Translations under genes and position numbers: made by a program
Notes under the pieces: model-generated
Database searches by the model: none
What the model was told of the DNA's origin: nothing
The model's input: only the letters and a program-made list of their open reading frames with translations
Assembly (NCBI RefSeq): GCF_000745005.1
Contig: NZ_JQNB01000001.1
Span: forward strand, 3,527,501 to 3,591,500
DNA from: Luteibacter sp. 9135
Lineage (GTDB): Bacteria; Pseudomonadota; Gammaproteobacteria; Xanthomonadales; Rhodanobacteraceae
Direction of reading: 5' to 3'
Length of the DNA stretch: 64,000 nucleotides
In this document: positions 1-64,000 of the stretch, in pieces
Position numbering within the stretch: the stretch's first letter is position 1
Layout: every line of letters begins with the position of its first letter

Positions 1-1371
1 CACGGGGAGCAGGCGCAGCGGTGCCACCAGCAGCCGCGACAACCACGGCATCAGCATCACGCCACCGGCCAGCAGCAGGGCCATGGCGATGTAACCGAAC
101 AGGGCGATGCCGCCGACGGCGGGCAGCAACGACGCGCCGAGTGCCGCGGCCAGCAGCACCAGCGCCGGCCGCACCCGCGCGGGCGTGCGCGGATCGACGG
201 CATCGCCGGCGTTCTTGATCGCGATGCCCGGCGCGATGCGCGAGGCCGCCAGTGCGGGCACCATGCTGCCCAGCACGGCCGCGCCGACGCCGAGCGCGCC
301 AAAGACGAGCGCTGGCCAGGGCGCGAACACCAGCCGGGGCGCCTGGCCGTGGAAGTATCCGCCACCCAGGTCGCCGCCGAGCATCGTCAGCGCCAGCTGG
401 GCCAGGCCCAGACCCAGGCCGATGCCTGCCGCCGCGCCGAGCAGGCCCAGTGCCAGCGCCTCGCCAAGTATCTGGGCGAGCAGGCTGCCCTTCGCCATGC
501 CCAGTACCCGCAGCAGCGCCAGTTGCGACCGTCGTCGGGCCACCGAGAGAGATTGCGCGGAATAGACCAGGAAGCCGCCCGTGAGCAGGGCGATCAGCGC
601 CAGCATGTCGAGGTTGACCCGATACGCCGCGGACAGGCCGTCGTTACGGGCGACATCGCTGGCGGCATCCGCGATCACCACGTCGGCCGGAAGGCTTTCG
701 CGAATGGCCCGCCGGACCGCGGCACCATCGGACGACGGTGCCAGATGGACGTCCAACCGTTGCAACCTGCCCAGGGCGCCGAAACGCCACTGCGCCGCCG
801 CGATATCCATGACGGCGCGCGGCTGGGCACCCTCGGGAAGGCTGCCGGCGATGCGCACTTGGCGGCTGCGCCCGTTGGCGGTGAGGGTCACTGTCTCGCC
901 CGGCGCACGGCCGACGATCTTCTGGATGCCCTGGGAAAGATAGATCGCGTCACCGGCAAGCAGGCCGCCCATGGCACCGGCATCGATCGGCCCCGTGGCC
1001 TGTCCGGTGGGCGCCGGGCGCAACAGGTCGACGCCCTCCAGCGATACCGGCGTCGTGCCGTCGAGGGTGGCCGGCAACACCACCACGGGTGATACGTCGA
1101 TGTCGGCCAGGCGCGCCACCCGCGGATAAAGCATCTCGTCGAAACCCAGCGGACTGGCCGAGCGCAGGGTGAGATCCGCCGCTCCGCTGACCGCGTGCAC
1201 GGCCTTGTCGAACTCGCCCAGCGCCGACGCGTTGATCAGGTGCACCGCGAAGCCGAGCGAGACGCCCAGCGCAATGGCCAGCACCGCCGACAACGCGCGG
1301 CCGGGATAGGCGCGCCACTCGCTGCCGAGCAGCCAGCGGCCAGCAAGGGGCAGCAGTCGGCGCTCAGCCAC
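1..1371 (-). CDS. FtsX-like ABC transporter permease (partial)
   Basis: This is the N-terminal 457 residues of an inner-membrane permease that continues past the window edge. It is open from a GTG start to base 1. The N-terminus has a basic segment, a first membrane helix (ALSAVLAIALGVSLGF) and then a large periplasmic-type region. Near the window edge come further helices (IALFGYIAMALLLAGGVML) ending LRLLPV, typical of large YbbP/FtsX-like permeases of about 830 residues. The GTG start overlaps the stop of the upstream ATPase gene, so the two are translationally coupled and form one transporter. Families of this type move lipids, lipoproteins or peptides; the substrate cannot be told from sequence. 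Confidence 0.85.
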   Translation of the reverse strand, partial: MAERRLLPLAGRWLLGSEWRAYPGRALSAVLAIALGVSLGFAVHLINASALGEFDKAVHAVSGAADLTLRSASPLGFDEMLYPRVARLADIDVSPVVVLPATLDGTTPVSLEGVDLLRPAPTGQATGPIDAGAMGGLLAGDAIYLSQGIQKIVGRAPGETVTLTANGRSRQVRIAGSLPEGAQPRAVMDIAAAQWRFGALGRLQRLDVHLAPSSDGAAVRRAIRESLPADVVIADAASDVARNDGLSAAYRVNLDMLALIALLTGGFLVYSAQSLSVARRRSQLALLRVLGMAKGSLLAQILGEALALGLLGAAAGIGLGLGLAQLALTMLGGDLGGGYFHGQAPRLVFAPWPALVFGALGVGAAVLGSMVPALAASRIAPGIAIKNAGDAVDPRTPARVRPALVLLAAALGASLLPAVGGIALFGYIAMALLLAGGVMLMPWLSRLLVAPLRLLPV

Positions 1372-2026
1372 GCGGCACGAGACCCTGCTGCGACAACACG
1401 AGGGTGCGATCCGCCGCGGCCGCCGCCACGGCGGAATGGGTCACCAGCAGCACCGCGGCGCCGGCCTCGCGCACGCGCTCGACGAACAACGCGAGCGTGC
1501 GCGCCGCGGTCTCGGGATCGAGGTTGCCCGTGGGTTCGTCGGCCAGGATCAACCCGGGTCGGTGGACCAGGGCCCGCGCGACCGCCACGCGCTGCAACTC
1601 GCCGCCCGACAGTTCCCGCGGATAGGCGCCGCCGCGGCCACCCAGGCCCACCGCCACGAGCATGGCTTCGGCGGCAAGCAGGGATTCGCCCGCTTCGCGT
1701 CCCTGCAGGGCCAGCGGCAACGCCACGTTGTGCGCCAGATCCAGGTGCGGCAGCACATGGAACGCCTGGAACACGAAGCCGATGCTGTCGCGACGCAGCG
1801 CCGTGCGGCCATCGTCGTCCAGGCCGGCGATGTCGGTGCCGCCGATACGCACCTGCCCCGCATCGGGGGTATCCAGACCCGCGATGAGGTTCAGCAGCGT
1901 GGACTTGCCCGCACCGGATTCGCCGGTGACGGCGACGAATTCACCGGGGGCCAGCGCCAGATCGAGGCCATCGAACAGCGTGCGGCCTCCGGGCACCGTC
2001 TTGACCAGTCCATCGACCCTGAGCAT
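1364..2026 (-). CDS. ABC transporter ATP-binding protein (LolD/YbbA type)
   Basis: This is a 220-residue nucleotide-binding subunit. It has a Walker A (GESGAGKST), a Q-loop region (GFVFQAFHVLPH), the signature LSGGELQR, a Walker B (LILADEPTG) and an H-loop (LLVTHS). The length and the inserted VFQAFHVLPHLDLAHNV stretch match the LolD/MacB/YbbA group, which pairs with FtsX-like permeases such as the one whose start it overlaps. I use the ATG beginning MLRVDGL; a TTG six codons upstream is less likely. It drives the adjacent permease at the cytoplasmic face of the inner membrane. Confidence 0.9.
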   Translation of the reverse strand: MLRVDGLVKTVPGGRTLFDGLDLALAPGEFVAVTGESGAGKSTLLNLIAGLDTPDAGQVRIGGTDIAGLDDDGRTALRRDSIGFVFQAFHVLPHLDLAHNVALPLALQGREAGESLLAAEAMLVAVGLGGRGGAYPRELSGGELQRVAVARALVHRPGLILADEPTGNLDPETAARTLALFVERVREAGAAVLLVTHSAVAAAAADRTLVLSQQGLVPRG

Positions 2027-2056
2027 CCGGTATGACCTGCGCAAAACCCCAGTGTA

Positions 2057-3805
2057 TCAATGACGCGCTTCGCGCCGTGAATGCGTCCGTCCGGCATACA
2101 GCGCGCGGTCGGCCTCGGCGATCACTTCATCGACGGACGCGCCCGCCTCGCGCAGCGCGACGCCCATGCTGAGCGACACGCCTGTCACGGCCTGCGCGCG
2201 GGCGACATGGGCAAGTGCCTCGTCGACGCGCTGCGGATCGCGCAGGATCACGATGAACTCGTCCCCACCCATGCGCACCACCACGTCGCCCGGGACACAC
2301 GCGCCGCGCAGGATATCGGCGACGGCAAGCAGCAATTCGTCGCCACGCTGGTGGCCGTGCGTGTCGTTGACCTGCTTGAAGTGGTCGATATCCACGGCGA
2401 TACACGCCCAGCGCATGTCGTCGCCCTGATCGGCCTCGAACCCGGCGAGGTAGCGCCGGTTCATCGCATGGGTGAGCGCGTCGCGCGTGGACCAGTCCAG
2501 CAGGGTTTTCTCGTAACTCTTCTGGGCCGTGACGTCCTGGGCGTGGCCCAGCACGTAGGGATCTTCCGCGTCGGTATCCAGCACGTTCTGGTAGCGCCAG
2601 TAACGGATGGAACCGTCCTGCGCCACCAGTTCGAACATGCCGGCATCGATGCGGTGCTCCCGTATACGCTCCAGATAAAGGTCCAGGTAGACCCGACGCT
2701 CCGGCCGCATGAAGTCGCCCAGGCTGCGGCCGAGGATGTCACCCATGCCGTAACCGATCGAAGCGGCGGCGGCGGGATTGACCGCGAGCACGATGCCTTC
2801 CAGGTCGTGCGTGCAGATCAGGCCCAGCGAATACTGGAACAGCTTGCGAAAACGCCGCTCGCTCGTTTCCAGCGCTTGCATGGCGCGGCGGCGGTCGGTG
2901 ATGTCCTGCAGCGCGCCGGAAAGCTTCACGGGAATATCGTCCTCCCGTTCCAGCGCACCCACGGCACGCACCCAGATCGGCCGCCCGCGGGCCGTCACCA
3001 TGGGCAGTTCCATGTCCCATGGCAGATTCTTTTCCATGGCGGCGGCGATCGCTTCGGCCAGCAGCGGTCGCGCCTCGGGCGCGTAGTAACCCACCGCCTC
3101 GTCGAGTGACGGCTGGTAGCCCGCCGCCACCTCGTGAATGCGGCAGGTCTGTTCCGACCAGCGCACCGTGCTGCTCGCCAGGTCGAGTTCCCAGCCGCCC
3201 ACACCGGCCACGTTGCCCGTGCGATGCAGGAACGCCTCGCTGGCGCGCAGTTCCCTTTCCAGGTGGCGTGCGTGGGCCGACTCGCTTTCGGCGGCCTCGC
3301 GCTGGCGGACCAGTTCGGCGCGTTGGGCGATGGCCAGGCCGGCGGCATGTCCCAGATGCTTGAGGACACCCACCTGCTCCGCGGACAGGCTACCGGGCGC
3401 GCTGTCCATGACGCATAGCGCGCCCAGCACCGTGCCGTCGGCCAGGTCGATGGGCACCCCCGTGTAGGCGCGGATATGGGGCTGGCCCATCACCAGGGGG
3501 TTCGCGGTGAAACGCGGATCGTCCAGCGTATCGGCCACCTCGAAAACCCGCCCGCTGTGCACCACGTGCTGGCAGAAGGCGTATTCCCGCGGTGCCGCGT
3601 TCGCACCCTCCAGGCCGACGTTGGCCTTGAACCATGTCCGCGATGCATCGACCAGGCTGAGCAGGGACATCGGGCGCCGGGCGACCAGCGCCGCAGCCCG
3701 CACCAGTTCGTCGAAGACGGGCTCGGATGGCGTATCCAGTATCCGCAAGGCATGCAGGGTGGCGAGGCGCTCGCTTTCCGTGATGCCCGTGACGCCCGGG
3801 GTCAT
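2057..3805 (-). CDS. GAF-PAS-PAS-GGDEF diguanylate cyclase
   Basis: This 582-residue soluble signalling protein should make cyclic di-GMP from two GTP. In order it has an N-terminal GAF domain (about residues 10-155, with the AFCQHVV and GVPIDLADGTVLGALCVMD stretches), a short coiled coil, two PAS domains (about 195-295 and 310-415) and a C-terminal GGDEF domain (about 425-580) with an intact MGGDEFIV active site. The inhibitory RxxD site expected five residues before GGDEF is absent (VPGD there), so product inhibition may be weak. No membrane segment is present, so it senses a cytoplasmic signal. I chose the ATG of MTPGVTGITE, where the family-like GAF sequence begins; an in-frame start 22 codons earlier exists. 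Confidence 0.88.
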   Translation of the reverse strand: MTPGVTGITESERLATLHALRILDTPSEPVFDELVRAAALVARRPMSLLSLVDASRTWFKANVGLEGANAAPREYAFCQHVVHSGRVFEVADTLDDPRFTANPLVMGQPHIRAYTGVPIDLADGTVLGALCVMDSAPGSLSAEQVGVLKHLGHAAGLAIAQRAELVRQREAAESESAHARHLERELRASEAFLHRTGNVAGVGGWELDLASSTVRWSEQTCRIHEVAAGYQPSLDEAVGYYAPEARPLLAEAIAAAMEKNLPWDMELPMVTARGRPIWVRAVGALEREDDIPVKLSGALQDITDRRRAMQALETSERRFRKLFQYSLGLICTHDLEGIVLAVNPAAAASIGYGMGDILGRSLGDFMRPERRVYLDLYLERIREHRIDAGMFELVAQDGSIRYWRYQNVLDTDAEDPYVLGHAQDVTAQKSYEKTLLDWSTRDALTHAMNRRYLAGFEADQGDDMRWACIAVDIDHFKQVNDTHGHQRGDELLLAVADILRGACVPGDVVVRMGGDEFIVILRDPQRVDEALAHVARAQAVTGVSLSMGVALREAGASVDEVIAEADRALYAGRTHSRREARH

Positions 3806-3883
3806 TGCATCGTCACGCTCCGGCAGGACCTCGGGTCCGGTATCGCGCCCACGGTGGCAAGATCGCGTCAAGACGACAGTCCT

Positions 3884-4288
3884 TCAGGGCTGCGAGGTAA
3901 GAAGTATGCCCTCGCCGGTCAGCGAACGCACCAGGCGAACCGAAGCATGACAGACAGCCACCGCGCCGCACGTGTCGTGCGAGACCAGGGCGATCTCCAG
4001 GGCTTCGGCCTCGACGGCCACCTCCGACAACCCGCGCCGACGACCGGCGCGCTGCAGGCGATGGGCGCGGAAGGCCGCCTCGTGGATGTCGTCGCGATGC
4101 AGGGCAGCGAACAGTGCCGAGGCCTCGGTCGCGGCATCGTGCCTGCCCCACCAGACGCCTTCGCTGATCCACGGCGCGGCACGGCTGGCCAGCGACGCGC
4201 CACCCGGCAGGGCAAAGACTTCACCGAGACGACGCTGGAGCGTCATCCGCCAGACCAGACGCTCCACCAGTTCGCGCAGCACCACCAT
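3884..4288 (-). CDS. small Hpt-like protein
   Basis: This 134-residue protein starts at an ATG with a good ribosome site (GGGAGAGG, six bases upstream). The middle contains AHRLQRAGRRRGLSEVAVEA, which follows the histidine-phosphotransfer motif HxLKGxxxxxGL. His76 would be the phosphoacceptor, but the usual Lys and Gly after it are Gln and Arg. It lies 78 bp upstream of the GGDEF gene on the same strand, so the two may be co-transcribed. A phosphorelay role is an inference from this one motif; it could instead be an unrelated helical protein. Confidence 0.6.
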   Translation of the reverse strand: MVVLRELVERLVWRMTLQRRLGEVFALPGGASLASRAAPWISEGVWWGRHDAATEASALFAALHRDDIHEAAFRAHRLQRAGRRRGLSEVAVEAEALEIALVSHDTCGAVAVCHASVRLVRSLTGEGILLTSQP

Positions 4289-4657
4289 GTCGCCTCTCCC
4301 GATCCGAAGGCCGGCAAGGGGGCCGACATGAGGTGTAAAGCAAGAGCCGTGCCGCACCAACCTATCTTCAATTCAACAGGTTAGATCGCCCAGTTCCCTA
4401 TGCCGGGTCAATTCATGGCCACTTTTGTCACTTTTTATCCACGGCAGGCACGTCGCACCGGCCATGAGCGGCGATATGTCGGTGCCACCGACGTCCGAGC
4501 CCCGCCAAAGAACCCGGGCTCAGCCCAGCGGAACGCAGCGAAACACCGGAAAACCCCGGCGCCACGTTGACATTCGCAGAATAGTGCACGAGCATGGATT
4601 TTCATTCGGCCTTCCAGACGTCCATAAGCCACGACGCTTCCGGGGAAAAAATCCATC
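4289..4657. other. intergenic region upstream of leader ORF
   Basis: This stretch separates the divergent Hpt-like gene and the leader/TonB-receptor unit. I see no convincing coding sequence. It holds a possible -35 box (TTGACA at 4567-4572) serving the plus strand, and an AACCT/AGGTT inverted repeat near 4359-4382. Promoters for both directions presumably lie here. Confidence 0.5.
4567..4596 (+). promoter_or_regulatory. possible promoter of leader ORF and TonB receptor
   Basis: A perfect TTGACA hexamer sits at 4567-4572. The hexamer 17 bases further on is GAGCAT, a poor -10. A start near 4602 would give about 55 bases of leader before the GTG of the small ORF. Only the -35 is convincing. 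Confidence 0.3.
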
Positions 4658-4735
4658 GTGACCACGCAGCAGCCCATCCACACGCCTTCCACGATCGCCC
4701 TGTCGATCGTGGCGTGTCGCTGTTGTCGTAGCTGA
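4658..4735 (+). CDS. Cys-rich leader peptide (25 codons), putative attenuator
   Basis: A GTG-initiated 25-codon ORF begins VTTQQPIHTP and ends in the cluster ACRCCRS before a TGA, that is three Cys codons within four codons next to the stop. A GGGGA stretch lies about 12 bases upstream. An inverted repeat covers codons 11-18, immediately before the Cys codons, and a second GC-rich hairpin follows the stop. The TonB receptor start is 112 bases downstream. The layout is that of a ribosome-mediated attenuator in which stalling at Cys codons would change RNA folding or Rho access. Cysteine-tract leader peptides are known upstream of sulfur-assimilation genes in Actinobacteria; the assignment here is inference. 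Confidence 0.6.
   Translation: MTTQQPIHTPSTIALSIVACRCCRS
4689..4712 (+). promoter_or_regulatory. hairpin inside the leader ORF
   Basis: CCACGATC at 4689-4696 and GATCGTGG at 4705-4712 form a perfect 8-bp stem with an 8-base loop. It ends just before the Cys codons, so a ribosome stalled at those codons would melt or mask its 3' arm. Confidence 0.6.
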
Positions 4736-4744
4736 TGTTTCGCT

Positions 4745-4763
4745 GCCGGCGCGCGTCGCCGGC
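4745..4763 (+). promoter_or_regulatory. GC-rich hairpin after the leader stop
   Basis: GCCGGCG (4745-4751) and CGCCGGC (4757-4763) make a 7-bp all-GC stem with a 5-base loop. It has no U-tract, so it is not a classical intrinsic terminator. The C-rich, G-poor run that follows (CACCCTTCCCCGTTCACCC) would suit Rho loading. Confidence 0.5.
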
Positions 4764-4847
4764 GCGGCACCCTTCCCCGTTCACCCGGCGGCCCGGCGCC
4801 TTCGCGTCGGCGCGCGGTCGCCCCTGAAAAACCAAGGAAACCGCCCC

Positions 4848-7220
4848 ATGAAGCATGCCTTGCCCGTGCGCCTGTCGCTGTCCGTCCTGGTCGCGGCGCA
4901 AACCCTCGTTTCCGCCGCGCATGCACAGGACGACACCACGAAACTGCAGACCGTGGTGGTCACCGGCACACGCTCGGTCGATCGCAGCCAGAGCAGTTCG
5001 CTCTCGCCCATCGATGTGGTGTCGGCCCAGGACCTGCAATCCTTCGGCGATACGCAGCTGGGTGCGATCCTGTCCCGGCTTGCACCGTCGCTCAACTTTC
5101 CCCGTGCGCCGGGCAACGACGGTTCCGGCATCGTTCGTCCGGCCGCCCTGCGCGGCCTGTCGCCGGACCAGACGCTGGTGCTGGTGAACGGCAAGCGCTG
5201 GCACACCAGTGCCCTGCTCAACCTGCAGGGTGCGCTCGGGCGGGGTTCGGCCCCGGCCGACCTCAACGCGATTCCGGTCTCGGCGATCGACCATATCGAG
5301 ATCCTGCGTGACGGTGCCTCCGCGCAATATGGCTCCGACGCCATCGCGGGGGTCATCAACGTGGTGCTCAAGGGCGCGGCGGGCACGGGTACCAACACCG
5401 CCAGCATCACCGCGGGGCGCTACAGCGCGGGCGACGGCCGGCAGTGGCAGGGCGAGGCCAGCCTGGGCGTGCCGCTGGGCGGCGACAAGGGCTGGGCACG
5501 CCTGAGCCTGGTCCAGGGCCATGCGGATGCGACCAACCGCGGCGGCCGCGACTATCGCGACCCGTCGTCACCGGTCTACGGCCAACGCACGCAGCGCATC
5601 GGCGAGCCCGATATCCGCAACCACCAGGCTCTTCTGAATGTGCAGTACGCACTGTCGGCCGGCGTGGACGCCTACGCGTTCGCCAGCACCAGTAGCCGCG
5701 AGGGCACCTCCCCCGCCCTGTTCCGCACCTACGACAGCGCGCGCAACGTGCGGTCGATCTATCCTGAGGGCTACCTGCCCCTGAACGACGTACGCTCGAT
5801 CGACAGCGCGCTCGTGGCCGGCGTGAGAGGCACCACCACCCACGGGTGGCGCTGGGACATCAGCGGCAACTACGGCCGCGACAGGGTCGGGATCGACCCC
5901 ATCCACACGCTCAACGTCGATCTTGGCGACGCCAGCCCGACGCGATTCAACGCGGGGCGGCTGACCGCGACGCAGAAAGCCTTCGATGTGGACGTGGCGC
6001 GCGACCTGGAGGTCGGCTGGCTGCGCAATCCGCTGACGCTGGCCTTCGGGCTGGAATACCTGCACCAGCAGTACGCCATCGATGCGGGCGATCCGTCCTC
6101 GTACCTCGGCACCGGCGCGCAAGGCTTCCCGGGGTTCCAGCCAGGCGACGCCGGCAGCCACGCCCGCCACGATGTCGCGGGCTACCTGAGCCTGGAAAAC
6201 CAGATCACCGATAAACTCAGCGGCTCGCTGGCCGTGCGTCACGAGCACTACAGCGACTTCGGCAACACGACGTCGGGCACGCTCTCGGCCCGCTACGACT
6301 TCACCGATGCCTTTGCGCTGCGCGGCACGGCCGCCACGGGATTCCGCGCACCGTCCTTACCGCAGCAGTTCTACACCACCACCTCGACCAACGTCATCGG
6401 CGGCGTCCCGACGCAGATCCGCAACTTCGCGGTGAGCGACCCCGTCGCGCGTGCCCTCGGCGCCGAGCCGCTGAAGCCCGAGAAGTCACACAACTACACG
6501 TTGGGCGCGGTCTATGCGCCGGGCGCATGGACACTATCGCTCGACCTGTACCAGATCACCATCGGCAACCGCGTCGTGCCATCCGAAAACCTGGTGGGCG
6601 ATGCCGTGCGGGCTTACCTGGACAGCCAGGGCTTCGCCCATATCCAGGGCGGCAGCTATTTCACCAACGCGCTGAAGACGCGTACGCGCGGCGTCGACCT
6701 CAGCAGTGGCTACCGCCTCGACCTGGGCGACGCCGGCAGACTACAGTTCACCGCGGCCTACAACCGCAACCACACATCGATCCTCTCGGTCGCGCCGAAC
6801 CCGGCGTCGCTGGCGCAGAACGGGCTGGAACTGGTGCGCGTCGGCCACATCGCCCAGGGTTACATCACGCGCGGCGCGCCGCGTGACAAGATCGCACTGG
6901 GCACCGATTACGGGCGGGGCCGATGGAACCTGCACGGCGCCCTGACCCGTTACGGCGAATTCACCGTGAACCAGGACCCGGTCGGCAACCCGGGTTTCGA
7001 CCAGGTGTTTCCGGCACGCTGGCTGCTCGACCTGTCCGCCAGCTACGCGACCCATGGCTGGACGTTCACGGCCGGCGTGGACAACCTCACCAACGTCTAT
7101 CCGCAGAAATACAAGACCGGCAGCGACGGCGCGGTCGGCGGCACGTGGCCGTATCCCGACTACTCGCCGTTCGGCTACAGCGGTCGCTACCTGTACACGC
7201 GGGTGGCCTATCGCTGGTGA
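4848..7220 (+). CDS. TonB-dependent outer-membrane receptor
   Basis: This 790-residue receptor has a signal peptide ending near AHA, a TonB-box-like TVVVTGTR, a plug domain (about residues 35-170, with LNAIPVSAIDHIEILRDGAS and YGSDAIAGVINVVL) and a 22-strand-type barrel ending in aromatic YTRVAYRW. AAGGAAA lies nine bases before the ATG. It would import a scarce nutrient using TonB energy. The Cys-codon leader upstream hints that the substrate is a sulfur compound, but the receptor itself does not reveal it. The gene ends tail-to-tail with the next kinase gene, overlapping it by 13 bp. Confidence 0.9.
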   Translation: MKHALPVRLSLSVLVAAQTLVSAAHAQDDTTKLQTVVVTGTRSVDRSQSSSLSPIDVVSAQDLQSFGDTQLGAILSRLAPSLNFPRAPGNDGSGIVRPAALRGLSPDQTLVLVNGKRWHTSALLNLQGALGRGSAPADLNAIPVSAIDHIEILRDGASAQYGSDAIAGVINVVLKGAAGTGTNTASITAGRYSAGDGRQWQGEASLGVPLGGDKGWARLSLVQGHADATNRGGRDYRDPSSPVYGQRTQRIGEPDIRNHQALLNVQYALSAGVDAYAFASTSSREGTSPALFRTYDSARNVRSIYPEGYLPLNDVRSIDSALVAGVRGTTTHGWRWDISGNYGRDRVGIDPIHTLNVDLGDASPTRFNAGRLTATQKAFDVDVARDLEVGWLRNPLTLAFGLEYLHQQYAIDAGDPSSYLGTGAQGFPGFQPGDAGSHARHDVAGYLSLENQITDKLSGSLAVRHEHYSDFGNTTSGTLSARYDFTDAFALRGTAATGFRAPSLPQQFYTTTSTNVIGGVPTQIRNFAVSDPVARALGAEPLKPEKSHNYTLGAVYAPGAWTLSLDLYQITIGNRVVPSENLVGDAVRAYLDSQGFAHIQGGSYFTNALKTRTRGVDLSSGYRLDLGDAGRLQFTAAYNRNHTSILSVAPNPASLAQNGLELVRVGHIAQGYITRGAPRDKIALGTDYGRGRWNLHGALTRYGEFTVNQDPVGNPGFDQVFPARWLLDLSASYATHGWTFTAGVDNLTNVYPQKYKTGSDGAVGGTWPYPDYSPFGYSGRYLYTRVAYRW

Positions 7221-8800
7221 TCGGCCTGTGCCGGCACACGGGTCACGCCATCGAGCGCTTCCGCCAGCTCGGCCGCACCGACCGGCTTGACCAGGTGCCG
7301 GTCGAAACCGGCGCCCGTACTGGCCAGCTTGTCGGATGCCTGGCCCCAGCCGGTCTGCGCGATGATCGGCAGGTGGCCCAGATCGGCATCCTGGCGAAAC
7401 GCGCGGCACAGGTCGTAGCCGCTCATCGCGGGCATGCCGACGTCCAGGAGCACTACATCCGGCTGGAACGTCCGCGCCGCCGCGACGGCCTCGCGCGGGT
7501 CGAGCACTACCTGGTGACGGTGCCCCATGTCGTGCAACAGCCAGCCGAGCGTCTGCGCGACATCGGCGTTATCGTCGACCACCAGTACGCTCAGTGACCG
7601 GCCATGCGCCTCATCGGGCGCGCGCGCCGAGGCCTCGTCGACCTGCTCCAGCGGCAACAGCGGCAGGCGGACCGTGAAGCGACTGCCCTGGCCCTCGCCA
7701 ACACTGCTGACCGCGATGGTGCCCCGGTGCATGCCTACCAGCTGCCTGACCAGGGCCAGGCCGATTCCCAGCCCACCCTGCGACCGGGTGAGGTGCTCAC
7801 CGACCTGGGTGAACAACTCGAAGATGTTGGCCTGCATGGACGCCGGTATGCCCATGCCGTTATCGGACACCACGATGACCACCTCGTCGCCTTCGCGGAA
7901 GGCCTCGACGCCGAGCTGCCCCTCGGTCGGCGTGTACTTGGCGGCGTTGTTCACCAGGTTGCCGACGACCTGCACCAGGCGCGTCTTGTCGCCCTCCAGC
8001 CACATCGGCTGCGGCGATACGTCCACGCGCAGCGCGTGCCTGCCACCGTCGATGAACGGCTGGCTCGCTTCCAGGGCCGCCTGCACGATCTCGGCCACCG
8101 TGACCTTCTGCCGCTGTAAGGTGATCTTGCCCTGGCTGACCCGCGACACATCCAGCAGGTCGTCAACCAGTCGCACCAGGTGCACCAGCTGACGATCCAT
8201 CACACCGTGGATCTGCTCGACACGCTCGGGCGACGGGTGGCCGCGCAAGACATCCAGGCCCATGCGCAACGGGGTCAGCGGGTTGCGCAGTTCATGCGCC
8301 AGGATGGCCAGGAACTGGTCCTTGTAGCGATCCGACCGGGTCAGTGTTTCCGCGTAGGCCTCCAGGCGATCACGCTGGGCGGCGATCTGCTGCTTCTGGC
8401 GATAGAGGTCGAAGAAGACGTTGGCCTTGCTTCGCAGGATGTCCCATTCGATGGGCTTCTGGATGAAGTCGACCGCGCCGGCTTCGTAGCCGCGGAATTT
8501 GCGCTGGTTGTCCGTCGTGCTGGCGGTGAGGAAGATGATCGGCACATGGCGCGTTCGCTCGTTGCCGCGCATCAGTTCGGCCAGCTCGAAGCCGTCCATG
8601 CCGGGCATCTGCACGTCCAGCAGCCCCAGGGCCACGTCGTGCACCAGCAACAGCTCCAGGGCTTCCTCGCCCGATCGCGCCTTCAGCAGCACCAGGTCGT
8701 CGCGTCGCAGCAGCGCCTCGAGCGACAGCAGGTTGTCGTCGAGGTCGTCCACCAGCAGGACATACACCGGGCTCAGGGTGGCATCGGCTTCTTTAAGCAT
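7208..8800 (-). CDS. REC-HisKA-HATPase-REC hybrid kinase
   Basis: This 530-residue cytoplasmic hybrid kinase has an N-terminal receiver (about residues 12-130, phospho-Asp in GLLDVQMPG), a short coiled coil, a HisKA domain with the H-box LAHELRNPLTPL, a HATPase domain (N-box VGNLVNNAAKYT, G-boxes DNGMGIP and GGLGIGLAL) and a C-terminal receiver (VVLLDVGMPAMSG). It has no sensor or membrane domain, so its input probably comes by phosphotransfer to the first receiver. The ATG of MLKEADATL overlaps the end of the cheR-like gene by 8 bp, which marks translational coupling with the CheR and large hybrid-kinase genes upstream. Confidence 0.9.
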   Translation of the reverse strand: MLKEADATLSPVYVLLVDDLDDNLLSLEALLRRDDLVLLKARSGEEALELLLVHDVALGLLDVQMPGMDGFELAELMRGNERTRHVPIIFLTASTTDNQRKFRGYEAGAVDFIQKPIEWDILRSKANVFFDLYRQKQQIAAQRDRLEAYAETLTRSDRYKDQFLAILAHELRNPLTPLRMGLDVLRGHPSPERVEQIHGVMDRQLVHLVRLVDDLLDVSRVSQGKITLQRQKVTVAEIVQAALEASQPFIDGGRHALRVDVSPQPMWLEGDKTRLVQVVGNLVNNAAKYTPTEGQLGVEAFREGDEVVIVVSDNGMGIPASMQANIFELFTQVGEHLTRSQGGLGIGLALVRQLVGMHRGTIAVSSVGEGQGSRFTVRLPLLPLEQVDEASARAPDEAHGRSLSVLVVDDNADVAQTLGWLLHDMGHRHQVVLDPREAVAAARTFQPDVVLLDVGMPAMSGYDLCRAFRQDADLGHLPIIAQTGWGQASDKLASTGAGFDRHLVKPVGAAELAEALDGVTRVPAQADHQR

Positions 8801-9637
8801 CGTCTGACGTCTTCTGGTAGATCCTTTCACCCGGCACGAAATCCTGGAAGGCGGTGGCCTGGCTGGAGAAGCGGATGCTCTCCTTGGAACCCAGCCCGAG
8901 GAAGCCCTTGCGGATGAGCGAATCGTTGAACAGTTTCAGGGTACGGTCCTGCAGCGTGTTGTCGAAATAGATGAGCACGTTGCGACAGGAAATGAGGTGC
9001 ATCTCGCCGAACACGGCATCGGTGACCAGGCTGTGGTCGGAGAACACCACCCGCTCGCGCAGGCGGCGGTCGAACGTGGCCTTGCCGTAACCGGTGGTGT
9101 AGTAGTCCGATAGCGAGGAGCGTCCGCCCGACTGCTGGTGGTTCTCGGTGAAACCGCGAATACGGTCGAGGTTGTAGACGCCCGAGGCGGCCGCTTCCAG
9201 CGCGCCGGGGTTGATGTCGGTGGCGTAGAACAGCGTGCGCTGTTCGAGCCCTTCCTCGCGGAACAGGATGGCCAGCGAATACAGTTCCTCCCCGCTGCTG
9301 CACCCGGCCACCCATACCTTCAGCGAGGGATAGGTACGCAGGTGCGGCACCACGTGCTCGCGCAGCGCGCGGAAATACGACGGGTCGCGGAACATCTCGC
9401 TGACCTGCACGGTGAGATAGGCGATCACCTGCGGCACCACGGCCGGATCGTGCAACAGGCCCTCGAGCAGTGCGGAGTAGGTGTGGTAGCCCAGCCGCTC
9501 ACGCAGCTGCCTGAGGCGACGCTTCACCGACGCCCGGGAATACCCGCGGAAGTCGTAGTGGAACCGCTGGTACATCGCCTCGAGCAGCAGCTCGATCTCG
9601 ATGGCCTCGACGCGGTCGGCCTGCGTGGCGGGTGAGG

Positions 9638-9641
<4 letters not shown>
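8793..9641 (-). CDS. CheR-type SAM-dependent methyltransferase
   Basis: This 282-residue protein has a CheR N-terminal helical domain (about residues 10-70) and a SAM-binding domain with VWVAGCSSGEELYSLA, ATDINPGALE and LISCRNVLIYF, all CheR hallmarks. CheR enzymes methylate glutamates on chemoreceptors; no receptor or cheB lies nearby. It is sandwiched between two hybrid kinases with overlapping start and stop codons on both sides, so it likely modifies or scaffolds that pathway rather than flagellar chemotaxis. The ATG forming an ATGA overlap with the kinase stop is chosen; an in-frame ATG four codons earlier is possible. Confidence 0.88.
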
Positions 9642-13096
<3,455 letters not shown>

Positions 13097-13358
13097 ACCG
13101 CCCCTGTCCAGACCGTGATGATAGCTGCCTAGGATATCATGCCGAGGCGCTGGGTCGAACCGATAAGGGCCGTGTTCCACTCCGCTCGCACCGTGAAACT
13201 CGCCCGTTTTTCACCGCGCTTTCACGTTGAACGACACGTCGGCTCTGCGCAGCGACCGCCACGTGTCGCGCATCATCAGCGCGTCGTCAACGTTTGAACA
13301 CCGATCGTTCAACTCTCCACGTCGAGACTCGGGAATACCCTCCCCTGCGGACGACTTC

Positions 13359-14522
13359 ATGAAAGCACTCACTTATCACGGCTCCAAGGACGTTCGCGTC
13401 GAGACGATGCCCGATCCGTCGATCGTCGACGCCGACGACATCGTGCTGCGCGTCACGGCCACGGCCATCTGCGGTTCGGACCTGCACCTCTATCACGGCA
13501 AGATTCCCGAAACGCAGCACGGCGACATCTTCGGCCACGAATTCATGGGCATCGTGGAGGAGGCTGGCTCTGGAGTGACCAACGTCGCAAAAGGCGACCG
13601 CGTGGTCATCCCCTTCGTGATCGCCTGCGGCAAATGCTTCTTCTGCGAGAACGATCAGTTCGCCGCCTGCGAGACGACCAATCCCGACCAGGGTGCCAGC
13701 CTGCGCAAACGCGCGAAGATGACCCCGCCGGCTGCCCTGTTCGGCTATTCCCACCTATATGGTGGCGTACCCGGCGGCCAGGCCGAGTTCGTGCGCGTGC
13801 CCAAGGCCAACGTCGGCCCGTTCAAGGTGCCAGGCAGCCTGTCCGACGAGCGCGTGCTGTTTCTTTCCGACATCCTGCCGACCGGTTACCAGGCGGTGCT
13901 GAACGCGAAGATCGAGCGGGGCTCCACCGTGGCCATCTTCGGCGCCGGCCCCGTCGGCCTCATGGCCGCCGCCTGCGCGAGGATGCTGGGCGCGGAACGT
14001 ATCTACATGGTCGATTCCGAGCGCTATCGCCTGGATTTCGCCGTGACGGCGTATGACGTGATCCCTGTGGACTTCAGTGAAGTGGACGCATCCGAATTCA
14101 TTCTCGAACAAACCGCGGGCCGCGGCGTCGACGCCTCCATCGATGCCGTGGGCTTCGAAGCCAAGGGAAGCACCACCGAAACCGTGCTCAGCGCATTGAA
14201 GCTGGAAACCAGTTCGGGCGAAGTACTACGCCAGTGCATCGGCGCCACGCGACGCGGTGGCGTGGTCAGCATTCCGGGTGTGTATGCCGGCTTCATCCAT
14301 GCCTTCCTGATCGGCGATGCCTTCGACAAGGGTCTGACCCTGGCCATGGGCCAGACGCACGCGCAGAAATTCCTGCCCGAACTGCTTGAATTCGTCGAGG
14401 CCGGCAAGCTGGAGCCGGACATCATCATCTCGCACCGCATGAAGCTCGCGGACGCGGCGCGTGGGTACGAGATATTCGACAAGAAGGAAGAAGACTGCCG
14501 CAAGGTCGTGCTCACCCCCTGA
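13359..14522 (+). CDS. zinc-dependent alcohol/formaldehyde dehydrogenase-like
   Basis: This 387-residue medium-chain dehydrogenase has the catalytic-zinc elements [12 protein letters not shown] and [12 protein letters not shown], the structural-zinc cysteine cluster [15 protein letters not shown], and the nucleotide motif FGAGPVG. The length and the [12 protein letters not shown] region fit the glutathione-independent formaldehyde dehydrogenase-like branch, which oxidises aldehydes or alcohols with NAD. I start at [12 protein letters not shown], where family similarity begins; the long upstream extension is probably untranslated. It stands alone, divergent from the hybrid kinase gene; a TTGAAC/GTTCAA inverted repeat (13294-13312) in the gap may be an operator. 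Confidence 0.85.
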
Positions 14523-14549
14523 GCACGAGGACGCGATACCGCATCGACG

Positions 14550-15146
14550 TCAATCGTCGATGCGGTAGTGGATCGGCTTGAAGGCGAAGTTGTTCGACAT
14601 GCCGGCGGAGCACGCGGTCAGGCCGATGATGAGGTCCATGCGTGCGAGGAACACCGTGGTGTCGCCGGCCTTGCTCAGCGGTGGCTCTACCGTCAGAGCG
14701 CCCGTTTGCCCGTTGACGGGCACGTTCATGAAGACATTGAAGGCGGTGGGAATGCGGTCTGCCTTGACGCCGTAGGGAGCCAAGGCATCGCGCAGGTTGC
14801 CGAAGCAGCCCTTATGCGGTTCGGTGTGTCCGTAAAGCCTGCGAAACATCTCAGCGGAACATGGCGCCAGCAGGAAATCGTGCCGACCGACCTCGTCCGC
14901 CACGATCTCGAGCATTTCGCTGCTGCGATTGGAATAAAGGATATCCCCGGTCGACAGGTAGATCTTGCTGGCATAGTCCAGCGTCCGTCCTGACGAGATA
15001 GCTTCCTCGACATCGTCGGCATTGAACGCCAGCAGGTCAGCAACCTGCTGCCCCATCGGGTCGATCACCGTCAGGCGCTGGCCGGCCTTCAACGCGAAGG
15101 CCACGCCGCTCTGTGGTGGAATCGTATGGATCGCCGCGGCTGTCAT
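14550..15146 (-). CDS. DUF1989 urea carboxylase-associated family protein
   Basis: This 198-residue protein shows the DUF1989 pattern: an N-terminal AGQRLTVIDPMGQQVADLLAF stretch, a central Cys-containing HDFLLAPCSAEMF, and CFGNLRDAL followed by PTAFNVFMNVPV. Members accompany urea carboxylase and related C-N metabolism, where one family acts as a guanidine-processing carboxylase partner. Its exact role here is unknown. The ATG overlaps the stop of the YcgG-family gene by four bases (ATGA), so the two form an operon. No urea carboxylase gene is visible in the window. Confidence 0.8.
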   Translation of the reverse strand: MTAAAIHTIPPQSGVAFALKAGQRLTVIDPMGQQVADLLAFNADDVEEAISSGRTLDYASKIYLSTGDILYSNRSSEMLEIVADEVGRHDFLLAPCSAEMFRRLYGHTEPHKGCFGNLRDALAPYGVKADRIPTAFNVFMNVPVNGQTGALTVEPPLSKAGDTTVFLARMDLIIGLTACSAGMSNNFAFKPIHYRIDD

Positions 15147-15808
15147 TGGCGCGTCCCCTTCGGCTTGAAGGGACACTCCCACGGCCCCTTGATGTGGCGA
15201 CCGCTGTATTGCAGAGCCTCGGAACTGTGCCCATGGACAGCCAGCATCGGATTGGCGGAACCATTGAGAGCCACGTCGCGCTCGATGATGGCCTCGCGCA
15301 ACCGGTCGTAGCGACCCTGCTCACGCAGGTATTCGAACTGCGCGTGCAGGTTGAACACCATGGCCGGGTGGGCCAGTCGCCGTGCGGCGCGGCTGGCGCC
15401 GGGATGCAGGCCGATCACGTAGAAGCTCTGTCCGCCGACGCTCATGCTGAACTGGTCCGAGCCCGGGTCGGCGCTCACGGTCGGATCCCAGACGAACGAC
15501 TGGCGGTCCACCTCATGGATGCCTTGCAGGCGCGCGAACAGGGCCGTCTCGAACGCGACCTCGTCCTGGGCGGGAGAGTCCGGAAAATGGATGACCAGGC
15601 TGTGGAACACATGCTCCGGCTTGCGCCGTGCGGCGAAGGCCTGGATGGCCTGGGCGACGGTCGCATCGCTCCGGCCGCAGCGGATATCGCCGGCCTCGAC
15701 ATGAGTGACCTGATCGCGCGCATGGGCCGTTTTGGCCGCCAGGCAGGGAAAGTTGGCACCCGCCAGGTGCTCCGAAAATGCAGCGACGATATCGTGACGT
15801 TCAGCCAT
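15143..15808 (-). CDS. YqcI/YcgG family protein (GntA-like)
   Basis: This 221-residue protein has YqcI/YcgG-family features: CLAAKTAHARDQ near the N-terminus, SLVIHFPDSPAQDEVAFE in the middle, IGLHPGASRAARR and MVFNLHAQFEYLR. It ends with a GRHIKGPWECPF segment typical of the family. One characterised member, GntA of guanitoxin synthesis, is a heme-dependent N-hydroxylase of a guanidino compound. Coupling to a DUF1989 gene, itself linked to guanidine/urea chemistry, fits that activity, but the substrate is inferred. Confidence 0.8.
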   Translation of the reverse strand: MAERHDIVAAFSEHLAGANFPCLAAKTAHARDQVTHVEAGDIRCGRSDATVAQAIQAFAARRKPEHVFHSLVIHFPDSPAQDEVAFETALFARLQGIHEVDRQSFVWDPTVSADPGSDQFSMSVGGQSFYVIGLHPGASRAARRLAHPAMVFNLHAQFEYLREQGRYDRLREAIIERDVALNGSANPMLAVHGHSSEALQYSGRHIKGPWECPFKPKGTRQ

Positions 15809-15888
15809 GGGTGGGCCTCTGGGTAACAGACCGACACTATGGAAATGACCGTGTGAACTTGCGGGGCAGCGTTCGTGAACGCGCTGTC

Positions 15889-16635
15889 TTACGACGGGAA
15901 ATGCGTGAGCGGAATCCGACCGACCTCGGGCCGGGCGAACAGAAAACCTTGCTGCAGGCGCACACCCAGATCGGTCAGCGCGGCGGATTCCTCCGCCCTT
16001 TCGACACCTTCGGCGATGACCTGCACACCGATGTCGTCACACAGTCGCAGCATGTGATGAATGGTTCGCTGGCGCACGCGGTCGGTGTCCACGTGGCGGA
16101 TCAGGCCGATGTCCAGCTTCAGCAGATCGGGCTGGAAATCGGCGAGCAGGTTCAGCCCGGCGTAACCGGCGCCGAAGTCGTCGATGGCCGTTTTGAAACC
16201 ACGCTGGCGGTAGGTCTGCAGGATGGACAACAGGTGCTGGTGGTCGGTGATGATCTCGTGCTCGGTCACCTCGAAGATGACATCCTTCAACGGCCAGCCC
16301 ACCCGCTGTGCCGCCCCGAGCGTGGCGCGCAGGCAGTGCTCGGGGTTGTAGACGGCATTGGGCAGGAAATTGATCGAGACCATGGCCGGAAGCCGCGCTT
16401 CGACCGCACACTCCAGAGCCCGGATGCGGCACGCCTGGTCGAATGCGTAGCGGTTGTCCGCATCCACCGAGGCCAGCACCTGTGCCGCCGACGATCCGTC
16501 CTCGCCGCGCACCAGCGCTTCGTAAGCGAACACGGTCTTGTCGCGCACGTCGACGATCGGCTGGAAGGCCATGGTGATCGCCTGCGCGAAGCCGTGTCCA
16601 TCGCGGCAGGCGCCACAGGTGTTTTGTCGTGTCAT
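15889..16635 (-). CDS. EAL-domain cyclic di-GMP phosphodiesterase
   Basis: This 248-residue protein is essentially a lone EAL domain that would linearise cyclic di-GMP. The motifs are all there: YEALVRG, INFLPN, EVTEHE, IDDFGAGYAGLNLL, LKLDIGLIR, VIAEGVE and QGFLFARP. These include the metal-binding Glu, Asn, Glu and Asp-Asp residues, so it should be active. No sensor domain or membrane helix is present; a short N-terminus contains CGAC. GGGAG lies just before the ATG. It is a single gene. Confidence 0.9.
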   Translation of the reverse strand: MTRQNTCGACRDGHGFAQAITMAFQPIVDVRDKTVFAYEALVRGEDGSSAAQVLASVDADNRYAFDQACRIRALECAVEARLPAMVSINFLPNAVYNPEHCLRATLGAAQRVGWPLKDVIFEVTEHEIITDHQHLLSILQTYRQRGFKTAIDDFGAGYAGLNLLADFQPDLLKLDIGLIRHVDTDRVRQRTIHHMLRLCDDIGVQVIAEGVERAEESAALTDLGVRLQQGFLFARPEVGRIPLTHFPS

Positions 16636-16763
16636 CCGCGCTCCCGAATCATCCTACCGATATCGGCAGGAGCCGCGCCCCCTTGAGTCGTCGACCGGGG
16701 CACCGCGCGCAAGCGTAAGCGAAAGGCCTGCGAACGCCCCGTGACGCGCGCAGGCCCATGGCT

Positions 16764-18421
16764 TCAGAAGAACCGGTAGGTGAAGGTGACGTTCCAGCTG
16801 GCGCCGGGCGCGTCATAGAGGTTACTGAAGTCCCGCGCCATGGCGCTCACCAGCGTCATCGACGACTGCGCCAGCTGCTGGGGCCCGAACGGCCCGTCCA
16901 CCTGGGCCTTCGATGGCCCCTGCCAGTTCACGCCACCGCCCACGGTGACCCGATGCCACGCATCGGGCAACGTGTACGTGCTGAACAGCCTGACCAAGCT
17001 GCGTGGCAACGAGGGACGCAAGGCCGGCAACGCATCCGCCACGTGATCCTGTTTCGTTTCGAAGACGACCAGCGAGGTGTTCAGGGCGCCGTCGAAGTGC
17101 CGGCCCTTGATACCGGCCTCGCGGCCGGTGCCCAGCACCGGCTCCAGGTAGCTGCCGTCCCGCCGCCGGTTGTTCTGCGGATCGAAGATCTGCGTGTAGC
17201 TGACGAACGCCGAGTAGATGGGGGTCAGGTCGTAGATGAGCCCGGCATAGGGAATGGTCTTGCTGGCCTGCTCGAAAAGTAGTTGCCGATGTCGGGCAGG
17301 TCGCCATGCGGGTCATCGAAATAATCGGTGCGGTACTGCGAGCCGGTCAGCCCGACCACCAGTTCGTGGTCACAGCCGAACGCGCTGAAGGGGCCGGACA
17401 GGTAAAGATCCAGGTTGTTCTGGCTGCCGCGCTGGAAGCTCTTGTACGCATACGGGGTGATGCCCTCCCCCGTGGTGCGGTTGGGCCAGCCGTAGACGTA
17501 GAACAGCGCGGAGTCGGCATCCGTCTGCCGGTGACTGGCCATGGCATGCAGCTGCCAGCCGTTGGCGAAGGCATGGGTAAGGTCGACGAAGGCCGTCTGC
17601 GTGGTGTTGTTCCAGTGGCTCCAGTCGGCCGCGGGCGAGAAGCTGCGCGGCCAGGTGATGAAGCCGCCGGCATCGTCGAACACGGGGTACGAGCCCTAGG
17701 TCACGCCGGTGGGCCGTGTTTTCTGCCAGTCGTAGCCCACGCTGAGCGTCGTATCCTCGCCCAGGTCGGCATCGATGACCCCATAGGCCACGTTCTTCTG
17801 CTGGTGATAGCGGTCGAGGTAGCTGTCGCCCTCCTCGTGCGCGGCCACGAAACGCCCGCGCACGCTGCCGCTGGCATTGAGCGGCGCCGAGGCATCCAGC
17901 GTTTCACGCTGGGTGTTCCACTTGCCATAGCTGAGCGTCACGTTGGCCTGCGCCGTGCGGCTGTCGGCATGCTTGCGCACGAAATTGATGTTGGTCGACG
18001 GACTGCCCGAGCCGCTGAGCAATCCCGTGGCGCCGCGGATCACCTCGATCCGTTCGTAGATCGAGGTGTCCAGCGAGGCATCGGCGGAGCCGATATTGAG
18101 GCTGGACGCCACCGGCACGCCGTCGTACGACATGTTTTCGATCTGGAAGCCGCGCGACCAGAACACGACGCGCTCGGAGTCGTATGCCGTGGACGAGACG
18201 CCGGTGGTGTTGTCCAGCACGTCGCGCAGGTTGGTGAGGTTCTGGTCCGCGATCCGCTGCTCGGTGATCACGCTGATGGACTGTGGCGTGTCCTGCAGGG
18301 TGAGCGGGAGACGCGTGGTGGAGGCGCTATGGTCGGCCGTGTAGGGCGATGCGGCCTGGCCCCTCACCTTCACGGTATCCAGGGTGGTGGCGCTGCCGCC
18401 CGTGGTGGCGGGTAAATCGAA
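16764..18421 (-). pseudogene. decayed TonB-dependent siderophore receptor
   Basis: Read in order, the pieces make a FpvA/FhuE-like ferric-siderophore receptor: plug (TLDTVKVRG, DTPQSISVITEQ, ERIEVIRGATGLLSGSG), barrel, and a C-terminal TFTYRFF. Three lesions break it. An in-frame TAG at 17696-17698 follows RPTGVT, and the same frame continues as a normal receptor. A one-base shift lies in an A4 run at 17275-17278 (T4 on the coding strand; five T would restore the frame). The 5' end has a TGA at 18422-18424 and no signal peptide or ATG. The gene is therefore almost surely nonfunctional. Confidence 0.85.
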
Positions 18422-18515
18422 TCAGGCGAACAAGGCGCGATATCGGCAATCCGACTGCAGGGTTCCGCCTGTCGGCCGTTACATCCGTATAGTCCCGATC
18501 TACGTATATCTTTTC

Positions 18516-18827
18516 ATGCCCATCCAAATCGCCCGCCATGCCCAGCTCGCCCGCATCCTTCAGTGGATGACCGAAGGCGACATCGTCACGTGGGAGGCCC
18601 GCGTGGACTACCTCGGCAATCCCGTGACGGCGAAGCGCCTGGAGATCATGGCGCAGGGCGGCGAGATACCCGTCCTGGTGGCCCGCCATATCGAGGTCGT
18701 CCTCGGGCTGCCACGCGAGTGGCTGGACGATACGCAGGCGGATGCGGGCTGGCTCGGTGAGGCACCGCGACGGCGATCGACACGACACCGCGTCTTCAAC
18801 CAAGACCCCGACGCCGCGAGCGCCTGA
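18516..18827 (+). CDS. small XRE-like HTH protein
   Basis: This is a 103-residue protein. The segment NPVTAKRLEIMAQGGEIP followed by VARHIEVVLGLPREWLDD resembles the end of an XRE/phage-repressor helix-turn-helix, where the pattern AR.IE..LGLP..WLD is common. The C-terminus is basic (PRRRSTRHR) and probably disordered. The ribosome site is poor. It faces away from the decayed siderophore receptor. A regulatory role is a guess from the motif. Confidence 0.6.
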   Translation: MPIQIARHAQLARILQWMTEGDIVTWEARVDYLGNPVTAKRLEIMAQGGEIPVLVARHIEVVLGLPREWLDDTQADAGWLGEAPRRRSTRHRVFNQDPDAASA

Positions 18828-18931
18828 CGAACGCGAGGTGTGACGGGAACCACCGCGATCCCTTGCGACATTCGCCTGCGCTTGACGCGCGGGCTGTTGG
18901 ACTCTTCCTTTCGGTGCACCAGGGGCAAGGG

Positions 18932-20461
18932 ATGCGTCACCTCGTTATCGTCTTTGGTGACCAGCTGAACATGGATTCGGCCGTCTTCGACGATTTCGAC
19001 CCGGGGCAGGACCGGGTCTGGATGGCCGAGCGTCGGGGCGAATCCGAGCATGTGTGGTCGCACAAGGCACGCACGGCCCTCTTCCTGGCCGCGATGCGCC
19101 ATTTCGCGGCCGGCCTGCGCGAACGCGGTTATCCGCTCGACTACACCCCGATCGACGCGCCCGGTCCCGACGCGTTGCTCGACCTGCTGGACCAGGCGAT
19201 CGCTTCGGCACGCCCGCAGCGCCTGCTTGCCGTCCGTCCCGGCGAGCACCGGCTCCGCGCCGGCCTGCGCGCATTGGCGGATGCCCACGGCCTGCCCTAT
19301 GTGGAACGACCCGACCGGCACTTCCTCGTATCCGCGGACGAATTTTCCCGTTGGGCTAAGGGCAAGACCCAGCTTCGGATGGAGCATTTCTACCGCTGGA
19401 TGCGCCGACGCCACGACATTCTGCTGGACGACGGCGAGCCGCTGGGCGGCCAGTGGAACTACGACACGCAGAACCGGAAGAGCTTCGGACGGCAGGGGCC
19501 GGGTTGGCTGCCGGCACCGATGCCGTTCGCACCGGATGCCATCACGCGATCCGCCCTGGACGATGTGGAGGCGATGTTTCCCGATCATCCCGGCGAAACC
19601 GGCGCTTTCGACTGGCCGGTGACCCGGGATGATGCCCTGCAGGCGCTGACCGACTTCCTCGACCATCGGCTGGCCGCCTTCGGGCCGTGGCAGGATGCGA
19701 TGTGGACGAGTGAGCCGTGGCTTTATCACGCGCGCTTTTCCACCAGCCTCAACCTGCGCCTGATATCGCCGGCGGAGGTGATCGAGGCCGCCCTGTCACG
19801 CTACCGCCAGGGCCAGGCCGACCTGGCTTCCGTGGAAGGTTTCGTGCGACAAGTGCTCGGCTGGCGCGAATTCGTGCGCGGGGTGTACTGGCTGGCGCCC
19901 GAGCGGCTGCTCGCCTCCAATGCGCTCGGCGCGCGGCAGGCGCTGCCGGCGTTCTACTGGACCGGCCAGACCGATATGCGGTGCTTGCGCGAGGTGATCA
20001 CGCAGACCCTGCGCATCGGCTACGCCCACCACATCCAGCGGCTGATGGTCACCGGCAACTTCGCCCTGCTGCTGGGGGTCGAACCGGCGCAGGTCCACGC
20101 CTGGTACCTGGCGATCTACGTGGATGCCGTGGAGTGGGTGGAGGCGCCGAACACGCTCGGCATGAGCCAGTTCGCCGACGGCGGGCGCATGGTCTCGAAG
20201 CCCTACGCGGCCTCCGGGCGATACATCGAGCGCATGAGCGACTACTGTGAGGGCTGCCGCTACCAGCCGGGCAAGGCCGCGGGCGAGGAGGCCTGCCCCT
20301 TCACCACGCTGTACTGGGATTTCCTCGACCGCCATCGGGACCGATTCCGGCACCACCCACGTGCCGCGCTGCAGTGGCGCTCCCTGGACCGCCTGAGCGA
20401 ATCGCAGCTGGCGGCCATCCGGGAACGCGCAGGGCGGCTGAGGGAGAGTTGGAAAGCTTAA
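18932..20461 (+). CDS. FeS-type (6-4) photolyase/cryptochrome-like protein
   Basis: This 509-residue flavoprotein belongs to the iron-sulfur bacterial photolyase group (PhrB/CryB). The N-terminus MRHLVIVFGDQLN and the later YMDAV-like FAD region are typical. Four cysteines at residues 351, 439, 442 and 455 (MRCLREV, DYCEGCRY, EEACPF) match the spacing of the 4Fe-4S ligands of Agrobacterium PhrB almost exactly. It would repair (6-4) photoproducts using light, with FAD and a ribityllumazine antenna. The ATG after AGGGGCAAGGG is chosen. It is followed 63 bp later by a hydrolase gene. Confidence 0.92.
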   Translation: MRHLVIVFGDQLNMDSAVFDDFDPGQDRVWMAERRGESEHVWSHKARTALFLAAMRHFAAGLRERGYPLDYTPIDAPGPDALLDLLDQAIASARPQRLLAVRPGEHRLRAGLRALADAHGLPYVERPDRHFLVSADEFSRWAKGKTQLRMEHFYRWMRRRHDILLDDGEPLGGQWNYDTQNRKSFGRQGPGWLPAPMPFAPDAITRSALDDVEAMFPDHPGETGAFDWPVTRDDALQALTDFLDHRLAAFGPWQDAMWTSEPWLYHARFSTSLNLRLISPAEVIEAALSRYRQGQADLASVEGFVRQVLGWREFVRGVYWLAPERLLASNALGARQALPAFYWTGQTDMRCLREVITQTLRIGYAHHIQRLMVTGNFALLLGVEPAQVHAWYLAIYVDAVEWVEAPNTLGMSQFADGGRMVSKPYAASGRYIERMSDYCEGCRYQPGKAAGEEACPFTTLYWDFLDRHRDRFRHHPRAALQWRSLDRLSESQLAAIRERAGRLRESWKA

Positions 20462-20524
20462 AGGGATGCCGGCCCCTCAAGCAGACGACGACGCCGGCCG
20501 ATAACTTCCCTGGAGGAAGTCCGG

Positions 20525-21301
20525 ATGCCACTACCGCTCGTCTACGTACACGGCTTCATCGGCCATCTCAGGTTCCCGCAATTGCTCACCGGCATGGACC
20601 CGGCGCGGGTGCTCAGTCCGGACCTGATCGGTTACGGAGCCTATGCGGGGCAACGCCCGCCCTCGATCGCCGAGCAGGTGACCCACCTGGACGGCTTGAT
20701 CCGCCAGGCCTTCGGCGAGCAGCCGGTGGTGCTCGCCGGCCATTCGGGCGGCGCACCCCTGTGCATCCGTTTCGCGGAGCGCTGGCCCGATCGCGTAGCC
20801 GGCCTGATCAGCGCCGAAGGCAATCTCGCCCCCAGCGACGCCTTTCTGTCGTCGCGCCTCGCCCCCATGGGACCCGCACAGATCCAGGCATGGCTGGACC
20901 GCGCACAGGCCGACCCGGGCGTCTTCCTGGCCCCGGAACACCTGCGGGGCGATCCCGTGCAGCTGGATCGTGTGCGCGAATGGCTAAACCATCAGTCCGC
21001 CACCGCGGTCCACGCGATGGCCCGGGCGTTGCTGGTGGAAACCGTGCACCCCGGTTACGCCACGGCGGTGTCGCGAGTCATGGCGCAGACGCCCACCTAC
21101 CTGATCCAGGGCGAACTCTCGTCCAGCGCCCTCGGCGTGCCCACGCGGCTGGCCGCCATGGCGGTGGAGACCTACGTGATGCCCGGCGTCGGTCACCTGA
21201 TGGTGCTGGAAGATCCCGAAGCCTTCGCCCGGATCGTCGCATCGATCGTCCGCGCGCTGGAGGCACCTGTGCCCCGCGACTTCGCCATCGCGCGCGACTG
21301 A
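20525..21301 (+). CDS. alpha/beta hydrolase
   Basis: This 258-residue protein opens with the oxyanion loop YVHGFIGH, has a nucleophile elbow GHSGGA (Ser in VVLAGHSGGAPL), and a C-terminal catalytic His in MPGVGHLMVLEDPE. It has no signal peptide, so it is cytoplasmic. A strong GGAGGAAG ribosome site precedes the ATG. The substrate is unknown. It may be co-transcribed with the photolyase gene just upstream. Confidence 0.85.
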   Translation: MPLPLVYVHGFIGHLRFPQLLTGMDPARVLSPDLIGYGAYAGQRPPSIAEQVTHLDGLIRQAFGEQPVVLAGHSGGAPLCIRFAERWPDRVAGLISAEGNLAPSDAFLSSRLAPMGPAQIQAWLDRAQADPGVFLAPEHLRGDPVQLDRVREWLNHQSATAVHAMARALLVETVHPGYATAVSRVMAQTPTYLIQGELSSSALGVPTRLAAMAVETYVMPGVGHLMVLEDPEAFARIVASIVRALEAPVPRDFAIARD

Positions 21302-21415
21302 CCGCATTCGCGGCCCCTATCGCGTCCATAGCAACGAACGATTGGATCGCACGCGAGCAAGCGCGCAAGCTTTTACCTGAAGAACAGGGCGCACCGCCCT
21401 GGCGCAGGACCTTGC

Positions 21416-21676
21416 ATGAACACCTCCGTCTCCGCCCGCCCCGCCGGCCACGCGTTCCCACTCGCGTTGATCGTGCTCGCCCTCGGTGTCATGGCCACCG
21501 CGCCGCAGTGGCATCGCCTCGTCGCTTCGGAGCAAAGGTCTTCGGCGTATTCGGCGGATGCCGCAGCCACGACACCTGCCCGCGCTCCCGCAGCGGGTAC
21601 GATGCTGCCCTACGGCGCCTTCCCCGGCACCGCCGTGACGTCTTCCGAGCACACCCTGCCCTACGGCACGCCCTGA
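21416..21676 (+). CDS. small hypothetical membrane-anchored protein
   Basis: This 86-residue protein has one N-terminal hydrophobic helix (AFPLALIVLALGVMA) followed by a short Ala/Thr/Pro-rich tail holding two LPYG motifs (TMLPYGAFPG and HTLPYGTP). It is either secreted or held by its N-terminal helix. I do not recognise a family. A 7-bp hairpin (21385-21401) lies just ahead of it. Confidence 0.5.
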   Translation: MNTSVSARPAGHAFPLALIVLALGVMATAPQWHRLVASEQRSSAYSADAAATTPARAPAAGTMLPYGAFPGTAVTSSEHTLPYGTP

Positions 21677-21715
21677 TCGGCGCGCGGTGTCGATCGGCGC
21701 GAACGTGCGCCGATC

Positions 21716-21745
21716 GAACAAAAGAGCCCCGCAAACGCGGGGCTC
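21716..21745 (-). terminator. intrinsic terminator of hsp20
   Basis: GAGCCCCGC/GCGGGGCTC forms a perfect 9-bp stem with a 4-base loop at 21724-21745. On the minus strand it is followed by TTTTGTT. It lies 27 bp after the hsp20 stop. Confidence 0.85.
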
Positions 21746-21771
21746 CCGATACACATGTCACGAAACGCACA

Positions 21772-22245
21772 TCACGATGCCGCCTGGTCAAGCAGGTGCC
21801 GCACGCTTTCCTTCGGATGCGGCGTCGACGCGATGTCGATACGCCGCGGCTTCATCGCCTCGGGCACCTCGCGCTTCAGCTCGATGGAAAGCAACCCGTC
21901 ACGGAGCGTCGCGCCGGTGACATGCACGTGCTCCGCCAGTTCGAAGCGACGCTGGAACGGGCGTGTCGCGATGCCGCGATGCAGGTATTCACCTTCACTT
22001 TCGGCCTGACGTTCGCCACTGACCAGCAGCCAGTTCCCCTGGGTCGAAATCTCCAGTTCATCCTCGCGGAAACCGGCGACGGCCATGGTGATACGGTACT
22101 GGTCGTCGGCGAGCTTCACCGAATCGAACGGCGGGTAGTTGTCGGCCGACTGGCCGCGCACGGTGGCTGCCTCCAGCAGGTCGAAGACGCGATCGAAGCC
22201 GACACTCGAACGATGGAGCGGAGCCACATTCAGAAGAGTTCGCAT
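21772..22245 (-). CDS. Hsp20/IbpA-family small heat-shock protein
   Basis: This 157-residue holdase has the IbpA-like N-terminus LHRSSVGFDRVFDLLE, an alpha-crystallin domain (about residues 35-130) with the conserved GLLSIELKREVPE, and a C-terminal tail. It binds unfolding proteins for later refolding by DnaK/ClpB. I choose the ATG of MRTLLNV, which has AGGA seven bases upstream. A sigma-32-like promoter and structured leader precede it, and an intrinsic terminator follows. Confidence 0.9.
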   Translation of the reverse strand: MRTLLNVAPLHRSSVGFDRVFDLLEAATVRGQSADNYPPFDSVKLADDQYRITMAVAGFREDELEISTQGNWLLVSGERQAESEGEYLHRGIATRPFQRRFELAEHVHVTGATLRDGLLSIELKREVPEAMKPRRIDIASTPHPKESVRHLLDQAAS

Positions 22246-22335
22246 AGCCATATCCTCGCAACATGGTAATGAGTTCTCGGCGCCACGCCCGGAATGGGCC
22301 GCGGCGAGGCTGGCCCCGAAGCGGCCAGCGGTCGT

Positions 22336-22367
22336 AATTTATGAACTTCCGAAAAAAGTTCAAGGGG
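22336..22367 (-). promoter_or_regulatory. sigma-32-like promoter of hsp20
   Basis: On the minus strand CCCCTTGAAC (22358-22367) matches the RpoH -35 consensus, and TTCATAAATT (22336-22345) sits at a suitable distance as a weaker -10. Transcription would start near 22329, giving a leader of about 80 bases with a GCTGGCC/GGCCAGC hairpin, a plausible RNA thermosensor. Confidence 0.5.
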
Positions 22368-22401
22368 CCGGATTCAGGAAAAATTTAGCCGTCCATAACG
22401 G

Positions 22402-24036
22402 TCAGCTGACGCCCGTGTGCCCCTCCAGGACGATACGAATCTTCCTTGCCAGTTCCGCGCGCCCGTACGGCTTGTGGATGATGTCGAACTCCTTGCCGCC
22501 GGCATCCTGGCGCTCGATCGACGAATCGGCATAGCCCGTCGTCAGCAGCACGCGCACGCGCGGCAACCGCTCCCTCACCTTCCGGGCCAGCATCACACCG
22601 TTCATGCCACCGGGCATGATCAGGTCCGTGAACAACAGGTCGAACTTGCGGCCTTCGTCAAGATAGGCGAGTGCCTCCAGCGCCTGCGTGGCCACGTGCA
22701 CGGTATAGCCGTTCTCCTCGAGGATATCGCGCGCCAGTTCGGCCACGTCCTCGCGGTCTTCGACGACCAGGATGCGTTCGTGACCGCGGCGCTCCACGGT
22801 GGGGTCGGGACGCTTCTCGATCGGATGATGGATATCCGCGCTGGCCGCCGGGAAGAACAGGCGCACGGTGGTTCCCACGCCCTCTTCCGAGTAGATGTGC
22901 ACGCCGCCGCCGGACTGGCGTGCGAAGCCGTACACCATGGATAGCCCCAGGCCGGTGCCCCTTCCCTCTTCCTTGGTGGTGAAGAAGGGCTCCATGACGC
23001 GCTGGATCACGTCAGGCGGCATACCGTTGCCCGTGTCGGTTACGGATATCTCGACATAGTCGCCCGGGCGAAGGTCGCTGAAGGAGCGCCCGTCCGACGG
23101 CCCGATGCTGACGTTGCGCGTACCGATGGTAATGACCTGGCCGGTGCGGCCGGCCATGGCGTCGCGTGCATTGATGACGATGTTGAGCAGCGCCACCTCG
23201 CCCTGGGTGGGATCGATGCGGCAAAGACGCAGGTCGTCGTCGAAATCGAGCCGGATGTCGGCGGCCTCGCCAAGCACGCGCAGCATCATGTCGTGCATGC
23301 CCGAGATCAACGAGTTGGCGTTCACGGTCCGGCCGTCCAGCCGTTGCTTTCGTGCGAAAGACAGCAATTGCTGAGTGAGCGTCGCGGCACGCTTCACCGC
23401 CTTTTGTGCCGAATCCACCTGGCGCTGGATGCGGTCGACATCGGGCTCCGGGCGCGACGCGGTCATGCCGATGCCCTCGAGGTAGCCGGTGATGACCTGC
23501 AGCAGGTTGTTGAAATCGTGAGCGATACCGCCGGTGAGCTGCCCCAGGGCTTCCATCTTCTGCGCCTGGCGCAGGGCATCTTCCGCATCGCGCCGCCGGC
23601 TGATGTCCAGCTGGGACGCGAAGAAATAGATCAGCTTGCCGGCACGGTCGTAGACGGGTGAAATGAACAGCGCATTCCAGAACGTCGCGCCGTCCTTGCG
23701 ATAGTTCAATATCTCCGTGGCGATCTCGCGCCGCTCCTCCACCGCCTTGCGGATCTCGGCCACGGTGTCCATGTCCGTGTCCTTGCCCTGCAGGAATCGG
23801 CAATTCTGGCCCAGCAGCTCGGCCGAGGAATACCCGGTCATGCGGATGAACGCTTCGTTGGCGAAGACGATGGGGTTGTCAGGCAGGCCGGGATTGGTCA
23901 CGATCATCGGCATGCGGGTGGTCTGCACCGCAGCGAAGAAGATGTCGTGCTCGGGATGGTCCATTCCCGTGTAACCCAACGCCACGCGTTTACCGCTGCC
24001 TGCCGCGTCGGCAAGCCACTGGGGTTCGTCGCTCAT
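22402..24036 (-). CDS. LOV-domain hybrid histidine kinase
   Basis: This 544-residue protein begins with a PAS/LOV domain (about residues 30-140) holding GQNCRFLQG. Cys79 is placed as the flavin-adduct cysteine of blue-light LOV photoreceptors. Next come a kinase with the H-box [14 protein letters not shown], a HATPase domain ([23 protein letters not shown]) and a C-terminal receiver with phospho-Asp in [11 protein letters not shown]. It is soluble. The likely job is light-controlled phosphorylation of its own receiver and perhaps of an outside regulator. The photolyase gene 2 kb away fits a light or UV theme. The start is MSDEPQW. Confidence 0.9.
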
Positions 24037-24115
24037 TCGGATCTCGTACTTTGACCTGCCGGGCCTGCCGGCAGCGTGCATGGATAAATGGCGATCGGAT
24101 TCCGTGAAACGCGCA

Positions 24116-24160
24116 GACCCCGGGCGCAGCTACGGTATCTATCGTAGCGGGCCCGGGGTC
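24116..24160 (-). terminator. long hairpin between DUF4142 and LOV kinase genes
   Basis: GACCCCGGGC/GCCCGGGGTC (10 bp) encloses a second stem GCTACG/CGTAGC with an 8-base loop. It lies just past the end of the DUF4142 gene and before the LOV-kinase start. There is no clear U-tract, so a terminator role is likely but not certain. Confidence 0.55.
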
Positions 24161-24189
24161 AGGCGTGAATACGTGATCAGGAGCGCGGC

Positions 24190-24747
24190 TTACTTGCCCG
24201 CGGGCAGCTGTTTCGCCATCTCCAGGTGATGCTGCAGCGTGGGCAGCGTCTTGGCCGCGAAGGCCTTCAGATCAGGATCCTTGCCGCTGGTCGATTCCTT
24301 CGTGAACAGCATCACCACCTTTTCGTGGTCGGCTACCATCTTTTTCTTGAAGGCCTCGTCGAATGCCGCCCCTTGCTTCTTGGCGATCATGGTCGCGGCT
24401 TTCGCGTCCTGGGCCATCGGCAACGTGGACACGGGAATGGACTTGCCGGCGGCGATGGTCTTGAGTTCATCGTTGGCCTTGGTGTGATCTTCCACCATCT
24501 TCTGGCCGAAGTCCTTCACGTCCTGCGACTGGCCCTGCTGTGCGCCCAGCTTGCCCAGCGACACTTCCGCAAGGCCCGCGGCGCTGGCGGTTTCGACGAA
24601 CTTGGCGTCCGGCGCGTTGGTCATCGTGGCCGGATTGGGGGCCGCGCGGTCGGCCTGGGCTTCATTGGTCTGTGCGAACGCCATAGGGGTGGTGCCCACG
24701 ACCAAGGCGAGGGCAAGGGCGAGGTAACGCGGGGCGAGACGGTTCAT
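24190..24747 (-). CDS. DUF4142 periplasmic protein
   Basis: This 185-residue exported protein has a signal peptide (LALALALVVGTTPMAFA) and a DUF4142 helical bundle: DAKFVETASAAGLAEVSLGKL, FGQKMVEDHTKANDEL, and FDEAFKKKMVADHEKV. The fold is ferritin-like; the members are envelope stress-associated and of unknown biochemistry. AGGAG lies six bases upstream of the ATG. It appears to be a single gene bounded by a REP element and a hairpin. Confidence 0.85.
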   Translation of the reverse strand: MNRLAPRYLALALALVVGTTPMAFAQTNEAQADRAAPNPATMTNAPDAKFVETASAAGLAEVSLGKLGAQQGQSQDVKDFGQKMVEDHTKANDELKTIAAGKSIPVSTLPMAQDAKAATMIAKKQGAAFDEAFKKKMVADHEKVVMLFTKESTSGKDPDLKAFAAKTLPTLQHHLEMAKQLPAGK

Positions 24748-24850
24748 GGCGGCTCCTGTGGAGATGAGGTACCGGGTGGTGTCTCATGCGTGTCATGAAA
24801 GGGCTGTGCAGGAATCGTCGTTGGGGTGGAGGGATCTTGGTGTCGAGGGG

Positions 24851-24877
24851 ATCGCGCACGCGCGTGCGCTCCTACCT
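24851..24877 (-). repeat. REP element overlapping the efflux gene stop
   Basis: On the minus strand GTAGGAGCGCACGCGCGTGC continues to GCGAT, the GTAGGAGCGCAC...GTGCGCGA form of REP repeats seen in pseudomonads and xanthomonads. The TAG stop of the outer-membrane efflux gene is the TAG of the GTAGGAG head. A second, diverged copy is at 45837-45861. Confidence 0.6.
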
Positions 24878-26272
24878 TGGGGTGATGGCCTGCAGGAGGG
24901 CTACCGCATCTTCCAGGCGTTGCATTTGCGCGCTTGCCAGGGTGAGGTCGGCATTGCGCAGCGTCTGCTCGGCGGCCAGTAGCGTAAGGGTGCTGATGTC
25001 GCCGTCGGCGGACTGGGCCTGTGCCACCTGGTAACTCTGCGCCGCCGCGTCACGCGCGGCCAGCGCCAACTGGTATCCGCGTTCGTCGGCCTCGCGCGCA
25101 TGCAGGGCATCGGCAACGTTGGCAAAGGCATTGATCACCGTGCTGCGATACGTCGCTGCCGCCTGCCTGTCGGTCGCTTCCGCGGCACGCTGCCGGTGCC
25201 GCAATGCACCACCGTCGAAGATCGGCGCAGCCAGGTCGCCCGCGAGGTTCCAGAAGGCCGTGCCCGGCCCGAACAAGCTGCCGAAGCTGGCCGCGGAGCT
25301 TCCGCCCCCGGCCGTCAGCGTCAAGGACGGCAACCGCATCGCCGTCGCCACGCCGACCTGGGCCCGCGCGGCATGCCACTGCGCTTCGGCCATGCGGATA
25401 TCCGGCCGGTCTTCCAGCCATGCCGAGGGCACGCTCGCAGGCAGGTCGGCGGGCATCCGGATCGATGCCAGCGTGGCGGGATCGGCATCCGGAGCCGCCG
25501 CGCCAAGGCCCTCGAGAACGGCATTGCGGTCGCGCTGCTGGGCCAGCTGCTTCTCCAGCGCGGGACGCTGCGCCTGCACGGCGGCCAGGGCCGCGGTCTG
25601 CAACAGCACGTCGCCGCGCGATGCGTCACCCAGCGCGAGGCGTTTCTGCACGATCTCCAGGGAATGCTGCTGCGTCTGCACCGCGGCATCGACCGCTTGC
25701 AACTGCGCGGCCAGCCCGGCCTCTTGGATGAAGCCGACGGCCACGTTGGCAATCAGGGTCAGCCGCGTGGCCTGCCACTGGGCTTCCTGCGCATCGGCCT
25801 GCGAGACCAGCGCCTCGACGCTCCGGCGGTTGCCGCCGAAAAGGTCGGGCGTATAGGCCATCGTCAGGCTAGCGGTGTGCAGGCTGTACACGTAACTGCC
25901 GTCGGCAGGCACGCTGGAGAGAGCGCCGGAGGTCTTCTGCCGCGTGGGGTTCACCTCCGCACTCACGGCAGGAAAGAAGCTGCCGCGCTGCGCCTCGGCC
26001 GTTTCACGCGCCGCCATCAACGCCGCCTGCGCGGCCTGCACGTCGGGGTTGTTGCGCAGGGAGCGCGCCACGCGCGCATCCAGCTGCGCGTTGCCGAAAC
26101 CGGACCACCAGTCGGCACGCAGGTCCCGTACCGGCGCGGCCAGGGCATCCGGCGACGGGTAGTCCCGAGCCAGGTCGGGGTGCCGGAAGTCGGGCCCGAC
26201 GGCGCAGCCCGCAGCCAACAGCGGCCAGGCCAGGATCGCCATGCGGCGTACGTACGAATGCAACGGCATCAT
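24872..26272 (-). CDS. NodT-type outer-membrane efflux lipoprotein
   Basis: This 466-residue TolC-like channel subunit has a lipoprotein signal (LLAAGC, Cys about residue 20) and the NodT/CusC pattern: WWSGFGNAQLDARVARSLRN, TPDLFGGNRR, and ERP-like WLEDRPDIRMAEAQWHAARA, duplicated across two halves. It forms the outer-membrane exit of the RND pump. Its ATG overlaps the RND gene stop (ATGA). The 3' end runs into a REP element that supplies the stop codon. Confidence 0.9.
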   Translation of the reverse strand: MMPLHSYVRRMAILAWPLLAAGCAVGPDFRHPDLARDYPSPDALAAPVRDLRADWWSGFGNAQLDARVARSLRNNPDVQAAQAALMAARETAEAQRGSFFPAVSAEVNPTRQKTSGALSSVPADGSYVYSLHTASLTMAYTPDLFGGNRRSVEALVSQADAQEAQWQATRLTLIANVAVGFIQEAGLAAQLQAVDAAVQTQQHSLEIVQKRLALGDASRGDVLLQTAALAAVQAQRPALEKQLAQQRDRNAVLEGLGAAAPDADPATLASIRMPADLPASVPSAWLEDRPDIRMAEAQWHAARAQVGVATAMRLPSLTLTAGGGSSAASFGSLFGPGTAFWNLAGDLAAPIFDGGALRHRQRAAEATDRQAAATYRSTVINAFANVADALHAREADERGYQLALAARDAAAQSYQVAQAQSADGDISTLTLLAAEQTLRNADLTLASAQMQRLEDAVALLQAITPR

Positions 26273-29200
26273 GCGTCGTTCCTCCGGCGGGCGGCACGGC
26301 GCTCCGCGCGCGCTTCGATCAGGCAATACAGCGCAGGCAGCACGAACAGCGTCAGCAGCGTGGCGATGCCCAGCCCTCCCACCACCACCGTGGCCAGCCC
26401 ACGCTGCACGTCGGTACCGATGCCCGTGGCCAGCGCGGCGGGCAGCATGCCGGCGGTGGCGACCGTCGCGGTCATCAGCACCGGGCGGAAACGTTGCGTC
26501 GCGCCGGCCATCACGGCATCGACGATCCCCACACCCTTCTCGCGTACCCGGTTGAAGTTGGACACCATGATGACCCCGTTCTGTACCGCGACACCGAACA
26601 GCGCGATGAAGCCCACCGCCGTGGCGATGTTCAGCGTCTCCCCGCGCAGCACGATGGCCAGCATGCCGCCCAAGGCGGCCAGAGGCACCACACCGAGGAC
26701 CAGCGCGGCCTGGCGCAGCTTGCCGAACTCGGCGAACAGGAAGATCGTCATCACCGCCACCACCATGCACAACGCCAGCGCCAGGCGCGATTGCGCGCGT
26801 TGCTGGTTCTCGAACTGGCCGCCCCACTCCAGTCGGTAACGACTGCGGTCGAAATGCACATCGGACTGGATCTTCCGGTTGGCCTCGGCGAGGTAATCGG
26901 ACAGGGCCCGCCCTTCGTTGTCCACGCGCACGATGAGGTTGCGCCGGCCCATCTCGTGCGCCACCGTGGCTTCGCCGGATTGCTCGCGGATATGCGCCAC
27001 CATCGACAGCGGCACCTGCACGCCATCGGCGCTGCGCAGCGTCAACGTGCCCAGCCGGTCGCGGTCGCCCGCCACGTCGCGCGGCACCTTGGCGGTCATG
27101 TTGTAGACACGATCGTCCACGTACACCTGCGACACGGGGGCACCGCCCAGCCCGGTCTGGATGAGCGCATCGATGTCCGCCACGTTGATGCCGTAACGCG
27201 CGGCCGCTTCGCGGTCCACCTCGATGGCGATCTGCGGCACGGGCGACTCCTGGAAGATGGACGCGTCCGCGGTGCCGTCGATACCCTTGAGCACATCGAC
27301 CACACCGTTGCCGATCCGCCGCAGTTCCTTGAAGTCGTCACCGTAGATGCGCAGCACCAGCGGGCTGTGCGCCCCGCCGATCTTGTCGTTCTCGCCGTCC
27401 ACGATGGGCTGGCTGATACCGACGCTGATACCCGGCATGGCGCTCAGCCGTCGGTTCAACCGGGCGACGAAGCTGGCCTTGGTCTCGCCGGCGGGCCAGG
27501 TGTCGTAAGGGGTCAGGCCCACGCCGGATTCGATGTGCGAGGGCGTCCACGGATCGGTGCCGTCGTCGTTGCGGCCCAGCTGCGTGACCACGTACGACAC
27601 TTCGGGGAAGGCACGCACGGCCGCCCGATAATCGGAGGCCATGGCGCTGGCCTTCTCCAGCGACAGGCCGGAGGGCAGCTGCACCTGCACCCACAGGGCG
27701 CCCTCGTCGAGATCCGGCAGGAATTCCCGCCCCACGTTGCTGCCCATGACGGCGACACACGCCAGGGTGACCAGCACGGCCACCGCCGCGATCCATGGCC
27801 TGACCAGCAACCGGCCGAGCGCGCCCGCATAACGGTTCTGCAGCCACTCCAGCGGCTTGTTGTGGAACAGCTTGTGCGGCTTGCGAAACGCGAGGTACGC
27901 CAGGCCGGGAATCAGCACCAGCGTGGTCAGCAGCGCGCCGATCAGCGCGAAGCCCACCGTATAGGCCATCGGCGCGAACAGCTTGCCTTCCGCGTGCTCG
28001 AACGCCAGCAGCGGCAGGTAGGCGGTGATGATGATGAGCGTGGCGAAGAAGATCGGCCGGGCCACCTTGGCCGTCGCCTCGAGCACTTCCTCCGGCGACA
28101 GCGTGGTGGTCGGATGCGCCTCGCGACGTCGCAGGATCGTCTCGGTGACCACGATGGCGCCGTCGACGATCACGCCGAAATCGATCGCACCGAGCGAGAA
28201 CAGGTTCGCCGGCGTTTTCGTCAGGTGCATCAGGATGAACACCACCACCAGCGAAAACGGGATGGTGACGGCCGCGATCAGCGCGCTGCGCGGGCTGCCG
28301 AGAAACAGGATGAGCACCAGGCAGACCAGGCCGACGCCTTCCACTACCGTGTGCTGCACCTTGTGCACGGTGGCCTGGACCAGGTCGTCGCGATCGATGT
28401 AGGGCACGATCCGCACGTCTTCCGCGGCCAGCTTCCGGTTGAGTGACGACACCGTCGCGTGGATGCCCTGCAGCACGCGCGAGGCGTTCTCGTGCAGCAG
28501 CATGTCGACGATGCCCTCGACCGCATCGGGGTTGCCGTCCTTGCCGAGGATGCCCTCGCGGGTCTGGTGACCGTACGACAGCCGGCCGACGTCGCGCAGC
28601 ATCACGGGCACGCCGTGGTTGTGCGCGACCACGATGGCGCCCATGTCGTCCAGCGACCGGACCAGCCCGATGCCGCGCACCACGTACGACTGCTCGCCGC
28701 GCGAGATACGCCCGCCGCCCGCGTTGGCATTGTTGGCGGCCATCGCGGCGATCACGTCGTTCATGCCGACGCCCAGTCGTTGCAGGGCGGCCGGGTCCAC
28801 GGTGAGCTGGAACTCCTTGGTGAAGCCGCCGAAGTTGTCCACCTCGGCCACCCCGGGTACCTGCTTGAGGGCCGGGATCACCACCCAGCGTTGCAGCTCG
28901 GACAACTGCATCAGGTTCTTCGACGGCGATTCCAGCGTGTAGCGGTAGATCTCGCCGGCAGGTCCGGAGACGGCATCCAACCCGGCGGACACGCCGGACG
29001 GCAACGACACGTCGGCCAGCTTCTCGCGGATGCGCGAGCGTACCCAGTAGTCCTCGCTGCCTTCCTTGAAGGTCAGCGTGATCAGCGACAGGCCGAACGA
29101 ACTGCTCGACCGCATCGTGGCCAGGCCCGGCACACCGGCCAGCGCGCGTTCGATCGGCGTGGTGATCTGCTGCTCGATCTCCTCGGCGGCCAGGCCGGGC

Positions 29201-29358
29201 GCCTGCGTGGTGACCTGCGCGGTCACGTCGCTCAGCTCCGGGTAGGCCTCGATGGCGATCTGGGTGGCGGCGTAATAGCCGTAGCCCAGCGTGAGCAACA
29301 TCACCGCGGCCACCACGCCCAGGCGATGGAAGCAGAACGTCATCAGGCGCGCGATCAT
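26269..29358 (-). CDS. HME-family RND metal efflux pump
   Basis: This 1029-residue inner-membrane antiporter is CzcA/CusA-like: an N-terminal helix then IAIEAYPELSDV, TTPIERALAGVPG, and twelve expected membrane segments. The fourth-helix motif DFGVIVDGAIVVTE keeps the Asp, Asp and Glu of the divalent-cation (Zn/Co/Cd/Ni) branch rather than the CusA copper pattern. It exports metal from periplasm or cytosol using protons. The ATG overlaps the adaptor gene stop, and its own stop overlaps the channel gene. The pump lies beside a putative Zur regulon. Confidence 0.92.
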   Translation of the reverse strand: MIARLMTFCFHRLGVVAAVMLLTLGYGYYAATQIAIEAYPELSDVTAQVTTQAPGLAAEEIEQQITTPIERALAGVPGLATMRSSSSFGLSLITLTFKEGSEDYWVRSRIREKLADVSLPSGVSAGLDAVSGPAGEIYRYTLESPSKNLMQLSELQRWVVIPALKQVPGVAEVDNFGGFTKEFQLTVDPAALQRLGVGMNDVIAAMAANNANAGGGRISRGEQSYVVRGIGLVRSLDDMGAIVVAHNHGVPVMLRDVGRLSYGHQTREGILGKDGNPDAVEGIVDMLLHENASRVLQGIHATVSSLNRKLAAEDVRIVPYIDRDDLVQATVHKVQHTVVEGVGLVCLVLILFLGSPRSALIAAVTIPFSLVVVFILMHLTKTPANLFSLGAIDFGVIVDGAIVVTETILRRREAHPTTTLSPEEVLEATAKVARPIFFATLIIITAYLPLLAFEHAEGKLFAPMAYTVGFALIGALLTTLVLIPGLAYLAFRKPHKLFHNKPLEWLQNRYAGALGRLLVRPWIAAVAVLVTLACVAVMGSNVGREFLPDLDEGALWVQVQLPSGLSLEKASAMASDYRAAVRAFPEVSYVVTQLGRNDDGTDPWTPSHIESGVGLTPYDTWPAGETKASFVARLNRRLSAMPGISVGISQPIVDGENDKIGGAHSPLVLRIYGDDFKELRRIGNGVVDVLKGIDGTADASIFQESPVPQIAIEVDREAAARYGINVADIDALIQTGLGGAPVSQVYVDDRVYNMTAKVPRDVAGDRDRLGTLTLRSADGVQVPLSMVAHIREQSGEATVAHEMGRRNLIVRVDNEGRALSDYLAEANRKIQSDVHFDRSRYRLEWGGQFENQQRAQSRLALALCMVVAVMTIFLFAEFGKLRQAALVLGVVPLAALGGMLAIVLRGETLNIATAVGFIALFGVAVQNGVIMVSNFNRVREKGVGIVDAVMAGATQRFRPVLMTATVATAGMLPAALATGIGTDVQRGLATVVVGGLGIATLLTLFVLPALYCLIEARAERRAARRRNDA

Positions 29359-30479
29359 TGCAGCAGCACTCCGCCACGCGTGACCACGGCATCGCCGGCC
29401 TTCAGGCCCTGCACGATTTCCACGTCGGCACCCACCTCGCGGCCGGCCTCCACCGTGCGTCGTTCGAAACACCAGGGCGCGCGTTCGAGGAAGACGCTCA
29501 GCCGGTCGTTGTCCATGACCAGCGCGCTTTGCGGCACCAGGACGTGGGGGCTATCGGGCGCGTCGAAGGTGGCCTGCCCGAACATGTTGGGACGCAGGTG
29601 ATCCTCCTGTCCGGCCACGACGAAGTGCGCCTTCAGCCGCCGCGTGTCGCCGTCCAGTGCCGGATCGATCGCCTCCACGCGACCCTGCAGCACCACGCCC
29701 GGCAAGCCGATGAAGGTCAGTGCCGCCGTGCTGCCGCGATGGACCCAGCCGGCCTGGTCTTCGGGCACGTAGGCCGTTACCCAGGCATGGCCGGTGTCGC
29801 TGATCGTCAGCAGCGCCGTGGTCGCATCGGCGACCAGCGCACCCGGCGCGACGCCGAGTGCGGTGACGACGCCGGCCAGCGGCGCCCTGACCGCGACGCT
29901 GCCGTCTTTCGCCACCGCATCCGCCCCGCCGGCCAGGGCGGCCAGGCGTGCCCGTGCTCGGGCTTCCTCGGCGATCGCCTGGGCCGAGGCGCTGCGCGCG
30001 GCTTCCAGGTCGCGGGTGGATGCGCCACCGGCGTCGCTGACTTTCTGCGCACGATCCAGGGCCTCACGGGCCAGGCCTAGCGTATCGACCGCCTTGCGTT
30101 CGTCCGCGCGGGCATCGGCGATATCGACCGACGTCAGCGTGAGCAGCACCTGGCCTTTCTCCACGCGATCGCCCAGACCCACCCAGATCCGTGCGATCCG
30201 GCCGGTGCCGGGCGAGACGATGGCAACGGTACGCACCGGATCGGCTTCCACCGTGGTCGGCCAGGTGACATGCGATGCAGCGGTATCCACCCGCACCGGC
30301 GCGATGGTGAGGGCCCGACGCAACGGCGATCCGGCCCCGACCTTCACCACGCCGTGTTCCACGGTAAAAGCGGGCACCGGCGGGGCAGCCGACGGCGGGT
30401 GCGAACAACCGGCGAGTGCGCCGGTGAGGGTGACCAGGGCGAACGGGACGAGGGCAAGGCGAAGGGCAAGGGATGTCAT
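29355..30479 (-). CDS. RND periplasmic adaptor (membrane fusion) lipoprotein
   Basis: This 374-residue adaptor has a lipoprotein signal (LTGALAGC), a barrel-sandwich segment (VSPGTGRIARIWVGLGDRVEKGQVLLTL), a helical hairpin (about residues 120-185) and beta-barrel parts (GVLLQ C-terminus). It joins the RND pump and outer-membrane channel. It is the first gene of the three-gene operon, with ATGA overlaps. The start MTSLALRL is chosen for the signal peptide. Confidence 0.9.
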   Translation of the reverse strand: MTSLALRLALVPFALVTLTGALAGCSHPPSAAPPVPAFTVEHGVVKVGAGSPLRRALTIAPVRVDTAASHVTWPTTVEADPVRTVAIVSPGTGRIARIWVGLGDRVEKGQVLLTLTSVDIADARADERKAVDTLGLAREALDRAQKVSDAGGASTRDLEAARSASAQAIAEEARARARLAALAGGADAVAKDGSVAVRAPLAGVVTALGVAPGALVADATTALLTISDTGHAWVTAYVPEDQAGWVHRGSTAALTFIGLPGVVLQGRVEAIDPALDGDTRRLKAHFVVAGQEDHLRPNMFGQATFDAPDSPHVLVPQSALVMDNDRLSVFLERAPWCFERRTVEAGREVGADVEIVQGLKAGDAVVTRGGVLLQ

Positions 30480-30715
30480 GGCGCGATCTCGAGCGCACAC
30501 GCAGACGCGCACCGCCCGATGCGGAGGCTCGGGCGTGCGACGCGATACGTGTCATGGAAAACGAAGGGCACCCGCGATAGCGGGCCACCCGTGGCATGGC
30601 CGTGCGGTCAGGCCGATGGTGGCGGTTGCATGCCCCTGCGTTTATAGCTCGTTGGATACATCGCGCCGCTCCAGGGATGGTCGCTGCACCGCAGCAGCGC
30701 GATTAACGCCGAGCC

Positions 30716-30748
30716 GTCTTTCGGTCGTCTTTCCGAAGGGCGTTTTTT
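30716..30748 (+). terminator. intrinsic-type terminator reading plus strand
   Basis: CTTTCGG (30718-30724) pairs with CCGAAGG (30733-30739), with one G-T pair, and GCG then six T follow at 30743-30748. It points in the plus direction toward the convergent cobW 3' end, yet no plus-strand gene precedes it. The 30480-30746 gap also holds a CCCGC/GCGGG hairpin and no recognisable ORF. Confidence 0.45.
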
Positions 30749-32042
30749 ACGAATTATTTTCGCGCGACAGTGACCAGCCCGGGAACGGATCGGGCAACGA
30801 TCGCCAGCCGACGGTACCCAGGACCATTTCCTCGTCGGTGAGCAGGCAGGCATCCAGTGTCTCGCGCACCACCGCCTCAGGCAGATCGACACCGATCATC
30901 ACCAGTTCCTGCCGCCGATCGCCGTAACGGGCGTCCCACAGCGCCAGCACCGCCCGGCGCTGGTCGTCGCCCGGCAGCTCGTCGGCATCCGGCGGGGAAA
31001 CCCCGAGATCGCCTTCGTCGAAGGGCACGCGAAGTCCGGCGCGCACGCGATGACGACTGGCCCACCAGTGACCGGCGGCGGCGACCTCGGTGGCACCGCC
31101 GGCCACGGCCAGGCTGCCTACCCAGTCCATGCGCGAGGCCAGCCAGAAGTAGCCCTTGGCGCGCAGCACGCCGCGGATGCCCTCGTCGAACAGCCGTTGC
31201 AGACGTGCCGGATGGAACGGCCGCGTGGCGCGATAGACGAAGCTGGTGATGCCGTAGGCCTCGGTCTCGGGGGTGTGCGCCCCCATCAGCTCCTTGACCC
31301 AGCCGGGCGCCGTCTGCGCCTTGTCGTAATCGAACAGGCCGGTGTCCAGCACCAGCGCGAGGTCCACCTCGCCGAACGCCGCCTCGACGATCCGCGCGTC
31401 ACGGTTGAGCGCACGCAGCACGGCGCGCACCTGCCGCCGTGCCACGCTGTCCAGCCGGTCGCACTTGTTCACCACGATGACGTCGGCGAATTCCACCTGC
31501 TCGGTGAGCAGGGTGACCAGCGAGCGATCATCGTCGTCGCCGTTGGACTGGCCACGCGAGGCGATGGAATCGGTGGAACAGAAATCGGCGAGGAAACTGG
31601 GGCCGTCGACCACCGTGACCATCGTATCCAGCCGCGCCAGGTCCGACAGCGAGAAGCCGTCCTCGTCGCGCACGTGGAAGGTGGCTGCCACGGGCATGGG
31701 CTCGCCGATGCCCGTGGATTCGATCAGCAGGTAGTCGAAGCGTCCTTCGTCGGCCAGCCGGCGCACCTCCTGCATCAGGTCGTCGCGCAACGTGCAGCAG
31801 ATGCAGCCGTTGGAAAACTCGACCAGTTTTTCCTCGGTGCGACTGAGATCGGCACCGCCGTCGCGGATCAGCGACGCATCGATGTTCACCTCGCTCATGT
31901 CGTTGACGATCACCGCCACCCGTCGTCCGTCGCGGTTGTGCAGCACATGGTTCAGCAGCGTGGTCTTGCCCGCGCCGAGGAAACCCGACAGCACGGTGAC
32001 GGGCAACCGGTTCGCGCGCGTGGCGGCGAAGGGCGCGCTCAT
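30747..32042 (-). CDS. CobW/COG0523 GTPase, zinc chaperone type
   Basis: This 431-residue G3E GTPase has Walker [12 protein letters not shown], the metal-binding GCICCTL (CxCC), Walker B-like [11 protein letters not shown], the base motif NKCD and a CobW C-terminal domain ([17 protein letters not shown] region, about residues 265-380). Zur-controlled members such as ZigA deliver zinc to client enzymes under starvation. It overlaps the ZrgA-like gene by four bases (ATGA) and shares its Zur-box promoter. Zinc specificity is inferred from that context. Confidence 0.9.
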
Positions 32043-32563
32043 GGCTGCAGGTCCACGTGGCTGGCAGTGCCCTGCAGGGTCTGCTGATTGCTGCCCGAGC
32101 CACCGATGGTGTCGACCACGATCTTCTGCAGCCCCGGGAACGCCGCCGCCAGACGGACGTCGACGTGATCCAGCCGCGCAGCGGTGTGGCAGGTGTAGTG
32201 ATACGCCGCGTCGATATCGGCATGGCCGCCAGGCTCGGTCGCACCGCCGAACCCGTGCGGCGACACCGTCGCGGACACGAGCGTGCAGCTGGCCGCCGCG
32301 GCGGGCACGAACCAGGTTCCCGCCTTCAGCGTGGCAAGGGCCTTGTCCAGCGCCGCGTGCTCCTGCGCCGAACCCGGCGGGTGCTCGAAGCCGACGGCGT
32401 CATGGCCGGGCAGACTCAACTGCACGTCGAGCGCGTCGGCTTCCATCGACACCCCGACGCTGGCCTGGCCATGCACATGGGGCCCCAGGTGACGTTCCTC
32501 GGCACCGGCGGCGGCGGGCAGCAGCGCAAGCAGGAACGGAAAGACCATCATCGACATATTCAT
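32039..32563 (-). CDS. DUF2796/ZrgA-like periplasmic zinc-binding protein
   Basis: This 174-residue exported protein has a signal peptide ([16 protein letters not shown]) and the DUF2796 motif [13 protein letters not shown], later HAALDKAL and a His-rich [18 protein letters not shown]. ZrgA proteins of this family bind zinc in the periplasm and help uptake in zinc-poor conditions. GGAG precedes the first ATG. A perfect Zur-like palindrome lies 24 bases upstream. It is co-transcribed with the CobW gene. Confidence 0.85.
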
Positions 32564-32585
32564 GGGTTCGTCTCCGGGTGAGTAT

Positions 32586-32600
32586 TGTTATAATATAACA
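32586..32600. promoter_or_regulatory. Zur-box-like palindrome
   Basis: TGTTATAATATAACA is a perfect 15-bp palindrome around a central base and contains the exact core GTTATAATATAAC, the proteobacterial Zur consensus as I recall it. It sits between the P-type ATPase stop and the ZrgA-like start, overlapping a TATAAT-like -10. Confidence 0.8.
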
Positions 32601-32619
32601 CTCGAAGCGAGCGATAGCG

Positions 32620-34509
32620 TCATGTTTCGTTGAATTTGAGCAGTCTTCCTGCATTCGCGATGACGATGAACGCGCCGAGGTTTTGCAGCATCGCGGCGGC
32701 GAGTGCGCCGTTGCCGGCCCATCCGCCGCCGAGCGCCATGCCGACCAGGGCCAGTGTCCAGGCCGCGCTGAGCCCCAGGTTGACCCGTAGCGTGCGCCGG
32801 GTGCGACGCGCCAGCCGCACCGCCGTGGCGATACGCGAGAAGTCGTCGCCCGCCAGCACGATATCCGCCGAGGCCAGGGCGATGTCGCTACCCTGCCCGC
32901 CCATCGCCATGCCGACCAGGCCTGCGCGCAGCGCCAGGGCATCGTTGATGCCGTCACCCACGACCAGCGGCTTGCCCCCTGCGGCGACCACCGATTGGAC
33001 GAAGGCCAGCTTGTCTGGGGGCAGCGCCCCGGCGACGACATCCTCCAGGCCCGCGATGTCGGCGACCCGGGCGGCTTCCGACGGACGATCGCCGGTGAGC
33101 AAGGCTTGCCGGCGGATGCCCAGCCCGCGCAGCGCGAGCAAGGTATCGGCCACGCCCTCGCGCACTTCGTCGGCCAGGCACACCCAGCCCAGCAGACGAC
33201 CCGCCTCGGCCACGGCCGCCACCGGCCCGTCATGATCCGGCGGTGCGGACACCGCGACGCCGTGCTGCCCGAGCAGGCTTTCGCGACCGAGGAACACGGG
33301 ACCCGCCGGGCCCTGCGCGCGCATGCCGAAGCCGGCCTCCTCGCGGATATCGTCCAGCGCGGCCGGCGTGCCCGGCCATTGCGCGATGGCACGCCCGACC
33401 GGATGGGTGCTGGCCGCGCCCAGCGCCATGGCGACGGACGCCAGGCGCGCGCGATCGTCCTCGTGCGATGGCGCCAGCCGGACCACGCGCAGGCGCCCGG
33501 TAGTGACCGTGCCGGTCTTGTCGACCACCAGGGCGTCGGCTTCGGCCAGGCGTTCGAACACGATGCTGCTCTTGACCAGGATGCCGTGGCGCGCGGCCAC
33601 GCTCACCGCGGCCAGCGCGGTGGATGGCGCGGCCAGCACCATGGCGGAGGGACACGCGGCCACCAGCAGCGCGAGCACGGCACCCATGCTCTGCGTGGTG
33701 AACCAGAGGATCAGGGCGACGAGCAGCACCAGCACGAGGTAGCGTCCCGCATAGCGTTCGAGCAGCCGGGTGATCGGCGGCTTGCTCCGCTCGGCGTCCT
33801 GCATCAGCGCCACCACGCGACCGAGCGCGGATTGCGAGCCGACGCGCGACACGCGCACGTGCAACAGGCCGTTGAGGCTGAGCGAACTACCCAGCACGGT
33901 GTCGCCCACCGCCACTTCCACGGGCAACGATTCGCCGGTGAGCGATGCGGTGTCCACGCTGGCCGTTCCCGTGACCACCACGCCATCGGCGGGTATGCGA
34001 TCGCCGGGCCGCACCTCGATCACGTCGCCGGCCACCAGCCGCTCGGCAGGCACCGTGTCCACCTGGCCGTCGCGCACCATGCGCGCCGTGCTGGCCGTGA
34101 GGGCGGTCAGGGCCTCCACCGCTTCGCGCGTGCCCAGCAGCGAGCGGTCTTCCAGCATCTGCCCGACCAGCATGATGACCGGCAGCAGCGTGGCGGTGAC
34201 GAAGTTGGCCGACACCAGGCAGGCCAGGATCGCCAGCGCCACCAGCTGGTCGACCACGCCATGCAGGTCGGGCTGATGCAGGCTGCGCAGGGCCGAGGCG
34301 AACGCGGGTCCCGCCACGAGCACGGCGGCGACGGCCTGGAGCAGGCCCACCTCGACCGTGCGCTCGGGAAACAACGCGGCCAGCACGAACGAAAAAGCGA
34401 TGAGGCCCGCGGCCAGCAACACCGCGACGATGCGCAGGCGCCAGCGGCGACGTTCGCTGCCGGTCAGCAGCATCGCGCCCGGCGAGGCGACGGTGGCGGT
34501 AACGGTCAT
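32620..34509 (-). CDS. P1B-type cation ATPase with CPS motif
   Basis: This 629-residue inner-membrane pump has an actuator TGES, phosphorylation site DKTGTVTTG, ATP-site THPVGRAI and hinge GDGINDAL. The membrane metal motif is CPS (VAACPSAMVLAAP) instead of CPC, and no N-terminal metal-binding domain precedes the first helix. The Lys and Asp that complete the zinc site in ZntA are not apparent in the last helices. Metal and direction are therefore uncertain. Its ATG overlaps the preceding SPFH gene stop. Gene order recalls PA2434-PA2439 of Pseudomonas aeruginosa (from memory). Confidence 0.88.
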   Translation of the reverse strand: MTVTATVASPGAMLLTGSERRRWRLRIVAVLLAAGLIAFSFVLAALFPERTVEVGLLQAVAAVLVAGPAFASALRSLHQPDLHGVVDQLVALAILACLVSANFVTATLLPVIMLVGQMLEDRSLLGTREAVEALTALTASTARMVRDGQVDTVPAERLVAGDVIEVRPGDRIPADGVVVTGTASVDTASLTGESLPVEVAVGDTVLGSSLSLNGLLHVRVSRVGSQSALGRVVALMQDAERSKPPITRLLERYAGRYLVLVLLVALILWFTTQSMGAVLALLVAACPSAMVLAAPSTALAAVSVAARHGILVKSSIVFERLAEADALVVDKTGTVTTGRLRVVRLAPSHEDDRARLASVAMALGAASTHPVGRAIAQWPGTPAALDDIREEAGFGMRAQGPAGPVFLGRESLLGQHGVAVSAPPDHDGPVAAVAEAGRLLGWVCLADEVREGVADTLLALRGLGIRRQALLTGDRPSEAARVADIAGLEDVVAGALPPDKLAFVQSVVAAGGKPLVVGDGINDALALRAGLVGMAMGGQGSDIALASADIVLAGDDFSRIATAVRLARRTRRTLRVNLGLSAAWTLALVGMALGGGWAGNGALAAAMLQNLGAFIVIANAGRLLKFNET

Positions 34510-35546
34510 GGGCTGGCTCCGGAGATCAGGACATGCGTGTGATCGCCGGCAGGCACCGTATCGACCCGGCCGACGATGTCGAAGATCGACCTGACCCGCT
34601 CGCGATAGATCTGGTCGACCACGGTGCGCCGGTCCAGCGAGGGGTCGCGGCCCAGCGACAGCACCACGGCCGAACGTTCCTCGGCCTTGTGCACCGCCTC
34701 CTGCGCGCGGGCACGCGCCTCGTCGAGGGCACGCTCACGATTCTGCTCGGCCATCTGGCGGCGGTTCTCGGCAGTGGTCCGCGCATCGGCCAGCGAGCGC
34801 TCCACCTGCTGGGCGACGGTCAGCACGCTGTCGAACGATTCCTTGGCCCCGGCGGGGATCGACGGCACCACGTCGATGCGCGCCACGCGGATGCCCATGC
34901 CGCCGTGGGTATCGGCCGCGGCGGCAAGGCGCCGGTTGACCTCGCTCACCAGGTCGAGCGCGAAACGCTCACGCTGCGTGGCCAGCCGTGGCGTGCCCGC
35001 TGCCTCCGGCCGTGCCACCAGGATGCCGTCGAGGGAGCGGCTGGCGCACAGGTGCACGGCGGCGGCGATGAGCGCACGCCGCAGCAGCGGCTCGATATGG
35101 TCGCCCGCGGTCACGAAGGCCACCGGATCGTCGATCTGGTAGAACAGCATGGTGCGCAGGTGGACCAGGGCTCCATCGCCGGTCATGAAGAACCACGTGT
35201 TGTCGCGCGCGTTCGGCGAGGTGGCGGCACCCTGCCCCGGCACGTCCTGCATGCCTTCGTCCATGGGCGATCGCGCCTCGAGCACGTCGGGCGCGAACTG
35301 CACCTGGCGCCCCTGCGAAGGCAGCAGGATCACGGCGTCGATCGGCGCGGGCCAGGTCAGCAGCAGGCCGGGGCCCGCCGTGCGGACCACCTGGCCGAAG
35401 CGCATGACCACCGCGCGGCTGTCGGCCGGCACGCGCTGCACGCCGTGCAGCAACCAGGCGCCGGCCAGCAGGGCAACCAACGCGAAGAGCAACCGGAACG
35501 ACCAGGTCAGCGTGTCGGCAAGGACGGGTGCACGCATGGGCATCAT
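34506..35546 (-). CDS. SPFH/HflC-HflK-type membrane protein
   Basis: This 346-residue protein has one N-terminal membrane helix (LLFALVALLAGAWLL) then an SPFH/band-7 domain (VPADSRAVVMRFGQVVRTAGPGLLLTWPAPID) and a long charged coiled coil rich in Ala, Glu and Arg (about residues 245-300). SPFH proteins make ring or cage assemblies that organise membrane partners such as FtsH. Four-base overlaps link it to the ATPase and to a second SPFH gene, so it probably scaffolds that transporter. Confidence 0.85.
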   Translation of the reverse strand: MMPMRAPVLADTLTWSFRLLFALVALLAGAWLLHGVQRVPADSRAVVMRFGQVVRTAGPGLLLTWPAPIDAVILLPSQGRQVQFAPDVLEARSPMDEGMQDVPGQGAATSPNARDNTWFFMTGDGALVHLRTMLFYQIDDPVAFVTAGDHIEPLLRRALIAAAVHLCASRSLDGILVARPEAAGTPRLATQRERFALDLVSEVNRRLAAAADTHGGMGIRVARIDVVPSIPAGAKESFDSVLTVAQQVERSLADARTTAENRRQMAEQNRERALDEARARAQEAVHKAEERSAVVLSLGRDPSLDRRTVVDQIYRERVRSIFDIVGRVDTVPAGDHTHVLISGASP

Positions 35547-36499
35547 GGCTTCTTCGCGCCCTGCCCGGCCGCCGGACCGTCCACCAGCATGCGGAACGGC
35601 GCGGCATCCGTGCGCAGGATGATCCGGGTGCCCGGCCCGACCGCGGCATCCATGGTGTCGAACGATCGCAGCATCGTGTAGAGCTTCGGATCGGTGGTGT
35701 ACGCCTTCTGGTAGATGGCGGTGGACTGCGTCTGCGCGTCCGCCTCGATACCCGCCGCCTCGGCCTTGGCCCCGGCCACGGCGATGCGCGCATCGCGCTC
35801 GGCTTCCGACACGATCTGCGCCGCCTGCCGCTGGCCCTCGGCGGAGCGCTGCGCGGCCGCTGTGTCGCGCTCGGATTTCATCCGGTCGATCGTCGCCTGC
35901 AAGGCTTCGCTGGAGAGCGTCAGGCGCTCGATACCCACCTGGCGAATATCCACGCCGTAGACACGCCGGGCCTGCTCGCCCACGCGCTCACGCAGCCGCG
36001 CCTCGAACGCATCGATGCGGATGTGTCCCGGATCGGTGTTGACCATCTGGGCCAGGTCGAAACTGCTGGCCGTCATTTCCAGCGACGACGCCATCAGGCT
36101 GCGCAGCTGCGACGCGGCCACGTCCGGATCGTTCTGCACGGCACGCAGGAACAGCTGCACGTCGTCGGCGCGATGCGGCACCGACCAGACCACGTAAGCC
36201 TGCACCAGGACACGCAGGCCGTCGCGCGTACCCACGTCCTGCAGGCCACTGGATGTGGTGCGCAGCCGAAGATCCACCAGCGTGGTCGCCTCCACTGGCG
36301 AAGGCCATTTGAAGGCCGCGCCCGGTGCCAGCAGGACGCGGTCCGGACGGCCGAACCGGGTGACCACCACGCCCTCGCCCGGGCTGACGATGACGATGCA
36401 CGCGCAGACCGCGGCCAGCAGCACGATGGCCGCCGCCACGGACCAGCGAACGGTACGGGCGCGTGGCGACGAGGTGGCCGATGCTTCGGTAATGCTCAC
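35543..36499 (-). CDS. SPFH/HflC-like membrane protein
   Basis: This 318-residue protein has an N-terminal helix (AAAIVLLAAVCACIVIV), then VVTRFGRPDRVLLAPGAAFKW, the HflC-like band-7 start, VDIRQVGIERLTL, and a coiled coil with AAGIEADAQTQSTAIYQKAY. Similarity to HflC is clear but it lies outside an hflKC-hflX locus and in a putative zinc operon. It is the middle of three successive SPFH genes joined by ATGA overlaps. Confidence 0.87.
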   Translation of the reverse strand: MSITEASATSSPRARTVRWSVAAAIVLLAAVCACIVIVSPGEGVVVTRFGRPDRVLLAPGAAFKWPSPVEATTLVDLRLRTTSSGLQDVGTRDGLRVLVQAYVVWSVPHRADDVQLFLRAVQNDPDVAASQLRSLMASSLEMTASSFDLAQMVNTDPGHIRIDAFEARLRERVGEQARRVYGVDIRQVGIERLTLSSEALQATIDRMKSERDTAAAQRSAEGQRQAAQIVSEAERDARIAVAGAKAEAAGIEADAQTQSTAIYQKAYTTDPKLYTMLRSFDTMDAAVGPGTRIILRTDAAPFRMLVDGPAAGQGAKKP

Positions 36500-38397
36500 A
36501 AGGTGTCCCCTGGTCCGGCTGCGACGGGTCGAAGGTCGAGCGTGGCCTTCTCGCTGTCGAGGCGGTGATCGATGATGGTGAGGTGGGCACGGTTGAGCGC
36601 GTCGCCCACGTGCGTCAGCCAGGATTCGAAAACGAACACGTCCGGCCCCGCATGCAGGCTTCTTGTGCTGGCCTGGAAGGTGGCGAAGGTAGCCTGGGCG
36701 CCGCCGATCTTCTCGCTGGCCTCGGCGCGGGCCTGGTTGACGGTTCGTGATGCGTCCTGGGCGGCACTGCCGCGCAGGGCGAACGCGCGTGCCTCGCTCT
36801 GGAAACGCATCGCGTCGCTGCGGATGCCTGCCGCCTGCACGTTGTGGTATGCCGAGGCGGCACCGCTGGGCGGATGGATCGCCTCCACCACCACGTTGAC
36901 CACCGCGATGCCCGCATGGAACGCGGCCACGCGCCGTTGCAGGTCGTCGCGAAAGCGCTCGATGAAACCGGCGCGGTTTTCGCCCAGCAGTTCGTCCAGC
37001 GTGGACGACGAGAAATGGGTCACCAACATCCGCCCCGCCTCGGCGCGGATGAGCGCGGCCGGATCGGTGGCGCCGTACACCGAGGCCATCGCGCCGTCGT
37101 CGTCGTCGGCCACGCGGAACACCACGCGCAGATCGACGTTGACCACCTGGAAGCCCTGCCGGTCACCGGAGCGGCTGGCGATGAGGTAGCTGGCCTCGCC
37201 CGGGTGCGAGCCATCCCACAGCCGGTCCGCCGTCGCGGCCGGAATCGCCTCCGCGCCCATCGCGCCCTCGGCATCGTCGGCACCCGCACTGGCCAGTTCG
37301 GCCATGAGGCGACCGCCCGGCTTGCCGGAAAACACGATCGGCAGCGGATGGATCACCCCGAACTCCACCGTGCGTGCGCGCCCCAGCGGCCACGGCAGGT
37401 GCACGTGCAGGCCCGGTCCGACGACGGCGACCGGCACGCCGAAGCGTTCGACGACCGCGCGCTGCGACACGCCCAGGACGGTCACGGCGCTGGACAGCCA
37501 CGCCAGCAGCAGCACGAAGAGTCCGGTCGGCAACGCGGCGCGGGCGAGGAAGGCCAGTACCCAGCTGCGCGCGAGGTCGATCCCGTAGGCATCGCGCAAC
37601 CAGCGCGCCGCATGGCCCGGACGCGGCCATGCCATGCGCAGCACGGAGGTCAGCCACGGGAGGGCCGGATTGCGCCGCGTGGACGTGGGACCCAGCGGCA
37701 TGAACAGTTGCAGCGCCGCGCGCAGGATGGACTCGACCGCACAGGCGCCGATGACGCCACCGACGACGTAAAGCACGCCGTTGGCCCACAGGTAGCCCTG
37801 CGCGGCGAACAGGCTGGCGACGCCGCCCGCGGCCAGGGACAGCAGCGGCGCCCGCAGCAGATCGCCCACGCCCGGCCCGTCTCCAGGCGACCAGGTCGCC
37901 GCCAGCCTTTGCAGGAATACGGCGGGTAGCGTGGCCAGCAGCAGAACCACCGCGGTCCACAGGGGCGGCGGCGTATCCATCCAGCCTGGCACGCGGAGGA
38001 ACCCGACGACGCCCAGCAGCACGACGAGGTTGCCCGCGACGGCCACGATCCCCGGCAACCAGTCGCCGGTCCAGTCGATGGCGTCGAACCGTGCCCGAAG
38101 CCGGCGTAAGGCAAGCGTGGCCTGTGCGAGCCAGGGCGACGACGGCAGCTTCGGGTAGGCCATGGCCCGGGCCGGGCCGACCCAACCGTCCGGCCGTGCA
38201 CGCACGCGTGCTACCAGACCTTCGGCGAACCACCCCGTGGCGGCGGCCAGCAGGGACAGGCCGGCCAGGCGGAGCGCCAGTGCGTCGGCCGACAGGGCGA
38301 CTAGAGAAAGGATGAAGGCAAGCGTGCCGGCCACCGGCATGATCCAGGGGACCGATGGCGACGGACGTCGGTCACCAGCGTGCGAATACGGGAGCAT
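36496..38397 (-). CDS. multi-pass membrane protein with C-terminal SPFH domain
   Basis: This 633-residue protein has about six hydrophobic segments in its first 290 residues (for example IMPVAGTLAFILSLVALSA, IVAVAGNLVVLLGVVGFL, LPTGLFVLLLAWLSSAV) followed by a band-7/HflK-like domain (VSQRAVVERFGVPVAVVGPG to about residue 560) and an Ala/Glu-rich coiled coil. The extra membrane half distinguishes it from ordinary HflK. It is the first gene of the four-gene operon, 52 bases downstream of a Zur-box-like palindrome. The ATG of MLPYSHAG is chosen. Confidence 0.82.
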   Translation of the reverse strand: MLPYSHAGDRRPSPSVPWIMPVAGTLAFILSLVALSADALALRLAGLSLLAAATGWFAEGLVARVRARPDGWVGPARAMAYPKLPSSPWLAQATLALRRLRARFDAIDWTGDWLPGIVAVAGNLVVLLGVVGFLRVPGWMDTPPPLWTAVVLLLATLPAVFLQRLAATWSPGDGPGVGDLLRAPLLSLAAGGVASLFAAQGYLWANGVLYVVGGVIGACAVESILRAALQLFMPLGPTSTRRNPALPWLTSVLRMAWPRPGHAARWLRDAYGIDLARSWVLAFLARAALPTGLFVLLLAWLSSAVTVLGVSQRAVVERFGVPVAVVGPGLHVHLPWPLGRARTVEFGVIHPLPIVFSGKPGGRLMAELASAGADDAEGAMGAEAIPAATADRLWDGSHPGEASYLIASRSGDRQGFQVVNVDLRVVFRVADDDDGAMASVYGATDPAALIRAEAGRMLVTHFSSSTLDELLGENRAGFIERFRDDLQRRVAAFHAGIAVVNVVVEAIHPPSGAASAYHNVQAAGIRSDAMRFQSEARAFALRGSAAQDASRTVNQARAEASEKIGGAQATFATFQASTRSLHAGPDVFVFESWLTHVGDALNRAHLTIIDHRLDSEKATLDLRPVAAGPGDTL

Positions 38398-38448
38398 GTG
38401 CGACGCCTGCAAACGAAAAGGGCCGGACCCCACGAGGCGTCCGGCTGC

Positions 38449-38467
38449 GACGTTATGTTATAACGTC
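38449..38467. promoter_or_regulatory. second Zur-box-like palindrome
   Basis: GACGTTAT/ATAACGTC flank a 3-base centre, and the core GTTATGTTATAAC matches GTTATAATATAAC at 11 of 13 positions. It lies in the divergent gap between the SPFH/ATPase operon and the LacI-family gene, so either could be regulated. Confidence 0.7.
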
Positions 38468-38672
38468 TATCGCAATCAAGCCCCAGGCGTCATTCCTCAG
38501 GAACTTGCGAAAGTGTGGGCGGCCTTCGGGCTTCGGGGCGCTACCACGTCCCTGGGAGAGCTTCGCCAAGGCGTTCAGCATCGCGCCGATGACGTGCCGG
38601 AGCGGAATTGAGTTTAACGGGCCGGGCGGTCACTATCCCCGGTATTCCCGTCAGGTTCCCTACGCGCCCGCC

Positions 38673-39725
38673 ATGCCGCCCAAGAAAAGCACGCCGAAGA
38701 AGACCGCTCCAGCGAAGGCAAGACAGAAGATGCAGATGGCGGACATCGCCCGCCTGAGCGGCGTGTCCAAGTCCACCGTATCGCGCGCACTGGCCGGCAG
38801 CGCGCTCATCAGCGAGGAAACCCGGGAGCGCGTCCGCGAGGTCGCCTCCCGTTTCAAGTACACGATCAACCGGATGGCGGTGGAGTTGCGCTCCGGCACC
38901 AACCGCACCATCGCCGTCGTGGTGCCCTACGAGGACCACTGCCGCCAGACCTTCGCCGACCCCTTCTTCCACGCCATGATCGGCAGCCTGGCCGACGCGC
39001 TGACCGAGCGCGGGCTGGAAATGCTGCTCACGCGCGTTCCCGCCGACCACATCGATTCAATCGCCGCCATCGTCGACGGCGGCCGCGCCGCAGGCGTCAT
39101 CCTCATCGGCCAGTGGCGCCAGCACGAGGCGCTGAACGAACTGGCCGCCCGGTCCGTACCGTTCGTGGTCTGGGGTGCCCACCTTCCCGGGCAGCAATAC
39201 TGCAGCATCGGTGGCGACAACCGGCTGGGCGGCCGCCTTGCCGGCGAGCATCTGGTGGCGAAGGGCCGCACGCAGGCCATCTTCCTGGGTGACCGCGAGC
39301 TACCGGAAGTGGCCCTGCGCCTCAAGGGCTTCACCGAGGCCCTCAAGGCCGGCGGCGCATCCCTCGGCGCGCGCCGGATCAAGGCGACGTCGTTCCTGCC
39401 GGACTCGGGGCGCGAGGTCATGCAGGCGGTGATGAAAGAAGGCCATGCCATCGATGCCATCTTCGCCAGCAGCGACCTCCTGGCCATGACGGCCGTGGGC
39501 GTCCTGCACGAGCACGGCATCTCTGTACCTGGCGACGTATCCGTCATCGGCTACGACGACGTGGGCATCTCGGCGCACTTCAATCCGCCGCTGACCACGG
39601 TGCGACAGCCCATCCATGCCGGCGGCGTGGCGCTGGTCGATGCATTGACCCGGCTCATCGCCGGCGAAGCCGTGGCGGACGAGCCCATGCTGCCGACGGA
39701 ACTGGTCGCGCGCGCCAGCAGTTGA
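38673..39725 (+). CDS. LacI-family transcriptional regulator
   Basis: This 350-residue regulator has a Lys/Ala-rich N-terminal tail (PKKSTPKKTAPAKAR), an HTH (MADIARLSGVSKSTVSRALAG), the hinge helix region and a periplasmic-binding-type effector domain (TIAVVVPYED to VIGYDDVGISAHFNPPLTTVRQP). It should bind a sugar-like ligand and a CG-centred palindrome. One such operator (45760-45773) lies ahead of the TonB receptor gene 7 kb away, but no link is proven. The neighbour across the divergent gap is the Zur-type operon. Confidence 0.9.
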   Translation: MPPKKSTPKKTAPAKARQKMQMADIARLSGVSKSTVSRALAGSALISEETRERVREVASRFKYTINRMAVELRSGTNRTIAVVVPYEDHCRQTFADPFFHAMIGSLADALTERGLEMLLTRVPADHIDSIAAIVDGGRAAGVILIGQWRQHEALNELAARSVPFVVWGAHLPGQQYCSIGGDNRLGGRLAGEHLVAKGRTQAIFLGDRELPEVALRLKGFTEALKAGGASLGARRIKATSFLPDSGREVMQAVMKEGHAIDAIFASSDLLAMTAVGVLHEHGISVPGDVSVIGYDDVGISAHFNPPLTTVRQPIHAGGVALVDALTRLIAGEAVADEPMLPTELVARASS

Positions 39726-39741
39726 AGCTGCCGCCGCGACC

Positions 39742-40989
39742 TCAGTAACCCTGGCCCGTCGCGGTCCTCGACTCGATCGCCACCGTGGGCGACCCGCCGG
39801 CCGATGACACCACCACCCGGTTGCGCCCGCCCCGCTTGGCCGCGTACAGGGCGCTATCGGCCGTCATGACCATGTCGTTCCAGGCCTCGCCCGGCTGCGC
39901 CACGTGCAGCCCCACGCTGACCGTGCAGGCCAGGCTGTCGCGCGCGTTGAGCAGGATGGGTTCGCCTTCCACCGCCTGGCGTAGTCGTTCGGCGACCAGT
40001 CCTGCCGCCCAATCGTCGGCATCCAGCAGCAACACCATGAATTCCTCGCCGCCCACGCGGCCCAACCGGTGCGGCGGCGGCACATGCAAGCGCAGCCGGT
40101 CGGCGATCGCGACCAGGGCCTCATCGCCGCCGACATGGCCCCAGCGATCGTTGATCCCCTTGAAATGGTCGACGTCGATCATCACCACCCCGATCCGCTG
40201 GCGCCGTCGTGACGCATCCACGGCGGCACGCTGGCCCAGCTCCCAGATGACCCGGCGATTGGACAACCCGGTCAGCGCATCCTGGCTGGCATACCGGACC
40301 AGTTCGGCATCGAACTGCCGGGTCAGCATCCACAGGAACCCCGGCGTGATGACCCAGGTCAGGAGCAGCCGGGTCAGCAGGCCGAAGTTCGCGGTGGGAT
40401 CGACACCGATAACCATGTCGGCATGGGCCAGCCACCACAGGCAACGCGCCAGCAGCGCCAGCGCCCAGAGGAAATGGAACGCGGCGCCCACCCGTGCCGC
40501 GGCGCGACGGGATTCGTCACGGCATTGCCAGAGCATGACGCCGGCCGCCACGGTGAGCATGCCGCGCAGCGTGGTGCCGGCCGGGATCATGAACTGGTAA
40601 AGCTGGCCCACCACGCCCACGTAGATCACTTCGAGCAGCCCCATCACCGAGACCAGGACGATCAGCGGCCATATCCGGAACGGGCGATCGAGATACAGCC
40701 AGAACGAAACGAGCGAGAACGTCGTGCCCAGGTCGATCAGGAGGTTGCCCACCACGCTCGACCCGATCACGACGACACGGAATGCGGGCACGATCAACAC
40801 GATGAAGCCCGCGGCTATGCCGGCATGACTGGCCGCCATCCACAGCATGCCCTGGATGTAGCGACGCTTGCGCAGCGCGACGTGCAGGGCCGCGAACATG
40901 ATGGCGGACAGCGTCGAGAACAACGCATTGATGATGAGCAAGGTGCCGGCATGCGCCTGCGCCGCGAGCCATTCCACGTAGATCACCAA
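39742..40989 (-). CDS. membrane-bound diguanylate cyclase
   Basis: This 415-residue protein has about seven hydrophobic segments (residues 12-245, for example LLIINALFSTLSAIMFAAL and GMLWMAASHAGIAAGFIVL) acting as an uncharacterised membrane sensor, then a GGDEF domain with the active GGEEF form (RVGGEEFMVLL). It makes cyclic di-GMP at the inner membrane. The start is GTG with AGGG upstream. It converges with the LacI gene, 16 bp apart. Confidence 0.88.
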   Translation of the reverse strand: MVIYVEWLAAQAHAGTLLIINALFSTLSAIMFAALHVALRKRRYIQGMLWMAASHAGIAAGFIVLIVPAFRVVVIGSSVVGNLLIDLGTTFSLVSFWLYLDRPFRIWPLIVLVSVMGLLEVIYVGVVGQLYQFMIPAGTTLRGMLTVAAGVMLWQCRDESRRAAARVGAAFHFLWALALLARCLWWLAHADMVIGVDPTANFGLLTRLLLTWVITPGFLWMLTRQFDAELVRYASQDALTGLSNRRVIWELGQRAAVDASRRRQRIGVVMIDVDHFKGINDRWGHVGGDEALVAIADRLRLHVPPPHRLGRVGGEEFMVLLLDADDWAAGLVAERLRQAVEGEPILLNARDSLACTVSVGLHVAQPGEAWNDMVMTADSALYAAKRGGRNRVVVSSAGGSPTVAIESRTATGQGY

Positions 40990-41100
40990 CCCTGACGAGT
41001 GACGGGCGTTCGCCCGGCGCGAAGTATAGAGCGAGCCCTTCTTACCAAGGCTACACCCCGTGTATCGGCCGCCGTACCCGTTTCTGGATGGTTTTCGTCA

Positions 41101-41910
41101 TCAGGTGATGTAGAAGCGCCGCCGGAAGGCGTACATGTCCCTGAAGGTGCAGAACTCCGGTGCGCCCAGGTTCCATACCGGCACCTTGCTTGCCAGGTCC
41201 GCATGCCAGCGCCGGCGGGCCGCCTCGAACGCCTTGCGCTCGTCGGCGGTCAGGTCCGCCACCAGGTAGCCGAGCGATATGTGGAAGGTAAAGCTGTCGT
41301 GGTCGGGCGCGCGGATGCCGGTGACCTCCGACAACCGGTCGCGTAGCCGGCGCAGCTTCGCCTCCTCCGCCCCATCCACGGGCACCATCTCGATGCGCAG
41401 GCCCTCGGTGGGCCCGGCCCGCTGCGTGTCCACCCGCATCCGCAGCGGCAAGGCGCAGCCCAGGTCGAACAGCGCAAGCTTGCCGGCCAGCGCCGCGTCG
41501 CACTGCGCCATGGTGGCGTCGGTCGGCACGTCCTGGGGCCAGACCCCGGCCGTGCGGTGTTCGTCGTCCGCGCAGCCCAGCACGGTCATGTGGTAGCTCG
41601 ACGGCGGCAGGACCGCCACCTTTTCCATGAAGGCCTGGGCGGGAAACTCGCGGTAGATATCCAGCAACGCGTCGAACGCGGCAAAGCCGGCATCCTGCTG
41701 CGGTACATGGCAGATCACGGTATTGCCGGCGAAGGCATGCACCTGGCGGTTGGCCAGGAACTTGTGGCCCACCGTGCGCGGCGTGGCCACCACGGGCGCC
41801 ATCGGCGCCAGCAACGACAACCCGGCCAGGGCCGAGCCGCCGAGGGCTATCCAGTTCCGGCGCGCCGCATCCGGCAGGTCGTCTCCCGTCGTTGGGGTAT
41901 CAGCCTGCAT
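41101..41910 (-). CDS. DUF1868-type 2H phosphoesterase, Tat-exported
   Basis: This 269-residue protein has a twin-arginine-like leader (ARRNWIALGGSALAGLSLLAP) and the two H-x-T/S motifs of 2H phosphoesterases: YHMTVLG (about residue 117) and FTFHISLGY (about residue 222). Members open 2',3'-cyclic or other cyclic phosphates. A periplasmic location and the 11-bp overlap with a GDPD gene suggest it handles cyclic phosphate products of diester hydrolysis; that is an inference. It is the last gene of the receptor-GDPD group. Confidence 0.8.
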   Translation of the reverse strand: MQADTPTTGDDLPDAARRNWIALGGSALAGLSLLAPMAPVVATPRTVGHKFLANRQVHAFAGNTVICHVPQQDAGFAAFDALLDIYREFPAQAFMEKVAVLPPSSYHMTVLGCADDEHRTAGVWPQDVPTDATMAQCDAALAGKLALFDLGCALPLRMRVDTQRAGPTEGLRIEMVPVDGAEEAKLRRLRDRLSEVTGIRAPDHDSFTFHISLGYLVADLTADERKAFEAARRRWHADLASKVPVWNLGAPEFCTFRDMYAFRRRFYIT

Positions 41911-42856
41911 GGGCCGCGCCCTCCAGGCCATCGCGGTAGCGCAGCACGGCCTCGGGCTCGTCGGTCTGGATGATGCTGACGCCTTCGCGGAACAGGCGCC
42001 CCCACACGGCATCCGGATTCGCCAGGGCATCGGCGTCGCCACCGTAGCCGGCCACGAAGCCCTGCCACAGCGTGTTGACGAACAACCGCACGTGCAGGCG
42101 GCGCGCGGCGACCACCACGGGTGCGAGCTGCGCGGCCTGCATGCGCGGCAGCTCGAACGCCACCGGTCGTGCGCCGCCCTCGCCCTGCTTCGTCGCGATC
42201 GCGGCCAGGTCGGCGTCGCCGTGGGCATTCATGAGGATGGGCATGAAGTTGACGTGGTCAAACGGCGACATCGCCGCCAACGGGCTGCTGTCCACGCCCA
42301 CTTCCGTCTTCACCACCACCTGCCGCTCCATGCCCGCGCGGCGCACCGCGTCCACCGTCTCGACGTAGACGGCCGCCTTCACGTCGAGGTTGAGCATGAT
42401 GCGCCCCTTCGCCGCGGCCAGTATCTGCGCCAGCGACAACGGATGCAGGTCGGTCAGGGCCATGCCCGGCTGGCCTTCGTCGTCCTTCAGGCGCAGCTGC
42501 GAGAGGTCGGCCCAGGTGAGGTCGGCCACCTTGCCGTGGCCGTCCGTCGTCCGGTCCACTGTATCGTCGTGGAACATCACCAGGGTGCCGTCGGCCGCCT
42601 TGCGCACGTCCGTTTCCATCATGTCCGCACCGATGGCAATGCAGCGCTGCAACCCGGCCAGCGAGTTCTCGGGCGCATGGCCGGCAAGCCCATGACCGGG
42701 CGCGGGGTTATGGCAACCCCGGTGGGCCACGACAATGAGCCCACCGTCCGGGCGCGCCAGCCGCGCCTGGGTCGCCTGCATGGACGTGGGGGCGGCCTGC
42801 AGCGGCAGGGCCATCGCCAACAGGGCGATGCCCAGGGCCGGAAACGTGGGATGCAT
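41900..42856 (-). CDS. periplasmic glycerophosphodiester phosphodiesterase
   Basis: This 318-residue enzyme has a signal peptide (ALGIALLAMALPLQAA) and the GDPD catalytic set: VVAHRGCHN, HAPENS, DMMETDVRKAADGTLVMFHDDTVDRTTDG (His, Glu, Asp, His) and a late LFREGVSIIQTDEPE. It hydrolyses glycerophosphodiesters from phospholipid headgroups to glycerol phosphate and an alcohol. GAGGAAAG lies before the ATG. It follows the TonB receptor by 18 bp and overlaps the 2H gene. Confidence 0.9.
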   Translation of the reverse strand: MHPTFPALGIALLAMALPLQAAPTSMQATQARLARPDGGLIVVAHRGCHNPAPGHGLAGHAPENSLAGLQRCIAIGADMMETDVRKAADGTLVMFHDDTVDRTTDGHGKVADLTWADLSQLRLKDDEGQPGMALTDLHPLSLAQILAAAKGRIMLNLDVKAAVYVETVDAVRRAGMERQVVVKTEVGVDSSPLAAMSPFDHVNFMPILMNAHGDADLAAIATKQGEGGARPVAFELPRMQAAQLAPVVVAARRLHVRLFVNTLWQGFVAGYGGDADALANPDAVWGRLFREGVSIIQTDEPEAVLRYRDGLEGAAHAG

Positions 42857-42874
42857 GGGTATCTTTCCTCGGGA

Positions 42875-45733
42875 TCAGAGCTTGGGCGTGTAACGCACGC
42901 CGAACCAGTATGTCGTGGGGACCGAGTAGCTGTCTTTCAGCAGGTTTTCGCGGGGGCCGACGAAGCTGGTGATGCGGGTATGGGTCACGTTGCTCACCTG
43001 CGCCAGGACGCTCAGCGACGGGGTGATCGCATAGGTGGCCGACACGTCCAGCTGCGAACGCGGTGCCCAGTACAGGTCCTGCCAGGCGATGTTGCTGACC
43101 ACCGAGCGCAGCGCCTTGCCCTGCCGGTTGAAGGCCGCGCGCAGTTCCAGGCCGTCATGGGTGTAGAACACCGACGCGTTGGCCGTGTAGTTGGGTTGCC
43201 CGACGAGGCGGTCGATATGCCGGCTCTGCTGCGCGATGGTCGTCGTGCCGGTGCTGTAGGGCACCTCAAGGCCACCGTCCAGCATGGCGACGTTGCCGCT
43301 GACGCCGAACGACGACAGCCACGGCACGATTGGTTCGAGCGAGTTGAGCACACCGGACAGTTCCAGCCCGCGGATGTGCGCCTTCGACGCATTGGACGGC
43401 GTGCTGATGAACACGTTGTTGTACGTGGTGCCGTTGTACGCGAACGTGCCCAGGCTGGACAGCGTGAAGATCTCGTTCTGGATGCGCTTGTTGAACACCG
43501 CCGCCGACAGCATGCCGTCGTAGTCGCCGGGAAGCTGCCAGTCCAGCGCCAGGTCGAGGTTGGTCGACACGCGCGGCTTGATCTGCGGATTGCCGATGGT
43601 GACCGTGACGCCCTGGGCATTCGGGTTGCCGACATCGCCCGTGTTGACGAAACCGATCGAGGTGCGCGCTGCGTACGCGTCGTACGGCGGCCGACCGAGC
43701 GTGCGGCTGGCCGCCGCGCGCAGGTCCAGGTTGTCGTTGATGTGGTAGGTCATGATCGCGGACGGCAGCAGGTAGCTGTACCGCGAGTGGGTCGGTGCAT
43801 CCACGTAGCCGTACAGGCCCGTGCTCGGATCGAGCTGGCGCTCACGACCCACCGTGGACTGGCGCGTGCCGTCGTAGTGCAGGCCGGCCAGGATATCCAG
43901 GTTGTCCGAGCGATAGCCCACGTCACCGTAGGCACCGAAGATCTTCTCCTGGTGGGAGAAGTTGTCCTGGTTGCTGAAGGACGACTGGTCGGTCGCGTTG
44001 AAGGCGCTGAGCGGCACCGCACGCAACGCGGCGTTGGCCTTCTTCGGATCGATCGTGATCAGGTTGAGACCGAGGTAACGCATGGGTGCGTTCGACGGTG
44101 CCAATACATCGGCGATGTTCAGCGCGGGCGCCGTGGCGTTCGGCTGGAACTCGTCGCGGTACACGCTGTAACCCGGCTTGTCCGTCGTATACGACACGCC
44201 GGCGCCGAAACCGAAGCCGCGATCGGATTCGTCGCGGTTGAACGCATAGTCCAGCCGCCCGGTCAGGATCTTGTCCTCCGCGGTGCGCTTGTAGTCGGGG
44301 CGCCAGTACAGCAGGCTGTAGTTGCCGTAGTTGTAGTACGACTGCGGCGACACCGGGAACCGCTGGTTGAACTGCGAGGTGTCGTAGGTGAAGCCATAGG
44401 CCGACGTCGGGTTGACGGTCACGCCGGGGCCGGTGGTGCCGGTCGGTACCGCGGCGGGGCGCACCGCCCCGGTGATGTACTTGTACATCTGGATCGGCTC
44501 GTCATAGGTGGCATCCGACCACGACGCCTTGGCGCTTAGCACCTGGCGATCGTCCACATGCCAGTCCAGGCCGGTCTGGAAGAGCTTCGTGCGCGAGGTG
44601 ATTACCTGGTTGGAATAGCCCACCTCGACATCGCCCACCGGATAGGTGCCGGAGGTCGGGGTCTGGTTCGCCACGACATTGCGGTTGCGCGGGTCGATGA
44701 TGACTTCGTTGCGCTGCATATCGTCCTTGAACGAGTAGTAGCCGGCGGTCGCGTAGCCCTGCACGTCGTCGCTGAATTTCGCCTCGAACTTGCCGGTGAG
44801 GCCGTAACGGTCACGCTTGTCGTCGACGTACCAGTACTTGTCCTGCTGCGGCACCGCGTAGCCGTTGCCGAGCGCGGCGCCCGACTGCAGGAGGCCGTTG
44901 TTGCCGTAGAAGCTCTCCTGGATCGTGTCGGTGGTCATGTGCGTTTCGGTGTAGCTGCTCAGCGTCTGGTAGTTACCCGACAGCGTCACGCCATACTGGT
45001 GCTCGTCGCCGAACGTCGTGCTGCCCGTGGCGTTGAAGCGATAGCCCGGATCGTCCTGATTGCCGGGACGGCCGTTCTCACTCGCGTGCCCCGCCGAGGT
45101 CTCCATCGTGAAGAAGGGCTTGCCACCGTTCTCGAACGCGCTGCGCGTCTTGAGGTTGATGGCCCCGCCGGTGGCATTGGGATCCAACTCGGGAGTGAAG
45201 GTCTTTACCACCTGCAGCTCGCTGACCATCGAGGATGGCAGGATGTCCAGCCGCACGCCGCGCGTGATCGAGCCGAGGTTACCGTTGGGCGTTCCCGGTG
45301 ACGCGATGGTCAGACCGTCGATGGTCACGTTGTTGTACGAAGGGCCCAGGCCCCGGATAACCGGCGTAGCCGCTTCGTCACGCGGGTGCTCGTTGTCCGT
45401 CGCCGGCAGAACCGAGATACCCGGCACGCGACGCAGCGCCTCGACGATGGTGGCATCGGGCAAGGCCCGCACGTCCGTCGCGCTGACCACATCGGAGATA
45501 TTGGTGCTGGCACGCTTGCTGTCGATGGCCGCATCATTGGCGCGCCGGATACCGGTCACCACCATGCCGTCGAGCTTCTGCGCATCCCCCGCCTGCGCCT
45601 TGTCGTCAGCCGGTGCCGGCGTAGGCGGCACCTCAACGGGCGGCACGGAAGCGGACTGCGCAGCGATGCCCTGGCACCACGCCGCAACGAGGCACGCCAG
45701 CATGGTTTTGCGGAGGATACGAGTGTCGTTCAC
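42875..45733 (-). CDS. TonB-dependent receptor, large Xanthomonas/Caulobacter type
   Basis: This 952-residue receptor has a signal peptide ending GIAAQ, a short Pro-rich spacer, the TonB box MVVTGIRRAND, a plug with DATIVEALRRVPGISVLPATDNE and a barrel ending FGVRYTPKL. The VTIDGL and LDILPSSMVSELQVVKTFTPELD elements fit the oligosaccharide-type subfamily. It starts at GTG with AGGGG upstream. A LacI-type operator covers the leader. GDPD and 2H phosphoesterase genes follow, so the import substrate may carry phosphodiesters. Confidence 0.9.
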   Translation of the reverse strand: MNDTRILRKTMLACLVAAWCQGIAAQSASVPPVEVPPTPAPADDKAQAGDAQKLDGMVVTGIRRANDAAIDSKRASTNISDVVSATDVRALPDATIVEALRRVPGISVLPATDNEHPRDEAATPVIRGLGPSYNNVTIDGLTIASPGTPNGNLGSITRGVRLDILPSSMVSELQVVKTFTPELDPNATGGAINLKTRSAFENGGKPFFTMETSAGHASENGRPGNQDDPGYRFNATGSTTFGDEHQYGVTLSGNYQTLSSYTETHMTTDTIQESFYGNNGLLQSGAALGNGYAVPQQDKYWYVDDKRDRYGLTGKFEAKFSDDVQGYATAGYYSFKDDMQRNEVIIDPRNRNVVANQTPTSGTYPVGDVEVGYSNQVITSRTKLFQTGLDWHVDDRQVLSAKASWSDATYDEPIQMYKYITGAVRPAAVPTGTTGPGVTVNPTSAYGFTYDTSQFNQRFPVSPQSYYNYGNYSLLYWRPDYKRTAEDKILTGRLDYAFNRDESDRGFGFGAGVSYTTDKPGYSVYRDEFQPNATAPALNIADVLAPSNAPMRYLGLNLITIDPKKANAALRAVPLSAFNATDQSSFSNQDNFSHQEKIFGAYGDVGYRSDNLDILAGLHYDGTRQSTVGRERQLDPSTGLYGYVDAPTHSRYSYLLPSAIMTYHINDNLDLRAAASRTLGRPPYDAYAARTSIGFVNTGDVGNPNAQGVTVTIGNPQIKPRVSTNLDLALDWQLPGDYDGMLSAAVFNKRIQNEIFTLSSLGTFAYNGTTYNNVFISTPSNASKAHIRGLELSGVLNSLEPIVPWLSSFGVSGNVAMLDGGLEVPYSTGTTTIAQQSRHIDRLVGQPNYTANASVFYTHDGLELRAAFNRQGKALRSVVSNIAWQDLYWAPRSQLDVSATYAITPSLSVLAQVSNVTHTRITSFVGPRENLLKDSYSVPTTYWFGVRYTPKL

Positions 45734-45759
45734 GGTGAAGCCCCTGGAATGGAATGTAT

Positions 45760-45773
45760 TGCAACCGATTGCA
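45760..45773. promoter_or_regulatory. LacI-family operator-like palindrome
   Basis: TGCAACCGATTGCA is the CG-centred form TGCAA-N-CG-N-TTGCA used by LacI-family regulators. It lies 27 bases ahead of the receptor start codon, so repressor bound there would block the receptor-GDPD-2H genes. Confidence 0.65.
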
Positions 45774-45836
45774 TCAAGGCTAACCAGGGGATGTTGCGGA
45801 ATTATTTCCTTGGGCTTGGGGGGCTAGGGACGTATG

Positions 45837-45861
45837 TCGCGCACGTGCGTGCGCTCGTACG
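45837..45861 (-). repeat. diverged REP element copy
   Basis: On the minus strand GTACGAGCGCACGCACGTGC continues to GCGA, close to the copy at 24851-24877. It lies in the gap between the ArsB-like gene and the receptor. Confidence 0.5.
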
Positions 45862-45881
45862 CCACGCCCCTGCCTACCGCT

Positions 45882-47126
45882 TCACCGAATCACGCACCAG
45901 AGCGTCAGCAGCAGCGCGGGCACCATCACCACGGTCCCGGTCTTCAGGAACTGCCAGAAGCCCACGGCCTCCCCTTCCCGCCGGATGGCCTGCAGCCAGA
46001 GGATGGTGGCGAGTGAGCCGGTGATGGACAGGTTGGGGCCCAGGTCCACGCCGACCAGCGTGGCATCCACGACGTGCTGCGTGGCCTCCGCCTGGGCCAG
46101 TGTGGCGCTGGCCAGGAGGCCGACGGGGAGATTGTTGGCCAGGTTGCCGCCGAGCCCGGTGGCCGCGCCAGCCGCCCACGCGGCGAGGGTGACGCTGCGC
46201 GAGGCCAGGTCCTGCAGGCCGTGCGCCAGCATCCCCACGACGCCGGTGGTGACCAGCACCTCCACCAGCACGAACAGGCCTGCCACCAGCGGCAGCACGC
46301 CCCAGGACACGCCAGCGATGGCGGCGCGCGGGCTTTCGCGTTTCCGCCATGACACGACCACGAGGGCGAGCACGCCCATGATCGCGGTAGGCAGGCCGAG
46401 GCTGCCGTCCCACGCGGACACGGCCATCAGCACCACGGCCGTGGCGGCGATGGCGGCCAGCGTGAGCTTGCCGTGGCCCGACAGGCGCGGCACGTCTACC
46501 TGGGTCTCGCACGATCCGCGCAGCTTGCCACGCTGGGTCAGGTACAGCGCGGCGAAGGTCACGCCGATGGATACCAGCGAAGCGAGGCCGAACCGTGCCA
46601 GCCACGCGCCGAGCGACGGCACATGGCCGGCGTACAGCACCAGGTTGGCGGGGTTGGAGATCGGCAGCACGAAGCTGGCCGCATTGGCGATGAAGGCGCA
46701 GATGAAGAGCAGCGGTAGCGGCTCGGCCTTGGCCCGCCGCGCAATGGCGAACACCGCGGGCGTGAGTACGACCGCCGTCGCATCGTTGGACAGGAACGTG
46801 GTGGTGACGATGCCGGTGAGGTACACCAGCACGAACAGCCGGGTGGACGACCCGTGTGCGTGGTTGACCGCGACGGCGGCCATCCAGTCGAACAGGCCCT
46901 CGCGCCGGCCCAGTTCGGACAGGAGCATCATCCCGGTCAGGAACAGATAGACGTCCATGCCCTTCATGACGGCCGAGGCGGCAGCCCCGGCCGGCAGGCA
47001 ACCCAGCACCACCACGGCCACGGCGCCGCCGACGGCCCAGATCGCTTCGGGCCACTTGAACGGACGGCCGACGACGCCCGCAGTAGCCGCGCCGACGATC
47101 CCCCAGGCAAGCCACGGCGCGCTCAT
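45882..47126 (-). CDS. ArsB/NhaD-type anion permease
   Basis: This 414-residue protein has about eleven hydrophobic segments and the ArsB/SLC13-like features TGIVTTTFLSNDATAVVLTP and LPISNPANLVLYAG with a repeated GLGGNLANNLPVGLL, the N-x-N-P anion sites. Relatives export arsenite or move dicarboxylates or phosphate. There is no arsR or arsC in the window. Its ATG overlaps the MFS gene stop, making it the third gene of a phosphoesterase-MFS-permease operon. Confidence 0.82.
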   Translation of the reverse strand: MSAPWLAWGIVGAATAGVVGRPFKWPEAIWAVGGAVAVVVLGCLPAGAAASAVMKGMDVYLFLTGMMLLSELGRREGLFDWMAAVAVNHAHGSSTRLFVLVYLTGIVTTTFLSNDATAVVLTPAVFAIARRAKAEPLPLLFICAFIANAASFVLPISNPANLVLYAGHVPSLGAWLARFGLASLVSIGVTFAALYLTQRGKLRGSCETQVDVPRLSGHGKLTLAAIAATAVVLMAVSAWDGSLGLPTAIMGVLALVVVSWRKRESPRAAIAGVSWGVLPLVAGLFVLVEVLVTTGVVGMLAHGLQDLASRSVTLAAWAAGAATGLGGNLANNLPVGLLASATLAQAEATQHVVDATLVGVDLGPNLSITGSLATILWLQAIRREGEAVGFWQFLKTGTVVMVPALLLTLWCVIR

Positions 47127-48400
47127 GCCGCACCCCCTGCGTTAGCGAGGCGAGGATCGCGCGTAACGCTGCCGGGATGACCGCATGCCTCATGTAGTGC
47201 ATGACGGTTGAGGAACCACAGGGCGAGCGAGCCCACGGAGATGCCGCCCAGGACCAGGAACGCGCCCCGGTAGCCGATGGACTGGGCCATCATGCCGCCG
47301 AGCAGCGGGCTGAGCGCCGCGCCAACGCCTTGCATGGTCATGACGGCGCCCTGGGCCACGTTGACACGCCCGGTGCCTTGCATCAGCCGCGCGATGAGCG
47401 CGGGCACGGCGACGCTTTGCAGGCCGGCGCCGATGCCATCCAGTATCTGCACCGGGTACACGCCCCAGTGGCCGATGAACAGCGCAGCCACGAGACCACG
47501 TACCGGCAGCGCCAGGAAGGTGATGAGGATCACCCACCAGTAGCCGGTGGAACGGATCATCCGCATGGCCACGAGCGACGCCACCACCATCACCAGCTGG
47601 GCGACGATGATGGTCAATGCCGTGAAGGCGCTGGGATCGGCCTGGTGACCGGCGACCACGGCCATGCCATACAGCGGCAGCATCGCCGCGTTGCCGAGGT
47701 GGAACAAGGCGAGCGACGCGGAGAGTAGCAGCAATGGCCGGCAGGTCAGCAGGATGGAAAATCCCGAGGGTGCAGCGTCATCGTCGGCGTCGGTTTCCAG
47801 GCCGCGCGCGGCGCGGTGATCGATGGCCTTGGCGGGGATGAGCAGCACCGCGGCGATCGACAGCGCGGCGAAGACACCGGCCACGACGAACACACCGCCG
47901 AACCCGAACTTCCAGCCGACATAGCCCGACAAGGAAGCACCGATCACGTTACCTGCGTGGTTGGCCACCTGGTTACGCCCGAACTGCCGGTCGAAGCCAC
48001 GTGCACGCGCCATGCCCAGCGTGATGCCGGCAATGGCGGGACCGATCAGCGCACCGGCGATCGCCGTCGCGACCTGCGAGATCGCCACGGTGGCGAACGA
48101 ATGGGTGAACCACACGATGCACGACGCAAGCACCGTGCACAGGGCGGATACGACCACGGCCATGCGCTTCGCGCGCGTGGCGTCGATGACCGCGCCTGCG
48201 GGCGCCGTCACCAGCAGGCCAGCCACGCCGCCCATGGTCATCACGCTGCCGATGGCACCCGTGGTCCAGCCCAGCGACTGCAGGAAGACGCCGAGGAAGG
48301 GGCCGATGCCCGCTTGTACGTCGGCGATGAAGAAGTTGAGCGCCTCCAGAGGACGCTGCCCGGGCATGTGAGCGGCCGGCGCGCGATCCACGGCGCTCAC
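47123..48400 (-). CDS. MFS transporter
   Basis: This 425-residue transporter has twelve predicted helices; the first begins LEALNFFIADVQAGIGPFLGV, the loop 2-3 has AGAVIDATRAKRM, and a central loop (DHRAARGLETDADDDAAP) separates the halves. It begins at a GTG that overlaps the metallophosphoesterase stop (GTGA). The substrate is not evident; the operon partners point to organophosphate or anion transport. Confidence 0.85.
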   Translation of the reverse strand: MSAVDRAPAAHMPGQRPLEALNFFIADVQAGIGPFLGVFLQSLGWTTGAIGSVMTMGGVAGLLVTAPAGAVIDATRAKRMAVVVSALCTVLASCIVWFTHSFATVAISQVATAIAGALIGPAIAGITLGMARARGFDRQFGRNQVANHAGNVIGASLSGYVGWKFGFGGVFVVAGVFAALSIAAVLLIPAKAIDHRAARGLETDADDDAAPSGFSILLTCRPLLLLSASLALFHLGNAAMLPLYGMAVVAGHQADPSAFTALTIIVAQLVMVVASLVAMRMIRSTGYWWVILITFLALPVRGLVAALFIGHWGVYPVQILDGIGAGLQSVAVPALIARLMQGTGRVNVAQGAVMTMQGVGAALSPLLGGMMAQSIGYRGAFLVLGGISVGSLALWFLNRHALHEACGHPGSVTRDPRLANAGGAA

Positions 48401-49536
48401 CAGTGCCGCCCGTTCTTGTTGGGGCCCAGCTGGCTGCCCAGGATGCCGTGCGCGGGCCACGCCTCCACGGCATGCGCGTCGCTGCCCAAGGCCGCGTCCT
48501 GCCGCTCCCGCCGGGTCGCTTCCGCGGCCGTGAGCGCCTGAATGGTGTCGTCGCCCACGGCGCCGTGGCGATCGGTCGCCACGACGGTGATATCCGCCTC
48601 TGTTTCGACGGCAGACCCCTGCACATGAGCCTCCCAGACGCACGGCTCGCCCGCCACGGGCGACATGGCGACCGTCGGGCCACCCGGCAAGCTCGCCGTC
48701 ACCGAGCGGATGTCCTCCCCGAACACCTTGGCGCGGATGCGCATCGCGCCGGAGGCCGCCACGACCTGGCGCGAGGCCGGGTCGGTCACCAGCCGGCCAT
48801 CCGCCGGCTGCGTGATCATGACGAAGGGCCGCGGATCGCGCAGACGACAGAAGCGCCAGCTGACCACGCCCTCGTCGACATTGACCACCGTGTAGCCGGG
48901 GGCGCCGTCGTCCTCCTCGATCTGCCCGGTGGAACGCGTGGCGCCGTACAGCACCGCACCGTCGTTGAGCAACTCGTTGTAGTGGGTGTGCCCGGTGTCG
49001 ACGAACGCCACGCCCGCCTCGGCGAACAGGCGAGCGACCGCTTCGCCACCCTCGGCAAGATCGCCAGGATAGGCATGCATGAAGACCAGCGGCGCAGCGC
49101 CGCTGGCCTTTGCCTGCGTCAGCTCATTCGCCAGCCACGCATGCTGGGCGTCGCCAAGCCGGAAATCAGGGCCTCCCGCTCCCGCCGACACCACATCCAG
49201 GAACAGGCAGGCGCGCCCGTTGATCGCGACGCGGCGCGGCAAGGGGTCGGCATCCAGGCCCTCATGGAACGCGACCAGGTCGCCATCCTCGAAATCGTGG
49301 TCGCCAGGGATGGCGTGGAGCGGAAGCGGCATGCCCTCGAGCACGGCGCGGATACGCGCGTATTGCTCGGCCGTGGCATGGTTCGCGTTGTCACCGGGGA
49401 GAAAGGCGAAATCGACGCCATGCCGCATGCGCGCATTGATGTCGTCCACGACGGCGGAAAGGTGGGACAGGCTTTCGTAGCCGTCTTCGTCGGATGCATG
49501 CAGGTCACCTACATGGATCCAGGTCAGCATTCGCAT
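48397..49536 (-). CDS. calcineurin-like metallophosphoesterase
   Basis: This 379-residue protein has the five metallophosphoesterase motifs: HVGDLHASD, FLPGDNANH, GDHDFE, FMHAYPGD and DTGHTHYNE. The last 150 residues form an additional beta-rich domain (KVFGEDIRSVTASLPGG). It has no signal peptide, so the enzyme is cytoplasmic and acts on a phosphomono- or diester. It is the first gene of an operon with the MFS and ArsB-like transporters. GGAG precedes the ATG. Confidence 0.87.
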   Translation of the reverse strand: MRMLTWIHVGDLHASDEDGYESLSHLSAVVDDINARMRHGVDFAFLPGDNANHATAEQYARIRAVLEGMPLPLHAIPGDHDFEDGDLVAFHEGLDADPLPRRVAINGRACLFLDVVSAGAGGPDFRLGDAQHAWLANELTQAKASGAAPLVFMHAYPGDLAEGGEAVARLFAEAGVAFVDTGHTHYNELLNDGAVLYGATRSTGQIEEDDGAPGYTVVNVDEGVVSWRFCRLRDPRPFVMITQPADGRLVTDPASRQVVAASGAMRIRAKVFGEDIRSVTASLPGGPTVAMSPVAGEPCVWEAHVQGSAVETEADITVVATDRHGAVGDDTIQALTAAEATRRERQDAALGSDAHAVEAWPAHGILGSQLGPNKNGRHW

Positions 49537-49867
49537 GAACTTGCTCCGTTTCGACGCGGTGGGGATCCGCTACGAAACCGGTTGCAGCAAGCGTGCCATG
49601 CGGCAGATGCCCCGTGCCTGCGCGGCACCGGGGGAAACGAGAGGCACCGGTGTCCCCTGTGGGGACGGGGCGGTGTCCTGTAAACGGACACCGGAATTTG
49701 CGAGGGGCGCCCGTCCTCGCGCCGTCAGGTTAGTGAGGGCAGTTTCACCTGGCAGGGTCGCGAGCAAAGCCGCGCGGGCGACACACTGCACCTGCGTCTT
49801 GGTCATGGTCGCCCTGCCGCACCAGGCTCCCTCCCTCCCCCCCAGAGTGCCTGGCGCGACAGGTTTT
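49537..49867. other. intergenic region with palindromes
   Basis: No coding sequence is convincing. Two inverted repeats lie close together: GTCCCC/GGGGAC at 49652-49666, and CGGTGTCC/GGACACCG with a 7-base spacer at 49671-49693. CCAGGC/GCCTGG near 49826-49855 frames a C-rich run. The GTGTCC repeats look like operator half-sites upstream of the metallophosphoesterase operon. Confidence 0.5.
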
Positions 49868-50182
49868 TTATGCCTTGTTCGCGTCCATCGTCACCGAGTC
49901 CAGATGCTCCACGGACTCAATGTCGTTGAGCCAGACCAGTCCGTCCCAACCAGGCTGCTGCGGGTCCTCCAGCTTCACCGTGCCGTCGATGCCCTCGTTG
50001 CCCTGGGCATCGCGAAACGTCTGCACGGTCGGCGGCACGGCGACGATGCCCAACACGGTACTGCCGTCCCGAAGATGCAGGCGCACCTTCGCGTTGAAGG
50101 CCAGCGTTCGCACGAGGGCCTTGATCCGGCCCACCTCACCCGCATCAGTGACACCGTTTCTTTCGTTGGTGCTCAGGTTCAT
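49868..50182 (-). CDS. DUF3247 family protein
   Basis: This 104-residue cytoplasmic protein matches the small DUF3247 family found in Xanthomonadales: RIKALVRTLAFNAKVRLHLRDGSTVLGIVAVPP and GIDGTVKLEDPQQPGWDGLVWLNDIESVEHLDSVTM. The middle resembles a small beta-barrel (Sm-like) fold. The function is unknown. The ATG of MNLSTNERNG has GGAG nine bases upstream. Confidence 0.8.
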   Translation of the reverse strand: MNLSTNERNGVTDAGEVGRIKALVRTLAFNAKVRLHLRDGSTVLGIVAVPPTVQTFRDAQGNEGIDGTVKLEDPQQPGWDGLVWLNDIESVEHLDSVTMDANKA

Positions 50183-50332
50183 TTCGGTTCGCTCCGCGCC
50201 GACAGGGTCGGACATATCCAGCGTGCAGCATCGGAGCCGAGGCGTTAAAACGCGTGAACGGTCCGTGCGGAGGCTTTCGACGACGCTGAACGCAGAGGCG
50301 CGTGGCCCGCGCCGACATCGTTAGGCAAATGC

Positions 50333-50434
50333 ATGTCGATATGCGCCTGCTGTGGCGCGCCCGCCCACGCCGATAGCAACATGTGCCCACACTGCGGACG
50401 AACCGAGTGGACCGCCCCGGTGCGGGCGCGCTGA
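50333..50434 (+). CDS. zinc-ribbon microprotein (33 aa)
   Basis: A 33-codon ORF reads MSICACCGAPAHADSN and then MCPHCGRTEW before a basic tail and TGA. Two CxxC pairs (CACC and CPHC) 10 residues apart make a plausible zinc ribbon. AGG lies eight bases ahead of the ATG. It lies in the gap between DUF3247 and the ferritin-like gene, on the opposite strand. Its small size means it could be a chance ORF, but the spacing of the four cysteines argues against that. Confidence 0.55.
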   Translation: MSICACCGAPAHADSNMCPHCGRTEWTAPVRAR

Positions 50435-50440
50435 GACAGT

Positions 50441-50471
50441 AAAAAAAGACGCCCGGTCCACGGACCGGGCG
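50441..50471 (-). terminator. intrinsic terminator of ferritin-like gene
   Basis: CGCCCGGTCC/GGACCGGGCG form a long GC stem (50450-50471) followed on the minus strand by seven T (50441-50447). It ends the DUF892 gene's transcript. Confidence 0.85.
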
Positions 50472-50508
50472 AAATCGATCAGACCACATGACCGTGCAAA
50501 GGCCACAC

Positions 50509-51006
50509 TCACCCTTGCTCGGCCGCCCTCTGGTTGCCCGCCCGCTCGGCCAGCATGGTCAGCTTCTCGTCGGTGGCCTTCTCCTCCTTGAGCGTGTCCT
50601 GCAGCAGACCCACCGTATCCTTGTAACCGAGTTGCTTGCCGATGGCGCAGAGCGTGCCGTACGACGCGATCTCATAATGCTCGACCTTCTGCGCCGCACC
50701 GATCAATGCCGCGTCGCGCAGCGGGCCTTCGACGATGCCGTCGATAATTTCCTTTGCCTCCTCCACCAGGCCTTCCATCGCTACGCACTTGACTCGCTTG
50801 AGGCGTATGCCAAGCGTCTCCACCACCTGGTCGATACGCTCTACCTGCCCCTGGGTTTCTTCCAGATGGGTCTCGAACGCCTGCCTGAGTTCAGGCGCGG
50901 TGGCGGCGCGGGCAAGCCGGGGCAGCGCGCGGGTCAGCTGCTTCTCGGCACTGTAGATGTCCGAAAGCTCGTGGATGAACAGGTCGTCGATAGACTTGAT
51001 AGCCAT
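50509..51006 (-). CDS. DUF892 ferritin-like protein (YciE/YciF type)
   Basis: This 165-residue four-helix protein begins IKSIDDLFIHELSDIYSAEKQLTRALP, the DUF892 hallmark, with the metal-site Glu/His pattern in ETHLEETQGQVERIDQV and AAQKVEHYEIASYG. Members are linked to stress survival and carry a di-iron-type centre. AGAGGAAC precedes the ATG of MAIKSID. An intrinsic terminator follows. Confidence 0.9.
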   Translation of the reverse strand: MAIKSIDDLFIHELSDIYSAEKQLTRALPRLARAATAPELRQAFETHLEETQGQVERIDQVVETLGIRLKRVKCVAMEGLVEEAKEIIDGIVEGPLRDAALIGAAQKVEHYEIASYGTLCAIGKQLGYKDTVGLLQDTLKEEKATDEKLTMLAERAGNQRAAEQG

Positions 51007-51038
51007 GGGTTCCTCTCTTCGGGGTGGGGGTGAAGCGG

Positions 51039-51317
51039 TCAAGCGCTCACAGGCATGGGCCGACACACCGGGCCGCCCGGGACATAGCCTTCGATCGTGG
51101 TCCAGCCCTCGACCCCGTCCTCGATCTTCAGGCGAACCGGACGGTTCTTCTGTCGACCGATGCACCCGGCCAGGTACAGCGCATGGCGGAAGCATTCGTC
51201 CTGGGAGGAGAACGCGCCCATGCGATGGGAGCCGTGGAACACCTCCCAGGCGAACGCGCGATTGGGCTGCGCCAGGGGGAGATAGAGGGTTTCGCAATGA
51301 TTGGGAGAGATAGTCAT
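51039..51317 (-). CDS. hypothetical protein, 92 aa
   Basis: This small cytoplasmic protein contains AFAWEVFHGSHRMGAFSSQDECFRHALYLAG and RPVRLKIEDGVEGWTTIEGY. The pattern (W.V...G..... F.s..eA...A) recalls DUF2188-like stress proteins, but I do not recognise it with confidence. AGGGACC precedes the ATG. It lies 32 bp upstream of the ferritin-like gene and is probably in its operon. Confidence 0.65.
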   Translation of the reverse strand: MTISPNHCETLYLPLAQPNRAFAWEVFHGSHRMGAFSSQDECFRHALYLAGCIGRQKNRPVRLKIEDGVEGWTTIEGYVPGGPVCRPMPVSA

Positions 51318-51451
51318 ACCGGTCCCTAACCAAAATGCATGCCATGCCACATAGTCACTGATAATCAATTAGTTACACCCGCCCCTTAACAGGGTTCCAG
51401 GAAGAAATTGCCGATGGTCGGAAAAAGATTCAGGGGCTGTCGCATCGAGGC

Positions 51452-52187
51452 TCAGTCCGCTTCGACGCGCATCAGCACGCCGTGGCGCGGAAGCGTCGGA
51501 ATCCGCCAGGTAGGTATGGGCGCATCCGGATCGGGCAACGTCACGCGAGACGCGTGTCGCCATGTACGCAACAGCGTCGCCAGCAGCGCGACGGTGGCAC
51601 CCTCGCCCGCGCACCGGTGACCCTGGCGCAGCGGCCCGAAACCTTGCGCGACCATGCAGGTGTTCGGCTGACGCAGGAAACGATCCGCCCGAAAGCGGCC
51701 GGGATCATCATGGATACGGGGATCGTGGTTGGTGCCATACAGATCCAACAGCAGCCATTCGTCCCTGTCGAAGCTCATCCCGCGCCATGTGAACGGTCGC
51801 GCCACGCGTCCGCCCGCAGCGGGGAAAAAGGGATAGAAGCGCCGTACCTCCTCGATGAACGAGTGCAGCACGATGTCGCTCGCATTCACCACGTCGGCGA
51901 GGCGCGTCACGCAGCCATTGCTCCGTCCGTCGGCGGCGGATCAGACCTTCGATCGCATGGCCCAGCACGTTGCCGGCGCCATCGATCATGGTCGACAGTT
52001 CACGTGTCCGCTGCCGACGTTGTGAGTCCACGGTGCCCCCTACCCAGGCCAGCACGGCTTCTGTCAGCGCGGCCTCCACCTCGGTGTGAAAGCGGATGTA
52101 GTCGCCAGTGCGCCACGTTTCCATGCGACGGGTAAATGCCGCTCCGACGCGCGTACACAGGTCGAACCGCGGAGGTAAACCCTTCAC
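51452..52187 (-). pseudogene. decayed CYP152-like cytochrome P450
   Basis: Two frames carry pieces of a fatty-acid peroxygenase-type P450. The upstream piece has YIRFHTEVEAALTEAVLAWV and ELSTMIDGAGNVLGHAIEGL. The downstream piece has EEVRRFYPFFPAAGGRV, LLLDLYGTNHDPR and the heme-ligand GHRCAGE. They meet near 51905-51920 with a frame change, and the I-helix region between EQW and EEVRRFYPF appears to be missing. The first 100 or so residues are also absent, since the upstream piece begins at a GTG with nothing P450-like before it. It is a gene remnant; no working enzyme is expected. Confidence 0.75.
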
Positions 52188-52274
52188 ATCCCTGGGTCGT
52201 AAGAATTAAGTAACTTTACGTGAGTAACATGCCGGCGTGCACAGATACCTGTGCCGAACTCAACGGGGAATCGC

Positions 52275-55007
52275 ATGGCTCATCAGTGTTCCGATCCGGG
52301 GCGACGCCGCTCCGCCCGCTGGCCCTGGGCCGGCACCATCCTGTCGTTTGCCATCGGGCAGGCGATGGCGCAGTCCACGCCGCCGACGACCGCCCCGTCC
52401 ACGGCCAGCACGTCGCTCGACGCCGTAACGGTCACGGGCAAAGCGTTGTCGCTGCAGAAAGCGGTGGCGGAAAAACGTGCTCTGCCGGTCATCTCCGACG
52501 GCATCTCTTCCGACGAGATCGGCTCCATCCCGGACTTCGGCCTGGGTGAGGCGGTGCAGCGTATCCCCGGTGTGGCCATGACCATCAATAACGGGCGTGG
52601 CGAGGCCCAGTTCCTCAACCTGCGTGGCCTCAACCCTGACTACAACACCGTCACGGTCGATGATATCGCCCTGCCCTCCACGGAGACGACGACGCGCAAC
52701 GTATCGCTGGATGTCCTGCCCTCTTCGCTGGCGCAGCAGGTCAGCATCTACAAGTCGGTCACAGCGGACCTCCCCGCCGATGCCATCGGTGGTGTGACCA
52801 ACCTGCGCACACGCAGCGCGTTCGATGTGCCGGGCCTGTTCGCTTCCGCGCGCGCCAACCTGTCGCGCTGGGCCAACCAGCGCGTGGTAGGCAGCTCCAG
52901 GCCATCGGGCCAGGCCGAGGTCACGGTGAGCAACCGCTTCGGCCCGGACAAGCACCTCGGCTTCGTGCTGTCGTCCAGCTACTTCCGGCGCGATTCATCG
53001 TCGCTGGACACGGCCATGGACAGCAACGGCTACTACCCCTACAGCGGTGGCACGCAACGGCTGGCCTCCCTGCGCCAGAACGCGGCCGGCACCGGCTCGG
53101 TCCTGCGTCCATCCGATAACGTGGACGACCTGGTGGCAGTACCCGATCGACACCGCTGGCTCAGCTACGACAACGTCCGCACGCGCGAGTCGGTGTTCGG
53201 CAAGCTCGAGTGGGACAACCTGGAAAACGCCCGCGCGCACCTCACCGGCGGTTTCTTCCAGCACGAGAACGACGAACAGCGGCGCTCGCAATTCCTCTCG
53301 CGCGTCGGCCCGGCGACGCTGACCTCGCCAACCACCGGCAGCTTTGCGCGAGGCGCCGCGCAGGCCGACTTCGACCACTACGACCAGGTACGCCGCATCA
53401 AGTACGCGGAACTGGGCGGCACCTACGAGCCGGCCGAGCACAGCCAGCTCGACGTAACGGCCAACTATGCGGTGGGCAGTTACCGGCAGACCACGCAGGA
53501 GGATGTCTTCACCAGCGCGTCATCACCCAGTCTGGGCTTCGGCTACGGCGCGACACCCGGCGACACGGGCCTGTTCACGCCGTTCAACACGGCGTACTTC
53601 ATGAATCCCGCTAGCTACGCGCAAACCAGCTATCTCTCCCGCGACGAGCGCAGTCGTCTGGGCACCGGCACGCTCAAGGCCGATTTCACGCATAACCTTC
53701 AGGAGGACGCCAGCGGCTGGGGCTACAAGGCAGGCGCCCAATCGATTCGCCGCCAGCAGCGCTACGACCTTGACGAGGTCGGCTACGTACCGACGCGCCT
53801 CGTCTCACTGGGCACCATCGGCATCGAGGACACCCTGTACCGTCCCTATGATGGCGCCGGCCAGACCCTGCTGCTGATCGATCCAGCCAAGGCAACCGCC
53901 TATTTCCTCGCCCATCCGGGTAACTATGCGCTGGCATCGACCAACGCCCGTAACAGCGCCATCGGCGATTTCAACCTCGATGAGACCACGCAGAACGCGT
54001 ATGGCATGGTCGGCTACCGCGGCGATGCGATCTCGGCCACGGCCGGTGTGCGCTATGAACATACCGGCCAGACCATTATCAACGCCGTGCCGCAGCCGGC
54101 GAACAGCCTGACCCGCACCGTGCGGCAGACCAGCGACAGCAGCTACGGCAAATGGCTGCCATCGGCCGTGTTCACCTACACCATCGATCCGACGCTGGTG
54201 CTGCGCGGCGGCGCCAGCAAGACACTGGCGCGTCCCTCGTATGCCGCGCTTGCGCAGAATGGCGTACCGACGGTGAGCCTGGCGGGCGGCACGATCTCGC
54301 AGACCCTTGCCAATCCGGCACTGGCGCCGCGTGAGTCGAGCAACTACGACCTGTCGCTGGAGTGGTACGCCACGCCGGACGCGATGCTGTCGCTCGCCGC
54401 GTTCGACAAGCACATCCGCAACGAGATCATCAACCTCTCCAGCACGCAGTCGCAGGTCGATCCCGCCGGACTGCCCGGCACCTACCTGGTCACCACCACC
54501 CAGGCGCAGAATGCAGCGAGTGCACGGGTCAAGGGCCTCGAGTTCAGTCTGGTCGACCTGCGCTTCGACTTCCTGCCCGGGCCGCTGCAGGCCCTGGGCG
54601 GCACCTTCAACGCCACGTTGCTGGACATGACCGGCCCGTCGATCACCATGAGCGACGGCAGCCAGCGGACACTGCCTGCCCTGACCGGCGCTGCCAAGGC
54701 GGTGTTCAATGCCTCGCTGCTGTACACGGCCGGCGCGTTCAATGCCCAGCTGAGCGCGAACCGAACCGGCAAGATGCCGATCAGCTTCGCTACCGACAAT
54801 GCGGTCAACGACGTGTACTACGCACGCACGCTGACCTACGACGCCCAGGTGCGCTACGCCTTCACTCCGCACCTCAGCGCGCTCGTGCAGGGAAAGAACC
54901 TCACCAATGCACGACCGACGCGCCTGCTCGGGCCGGGGCAGGACCTGGTCAAGGAAGAACTCGACAACGGCCGTGCGTACTTCGTGGGCGTCAACTATGT
55001 CTTCTAA
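52275..55007 (+). CDS. TonB-dependent receptor of the glycan locus
   Basis: This 910-residue receptor has a signal peptide ending QAMAQ, the TonB box AVTVTGKA, a plug with GIPDFGLGEAVQRIPGVAM-like IPDFGLGEAVQRIPGVAM and a LRGLNPDYNTVTVDDIALP segment, and a barrel ending FVGVNYVF. It belongs to the Xanthomonas/Caulobacter oligosaccharide-receptor type. It starts at ATG after GGGGAATC and is the first gene of a 10-kb co-directional glycan locus. A GTAAC-rich stretch (about 52210-52230) upstream may be an operator. Confidence 0.9.
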   Translation: MAHQCSDPGRRRSARWPWAGTILSFAIGQAMAQSTPPTTAPSTASTSLDAVTVTGKALSLQKAVAEKRALPVISDGISSDEIGSIPDFGLGEAVQRIPGVAMTINNGRGEAQFLNLRGLNPDYNTVTVDDIALPSTETTTRNVSLDVLPSSLAQQVSIYKSVTADLPADAIGGVTNLRTRSAFDVPGLFASARANLSRWANQRVVGSSRPSGQAEVTVSNRFGPDKHLGFVLSSSYFRRDSSSLDTAMDSNGYYPYSGGTQRLASLRQNAAGTGSVLRPSDNVDDLVAVPDRHRWLSYDNVRTRESVFGKLEWDNLENARAHLTGGFFQHENDEQRRSQFLSRVGPATLTSPTTGSFARGAAQADFDHYDQVRRIKYAELGGTYEPAEHSQLDVTANYAVGSYRQTTQEDVFTSASSPSLGFGYGATPGDTGLFTPFNTAYFMNPASYAQTSYLSRDERSRLGTGTLKADFTHNLQEDASGWGYKAGAQSIRRQQRYDLDEVGYVPTRLVSLGTIGIEDTLYRPYDGAGQTLLLIDPAKATAYFLAHPGNYALASTNARNSAIGDFNLDETTQNAYGMVGYRGDAISATAGVRYEHTGQTIINAVPQPANSLTRTVRQTSDSSYGKWLPSAVFTYTIDPTLVLRGGASKTLARPSYAALAQNGVPTVSLAGGTISQTLANPALAPRESSNYDLSLEWYATPDAMLSLAAFDKHIRNEIINLSSTQSQVDPAGLPGTYLVTTTQAQNAASARVKGLEFSLVDLRFDFLPGPLQALGGTFNATLLDMTGPSITMSDGSQRTLPALTGAAKAVFNASLLYTAGAFNAQLSANRTGKMPISFATDNAVNDVYYARTLTYDAQVRYAFTPHLSALVQGKNLTNARPTRLLGPGQDLVKEELDNGRAYFVGVNYVF

Positions 55008-56286
55008 GCGTGTTTCGCCCGGCCGTGGCATGACCGCGCTGGCGCTTGCCGTATCAAACGCCGTGGCGTGCCTTACCGTCGCCGGCGTAGCCTTTGCCGG
55101 TACCGCCACGCCTGCGCCATTCGTCCCACTGCCCACACTGGCGACTGAAGGGTGCTGGGGCGCACAGCCCGACGACGTACGTGCCGCCATCGCCGAGTGC
55201 AGCCGCCGACACGTACCCTGGCTGGTGCTGTCCGTGCGTGCGAATGCGAACGGTGACGCCATGGCCGCCAGCACCTACGCCACGGCGCCCTGCGTGCAAG
55301 GCACAGCCTGCGTGCCGCTGGGCGAGGTGCTGGACCTTACGGGCGCACCGCGTTTCTTGCTCCAGGTATCGCCGGACCTGCTCGATACGGTGCAGCACGC
55401 CGTCGCCGGCCATGCATCCGTCGGCCGTGTCATCGTCCAGCCGATGATCGACCGGCCGGTGGGCGACGTGGCGCCGACGAAGGTACGACCGGGGCTGCTT
55501 TACTCGTGCCGGCAGGTGTCGTCGCCCCGGCCGATGATGGTGCATATCCTCGAGGTCGACCTCACCCGGCCCGGTCTGCATTTCGTTGTGACGCCCGGGC
55601 AACCGGGACACGATGGCGACGGCAAGCCGACCGAGTTCGTCGCCACGAAGACGACCGCCTTCGCGAAGAGCGAACACCTGGACGCCGCAGTCAATGCCAC
55701 CTATTTCCTGCCGTTCGATGGCGGCCACCTGCTCGACAAGCCATACGTCGCGCAGGCCGGACAGCCGGTGACGGTGGATGGCGTGTCGATGTCGCAGGGT
55801 CATTTGGATTCCGGCTACGACAACACCGACGCGCGCTCGGACGGCTCGCTGTGCATCCACGGTGCCCGCCTGGTCATTGCCGCGAAGGCATGCCCCGCTG
55901 GAACCACCGAGGCGGTCGGTGCCGGCCCGATCCTGATGCTGGACGGCAAGGAGCGTCTGCTGGGAGGCCCACGCGTGGACTACTACAAGGACAACGAGCC
56001 ACGCACGGCGATCGGTATCGACAAGGCCGCCAGACGCCTGTGGCTGGTGATCGTCGACGGTCGCCAGACCGGCTACAGCGAAGGCATGCCGTTGCAGGAA
56101 ATGACCGCGCTGCTGCGCGACCTCGGGGCCAGCTCGGCCATGAACCTGGACGGGGGAGGTTCGTCGACGATGGTGCTGCGCCGGAACGGCGCGGCCGCGA
56201 TCGTCAACAGTCCCATCCACACCGGCATTCCCGGTCGCGAGCGACCCGTGGGCAACCACCTCGGCCTGCGCTTCGATCCGCAGTGA
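54997..56286 (+). CDS. exported phosphodiester glycosidase (NAGPA-like)
   Basis: This 429-residue exported protein has a signal peptide (TALALAVSNAVACLTVAGVAFA) and a phosphodiester glycosidase domain (DUF2233, about residues 180-425) with NATYFLPFDGGHL, GAGPILMLDGK and the signature MNLDGGGSSTMVL. The human relative uncovers mannose-6-phosphate by removing a capping GlcNAc phosphodiester. The ATG lies 8 bp before the receptor stop. It would cleave sugar-phosphodiester bonds in the substrate that the receptor imports. Confidence 0.85.
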   Translation: MSSKRVSPGRGMTALALAVSNAVACLTVAGVAFAGTATPAPFVPLPTLATEGCWGAQPDDVRAAIAECSRRHVPWLVLSVRANANGDAMAASTYATAPCVQGTACVPLGEVLDLTGAPRFLLQVSPDLLDTVQHAVAGHASVGRVIVQPMIDRPVGDVAPTKVRPGLLYSCRQVSSPRPMMVHILEVDLTRPGLHFVVTPGQPGHDGDGKPTEFVATKTTAFAKSEHLDAAVNATYFLPFDGGHLLDKPYVAQAGQPVTVDGVSMSQGHLDSGYDNTDARSDGSLCIHGARLVIAAKACPAGTTEAVGAGPILMLDGKERLLGGPRVDYYKDNEPRTAIGIDKAARRLWLVIVDGRQTGYSEGMPLQEMTALLRDLGASSAMNLDGGGSSTMVLRRNGAAAIVNSPIHTGIPGRERPVGNHLGLRFDPQ

Positions 56287-56334
56287 CATAATCGATGCGG
56301 CCAGCGCCGCCGAAACGAGGAACCCTGCCCACCC

Positions 56335-57498
56335 ATGCCCGCTCCCACTCCCCTTGCCAGCCAGGTGGCGCCGCAGTTCCTGCGTGCGCCGGACTCCGCC
56401 GATACGGTTTCCCACAACGAGCGCGACCTGCTCGACCTCGTCCGCCACCATGGCACCACCACGCGGGCGGATCTCGGCCGGGCCACGGGACTCACGGCCC
56501 AGTCGATCAAGCGGCTGGTCGACGAACTGGTCGAGCGCGGCATGCTGTGCATGGGCGAAACCATCTCGGTAGGACGTGGCAAGCCGGCGGTGGCCATAAC
56601 CCTCGACCCGGCGTTCGCCTATTCGGCCGGCGTATCGATCACCACCGACTCGATGTCGTTGTGCCTGATCGATTTCGCGGGGAACGTGCTGATCCGCCAC
56701 GACGAGACGCTAGCCACGACCGGCCGGAAAGCACTGGTCAAACGCATCGACACCTTGCTGGGCCGGCTGGTGCGGCGCACGGGCGTGCCGGTCGAACGGG
56801 TATTGGGCGTGGGCGTGGGCACCACCGGCTTCTTCATCGGCGAGGGATCGCGGATGAACCCGCCCTCGGCGCTCGACGATATCGCGCTGATCGAACTGGA
56901 CGTGTTGTTGTCGGAGGCTACCGGCTATCCGGTCTGGCTGGACAACGACGGCAGCGTGGCGGCCATCGGCGAAAGCCTTTACGGCGTCGGCCGTGATTAT
57001 CGGGACTTCGCCTATTATTTCTTCGGCCACGGTTTCGGCGGCGGCATGATCCTCGATGGGCGCTGCTACCGCGGTCATCACGGCAACTCGGGTGAATTTG
57101 CCGGCATGCTGCCCGCGCTGGGGCACGAGCGCGCCGCCCTGGAAACCCTGCGAAGCATGCTGGTCGAGGACGGCCACGACCTGCCCACCGTGCAGGCCCT
57201 GATCGACGGCTACGACCCGGCGTGGCCCGGCATCGAACACTGGCTGGACCGCGTGGCGCCGGGCCTTTCCGCCGTGAGTTCGGCCGTGGTCGCCATCGCG
57301 GACCCCGCCGCCATCGTGCTCGGTGGACGTGCCCCGGCCGACCTGGCGGCACGGCTGGCCGCGCGCATCGTCATCGACAACGTGTCGCGCCGCGGCCATG
57401 GGCGCCCATTGCCGGCCGTGGTGCTGGCCGATGCCCCCCACGACCCCGTGGCGCTCGGTGCGGCCAGCCTGCCCTTCAAGGAATGTTTTTTCTGGTGA
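56335..57498 (+). CDS. ROK-family transcriptional regulator
   Basis: This 387-residue regulator has an N-terminal winged HTH (ERDLLDLVRHHGTTTRADLGRATGLTAQSIKRLVDELVERG) followed by a ROK sugar-kinase-like domain: YSAGVSITTDSMSLCLIDF, VGVGTTGFF, WLDNDGSVAAIGE and HHGNSGEFAGML. The ROK zinc-binding Cys motif is missing. It probably senses a sugar and controls the locus in which it sits. The ATG is 48 bp after the glycosidase stop. Confidence 0.88.
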   Translation: MPAPTPLASQVAPQFLRAPDSADTVSHNERDLLDLVRHHGTTTRADLGRATGLTAQSIKRLVDELVERGMLCMGETISVGRGKPAVAITLDPAFAYSAGVSITTDSMSLCLIDFAGNVLIRHDETLATTGRKALVKRIDTLLGRLVRRTGVPVERVLGVGVGTTGFFIGEGSRMNPPSALDDIALIELDVLLSEATGYPVWLDNDGSVAAIGESLYGVGRDYRDFAYYFFGHGFGGGMILDGRCYRGHHGNSGEFAGMLPALGHERAALETLRSMLVEDGHDLPTVQALIDGYDPAWPGIEHWLDRVAPGLSAVSSAVVAIADPAAIVLGGRAPADLAARLAARIVIDNVSRRGHGRPLPAVVLADAPHDPVALGAASLPFKECFFW

Positions 57499-57550
57499 AA
57501 CACTAGGGCCCTACCATGGACACCCTTCCGCACGACAAGTGGGGCTTCGG

Positions 57551-58807
57551 GTGAACCTGGAACGACAGCGGCTGATCCGTTACGGCGGCGCGCATGGCGG
57601 GAAAAGCCTTTTCTGGCACACGGCCGAACTGCTTTTCGGTTATGTACTGACCGAGGCATGGAAGATGCCGCCCCTGGATGCCGGGCGTGTCCTCGCGGTG
57701 AGCATGGCCTTGTCCGCCGTCCTGGACATCGTCGCCGCATGGCTCCTGACCCGACGGGGCCTTGGTGTGCCGCAGGCCGGCCAGGTCCAGGCATGGGCCA
57801 CGCTCGCCTGCGGTGCCGCCTTCGTGGCGTTCGGCCTGTCGGGCCTGCTGCCGCCGGTCGCCCACGGGGCGCTGGCCGTCGCGGGCGTCGTCTGCTTTCG
57901 TATCGCCTATGTCTTCATCGACGTGCCGCAGAACGCGCTGCTGGCCATGCTGGCCGAAGACGATCGCGAACGCACCGCACTGGCCTCGACCCGCTACGTA
58001 GCTGGTGGCGTCGCGGCCATGCTGGTCACCGGGGTGCTTGCGCCACTGCTGGTCCACGAAAAAGCGTCGGCGGGCCTGATCTTCGCCGGTTTCACCATCG
58101 CCGTATCGCTGATCGCGACGCTGACCGCCGTCGTGCTGCGTCGGCACCTGGATGCGGGATCGCGCGATGTCGGCGACGCGACGCCTTTCGCAGCGCGACC
58201 GGCGACCTCGCCTACGCGCGATGGCATGCAACCTTCGCGCATGCTGCCGGCGATGTTCATCGTCTCGGCGGGAACCTCCCTGTTCGGCCGCCTCGAGGTC
58301 TATTTCGTCGCCTCGTCGGATCACGCGCACGTGGCCTACCTGCTGCTGGCCATCGCGGCCGGCACGGTCATCGCGCAACCGGCGTGGGTCTGGGTATCCC
58401 GCCGCACCACGCTGCCCGGCATGCTGCGCATCGCTGCCGGCGCCATGCTGGCGGCCGTCGTGGTCTTCCGTGGGGTCGCCGACCAAGGCGGCGACGTACT
58501 GCTGCTGGCCGGCTTCGTTTACGGCTCGGCGTGCGGCGGCGTGCTGCTGGGGTTATGGTCGCTGGCAGCGGGCATGGCGACCGAGCGATCGACCCGCTTC
58601 GCTCCGGCCACGACGATGGCGTGGCTGACCTTCACCGCCAAGCTCGGCCTGGCGGCTTCCGCGCTGGCCAGCGGCTGGGTGCTGCATGGATCGGACTACC
58701 ACGCCGCGAATAGTCACGGCGTCTTGCAGGCGATGACCGGCGCTGTCATTGTCGGCGCCCTCGCCTGCCTGACCGTGAACACACGCAGCCACGCGCTTGC
58801 GATCTAG
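57551..58807 (+). CDS. MFS sugar transporter
   Basis: This 418-residue inner-membrane transporter has about twelve helices, the first beginning SLFWHTAELLFGYVLTEAW. The GPH-like sugar:cation features include FIDVPQNALLAMLAEDDRERTALASTR. It starts at GTG. It would carry an oligosaccharide or monosaccharide released in the periplasm into the cytosol. Confidence 0.82.
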   Translation: MNLERQRLIRYGGAHGGKSLFWHTAELLFGYVLTEAWKMPPLDAGRVLAVSMALSAVLDIVAAWLLTRRGLGVPQAGQVQAWATLACGAAFVAFGLSGLLPPVAHGALAVAGVVCFRIAYVFIDVPQNALLAMLAEDDRERTALASTRYVAGGVAAMLVTGVLAPLLVHEKASAGLIFAGFTIAVSLIATLTAVVLRRHLDAGSRDVGDATPFAARPATSPTRDGMQPSRMLPAMFIVSAGTSLFGRLEVYFVASSDHAHVAYLLLAIAAGTVIAQPAWVWVSRRTTLPGMLRIAAGAMLAAVVVFRGVADQGGDVLLLAGFVYGSACGGVLLGLWSLAAGMATERSTRFAPATTMAWLTFTAKLGLAASALASGWVLHGSDYHAANSHGVLQAMTGAVIVGALACLTVNTRSHALAI

Positions 58808-58871
58808 ACGGCCGCTAGCGCAATAAAAAACGATTTTTCGCAACTTCCCGACAACTCCCATCGGACACCCC

Positions 58872-60260
58872 ATGACTCGCCACCGTCTCACCGGTATCCG
58901 TCGCGACGTCCCGCGGTATCTGGCCTCCCTGACCACCGCGTTGCTGGCGTGCGCCGCCGGCACCGTGCAGGCCCAGGCCGCGGCTACCTTTGTCCACCCG
59001 GGCGTCATGCACACCGCGAGCGACATCGCCCGGATCAAATCGCATCTTTCACAGGAACCATGGGCCAGCGGCTATGCGGCGTTGCACGCCGACAAGCTTT
59101 CGTCGCCGACCTATCGTGCACGGGGCGGCCATTGTCCACACGTGGTGCGCGACGTGCCGGCGAAAGCGATGTGCATGATCGAGTTCGACGACGATGCCAA
59201 TGCGGCTTATCAGCAAGCGGTGATGTGGGTGCTCAGCGACGATCCGCGCTACGCCGCCAACGCCATGAACATCCTGAACGCGTGGTCCGGCAACCTGGTC
59301 TCGATCGAAGGAGCCGATGCGCCACTGGCGGCCGGCCTGGACGGTTTCAAGTTCGTCGCCGCCGCGGAACTGATTCGCCACAGCGACGCCCGCTGGGCGG
59401 ACGCCGACGTCAAGGCGTCGGAAGACATGTTCCGCCGCGTCTTCTATCCGGTCATCGGCAACTTCGCCCCCTATGCCAACGGCAACTGGGATTCGAGTTG
59501 CATGAAGACCATGATGGCCATCGGCGTGTATACGAACGACTGGCCGATGTTCAACCGCGCGCTGGACTATTACTACAACGGACCGTCCAACGGATCGCTG
59601 ACGCATTACGTCATCGACGCCAAGGGCGAGACCCAGGAGAGCGGGCGTGACCAGGCGCATACCCAGCTGGGCATCGGCAATCTCGCCGAGGTGGCCGAAG
59701 TGGCCTGGGCCCAGGGCTTCGACCTGTATGCCGCGCACGGGAACCGCCTGCTCGCCGGCTTCGAATACGTCGCGTCGTACAACCTCTTCCACGAGGTGAT
59801 CTTCACCCCGATGGTGGATACCACCGGCAAATACCGCCACGACAGTATCTCGAACATCGACCGGGGCGACCTGCGTCCCGTGTACGAAATGGTAGCCAAC
59901 CATTACCTCCACCGAAGCGACGTGGCCGCACCGTACACGCAGCAGGCCGCGCTCAAGCTTCGCCCGGAGGGGCGCACGCCCAATGCCGACAACAACGGAT
60001 TCGGCACCTTGATGTTCTCCCAGGATCTCACGCGCAAGATGGCGCCGAGGGGTACGGGCGACGTGCCGCAGGGCTTTGCCGCCTGCGCCTCGGAGGGCGC
60101 GGTCTGCCACGTCGCCGAGGGAACGGGTCTGGTAGCGTATGGGGCCCGGGGAATGTGGCACTACCGCGAGGTGGGCGTCGGGCAGGCCGTCGACTGCTCC
60201 GCCGCGTCCTTCGGTCCGGCTCCCGCGACTGCCGGCGCCACATGCTCCGTGCAGCGCTGA
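58872..60260 (+). CDS. exported alginate-lyase-family protein
   Basis: This 462-residue protein has a signal peptide (LTTALLACAAGTVQAQA) and an all-alpha alginate-lyase-type fold: FVHPGVMHTASDIARIK, YANGNWDSSCMKTMMAIGVY and KGETQESGRDQAHTQLGIGNLAEVAEVAW (the active-site His/Arg/Tyr region of the PL5 superfamily). It would cut uronate-containing polysaccharide by beta-elimination in the periplasm. The exact substrate is unknown. Two CGCAA repeats exactly 20 bp apart (58819 and 58839) precede it. Confidence 0.82.
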   Translation: MTRHRLTGIRRDVPRYLASLTTALLACAAGTVQAQAAATFVHPGVMHTASDIARIKSHLSQEPWASGYAALHADKLSSPTYRARGGHCPHVVRDVPAKAMCMIEFDDDANAAYQQAVMWVLSDDPRYAANAMNILNAWSGNLVSIEGADAPLAAGLDGFKFVAAAELIRHSDARWADADVKASEDMFRRVFYPVIGNFAPYANGNWDSSCMKTMMAIGVYTNDWPMFNRALDYYYNGPSNGSLTHYVIDAKGETQESGRDQAHTQLGIGNLAEVAEVAWAQGFDLYAAHGNRLLAGFEYVASYNLFHEVIFTPMVDTTGKYRHDSISNIDRGDLRPVYEMVANHYLHRSDVAAPYTQQAALKLRPEGRTPNADNNGFGTLMFSQDLTRKMAPRGTGDVPQGFAACASEGAVCHVAEGTGLVAYGARGMWHYREVGVGQAVDCSAASFGPAPATAGATCSVQR

Positions 60261-60288
60261 TCGACCCGCACCGTTACCGGAAGACCGC

Positions 60289-61515
60289 ATGCGCATCGAG
60301 AACAAGGCGATAGGAATGGTCCTGGCGGCGGTGCTGATCGACACGATCGGCTTCGGCATCGTCATCCCGGTGTTCCCTGCCCTGCTCACGAGCCTCGGTC
60401 ACACGGATATCGAGCACGCGACGCGACTCGCCGGCTACATGCTGGTCGCCTACGCGGGAGCGCAGTTCATCGCCGGTCCCATACTGGGAAACCTGTCGGA
60501 CCGGTTCGGACGACGACCGGTGCTGATCGCCTCGATGCTGAGCTTCGGTATCGACTATGCGGTGATGGCGCTGGCGCCGAGCATCGCGTGGCTTTTCCTG
60601 GGGCGCGCGATCGCCGGCGCCGCGGGCGCGGTGTACGGTCCGGCAGGATCGGTGGTCGCGGACGTGATGCCGGCGGAAAAACGTGGCGGTGCTTTCGCGC
60701 TCATCGGCGCCATGTTCGGGCTGGGCTTCATCATCGGCCCGGCGATCGGGGGATTGCTCTCGGTATGGGGACCGCGCGCGCCCTTCTATGCCGCCGCCGC
60801 GCTGGCATTGGTCAACGCGCTGGTCATGCTCGTGGCGATGCCGGAAACGCTGGCCCGCGAGCATCGCCGTCCTTTCCGCCTTCGCGACGCCCATGTCATC
60901 GGGGCGTTCAGGCCGCTCTTCCATGCGGGCCATGCGGCACCCCTGCTGGTGGCCGTCTTCCTCTGGCAACTGGCGCAGATGGTTTACCCGGCCACGTGGA
61001 GCTTCTGGGCGACGGCACGCTTCGGCTGGGATGCGACGGCCATCGGCTGGAGCCTGGCCTTCGTCGGCCTGACGGCCACCATCGTGCAAGGCGGGTTGAC
61101 CGGGGCGGCGATCGCACGCTTCGGCGAGCGCAAGGCGGTACTGATCGGCGTGATAGCCGGCGGCCTGTCGTTCCTGGCGTTTTCCGTGGTCACGGCCAGC
61201 TGGCAGGTCTATGTCCTGTTTTGCACCAGCGCGCTGTCCGGACTGGCGATGGCCGCGATGCAGGCCATGCTGTCGGGCATGGTGGACGCGACAAGGCAAG
61301 GGCAACTCCAGGGTGGGCTGGGCGCGATGGGCAGCGTGACGGAGATCGTCGGCCCGTTGCTGTTGACGCAGGTGCTGGCCTGGGGGATCGATCACCGGTT
61401 TCCAGGCGTGTCGTTCCTCATCGCCGGCGTGCTCGCACTGGCCTGTGCCGTGATCGTGATGACGCGCGTGCGCGTTAATGCCATACCCCGGGAGCCCACA
61501 CATGACACCGCTTGA
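60289..61515 (+). CDS. MFS transporter, TCR/Tet type
   Basis: This 408-residue transporter has twelve helices and the drug-antiporter family motif GNLSDRFGRRPVLIAS between helices 2 and 3, AAGAVYGPAGSVVADVMPAEKRGGAF, and LPLL-type helices. Such carriers are classed as tetracycline-type exporters, but here it sits between an alginate-lyase-like gene and a xylanase gene. It may export a pathway intermediate or import a sugar acid. GGAAG precedes the ATG. Confidence 0.85.
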   Translation: MRIENKAIGMVLAAVLIDTIGFGIVIPVFPALLTSLGHTDIEHATRLAGYMLVAYAGAQFIAGPILGNLSDRFGRRPVLIASMLSFGIDYAVMALAPSIAWLFLGRAIAGAAGAVYGPAGSVVADVMPAEKRGGAFALIGAMFGLGFIIGPAIGGLLSVWGPRAPFYAAAALALVNALVMLVAMPETLAREHRRPFRLRDAHVIGAFRPLFHAGHAAPLLVAVFLWQLAQMVYPATWSFWATARFGWDATAIGWSLAFVGLTATIVQGGLTGAAIARFGERKAVLIGVIAGGLSFLAFSVVTASWQVYVLFCTSALSGLAMAAMQAMLSGMVDATRQGQLQGGLGAMGSVTEIVGPLLLTQVLAWGIDHRFPGVSFLIAGVLALACAVIVMTRVRVNAIPREPTHDTA

Positions 61516-62605
61516 TCGCCGCCGCTTCATCACCACCGCGCTGCGGGCCCTGGCAATCGCGCCGCTGCTGCGTGTGGGTCCCGCCGTCGCGGACGACGAT
61601 TTCCGTCCGTTGCGCACCGTGGCCGCGGAGCACGGGCTGTCGTTCGGCTTCGCGGTGGATCCTGCCCCGCTCGCGAACGACCCGGCCTACCAGGACATCG
61701 TGGCGAAACAAGCCGGCATCGTGGTCCCGGAAAACGCGTTGAAATGGGCCGAGGTACATCCCGCGCAGGACCGTTACGACTTCGCACCGGCCGACCGCAT
61801 CGCCGCGTTCGCCGCCGCCCACCGTCAAGGCATGCGCGGCCACACGTTGTGCTGGCATCGCGCCTTGCCCGACTGGGTCGAGCGCAGCGTCACGCCCGCC
61901 AACGCGGAAAGCGTGTTGACGCAACACATCGCCGCCGTGGTCGGGCGCTACCGAGGCAGGATCGTGTCGTGGGATGTCGTCAACGAGGCGATCCAGGTGG
62001 ATGACGGACAGCCCGGCGGTTTGCGCAACGCGTTCTGGTACCGGATGCTCGGTCCGGGCTACCTCGATGTGGCCTTCAGGGCCGCGCATCGCGCCGATCC
62101 CGACGCCGTGCTCTGCTACAACGATTACGGCCTGGAGAGCGACGCCCCGTCCGGCATGCGCAAGCGCGCCGCCGTGCTCACCCTGCTGCGGGAGATGAAG
62201 CGACGTGGCGTGCCTGTCCATGCATTGGGTATCCAGTCCCACCTGCGCGCCGTGGATGCGCAAAGCTTCGGCCCCGGCCTCGCCGCGTTCCTGCGACAGG
62301 TACGCGACCTGGGTCTTCGCGTCTACGTCACCGAACTGGACGTGGACGACAGCCACCTGACCGGCACCCTCACCGAACGCGATGCCATCGTGGCCGATAC
62401 GTACAAGCGCTATCTCGACCTGGTGCTCGGCACCGGCACCGTGTCGGCCGTGCTGACCTGGGGCGTGTGGGACAGCGCGCACCGCACCGGCGCCACCCCG
62501 TCCACGGGCCCGGCGGCCCAAAGGCCGCTGGTGTTCGGGCCGCACGGACAGATCAAGCCGGCGAGCTGGGTCGTGGCGCATTGCCTTGCACGGCGAGCCA
62601 CCTGA
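61502..62605 (+). CDS. GH10 endo-1,4-beta-xylanase, Tat-exported
   Basis: This 367-residue enzyme has a twin-arginine leader (LDRRRFITTALRALAIAPLL) and a GH10 TIM barrel. The acid/base Glu is in SWDVVNEAIQ and the nucleophile Glu in VTELDVDD; RGHTLCWHRALPDW and HALGIQSHL fit too. It cleaves xylan or related beta-1,4-glycans, in the periplasm if Tat-exported. The ATG with GGGAG upstream overlaps the MFS gene by 14 bp. It ends the locus. Confidence 0.92.
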   Translation: MTPLDRRRFITTALRALAIAPLLRVGPAVADDDFRPLRTVAAEHGLSFGFAVDPAPLANDPAYQDIVAKQAGIVVPENALKWAEVHPAQDRYDFAPADRIAAFAAAHRQGMRGHTLCWHRALPDWVERSVTPANAESVLTQHIAAVVGRYRGRIVSWDVVNEAIQVDDGQPGGLRNAFWYRMLGPGYLDVAFRAAHRADPDAVLCYNDYGLESDAPSGMRKRAAVLTLLREMKRRGVPVHALGIQSHLRAVDAQSFGPGLAAFLRQVRDLGLRVYVTELDVDDSHLTGTLTERDAIVADTYKRYLDLVLGTGTVSAVLTWGVWDSAHRTGATPSTGPAAQRPLVFGPHGQIKPASWVVAHCLARRAT

Positions 62606-62620
62606 CGGGAAGCAAAACCC

Positions 62621-63400
62621 TCATCCCCATTGCGCCATACCTATCACGGGCGTGGACGGTGCCGCCATGTCGCGCGTTTCCATGGGGCCGGCCCGCCAGG
62701 CGGCACGACCGGCCGTTATAGCGTGCGCGAAGGCGCCGGCCATGCCCACGGGATCGCCGGCTTTGGCCACGGCCGTGTTGAGCAGCACCGCGTCGTAACC
62801 CATCTCCATGGCGGCGGCCGCCTGCGACGGCAGCCCGATGCCGGCATCGACGATCAGGGGCACGCCGGGGTAGTAGCTGCGCAGGGTGCGCAGGGCGTAG
62901 GGATGGCTGAGCCCGCGCCCGCTGCCGATCGGCGCCGCCCACGGCATCAGCACGCGGCATCCGGCATCGAGAAGACGCTCGGCCACGCCCAGATCGTCGG
63001 TGGTATACGGGAAGACCTCGAAGCCTTCGGCGGCGAGGATGCGCGCGGCGTCCACGAGGCCGAAGACATCGGGGCGCAGCGTGTCGCTGTCGCCGATCAC
63101 CTCCAGCTTGATCCACGGCGTGTCGAACAGTTCACGCGCCATGCGTGCCGTGGTAACCGCCTCCTTCACCGAATGGCAGCCTGCCGTGTTCGGCAGCACC
63201 CGGCAGCCGAGTTCGCGCACCAGTTGCCAGAACTGCTGCCCGCTCTGCGCGCTGGCCGATTCGCGGCGCAGCGACACCGTGACGATCTCGCTGCCGGCGG
63301 CACGCACGGCGTCGGCCAGGCACGCGGGCGACGGGTACTGGGCCGTGCCCAGCAGCAGCCGCGAATGGAAGTCCTGGCCGTAGAGGGTAAGGATATCCAC
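62621..63400 (-). CDS. thiG: thiazole synthase ThiG
   Basis: This 259-residue TIM-barrel enzyme makes the thiazole of thiamine from DXP, dehydroglycine and ThiS thiocarboxylate. Typical sequences are [13 protein letters not shown], the Schiff-base Lys in [31 protein letters not shown] and [31 protein letters not shown]. It begins at a GTG two bases after the thiS stop. It is the last gene of the thiO-thiS-thiG operon and converges with the xylanase gene 15 bp away. Confidence 0.95.
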
Positions 63401-63402
63401 GC

Positions 63403-63597
63403 TCAGCCTCCCTGCATCGGAGCGAGGATCTCGACGTGATCGCCTGCGCGCAAGGTCGTCGCGGCACGGCGCGCCAAAGGTATGAACGTGCCGTTCAACG
63501 CCGTGGCGACCACCGCTTCGTGCAGACCCATCCGCGCGAGCAACGCGGCAAGGTCGCATGCGTCTGCCTGTGGTTCGCCGTTGACCATGATGCTCAT
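63403..63597 (-). CDS. thiS: sulfur carrier protein ThiS
   Basis: This 64-residue ubiquitin-like carrier ends in the required Gly-Gly (PMQGG), which is adenylated and converted to thiocarboxylate for thiazole synthesis. It begins [11 protein letters not shown] and has [25 protein letters not shown]. The ATG overlaps the thiO stop by four bases, and thiG starts two bases after it. Confidence 0.95.
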
Positions 63598-64000
63598 GCC
63601 GCCTCCGCAAAATGATCGGCCAGCCCATCCGCCAGGCGCTCCGCATACCACGGAGCCAGCAGGAAGCCGTGCCGGTAAAGACCGTTGAAACGCAGCACGT
63701 GGCCATCGCGCACCACGGCCGGCAGGTTGTCGGGAAAGGCCGGGCGAAGGCCGACGCCGAGCTCGAGGATCTCGGCATCGGCCAGGGCCGGATGCAACAG
63801 GTAAGCGGCGTTGAGCAGTTCCACCGCGGAACGCACGCTCACCGGTCCCGCGTGCTCGCTCTCGATCGAGGTGGCACCGAGCATCAGCAGGCCATCCGCA
63901 CGGGGAATCACATACACCGGCGTGCGTGGATGCAGCAGACGCACCGGACGCTGCAAGCGGACGTCTCTGCTGCGCAGCAGGATCATCTCGCCGCGCACGG
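63594..64000 (-). CDS. thiO: glycine oxidase ThiO (C-terminal part)
   Basis: Only about the last 135 residues of this FAD-dependent oxidase lie in the window; the rest is past the right edge. The visible part has [33 protein letters not shown] and [13 protein letters not shown], the FAD/substrate C-terminal segment of ThiO. It supplies dehydroglycine to ThiG. The stop overlaps the thiS start. Confidence 0.9.

Follow-up and report, generated by a model that had tools for sequence, protein, structure and literature searches.

A cysteine-codon leader ORF, probably an attenuator, ahead of a TonB-dependent receptor in Luteibacter, and similar leaders at other uptake genes

A short ORF with terminal cysteine codons

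Can a leader peptide that reads cysteine supply govern how a nutrient enters through the outer membrane? This question is raised by a short open reading frame (sORF) with a cysteine-rich end in the genome of Luteibacter sp. 9135 (4.485 Mb, one contig), within the 64,000-nucleotide stretch of DNA analysed here (the window). The sORF lies ahead of the gene for a TonB-dependent receptor, with the following features.

4642..4646, + strand: Shine-Dalgarno-like GGGGA of the sORF, from sequence
4658-4735, + strand: leader sORF of 25 codons with a GTG start, VTTQQPIHTPSTIALSIVACRCCRS, from sequence
4715..4726, + strand: putative regulatory codons TGT CGC TGT TGT, from third-position-biased variation in the tract
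4834..4838, + strand: Shine-Dalgarno-like AAGGA of the receptor, from sequence
4848..7220, + strand: TonB-dependent receptor of 790 aa, Plug plus beta-barrel, from domain match

A preliminary description of this DNA had reported a 25-codon GTG ORF ending in ACRCCRS, 112 bases ahead of a TonB receptor, and the sequence confirmed it: the peptide has this C-terminus, its cysteine codons are all TGT (4715-4717, 4721-4723 and 4724-4726) and 112 bases lie between its stop and the receptor ATG (4848). The sORF does not precede a cysteine biosynthesis operon; it precedes a TonB receptor, and the next gene is on the - strand. An Rfam scan of positions 4300-5000 yielded zero matches up to an E value of 1, and the 25-aa leader peptide had zero matches in NCBIfam and Pfam. 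The six named relatives of the receptor at 83-89% belong to Luteibacter. On comparative sequence evidence, we consider the sORF to be, with good probability, a leader-peptide attenuator through which a shortage of charged cysteine tRNA would turn the TonB receptor on.

Conservation of the leader in receptor paralogs

The 60 receptor matches were grouped by identity, with boundaries that we drew ourselves, into group A (15 sequences, 83-100%), a pair at 52-53%, group D (17, 48-50%), group B (16, 44-46%) and group C (10, 41-43%). Upstream regions were screened with a strict filter (three Cys in seven of the last 14 codons) and a looser one (two in six). The orthologous receptor, group A, was present in 15 of the 23 Luteibacter genomes, in each case behind a cysteine-tail sORF with three to five Cys, and both the cysteine codons and the hairpin of the sORF described below were kept in 15/15. 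The strict filter was passed by 15/15 regions of group A, 13/15 of those of group B with an uncut upstream region, 2/10 of group C, 0/17 of group D and 0/2 at 52-53%, and the looser filter by 15/15, 14/15, 4/10, 1/17 and 0/2, respectively. The group D pass (L068), a CC within a short ORF, was not taken to be one. Group B tails usually read PRCFVVRACCCCLG; the copy in the Luteibacter sp. 9135 genome, with the leader VNAHTCRAPAFPSMSAATPRCPVGAACRSCRRA, passed the looser filter only, that of genome G011 was identified by eye, and that of G012, which a contig end truncates, has the sequence ..SRCPVASACCRCPG.

These counts bear on the simplest alternative, in which the sORF is a functionless short ORF arisen by chance in GC-rich DNA. 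Short ORFs are common, and a cysteine-tail sORF was found upstream of two of the 64 mechanically called window ORFs of at least 300 aa, one being the TonB receptor at 4848 and the other one of the 63 remaining ORFs. By one and the same filter, however, the sORF recurred in group A (15/15) and group B (13/15), against 0/19 of the sister paralogs, and it was present at both of the permease genes described below (2/2), which makes chance extremely improbable.

The pattern of variation also distinguished the cysteine tract from the rest of the peptide. Pairwise differences between the 15 group A orthologs at the first, second and third codon positions were 0.179, 0.076 and 0.415 in the tract, as against 0.376, 0.367 and 0.285 over the whole sORF. 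The third position was thus the most variable in the tract, but not over the whole sORF, indicating that the identity of the cysteines is kept while the remaining peptide drifts. Cysteine was encoded by TGT in 43 cases and by TGC in 15 in the leaders, versus 3 and 19, respectively, in six window genes, so the locally rare codon is preferred in the leaders.

No neighbouring gene was shared around the group A receptor among the 14 loci read for gene order. Two of the orthologous receptor copies (L034 in G007 and L046 in G014) contain one in-frame stop each (TAG and TGA, respectively), and these are possibly broken genes or sequencing errors. A search of the Luteibacter sp. 9135 genome with the generic pattern TGYCGNTGYTGYCGN returned 38 places and was uninformative, and two tighter polycysteine patterns revealed no further leaders in this genome, one suggestive place (L228) being dismissed as it sits within a 193-codon open frame.

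Structure of the leader RNA and termination

Four structural or compositional features were recognized in the leader.

4680..4717, + strand: sORF hairpin, with an outer stem of ACACGC (4680-4685) and GCGTGT (4712-4717) and an inner stem at 4690-4711
4690-4711, + strand: perfect 8-bp hairpin CACGATCG-CCCTGT-CGATCGTG, from sequence
4742..4768, + strand: second GC-rich hairpin past the sORF stop, without a U-tract, from sequence and folding
4769..4786, + strand: C-rich, G-poor stretch, a candidate Rho-loading region, from composition

The perfect hairpin, the second GC hairpin and the C-rich run of the preliminary description were therefore all present. The pairing of the two halves of the outer stem places the first cysteine codon inside the stem. 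Across the 15 group A orthologs, 92.0% of the cells of the sORF hairpin were paired, with a covariation of 0.270, versus 0.137 in shuffled alignments (0/500) and no more than 0.118 when the hairpin was slid; both sides had changed in four of ten pairs, a number reached in 6/500 shuffles. The group B consensus fold was almost without covariation, and the structural claim is accordingly confined to group A. In the leaders of four loci (L041 and L043-L045), a TAGGAGCGCGC-TGCGCGCGAT hairpin lies between the sORF and the receptor, and we take it to resemble a repeated REP-type element.

A scan of the + strand between the sORF and the receptor in the window detected no terminator; the preliminary description had noted the lack of a U-tract. 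The C/G ratio of this gap was 1.34 in the window, with means of 1.64 for the 15 orthologs and 1.41 for group B, as against 1.04 for 17 control upstream regions of the window. C exceeded G in all 29 leaders measured from groups A and B. The highest 78-nt C/G ratio in the window leader (1.44) was exceeded in two of the 17 controls, the control pieces being shorter than most leaders. The leaders of the permease genes described below had ratios of 1.83 and 2.38, and those of a second type of receptor ratios of 1.30 and 1.45. The excess of C over G in groups A and B would fit Rho loading, and we put the chances of Rho being the terminating agent in the window at about even. The Rho dependence suggested in the preliminary description would thus be a matter of base composition, and two relatives have an intrinsic terminator instead. 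In these relatives, G052 and G011, a strong hairpin with a U run lies between the sORF (MKLFMPRVIRSAGNCCCPCACVRGEHVEAMAG and MNIHFPRTANLAADCCRGLFVRGISVEEAVC, respectively) and the receptor. When folding was performed with a ribosome on the cysteine codons, both terminators stayed intact and no antiterminator was found; a simple fold therefore does not explain the switch.

The stalled ribosome might instead refold the RNA and open the Shine-Dalgarno sequence of the receptor, without transcription termination. Such translational attenuation would suit a window in which no terminator was found, and a leader that is long and GC-rich, with several hairpins in its predicted folds; it is also the mode of action described for mycobacterial cysteine leaders, including those of the cysteine genes of M. 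smegmatis (PMC13236596). Nevertheless, inspection by eye of the 15 predicted folds disclosed no common helix over the receptor start, and a strong intrinsic terminator lies at the same place in the two relatives. We consequently regard translational attenuation as unlikely, and favour an attenuator that acts on transcription.

Promoter and MetJ-like site

Upstream of the sORF, a promoter and an operator-like site were predicted, and the corresponding repressor gene was found elsewhere in the genome.

4567..4595, + strand: promoter-like -35 TTGACA (4567-4572) and weak -10 GAGCAT (about 4590-4595), predicted
4608..4631, + strand: weak MetJ-box-like site just past the -10, 11 of 16 positions
G000:C1:1946209-1946463, Luteibacter sp. 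9135 genome: MetJ homologue (PF01340)

TTGACA and AGCAT were invariant in the alignment of the 15 group A orthologs, in which the sORFs come after this block and the MetJ-like region; a consensus promoter scan of the window did not flag 4567..4595. The predicted promoter would place the GTG of the sORF about 55 nt into the predicted transcript, with the GGGGA upstream.

Sites were scored against the MetJ box consensus. Scores of 12-14 of 16 were obtained in 13 of the 15 group A upstream regions (window: 11), and a score of at least 12 in 9/10 regions of group C, 2/2 at 52-53%, 1/15 of group B and 0/17 of group D; in coding background, this level was reached at four positions in 165,227 bases. 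With at most one mismatch, the box pattern occurred 70 times in the Luteibacter sp. 9135 genome, versus 11 times for the reversed control. The MetJ gene was detected in 22 of the 23 Luteibacter genomes, including that of Luteibacter sp. 9135, the genome without it being 80% complete. This weak, putative tandem operator, with a MetJ protein in the genome, would resemble the MetJ regulon of Gammaproteobacteria, and TonB does not appear in the main text of a study of that regulon (PMC4239095). In the table of the same survey, none of the four Xanthomonadales genomes has a MetJ entry, although Luteibacter sp. 9135, of this order, has a homologue.

MetJ alone might therefore control the receptor, the sORF being a relic. 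The group A boxes and the MetJ gene speak for this, as does the occurrence outside Luteibacter of boxes scoring at least 12 without an accepted leader, in 7/14 distant relatives and 17/21 further family loci. Against it, the cysteine codons are kept by third-position-biased variation, the hairpin covaries, and similar leaders recur at other genes, even where a good box is absent; control by MetJ alone appears very improbable. With such a box in 1/15 of group B and a best score of 10 of 16 at the two permease leaders, double control by leader and MetJ is not general.

Similar leaders ahead of other uptake genes

Covariance models of the group A leaders (R1) and of the group B leaders (R2) were used to search for further copies. 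R1 gave two strong extra matches (E = 4.6e-9 and 7e-9), upstream of a TonB receptor that contains a CarboxypepD_reg domain, and R2 found two copies ahead of a permease (E = 3.9e-7 and a weak 0.00275).

L225:3090-6086 (G010) and L226:2882-5878 (G017): TonB receptor, CarboxypepD_reg and Plug, with a like promoter, MetJ-like box and Cys leader
L223:3143-4669 (G004) and L224:6106-7617 (G014): CyuP-like permease behind a Cys leader, with the leaders VNTVDLDTTNDTTLFTALPCRAGGRSCCRPC and MSTVDIDTTNFPTPFTALPCRLVGRSCCRRHG, respectively

Both of the CarboxypepD_reg receptor leaders had a MetJ-like box with 14 of 16 positions. Three weak R1 matches (G003, G022 and G009) fell on known group B leaders; R1 matches with E >0.006, seven of which were inspected (L182 and L191-L196), were treated as chance. 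The R2 match at 0.00275 was accepted in view of the 88% identity between the two permeases and the similarity of their leader peptides, and L214 and L217, at a similar E level, were judged to be chance and dropped, a Cys sORF being absent there. The sORF, its cysteine tract, the hairpin containing the first cysteine codon and the recurrence of the leader at several uptake genes emerge from the comparison of sequences, and this anatomy suggests codon-specific stalling in the leader peptide.

Alternatively, the tract might act as a nascent-peptide sensor of metal or redox state, rather than of cysteine supply. The tail is rich in cysteine, TonB receptors are often metal importers, and the exported CutF protein, with copper, provides a precedent for nascent-peptide sensing. 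Nevertheless, insertions of Arg, Gly and Leu occur in the tract and its Cys number varies from three to five, as would be expected of codon counting more than of a binding motif; no export signal was apparent on inspection of the peptide, and the leaders are linked to MetJ-like sites and a CyuP-like importer; a metal or redox sensor seems quite improbable, and we retain the cysteine-supply attenuator.

The permease scored 426-433 bits with TIGR00814, under the model cut-off of 525.8, and shares 70.5% identity, over 99% of its length, with an E. coli protein annotated as cyuP on a plasmid, beside cyuA. It was present in two of the 23 Luteibacter genomes, that of Luteibacter sp. 9135 not among them, with the leader in both. 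A tblastn search with E. coli cyuA in the 10-kb stretches around the permease detected no cyuA (best E = 4.1). E. coli CyuP is a cysteine-specific importer according to transport measurements; it is assigned a catabolic role and a KM of 20 uM, and is said to occur in facultative and anaerobic bacteria (PMC9040844). Even so, with its Cys leader and without an adjacent cyuA, the CyuP-like permease is a candidate assimilatory cysteine importer, and so bears on the question of the nature of such an importer.

Distribution outside Luteibacter

Outside the genus, we read 14 distant relatives and, from a search matching 102 of 147 genomes, another 22 loci of the family (L144 and L146-L166). Among these loci, a convincing leader was found in G052 only (L144), and it was absent from the Dyella, Rhodanobacter and other Rhodanobacteraceae loci read. 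The conservation in Rhodanobacteraceae that the preliminary description proposed to check therefore extends to the genus and one other genome: the cysteine codons and hairpin held in 15/15 Luteibacter orthologs, but the leader was absent from the other family genomes read, except G052. Several looser-filter matches were dismissed by eye: L016, L017 and L146-L148, whose ORFs start before the apparent promoter or run across it, L161, whose ORF overlaps the receptor start, and L153, L160 and L162, which lie at least 240 bases upstream.

Sulfur metabolism

The family comprising PAPS reductase and CysD (PF01507) had no match in the Luteibacter sp. 9135 genome, nor in 17/23 Luteibacter genomes, with 13/14 controls positive; the sulfite reductase family (PF01077) had no match in this genome, nor in 21/23, with 11/14 controls positive. 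The standard sulfate reduction route is mostly missing from the genus. A group A or B leader was also present in all six genomes with a PF01507 member, and the leader is therefore not tied to the loss of sulfate reduction. A fungal-associated Luteibacter, strain 9143, is described as unable to use sulfate and as growing on cysteine, methionine or high thiosulfate (PMC9040847), a phenotype that the attenuator reading would fit. The sulfur link originally suggested for the receptor gains independent support from the MetJ-like sites, the like leader at the CyuP-like permease and the absence of sulfate-reduction family matches from the Luteibacter sp. 9135 genome.

Taken together, these data somewhat favour a cysteine-attenuated scavenging regulon, in which polycysteine leaders would control both a solitary CyuP-type permease and TonB receptors from more than one family, in some cases stacked on MetJ repression, in a genus mostly unable to reduce sulfate; attenuation would then serve as a switch for outer-membrane sulfur import, and the permease would provide a first candidate assimilatory cysteine uptake route. 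The leader also offers a handle on TonB receptors without an assigned substrate, as the prediction for its carriers is that they take up cysteine or another form of organic sulfur.

Relation to known leaders and proposed mechanism

Genes of biosynthesis and of tRNA synthetases are known to be under amino-acid attenuation, the classical attenuators being of the trp, his and ilv type; here, attenuation appears to govern nutrient entry through the outer membrane. As in the classical systems, the leader peptide contains codons of the regulated amino acid, to which G052 and G011 add a terminator; unlike them, the target in the window is import across the outer membrane, and an antiterminator was not found. 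Polycysteine leaderless sORFs of mycobacteria were reportedly described by Canestrari et al. in 2020, and the window sORF differs from these in having a predicted Shine-Dalgarno sequence of its own, a structured sORF and a MetJ-like site. The leader peptides of actinobacterial and mycobacterial cysteine operons likewise have a run of Cys close to the end of a short ORF that precedes sulfur genes, and for those of Actinobacteria the account given is that a conserved terminator hairpin was not found and that Rho was suggested (PMC1262725). By contrast, the window host is a gammaproteobacterium, and the targets are outer-membrane receptors and a permease, not cysteine biosynthesis operons. The uORFC-8-2 motif, ahead of cysS in Rhodobacterales, is similar in having an upstream ORF with conserved Cys codons inside the first stem, and ribosome-mediated attenuation has been proposed for it; it is described as having tandem Cys at positions 14-15, a 3' U run and cysS as its only target (PMC8632094), whereas the window leader has a terminal Cys tract, no U-tract and a TonB receptor, and thus neither the cysS nor the U run of that motif. 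Cys leaders as such were already known (PMC1262725 for Actinobacteria, PMC8632094 for cysS); the TonB receptor target sets the window leader apart. This agrees with the preliminary description, which had named no precedent for such control: among the entries listed in literature searches of titles and abstract beginnings, none described a Cys leader at a TonB receptor gene.

The cysteine-supply attenuator of that description is supported by the retention of the cysteine codons and hairpin in 15/15 orthologs, and its operation can be envisaged as follows. With plentiful cysteine, the ribosome would pass the Cys codons, most of which are TGT, the codon that is rare locally, and exit at the stop, after which transcription would end within the leader. 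Under cysteine shortage, the ribosome would stall, the sORF hairpin would open and termination would be prevented. The terminating agent would most likely be Rho in the window, acting on the C-rich RNA past the sORF, and the intrinsic terminator in the two relatives. The MetJ-like site at the promoter could add a second, SAM-reporting brake on the TonB receptor. The likely purpose would be the scavenging of organic sulfur by a bacterium apparently unable to reduce sulfate.

Neighbours of the group B receptors

In the Luteibacter sp. 9135 genome, the genes downstream of the group B receptor (L098:8325-11343) encode first an M28 peptidase that has PA and TFR_dimer domains and next a DUF1345 protein. 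An M28 peptidase with both of these domains follows the group B receptor in all three genomes checked (Luteibacter sp. 9135, G001 and G011), and its position beside these receptors may point to peptide-bound sulfur.
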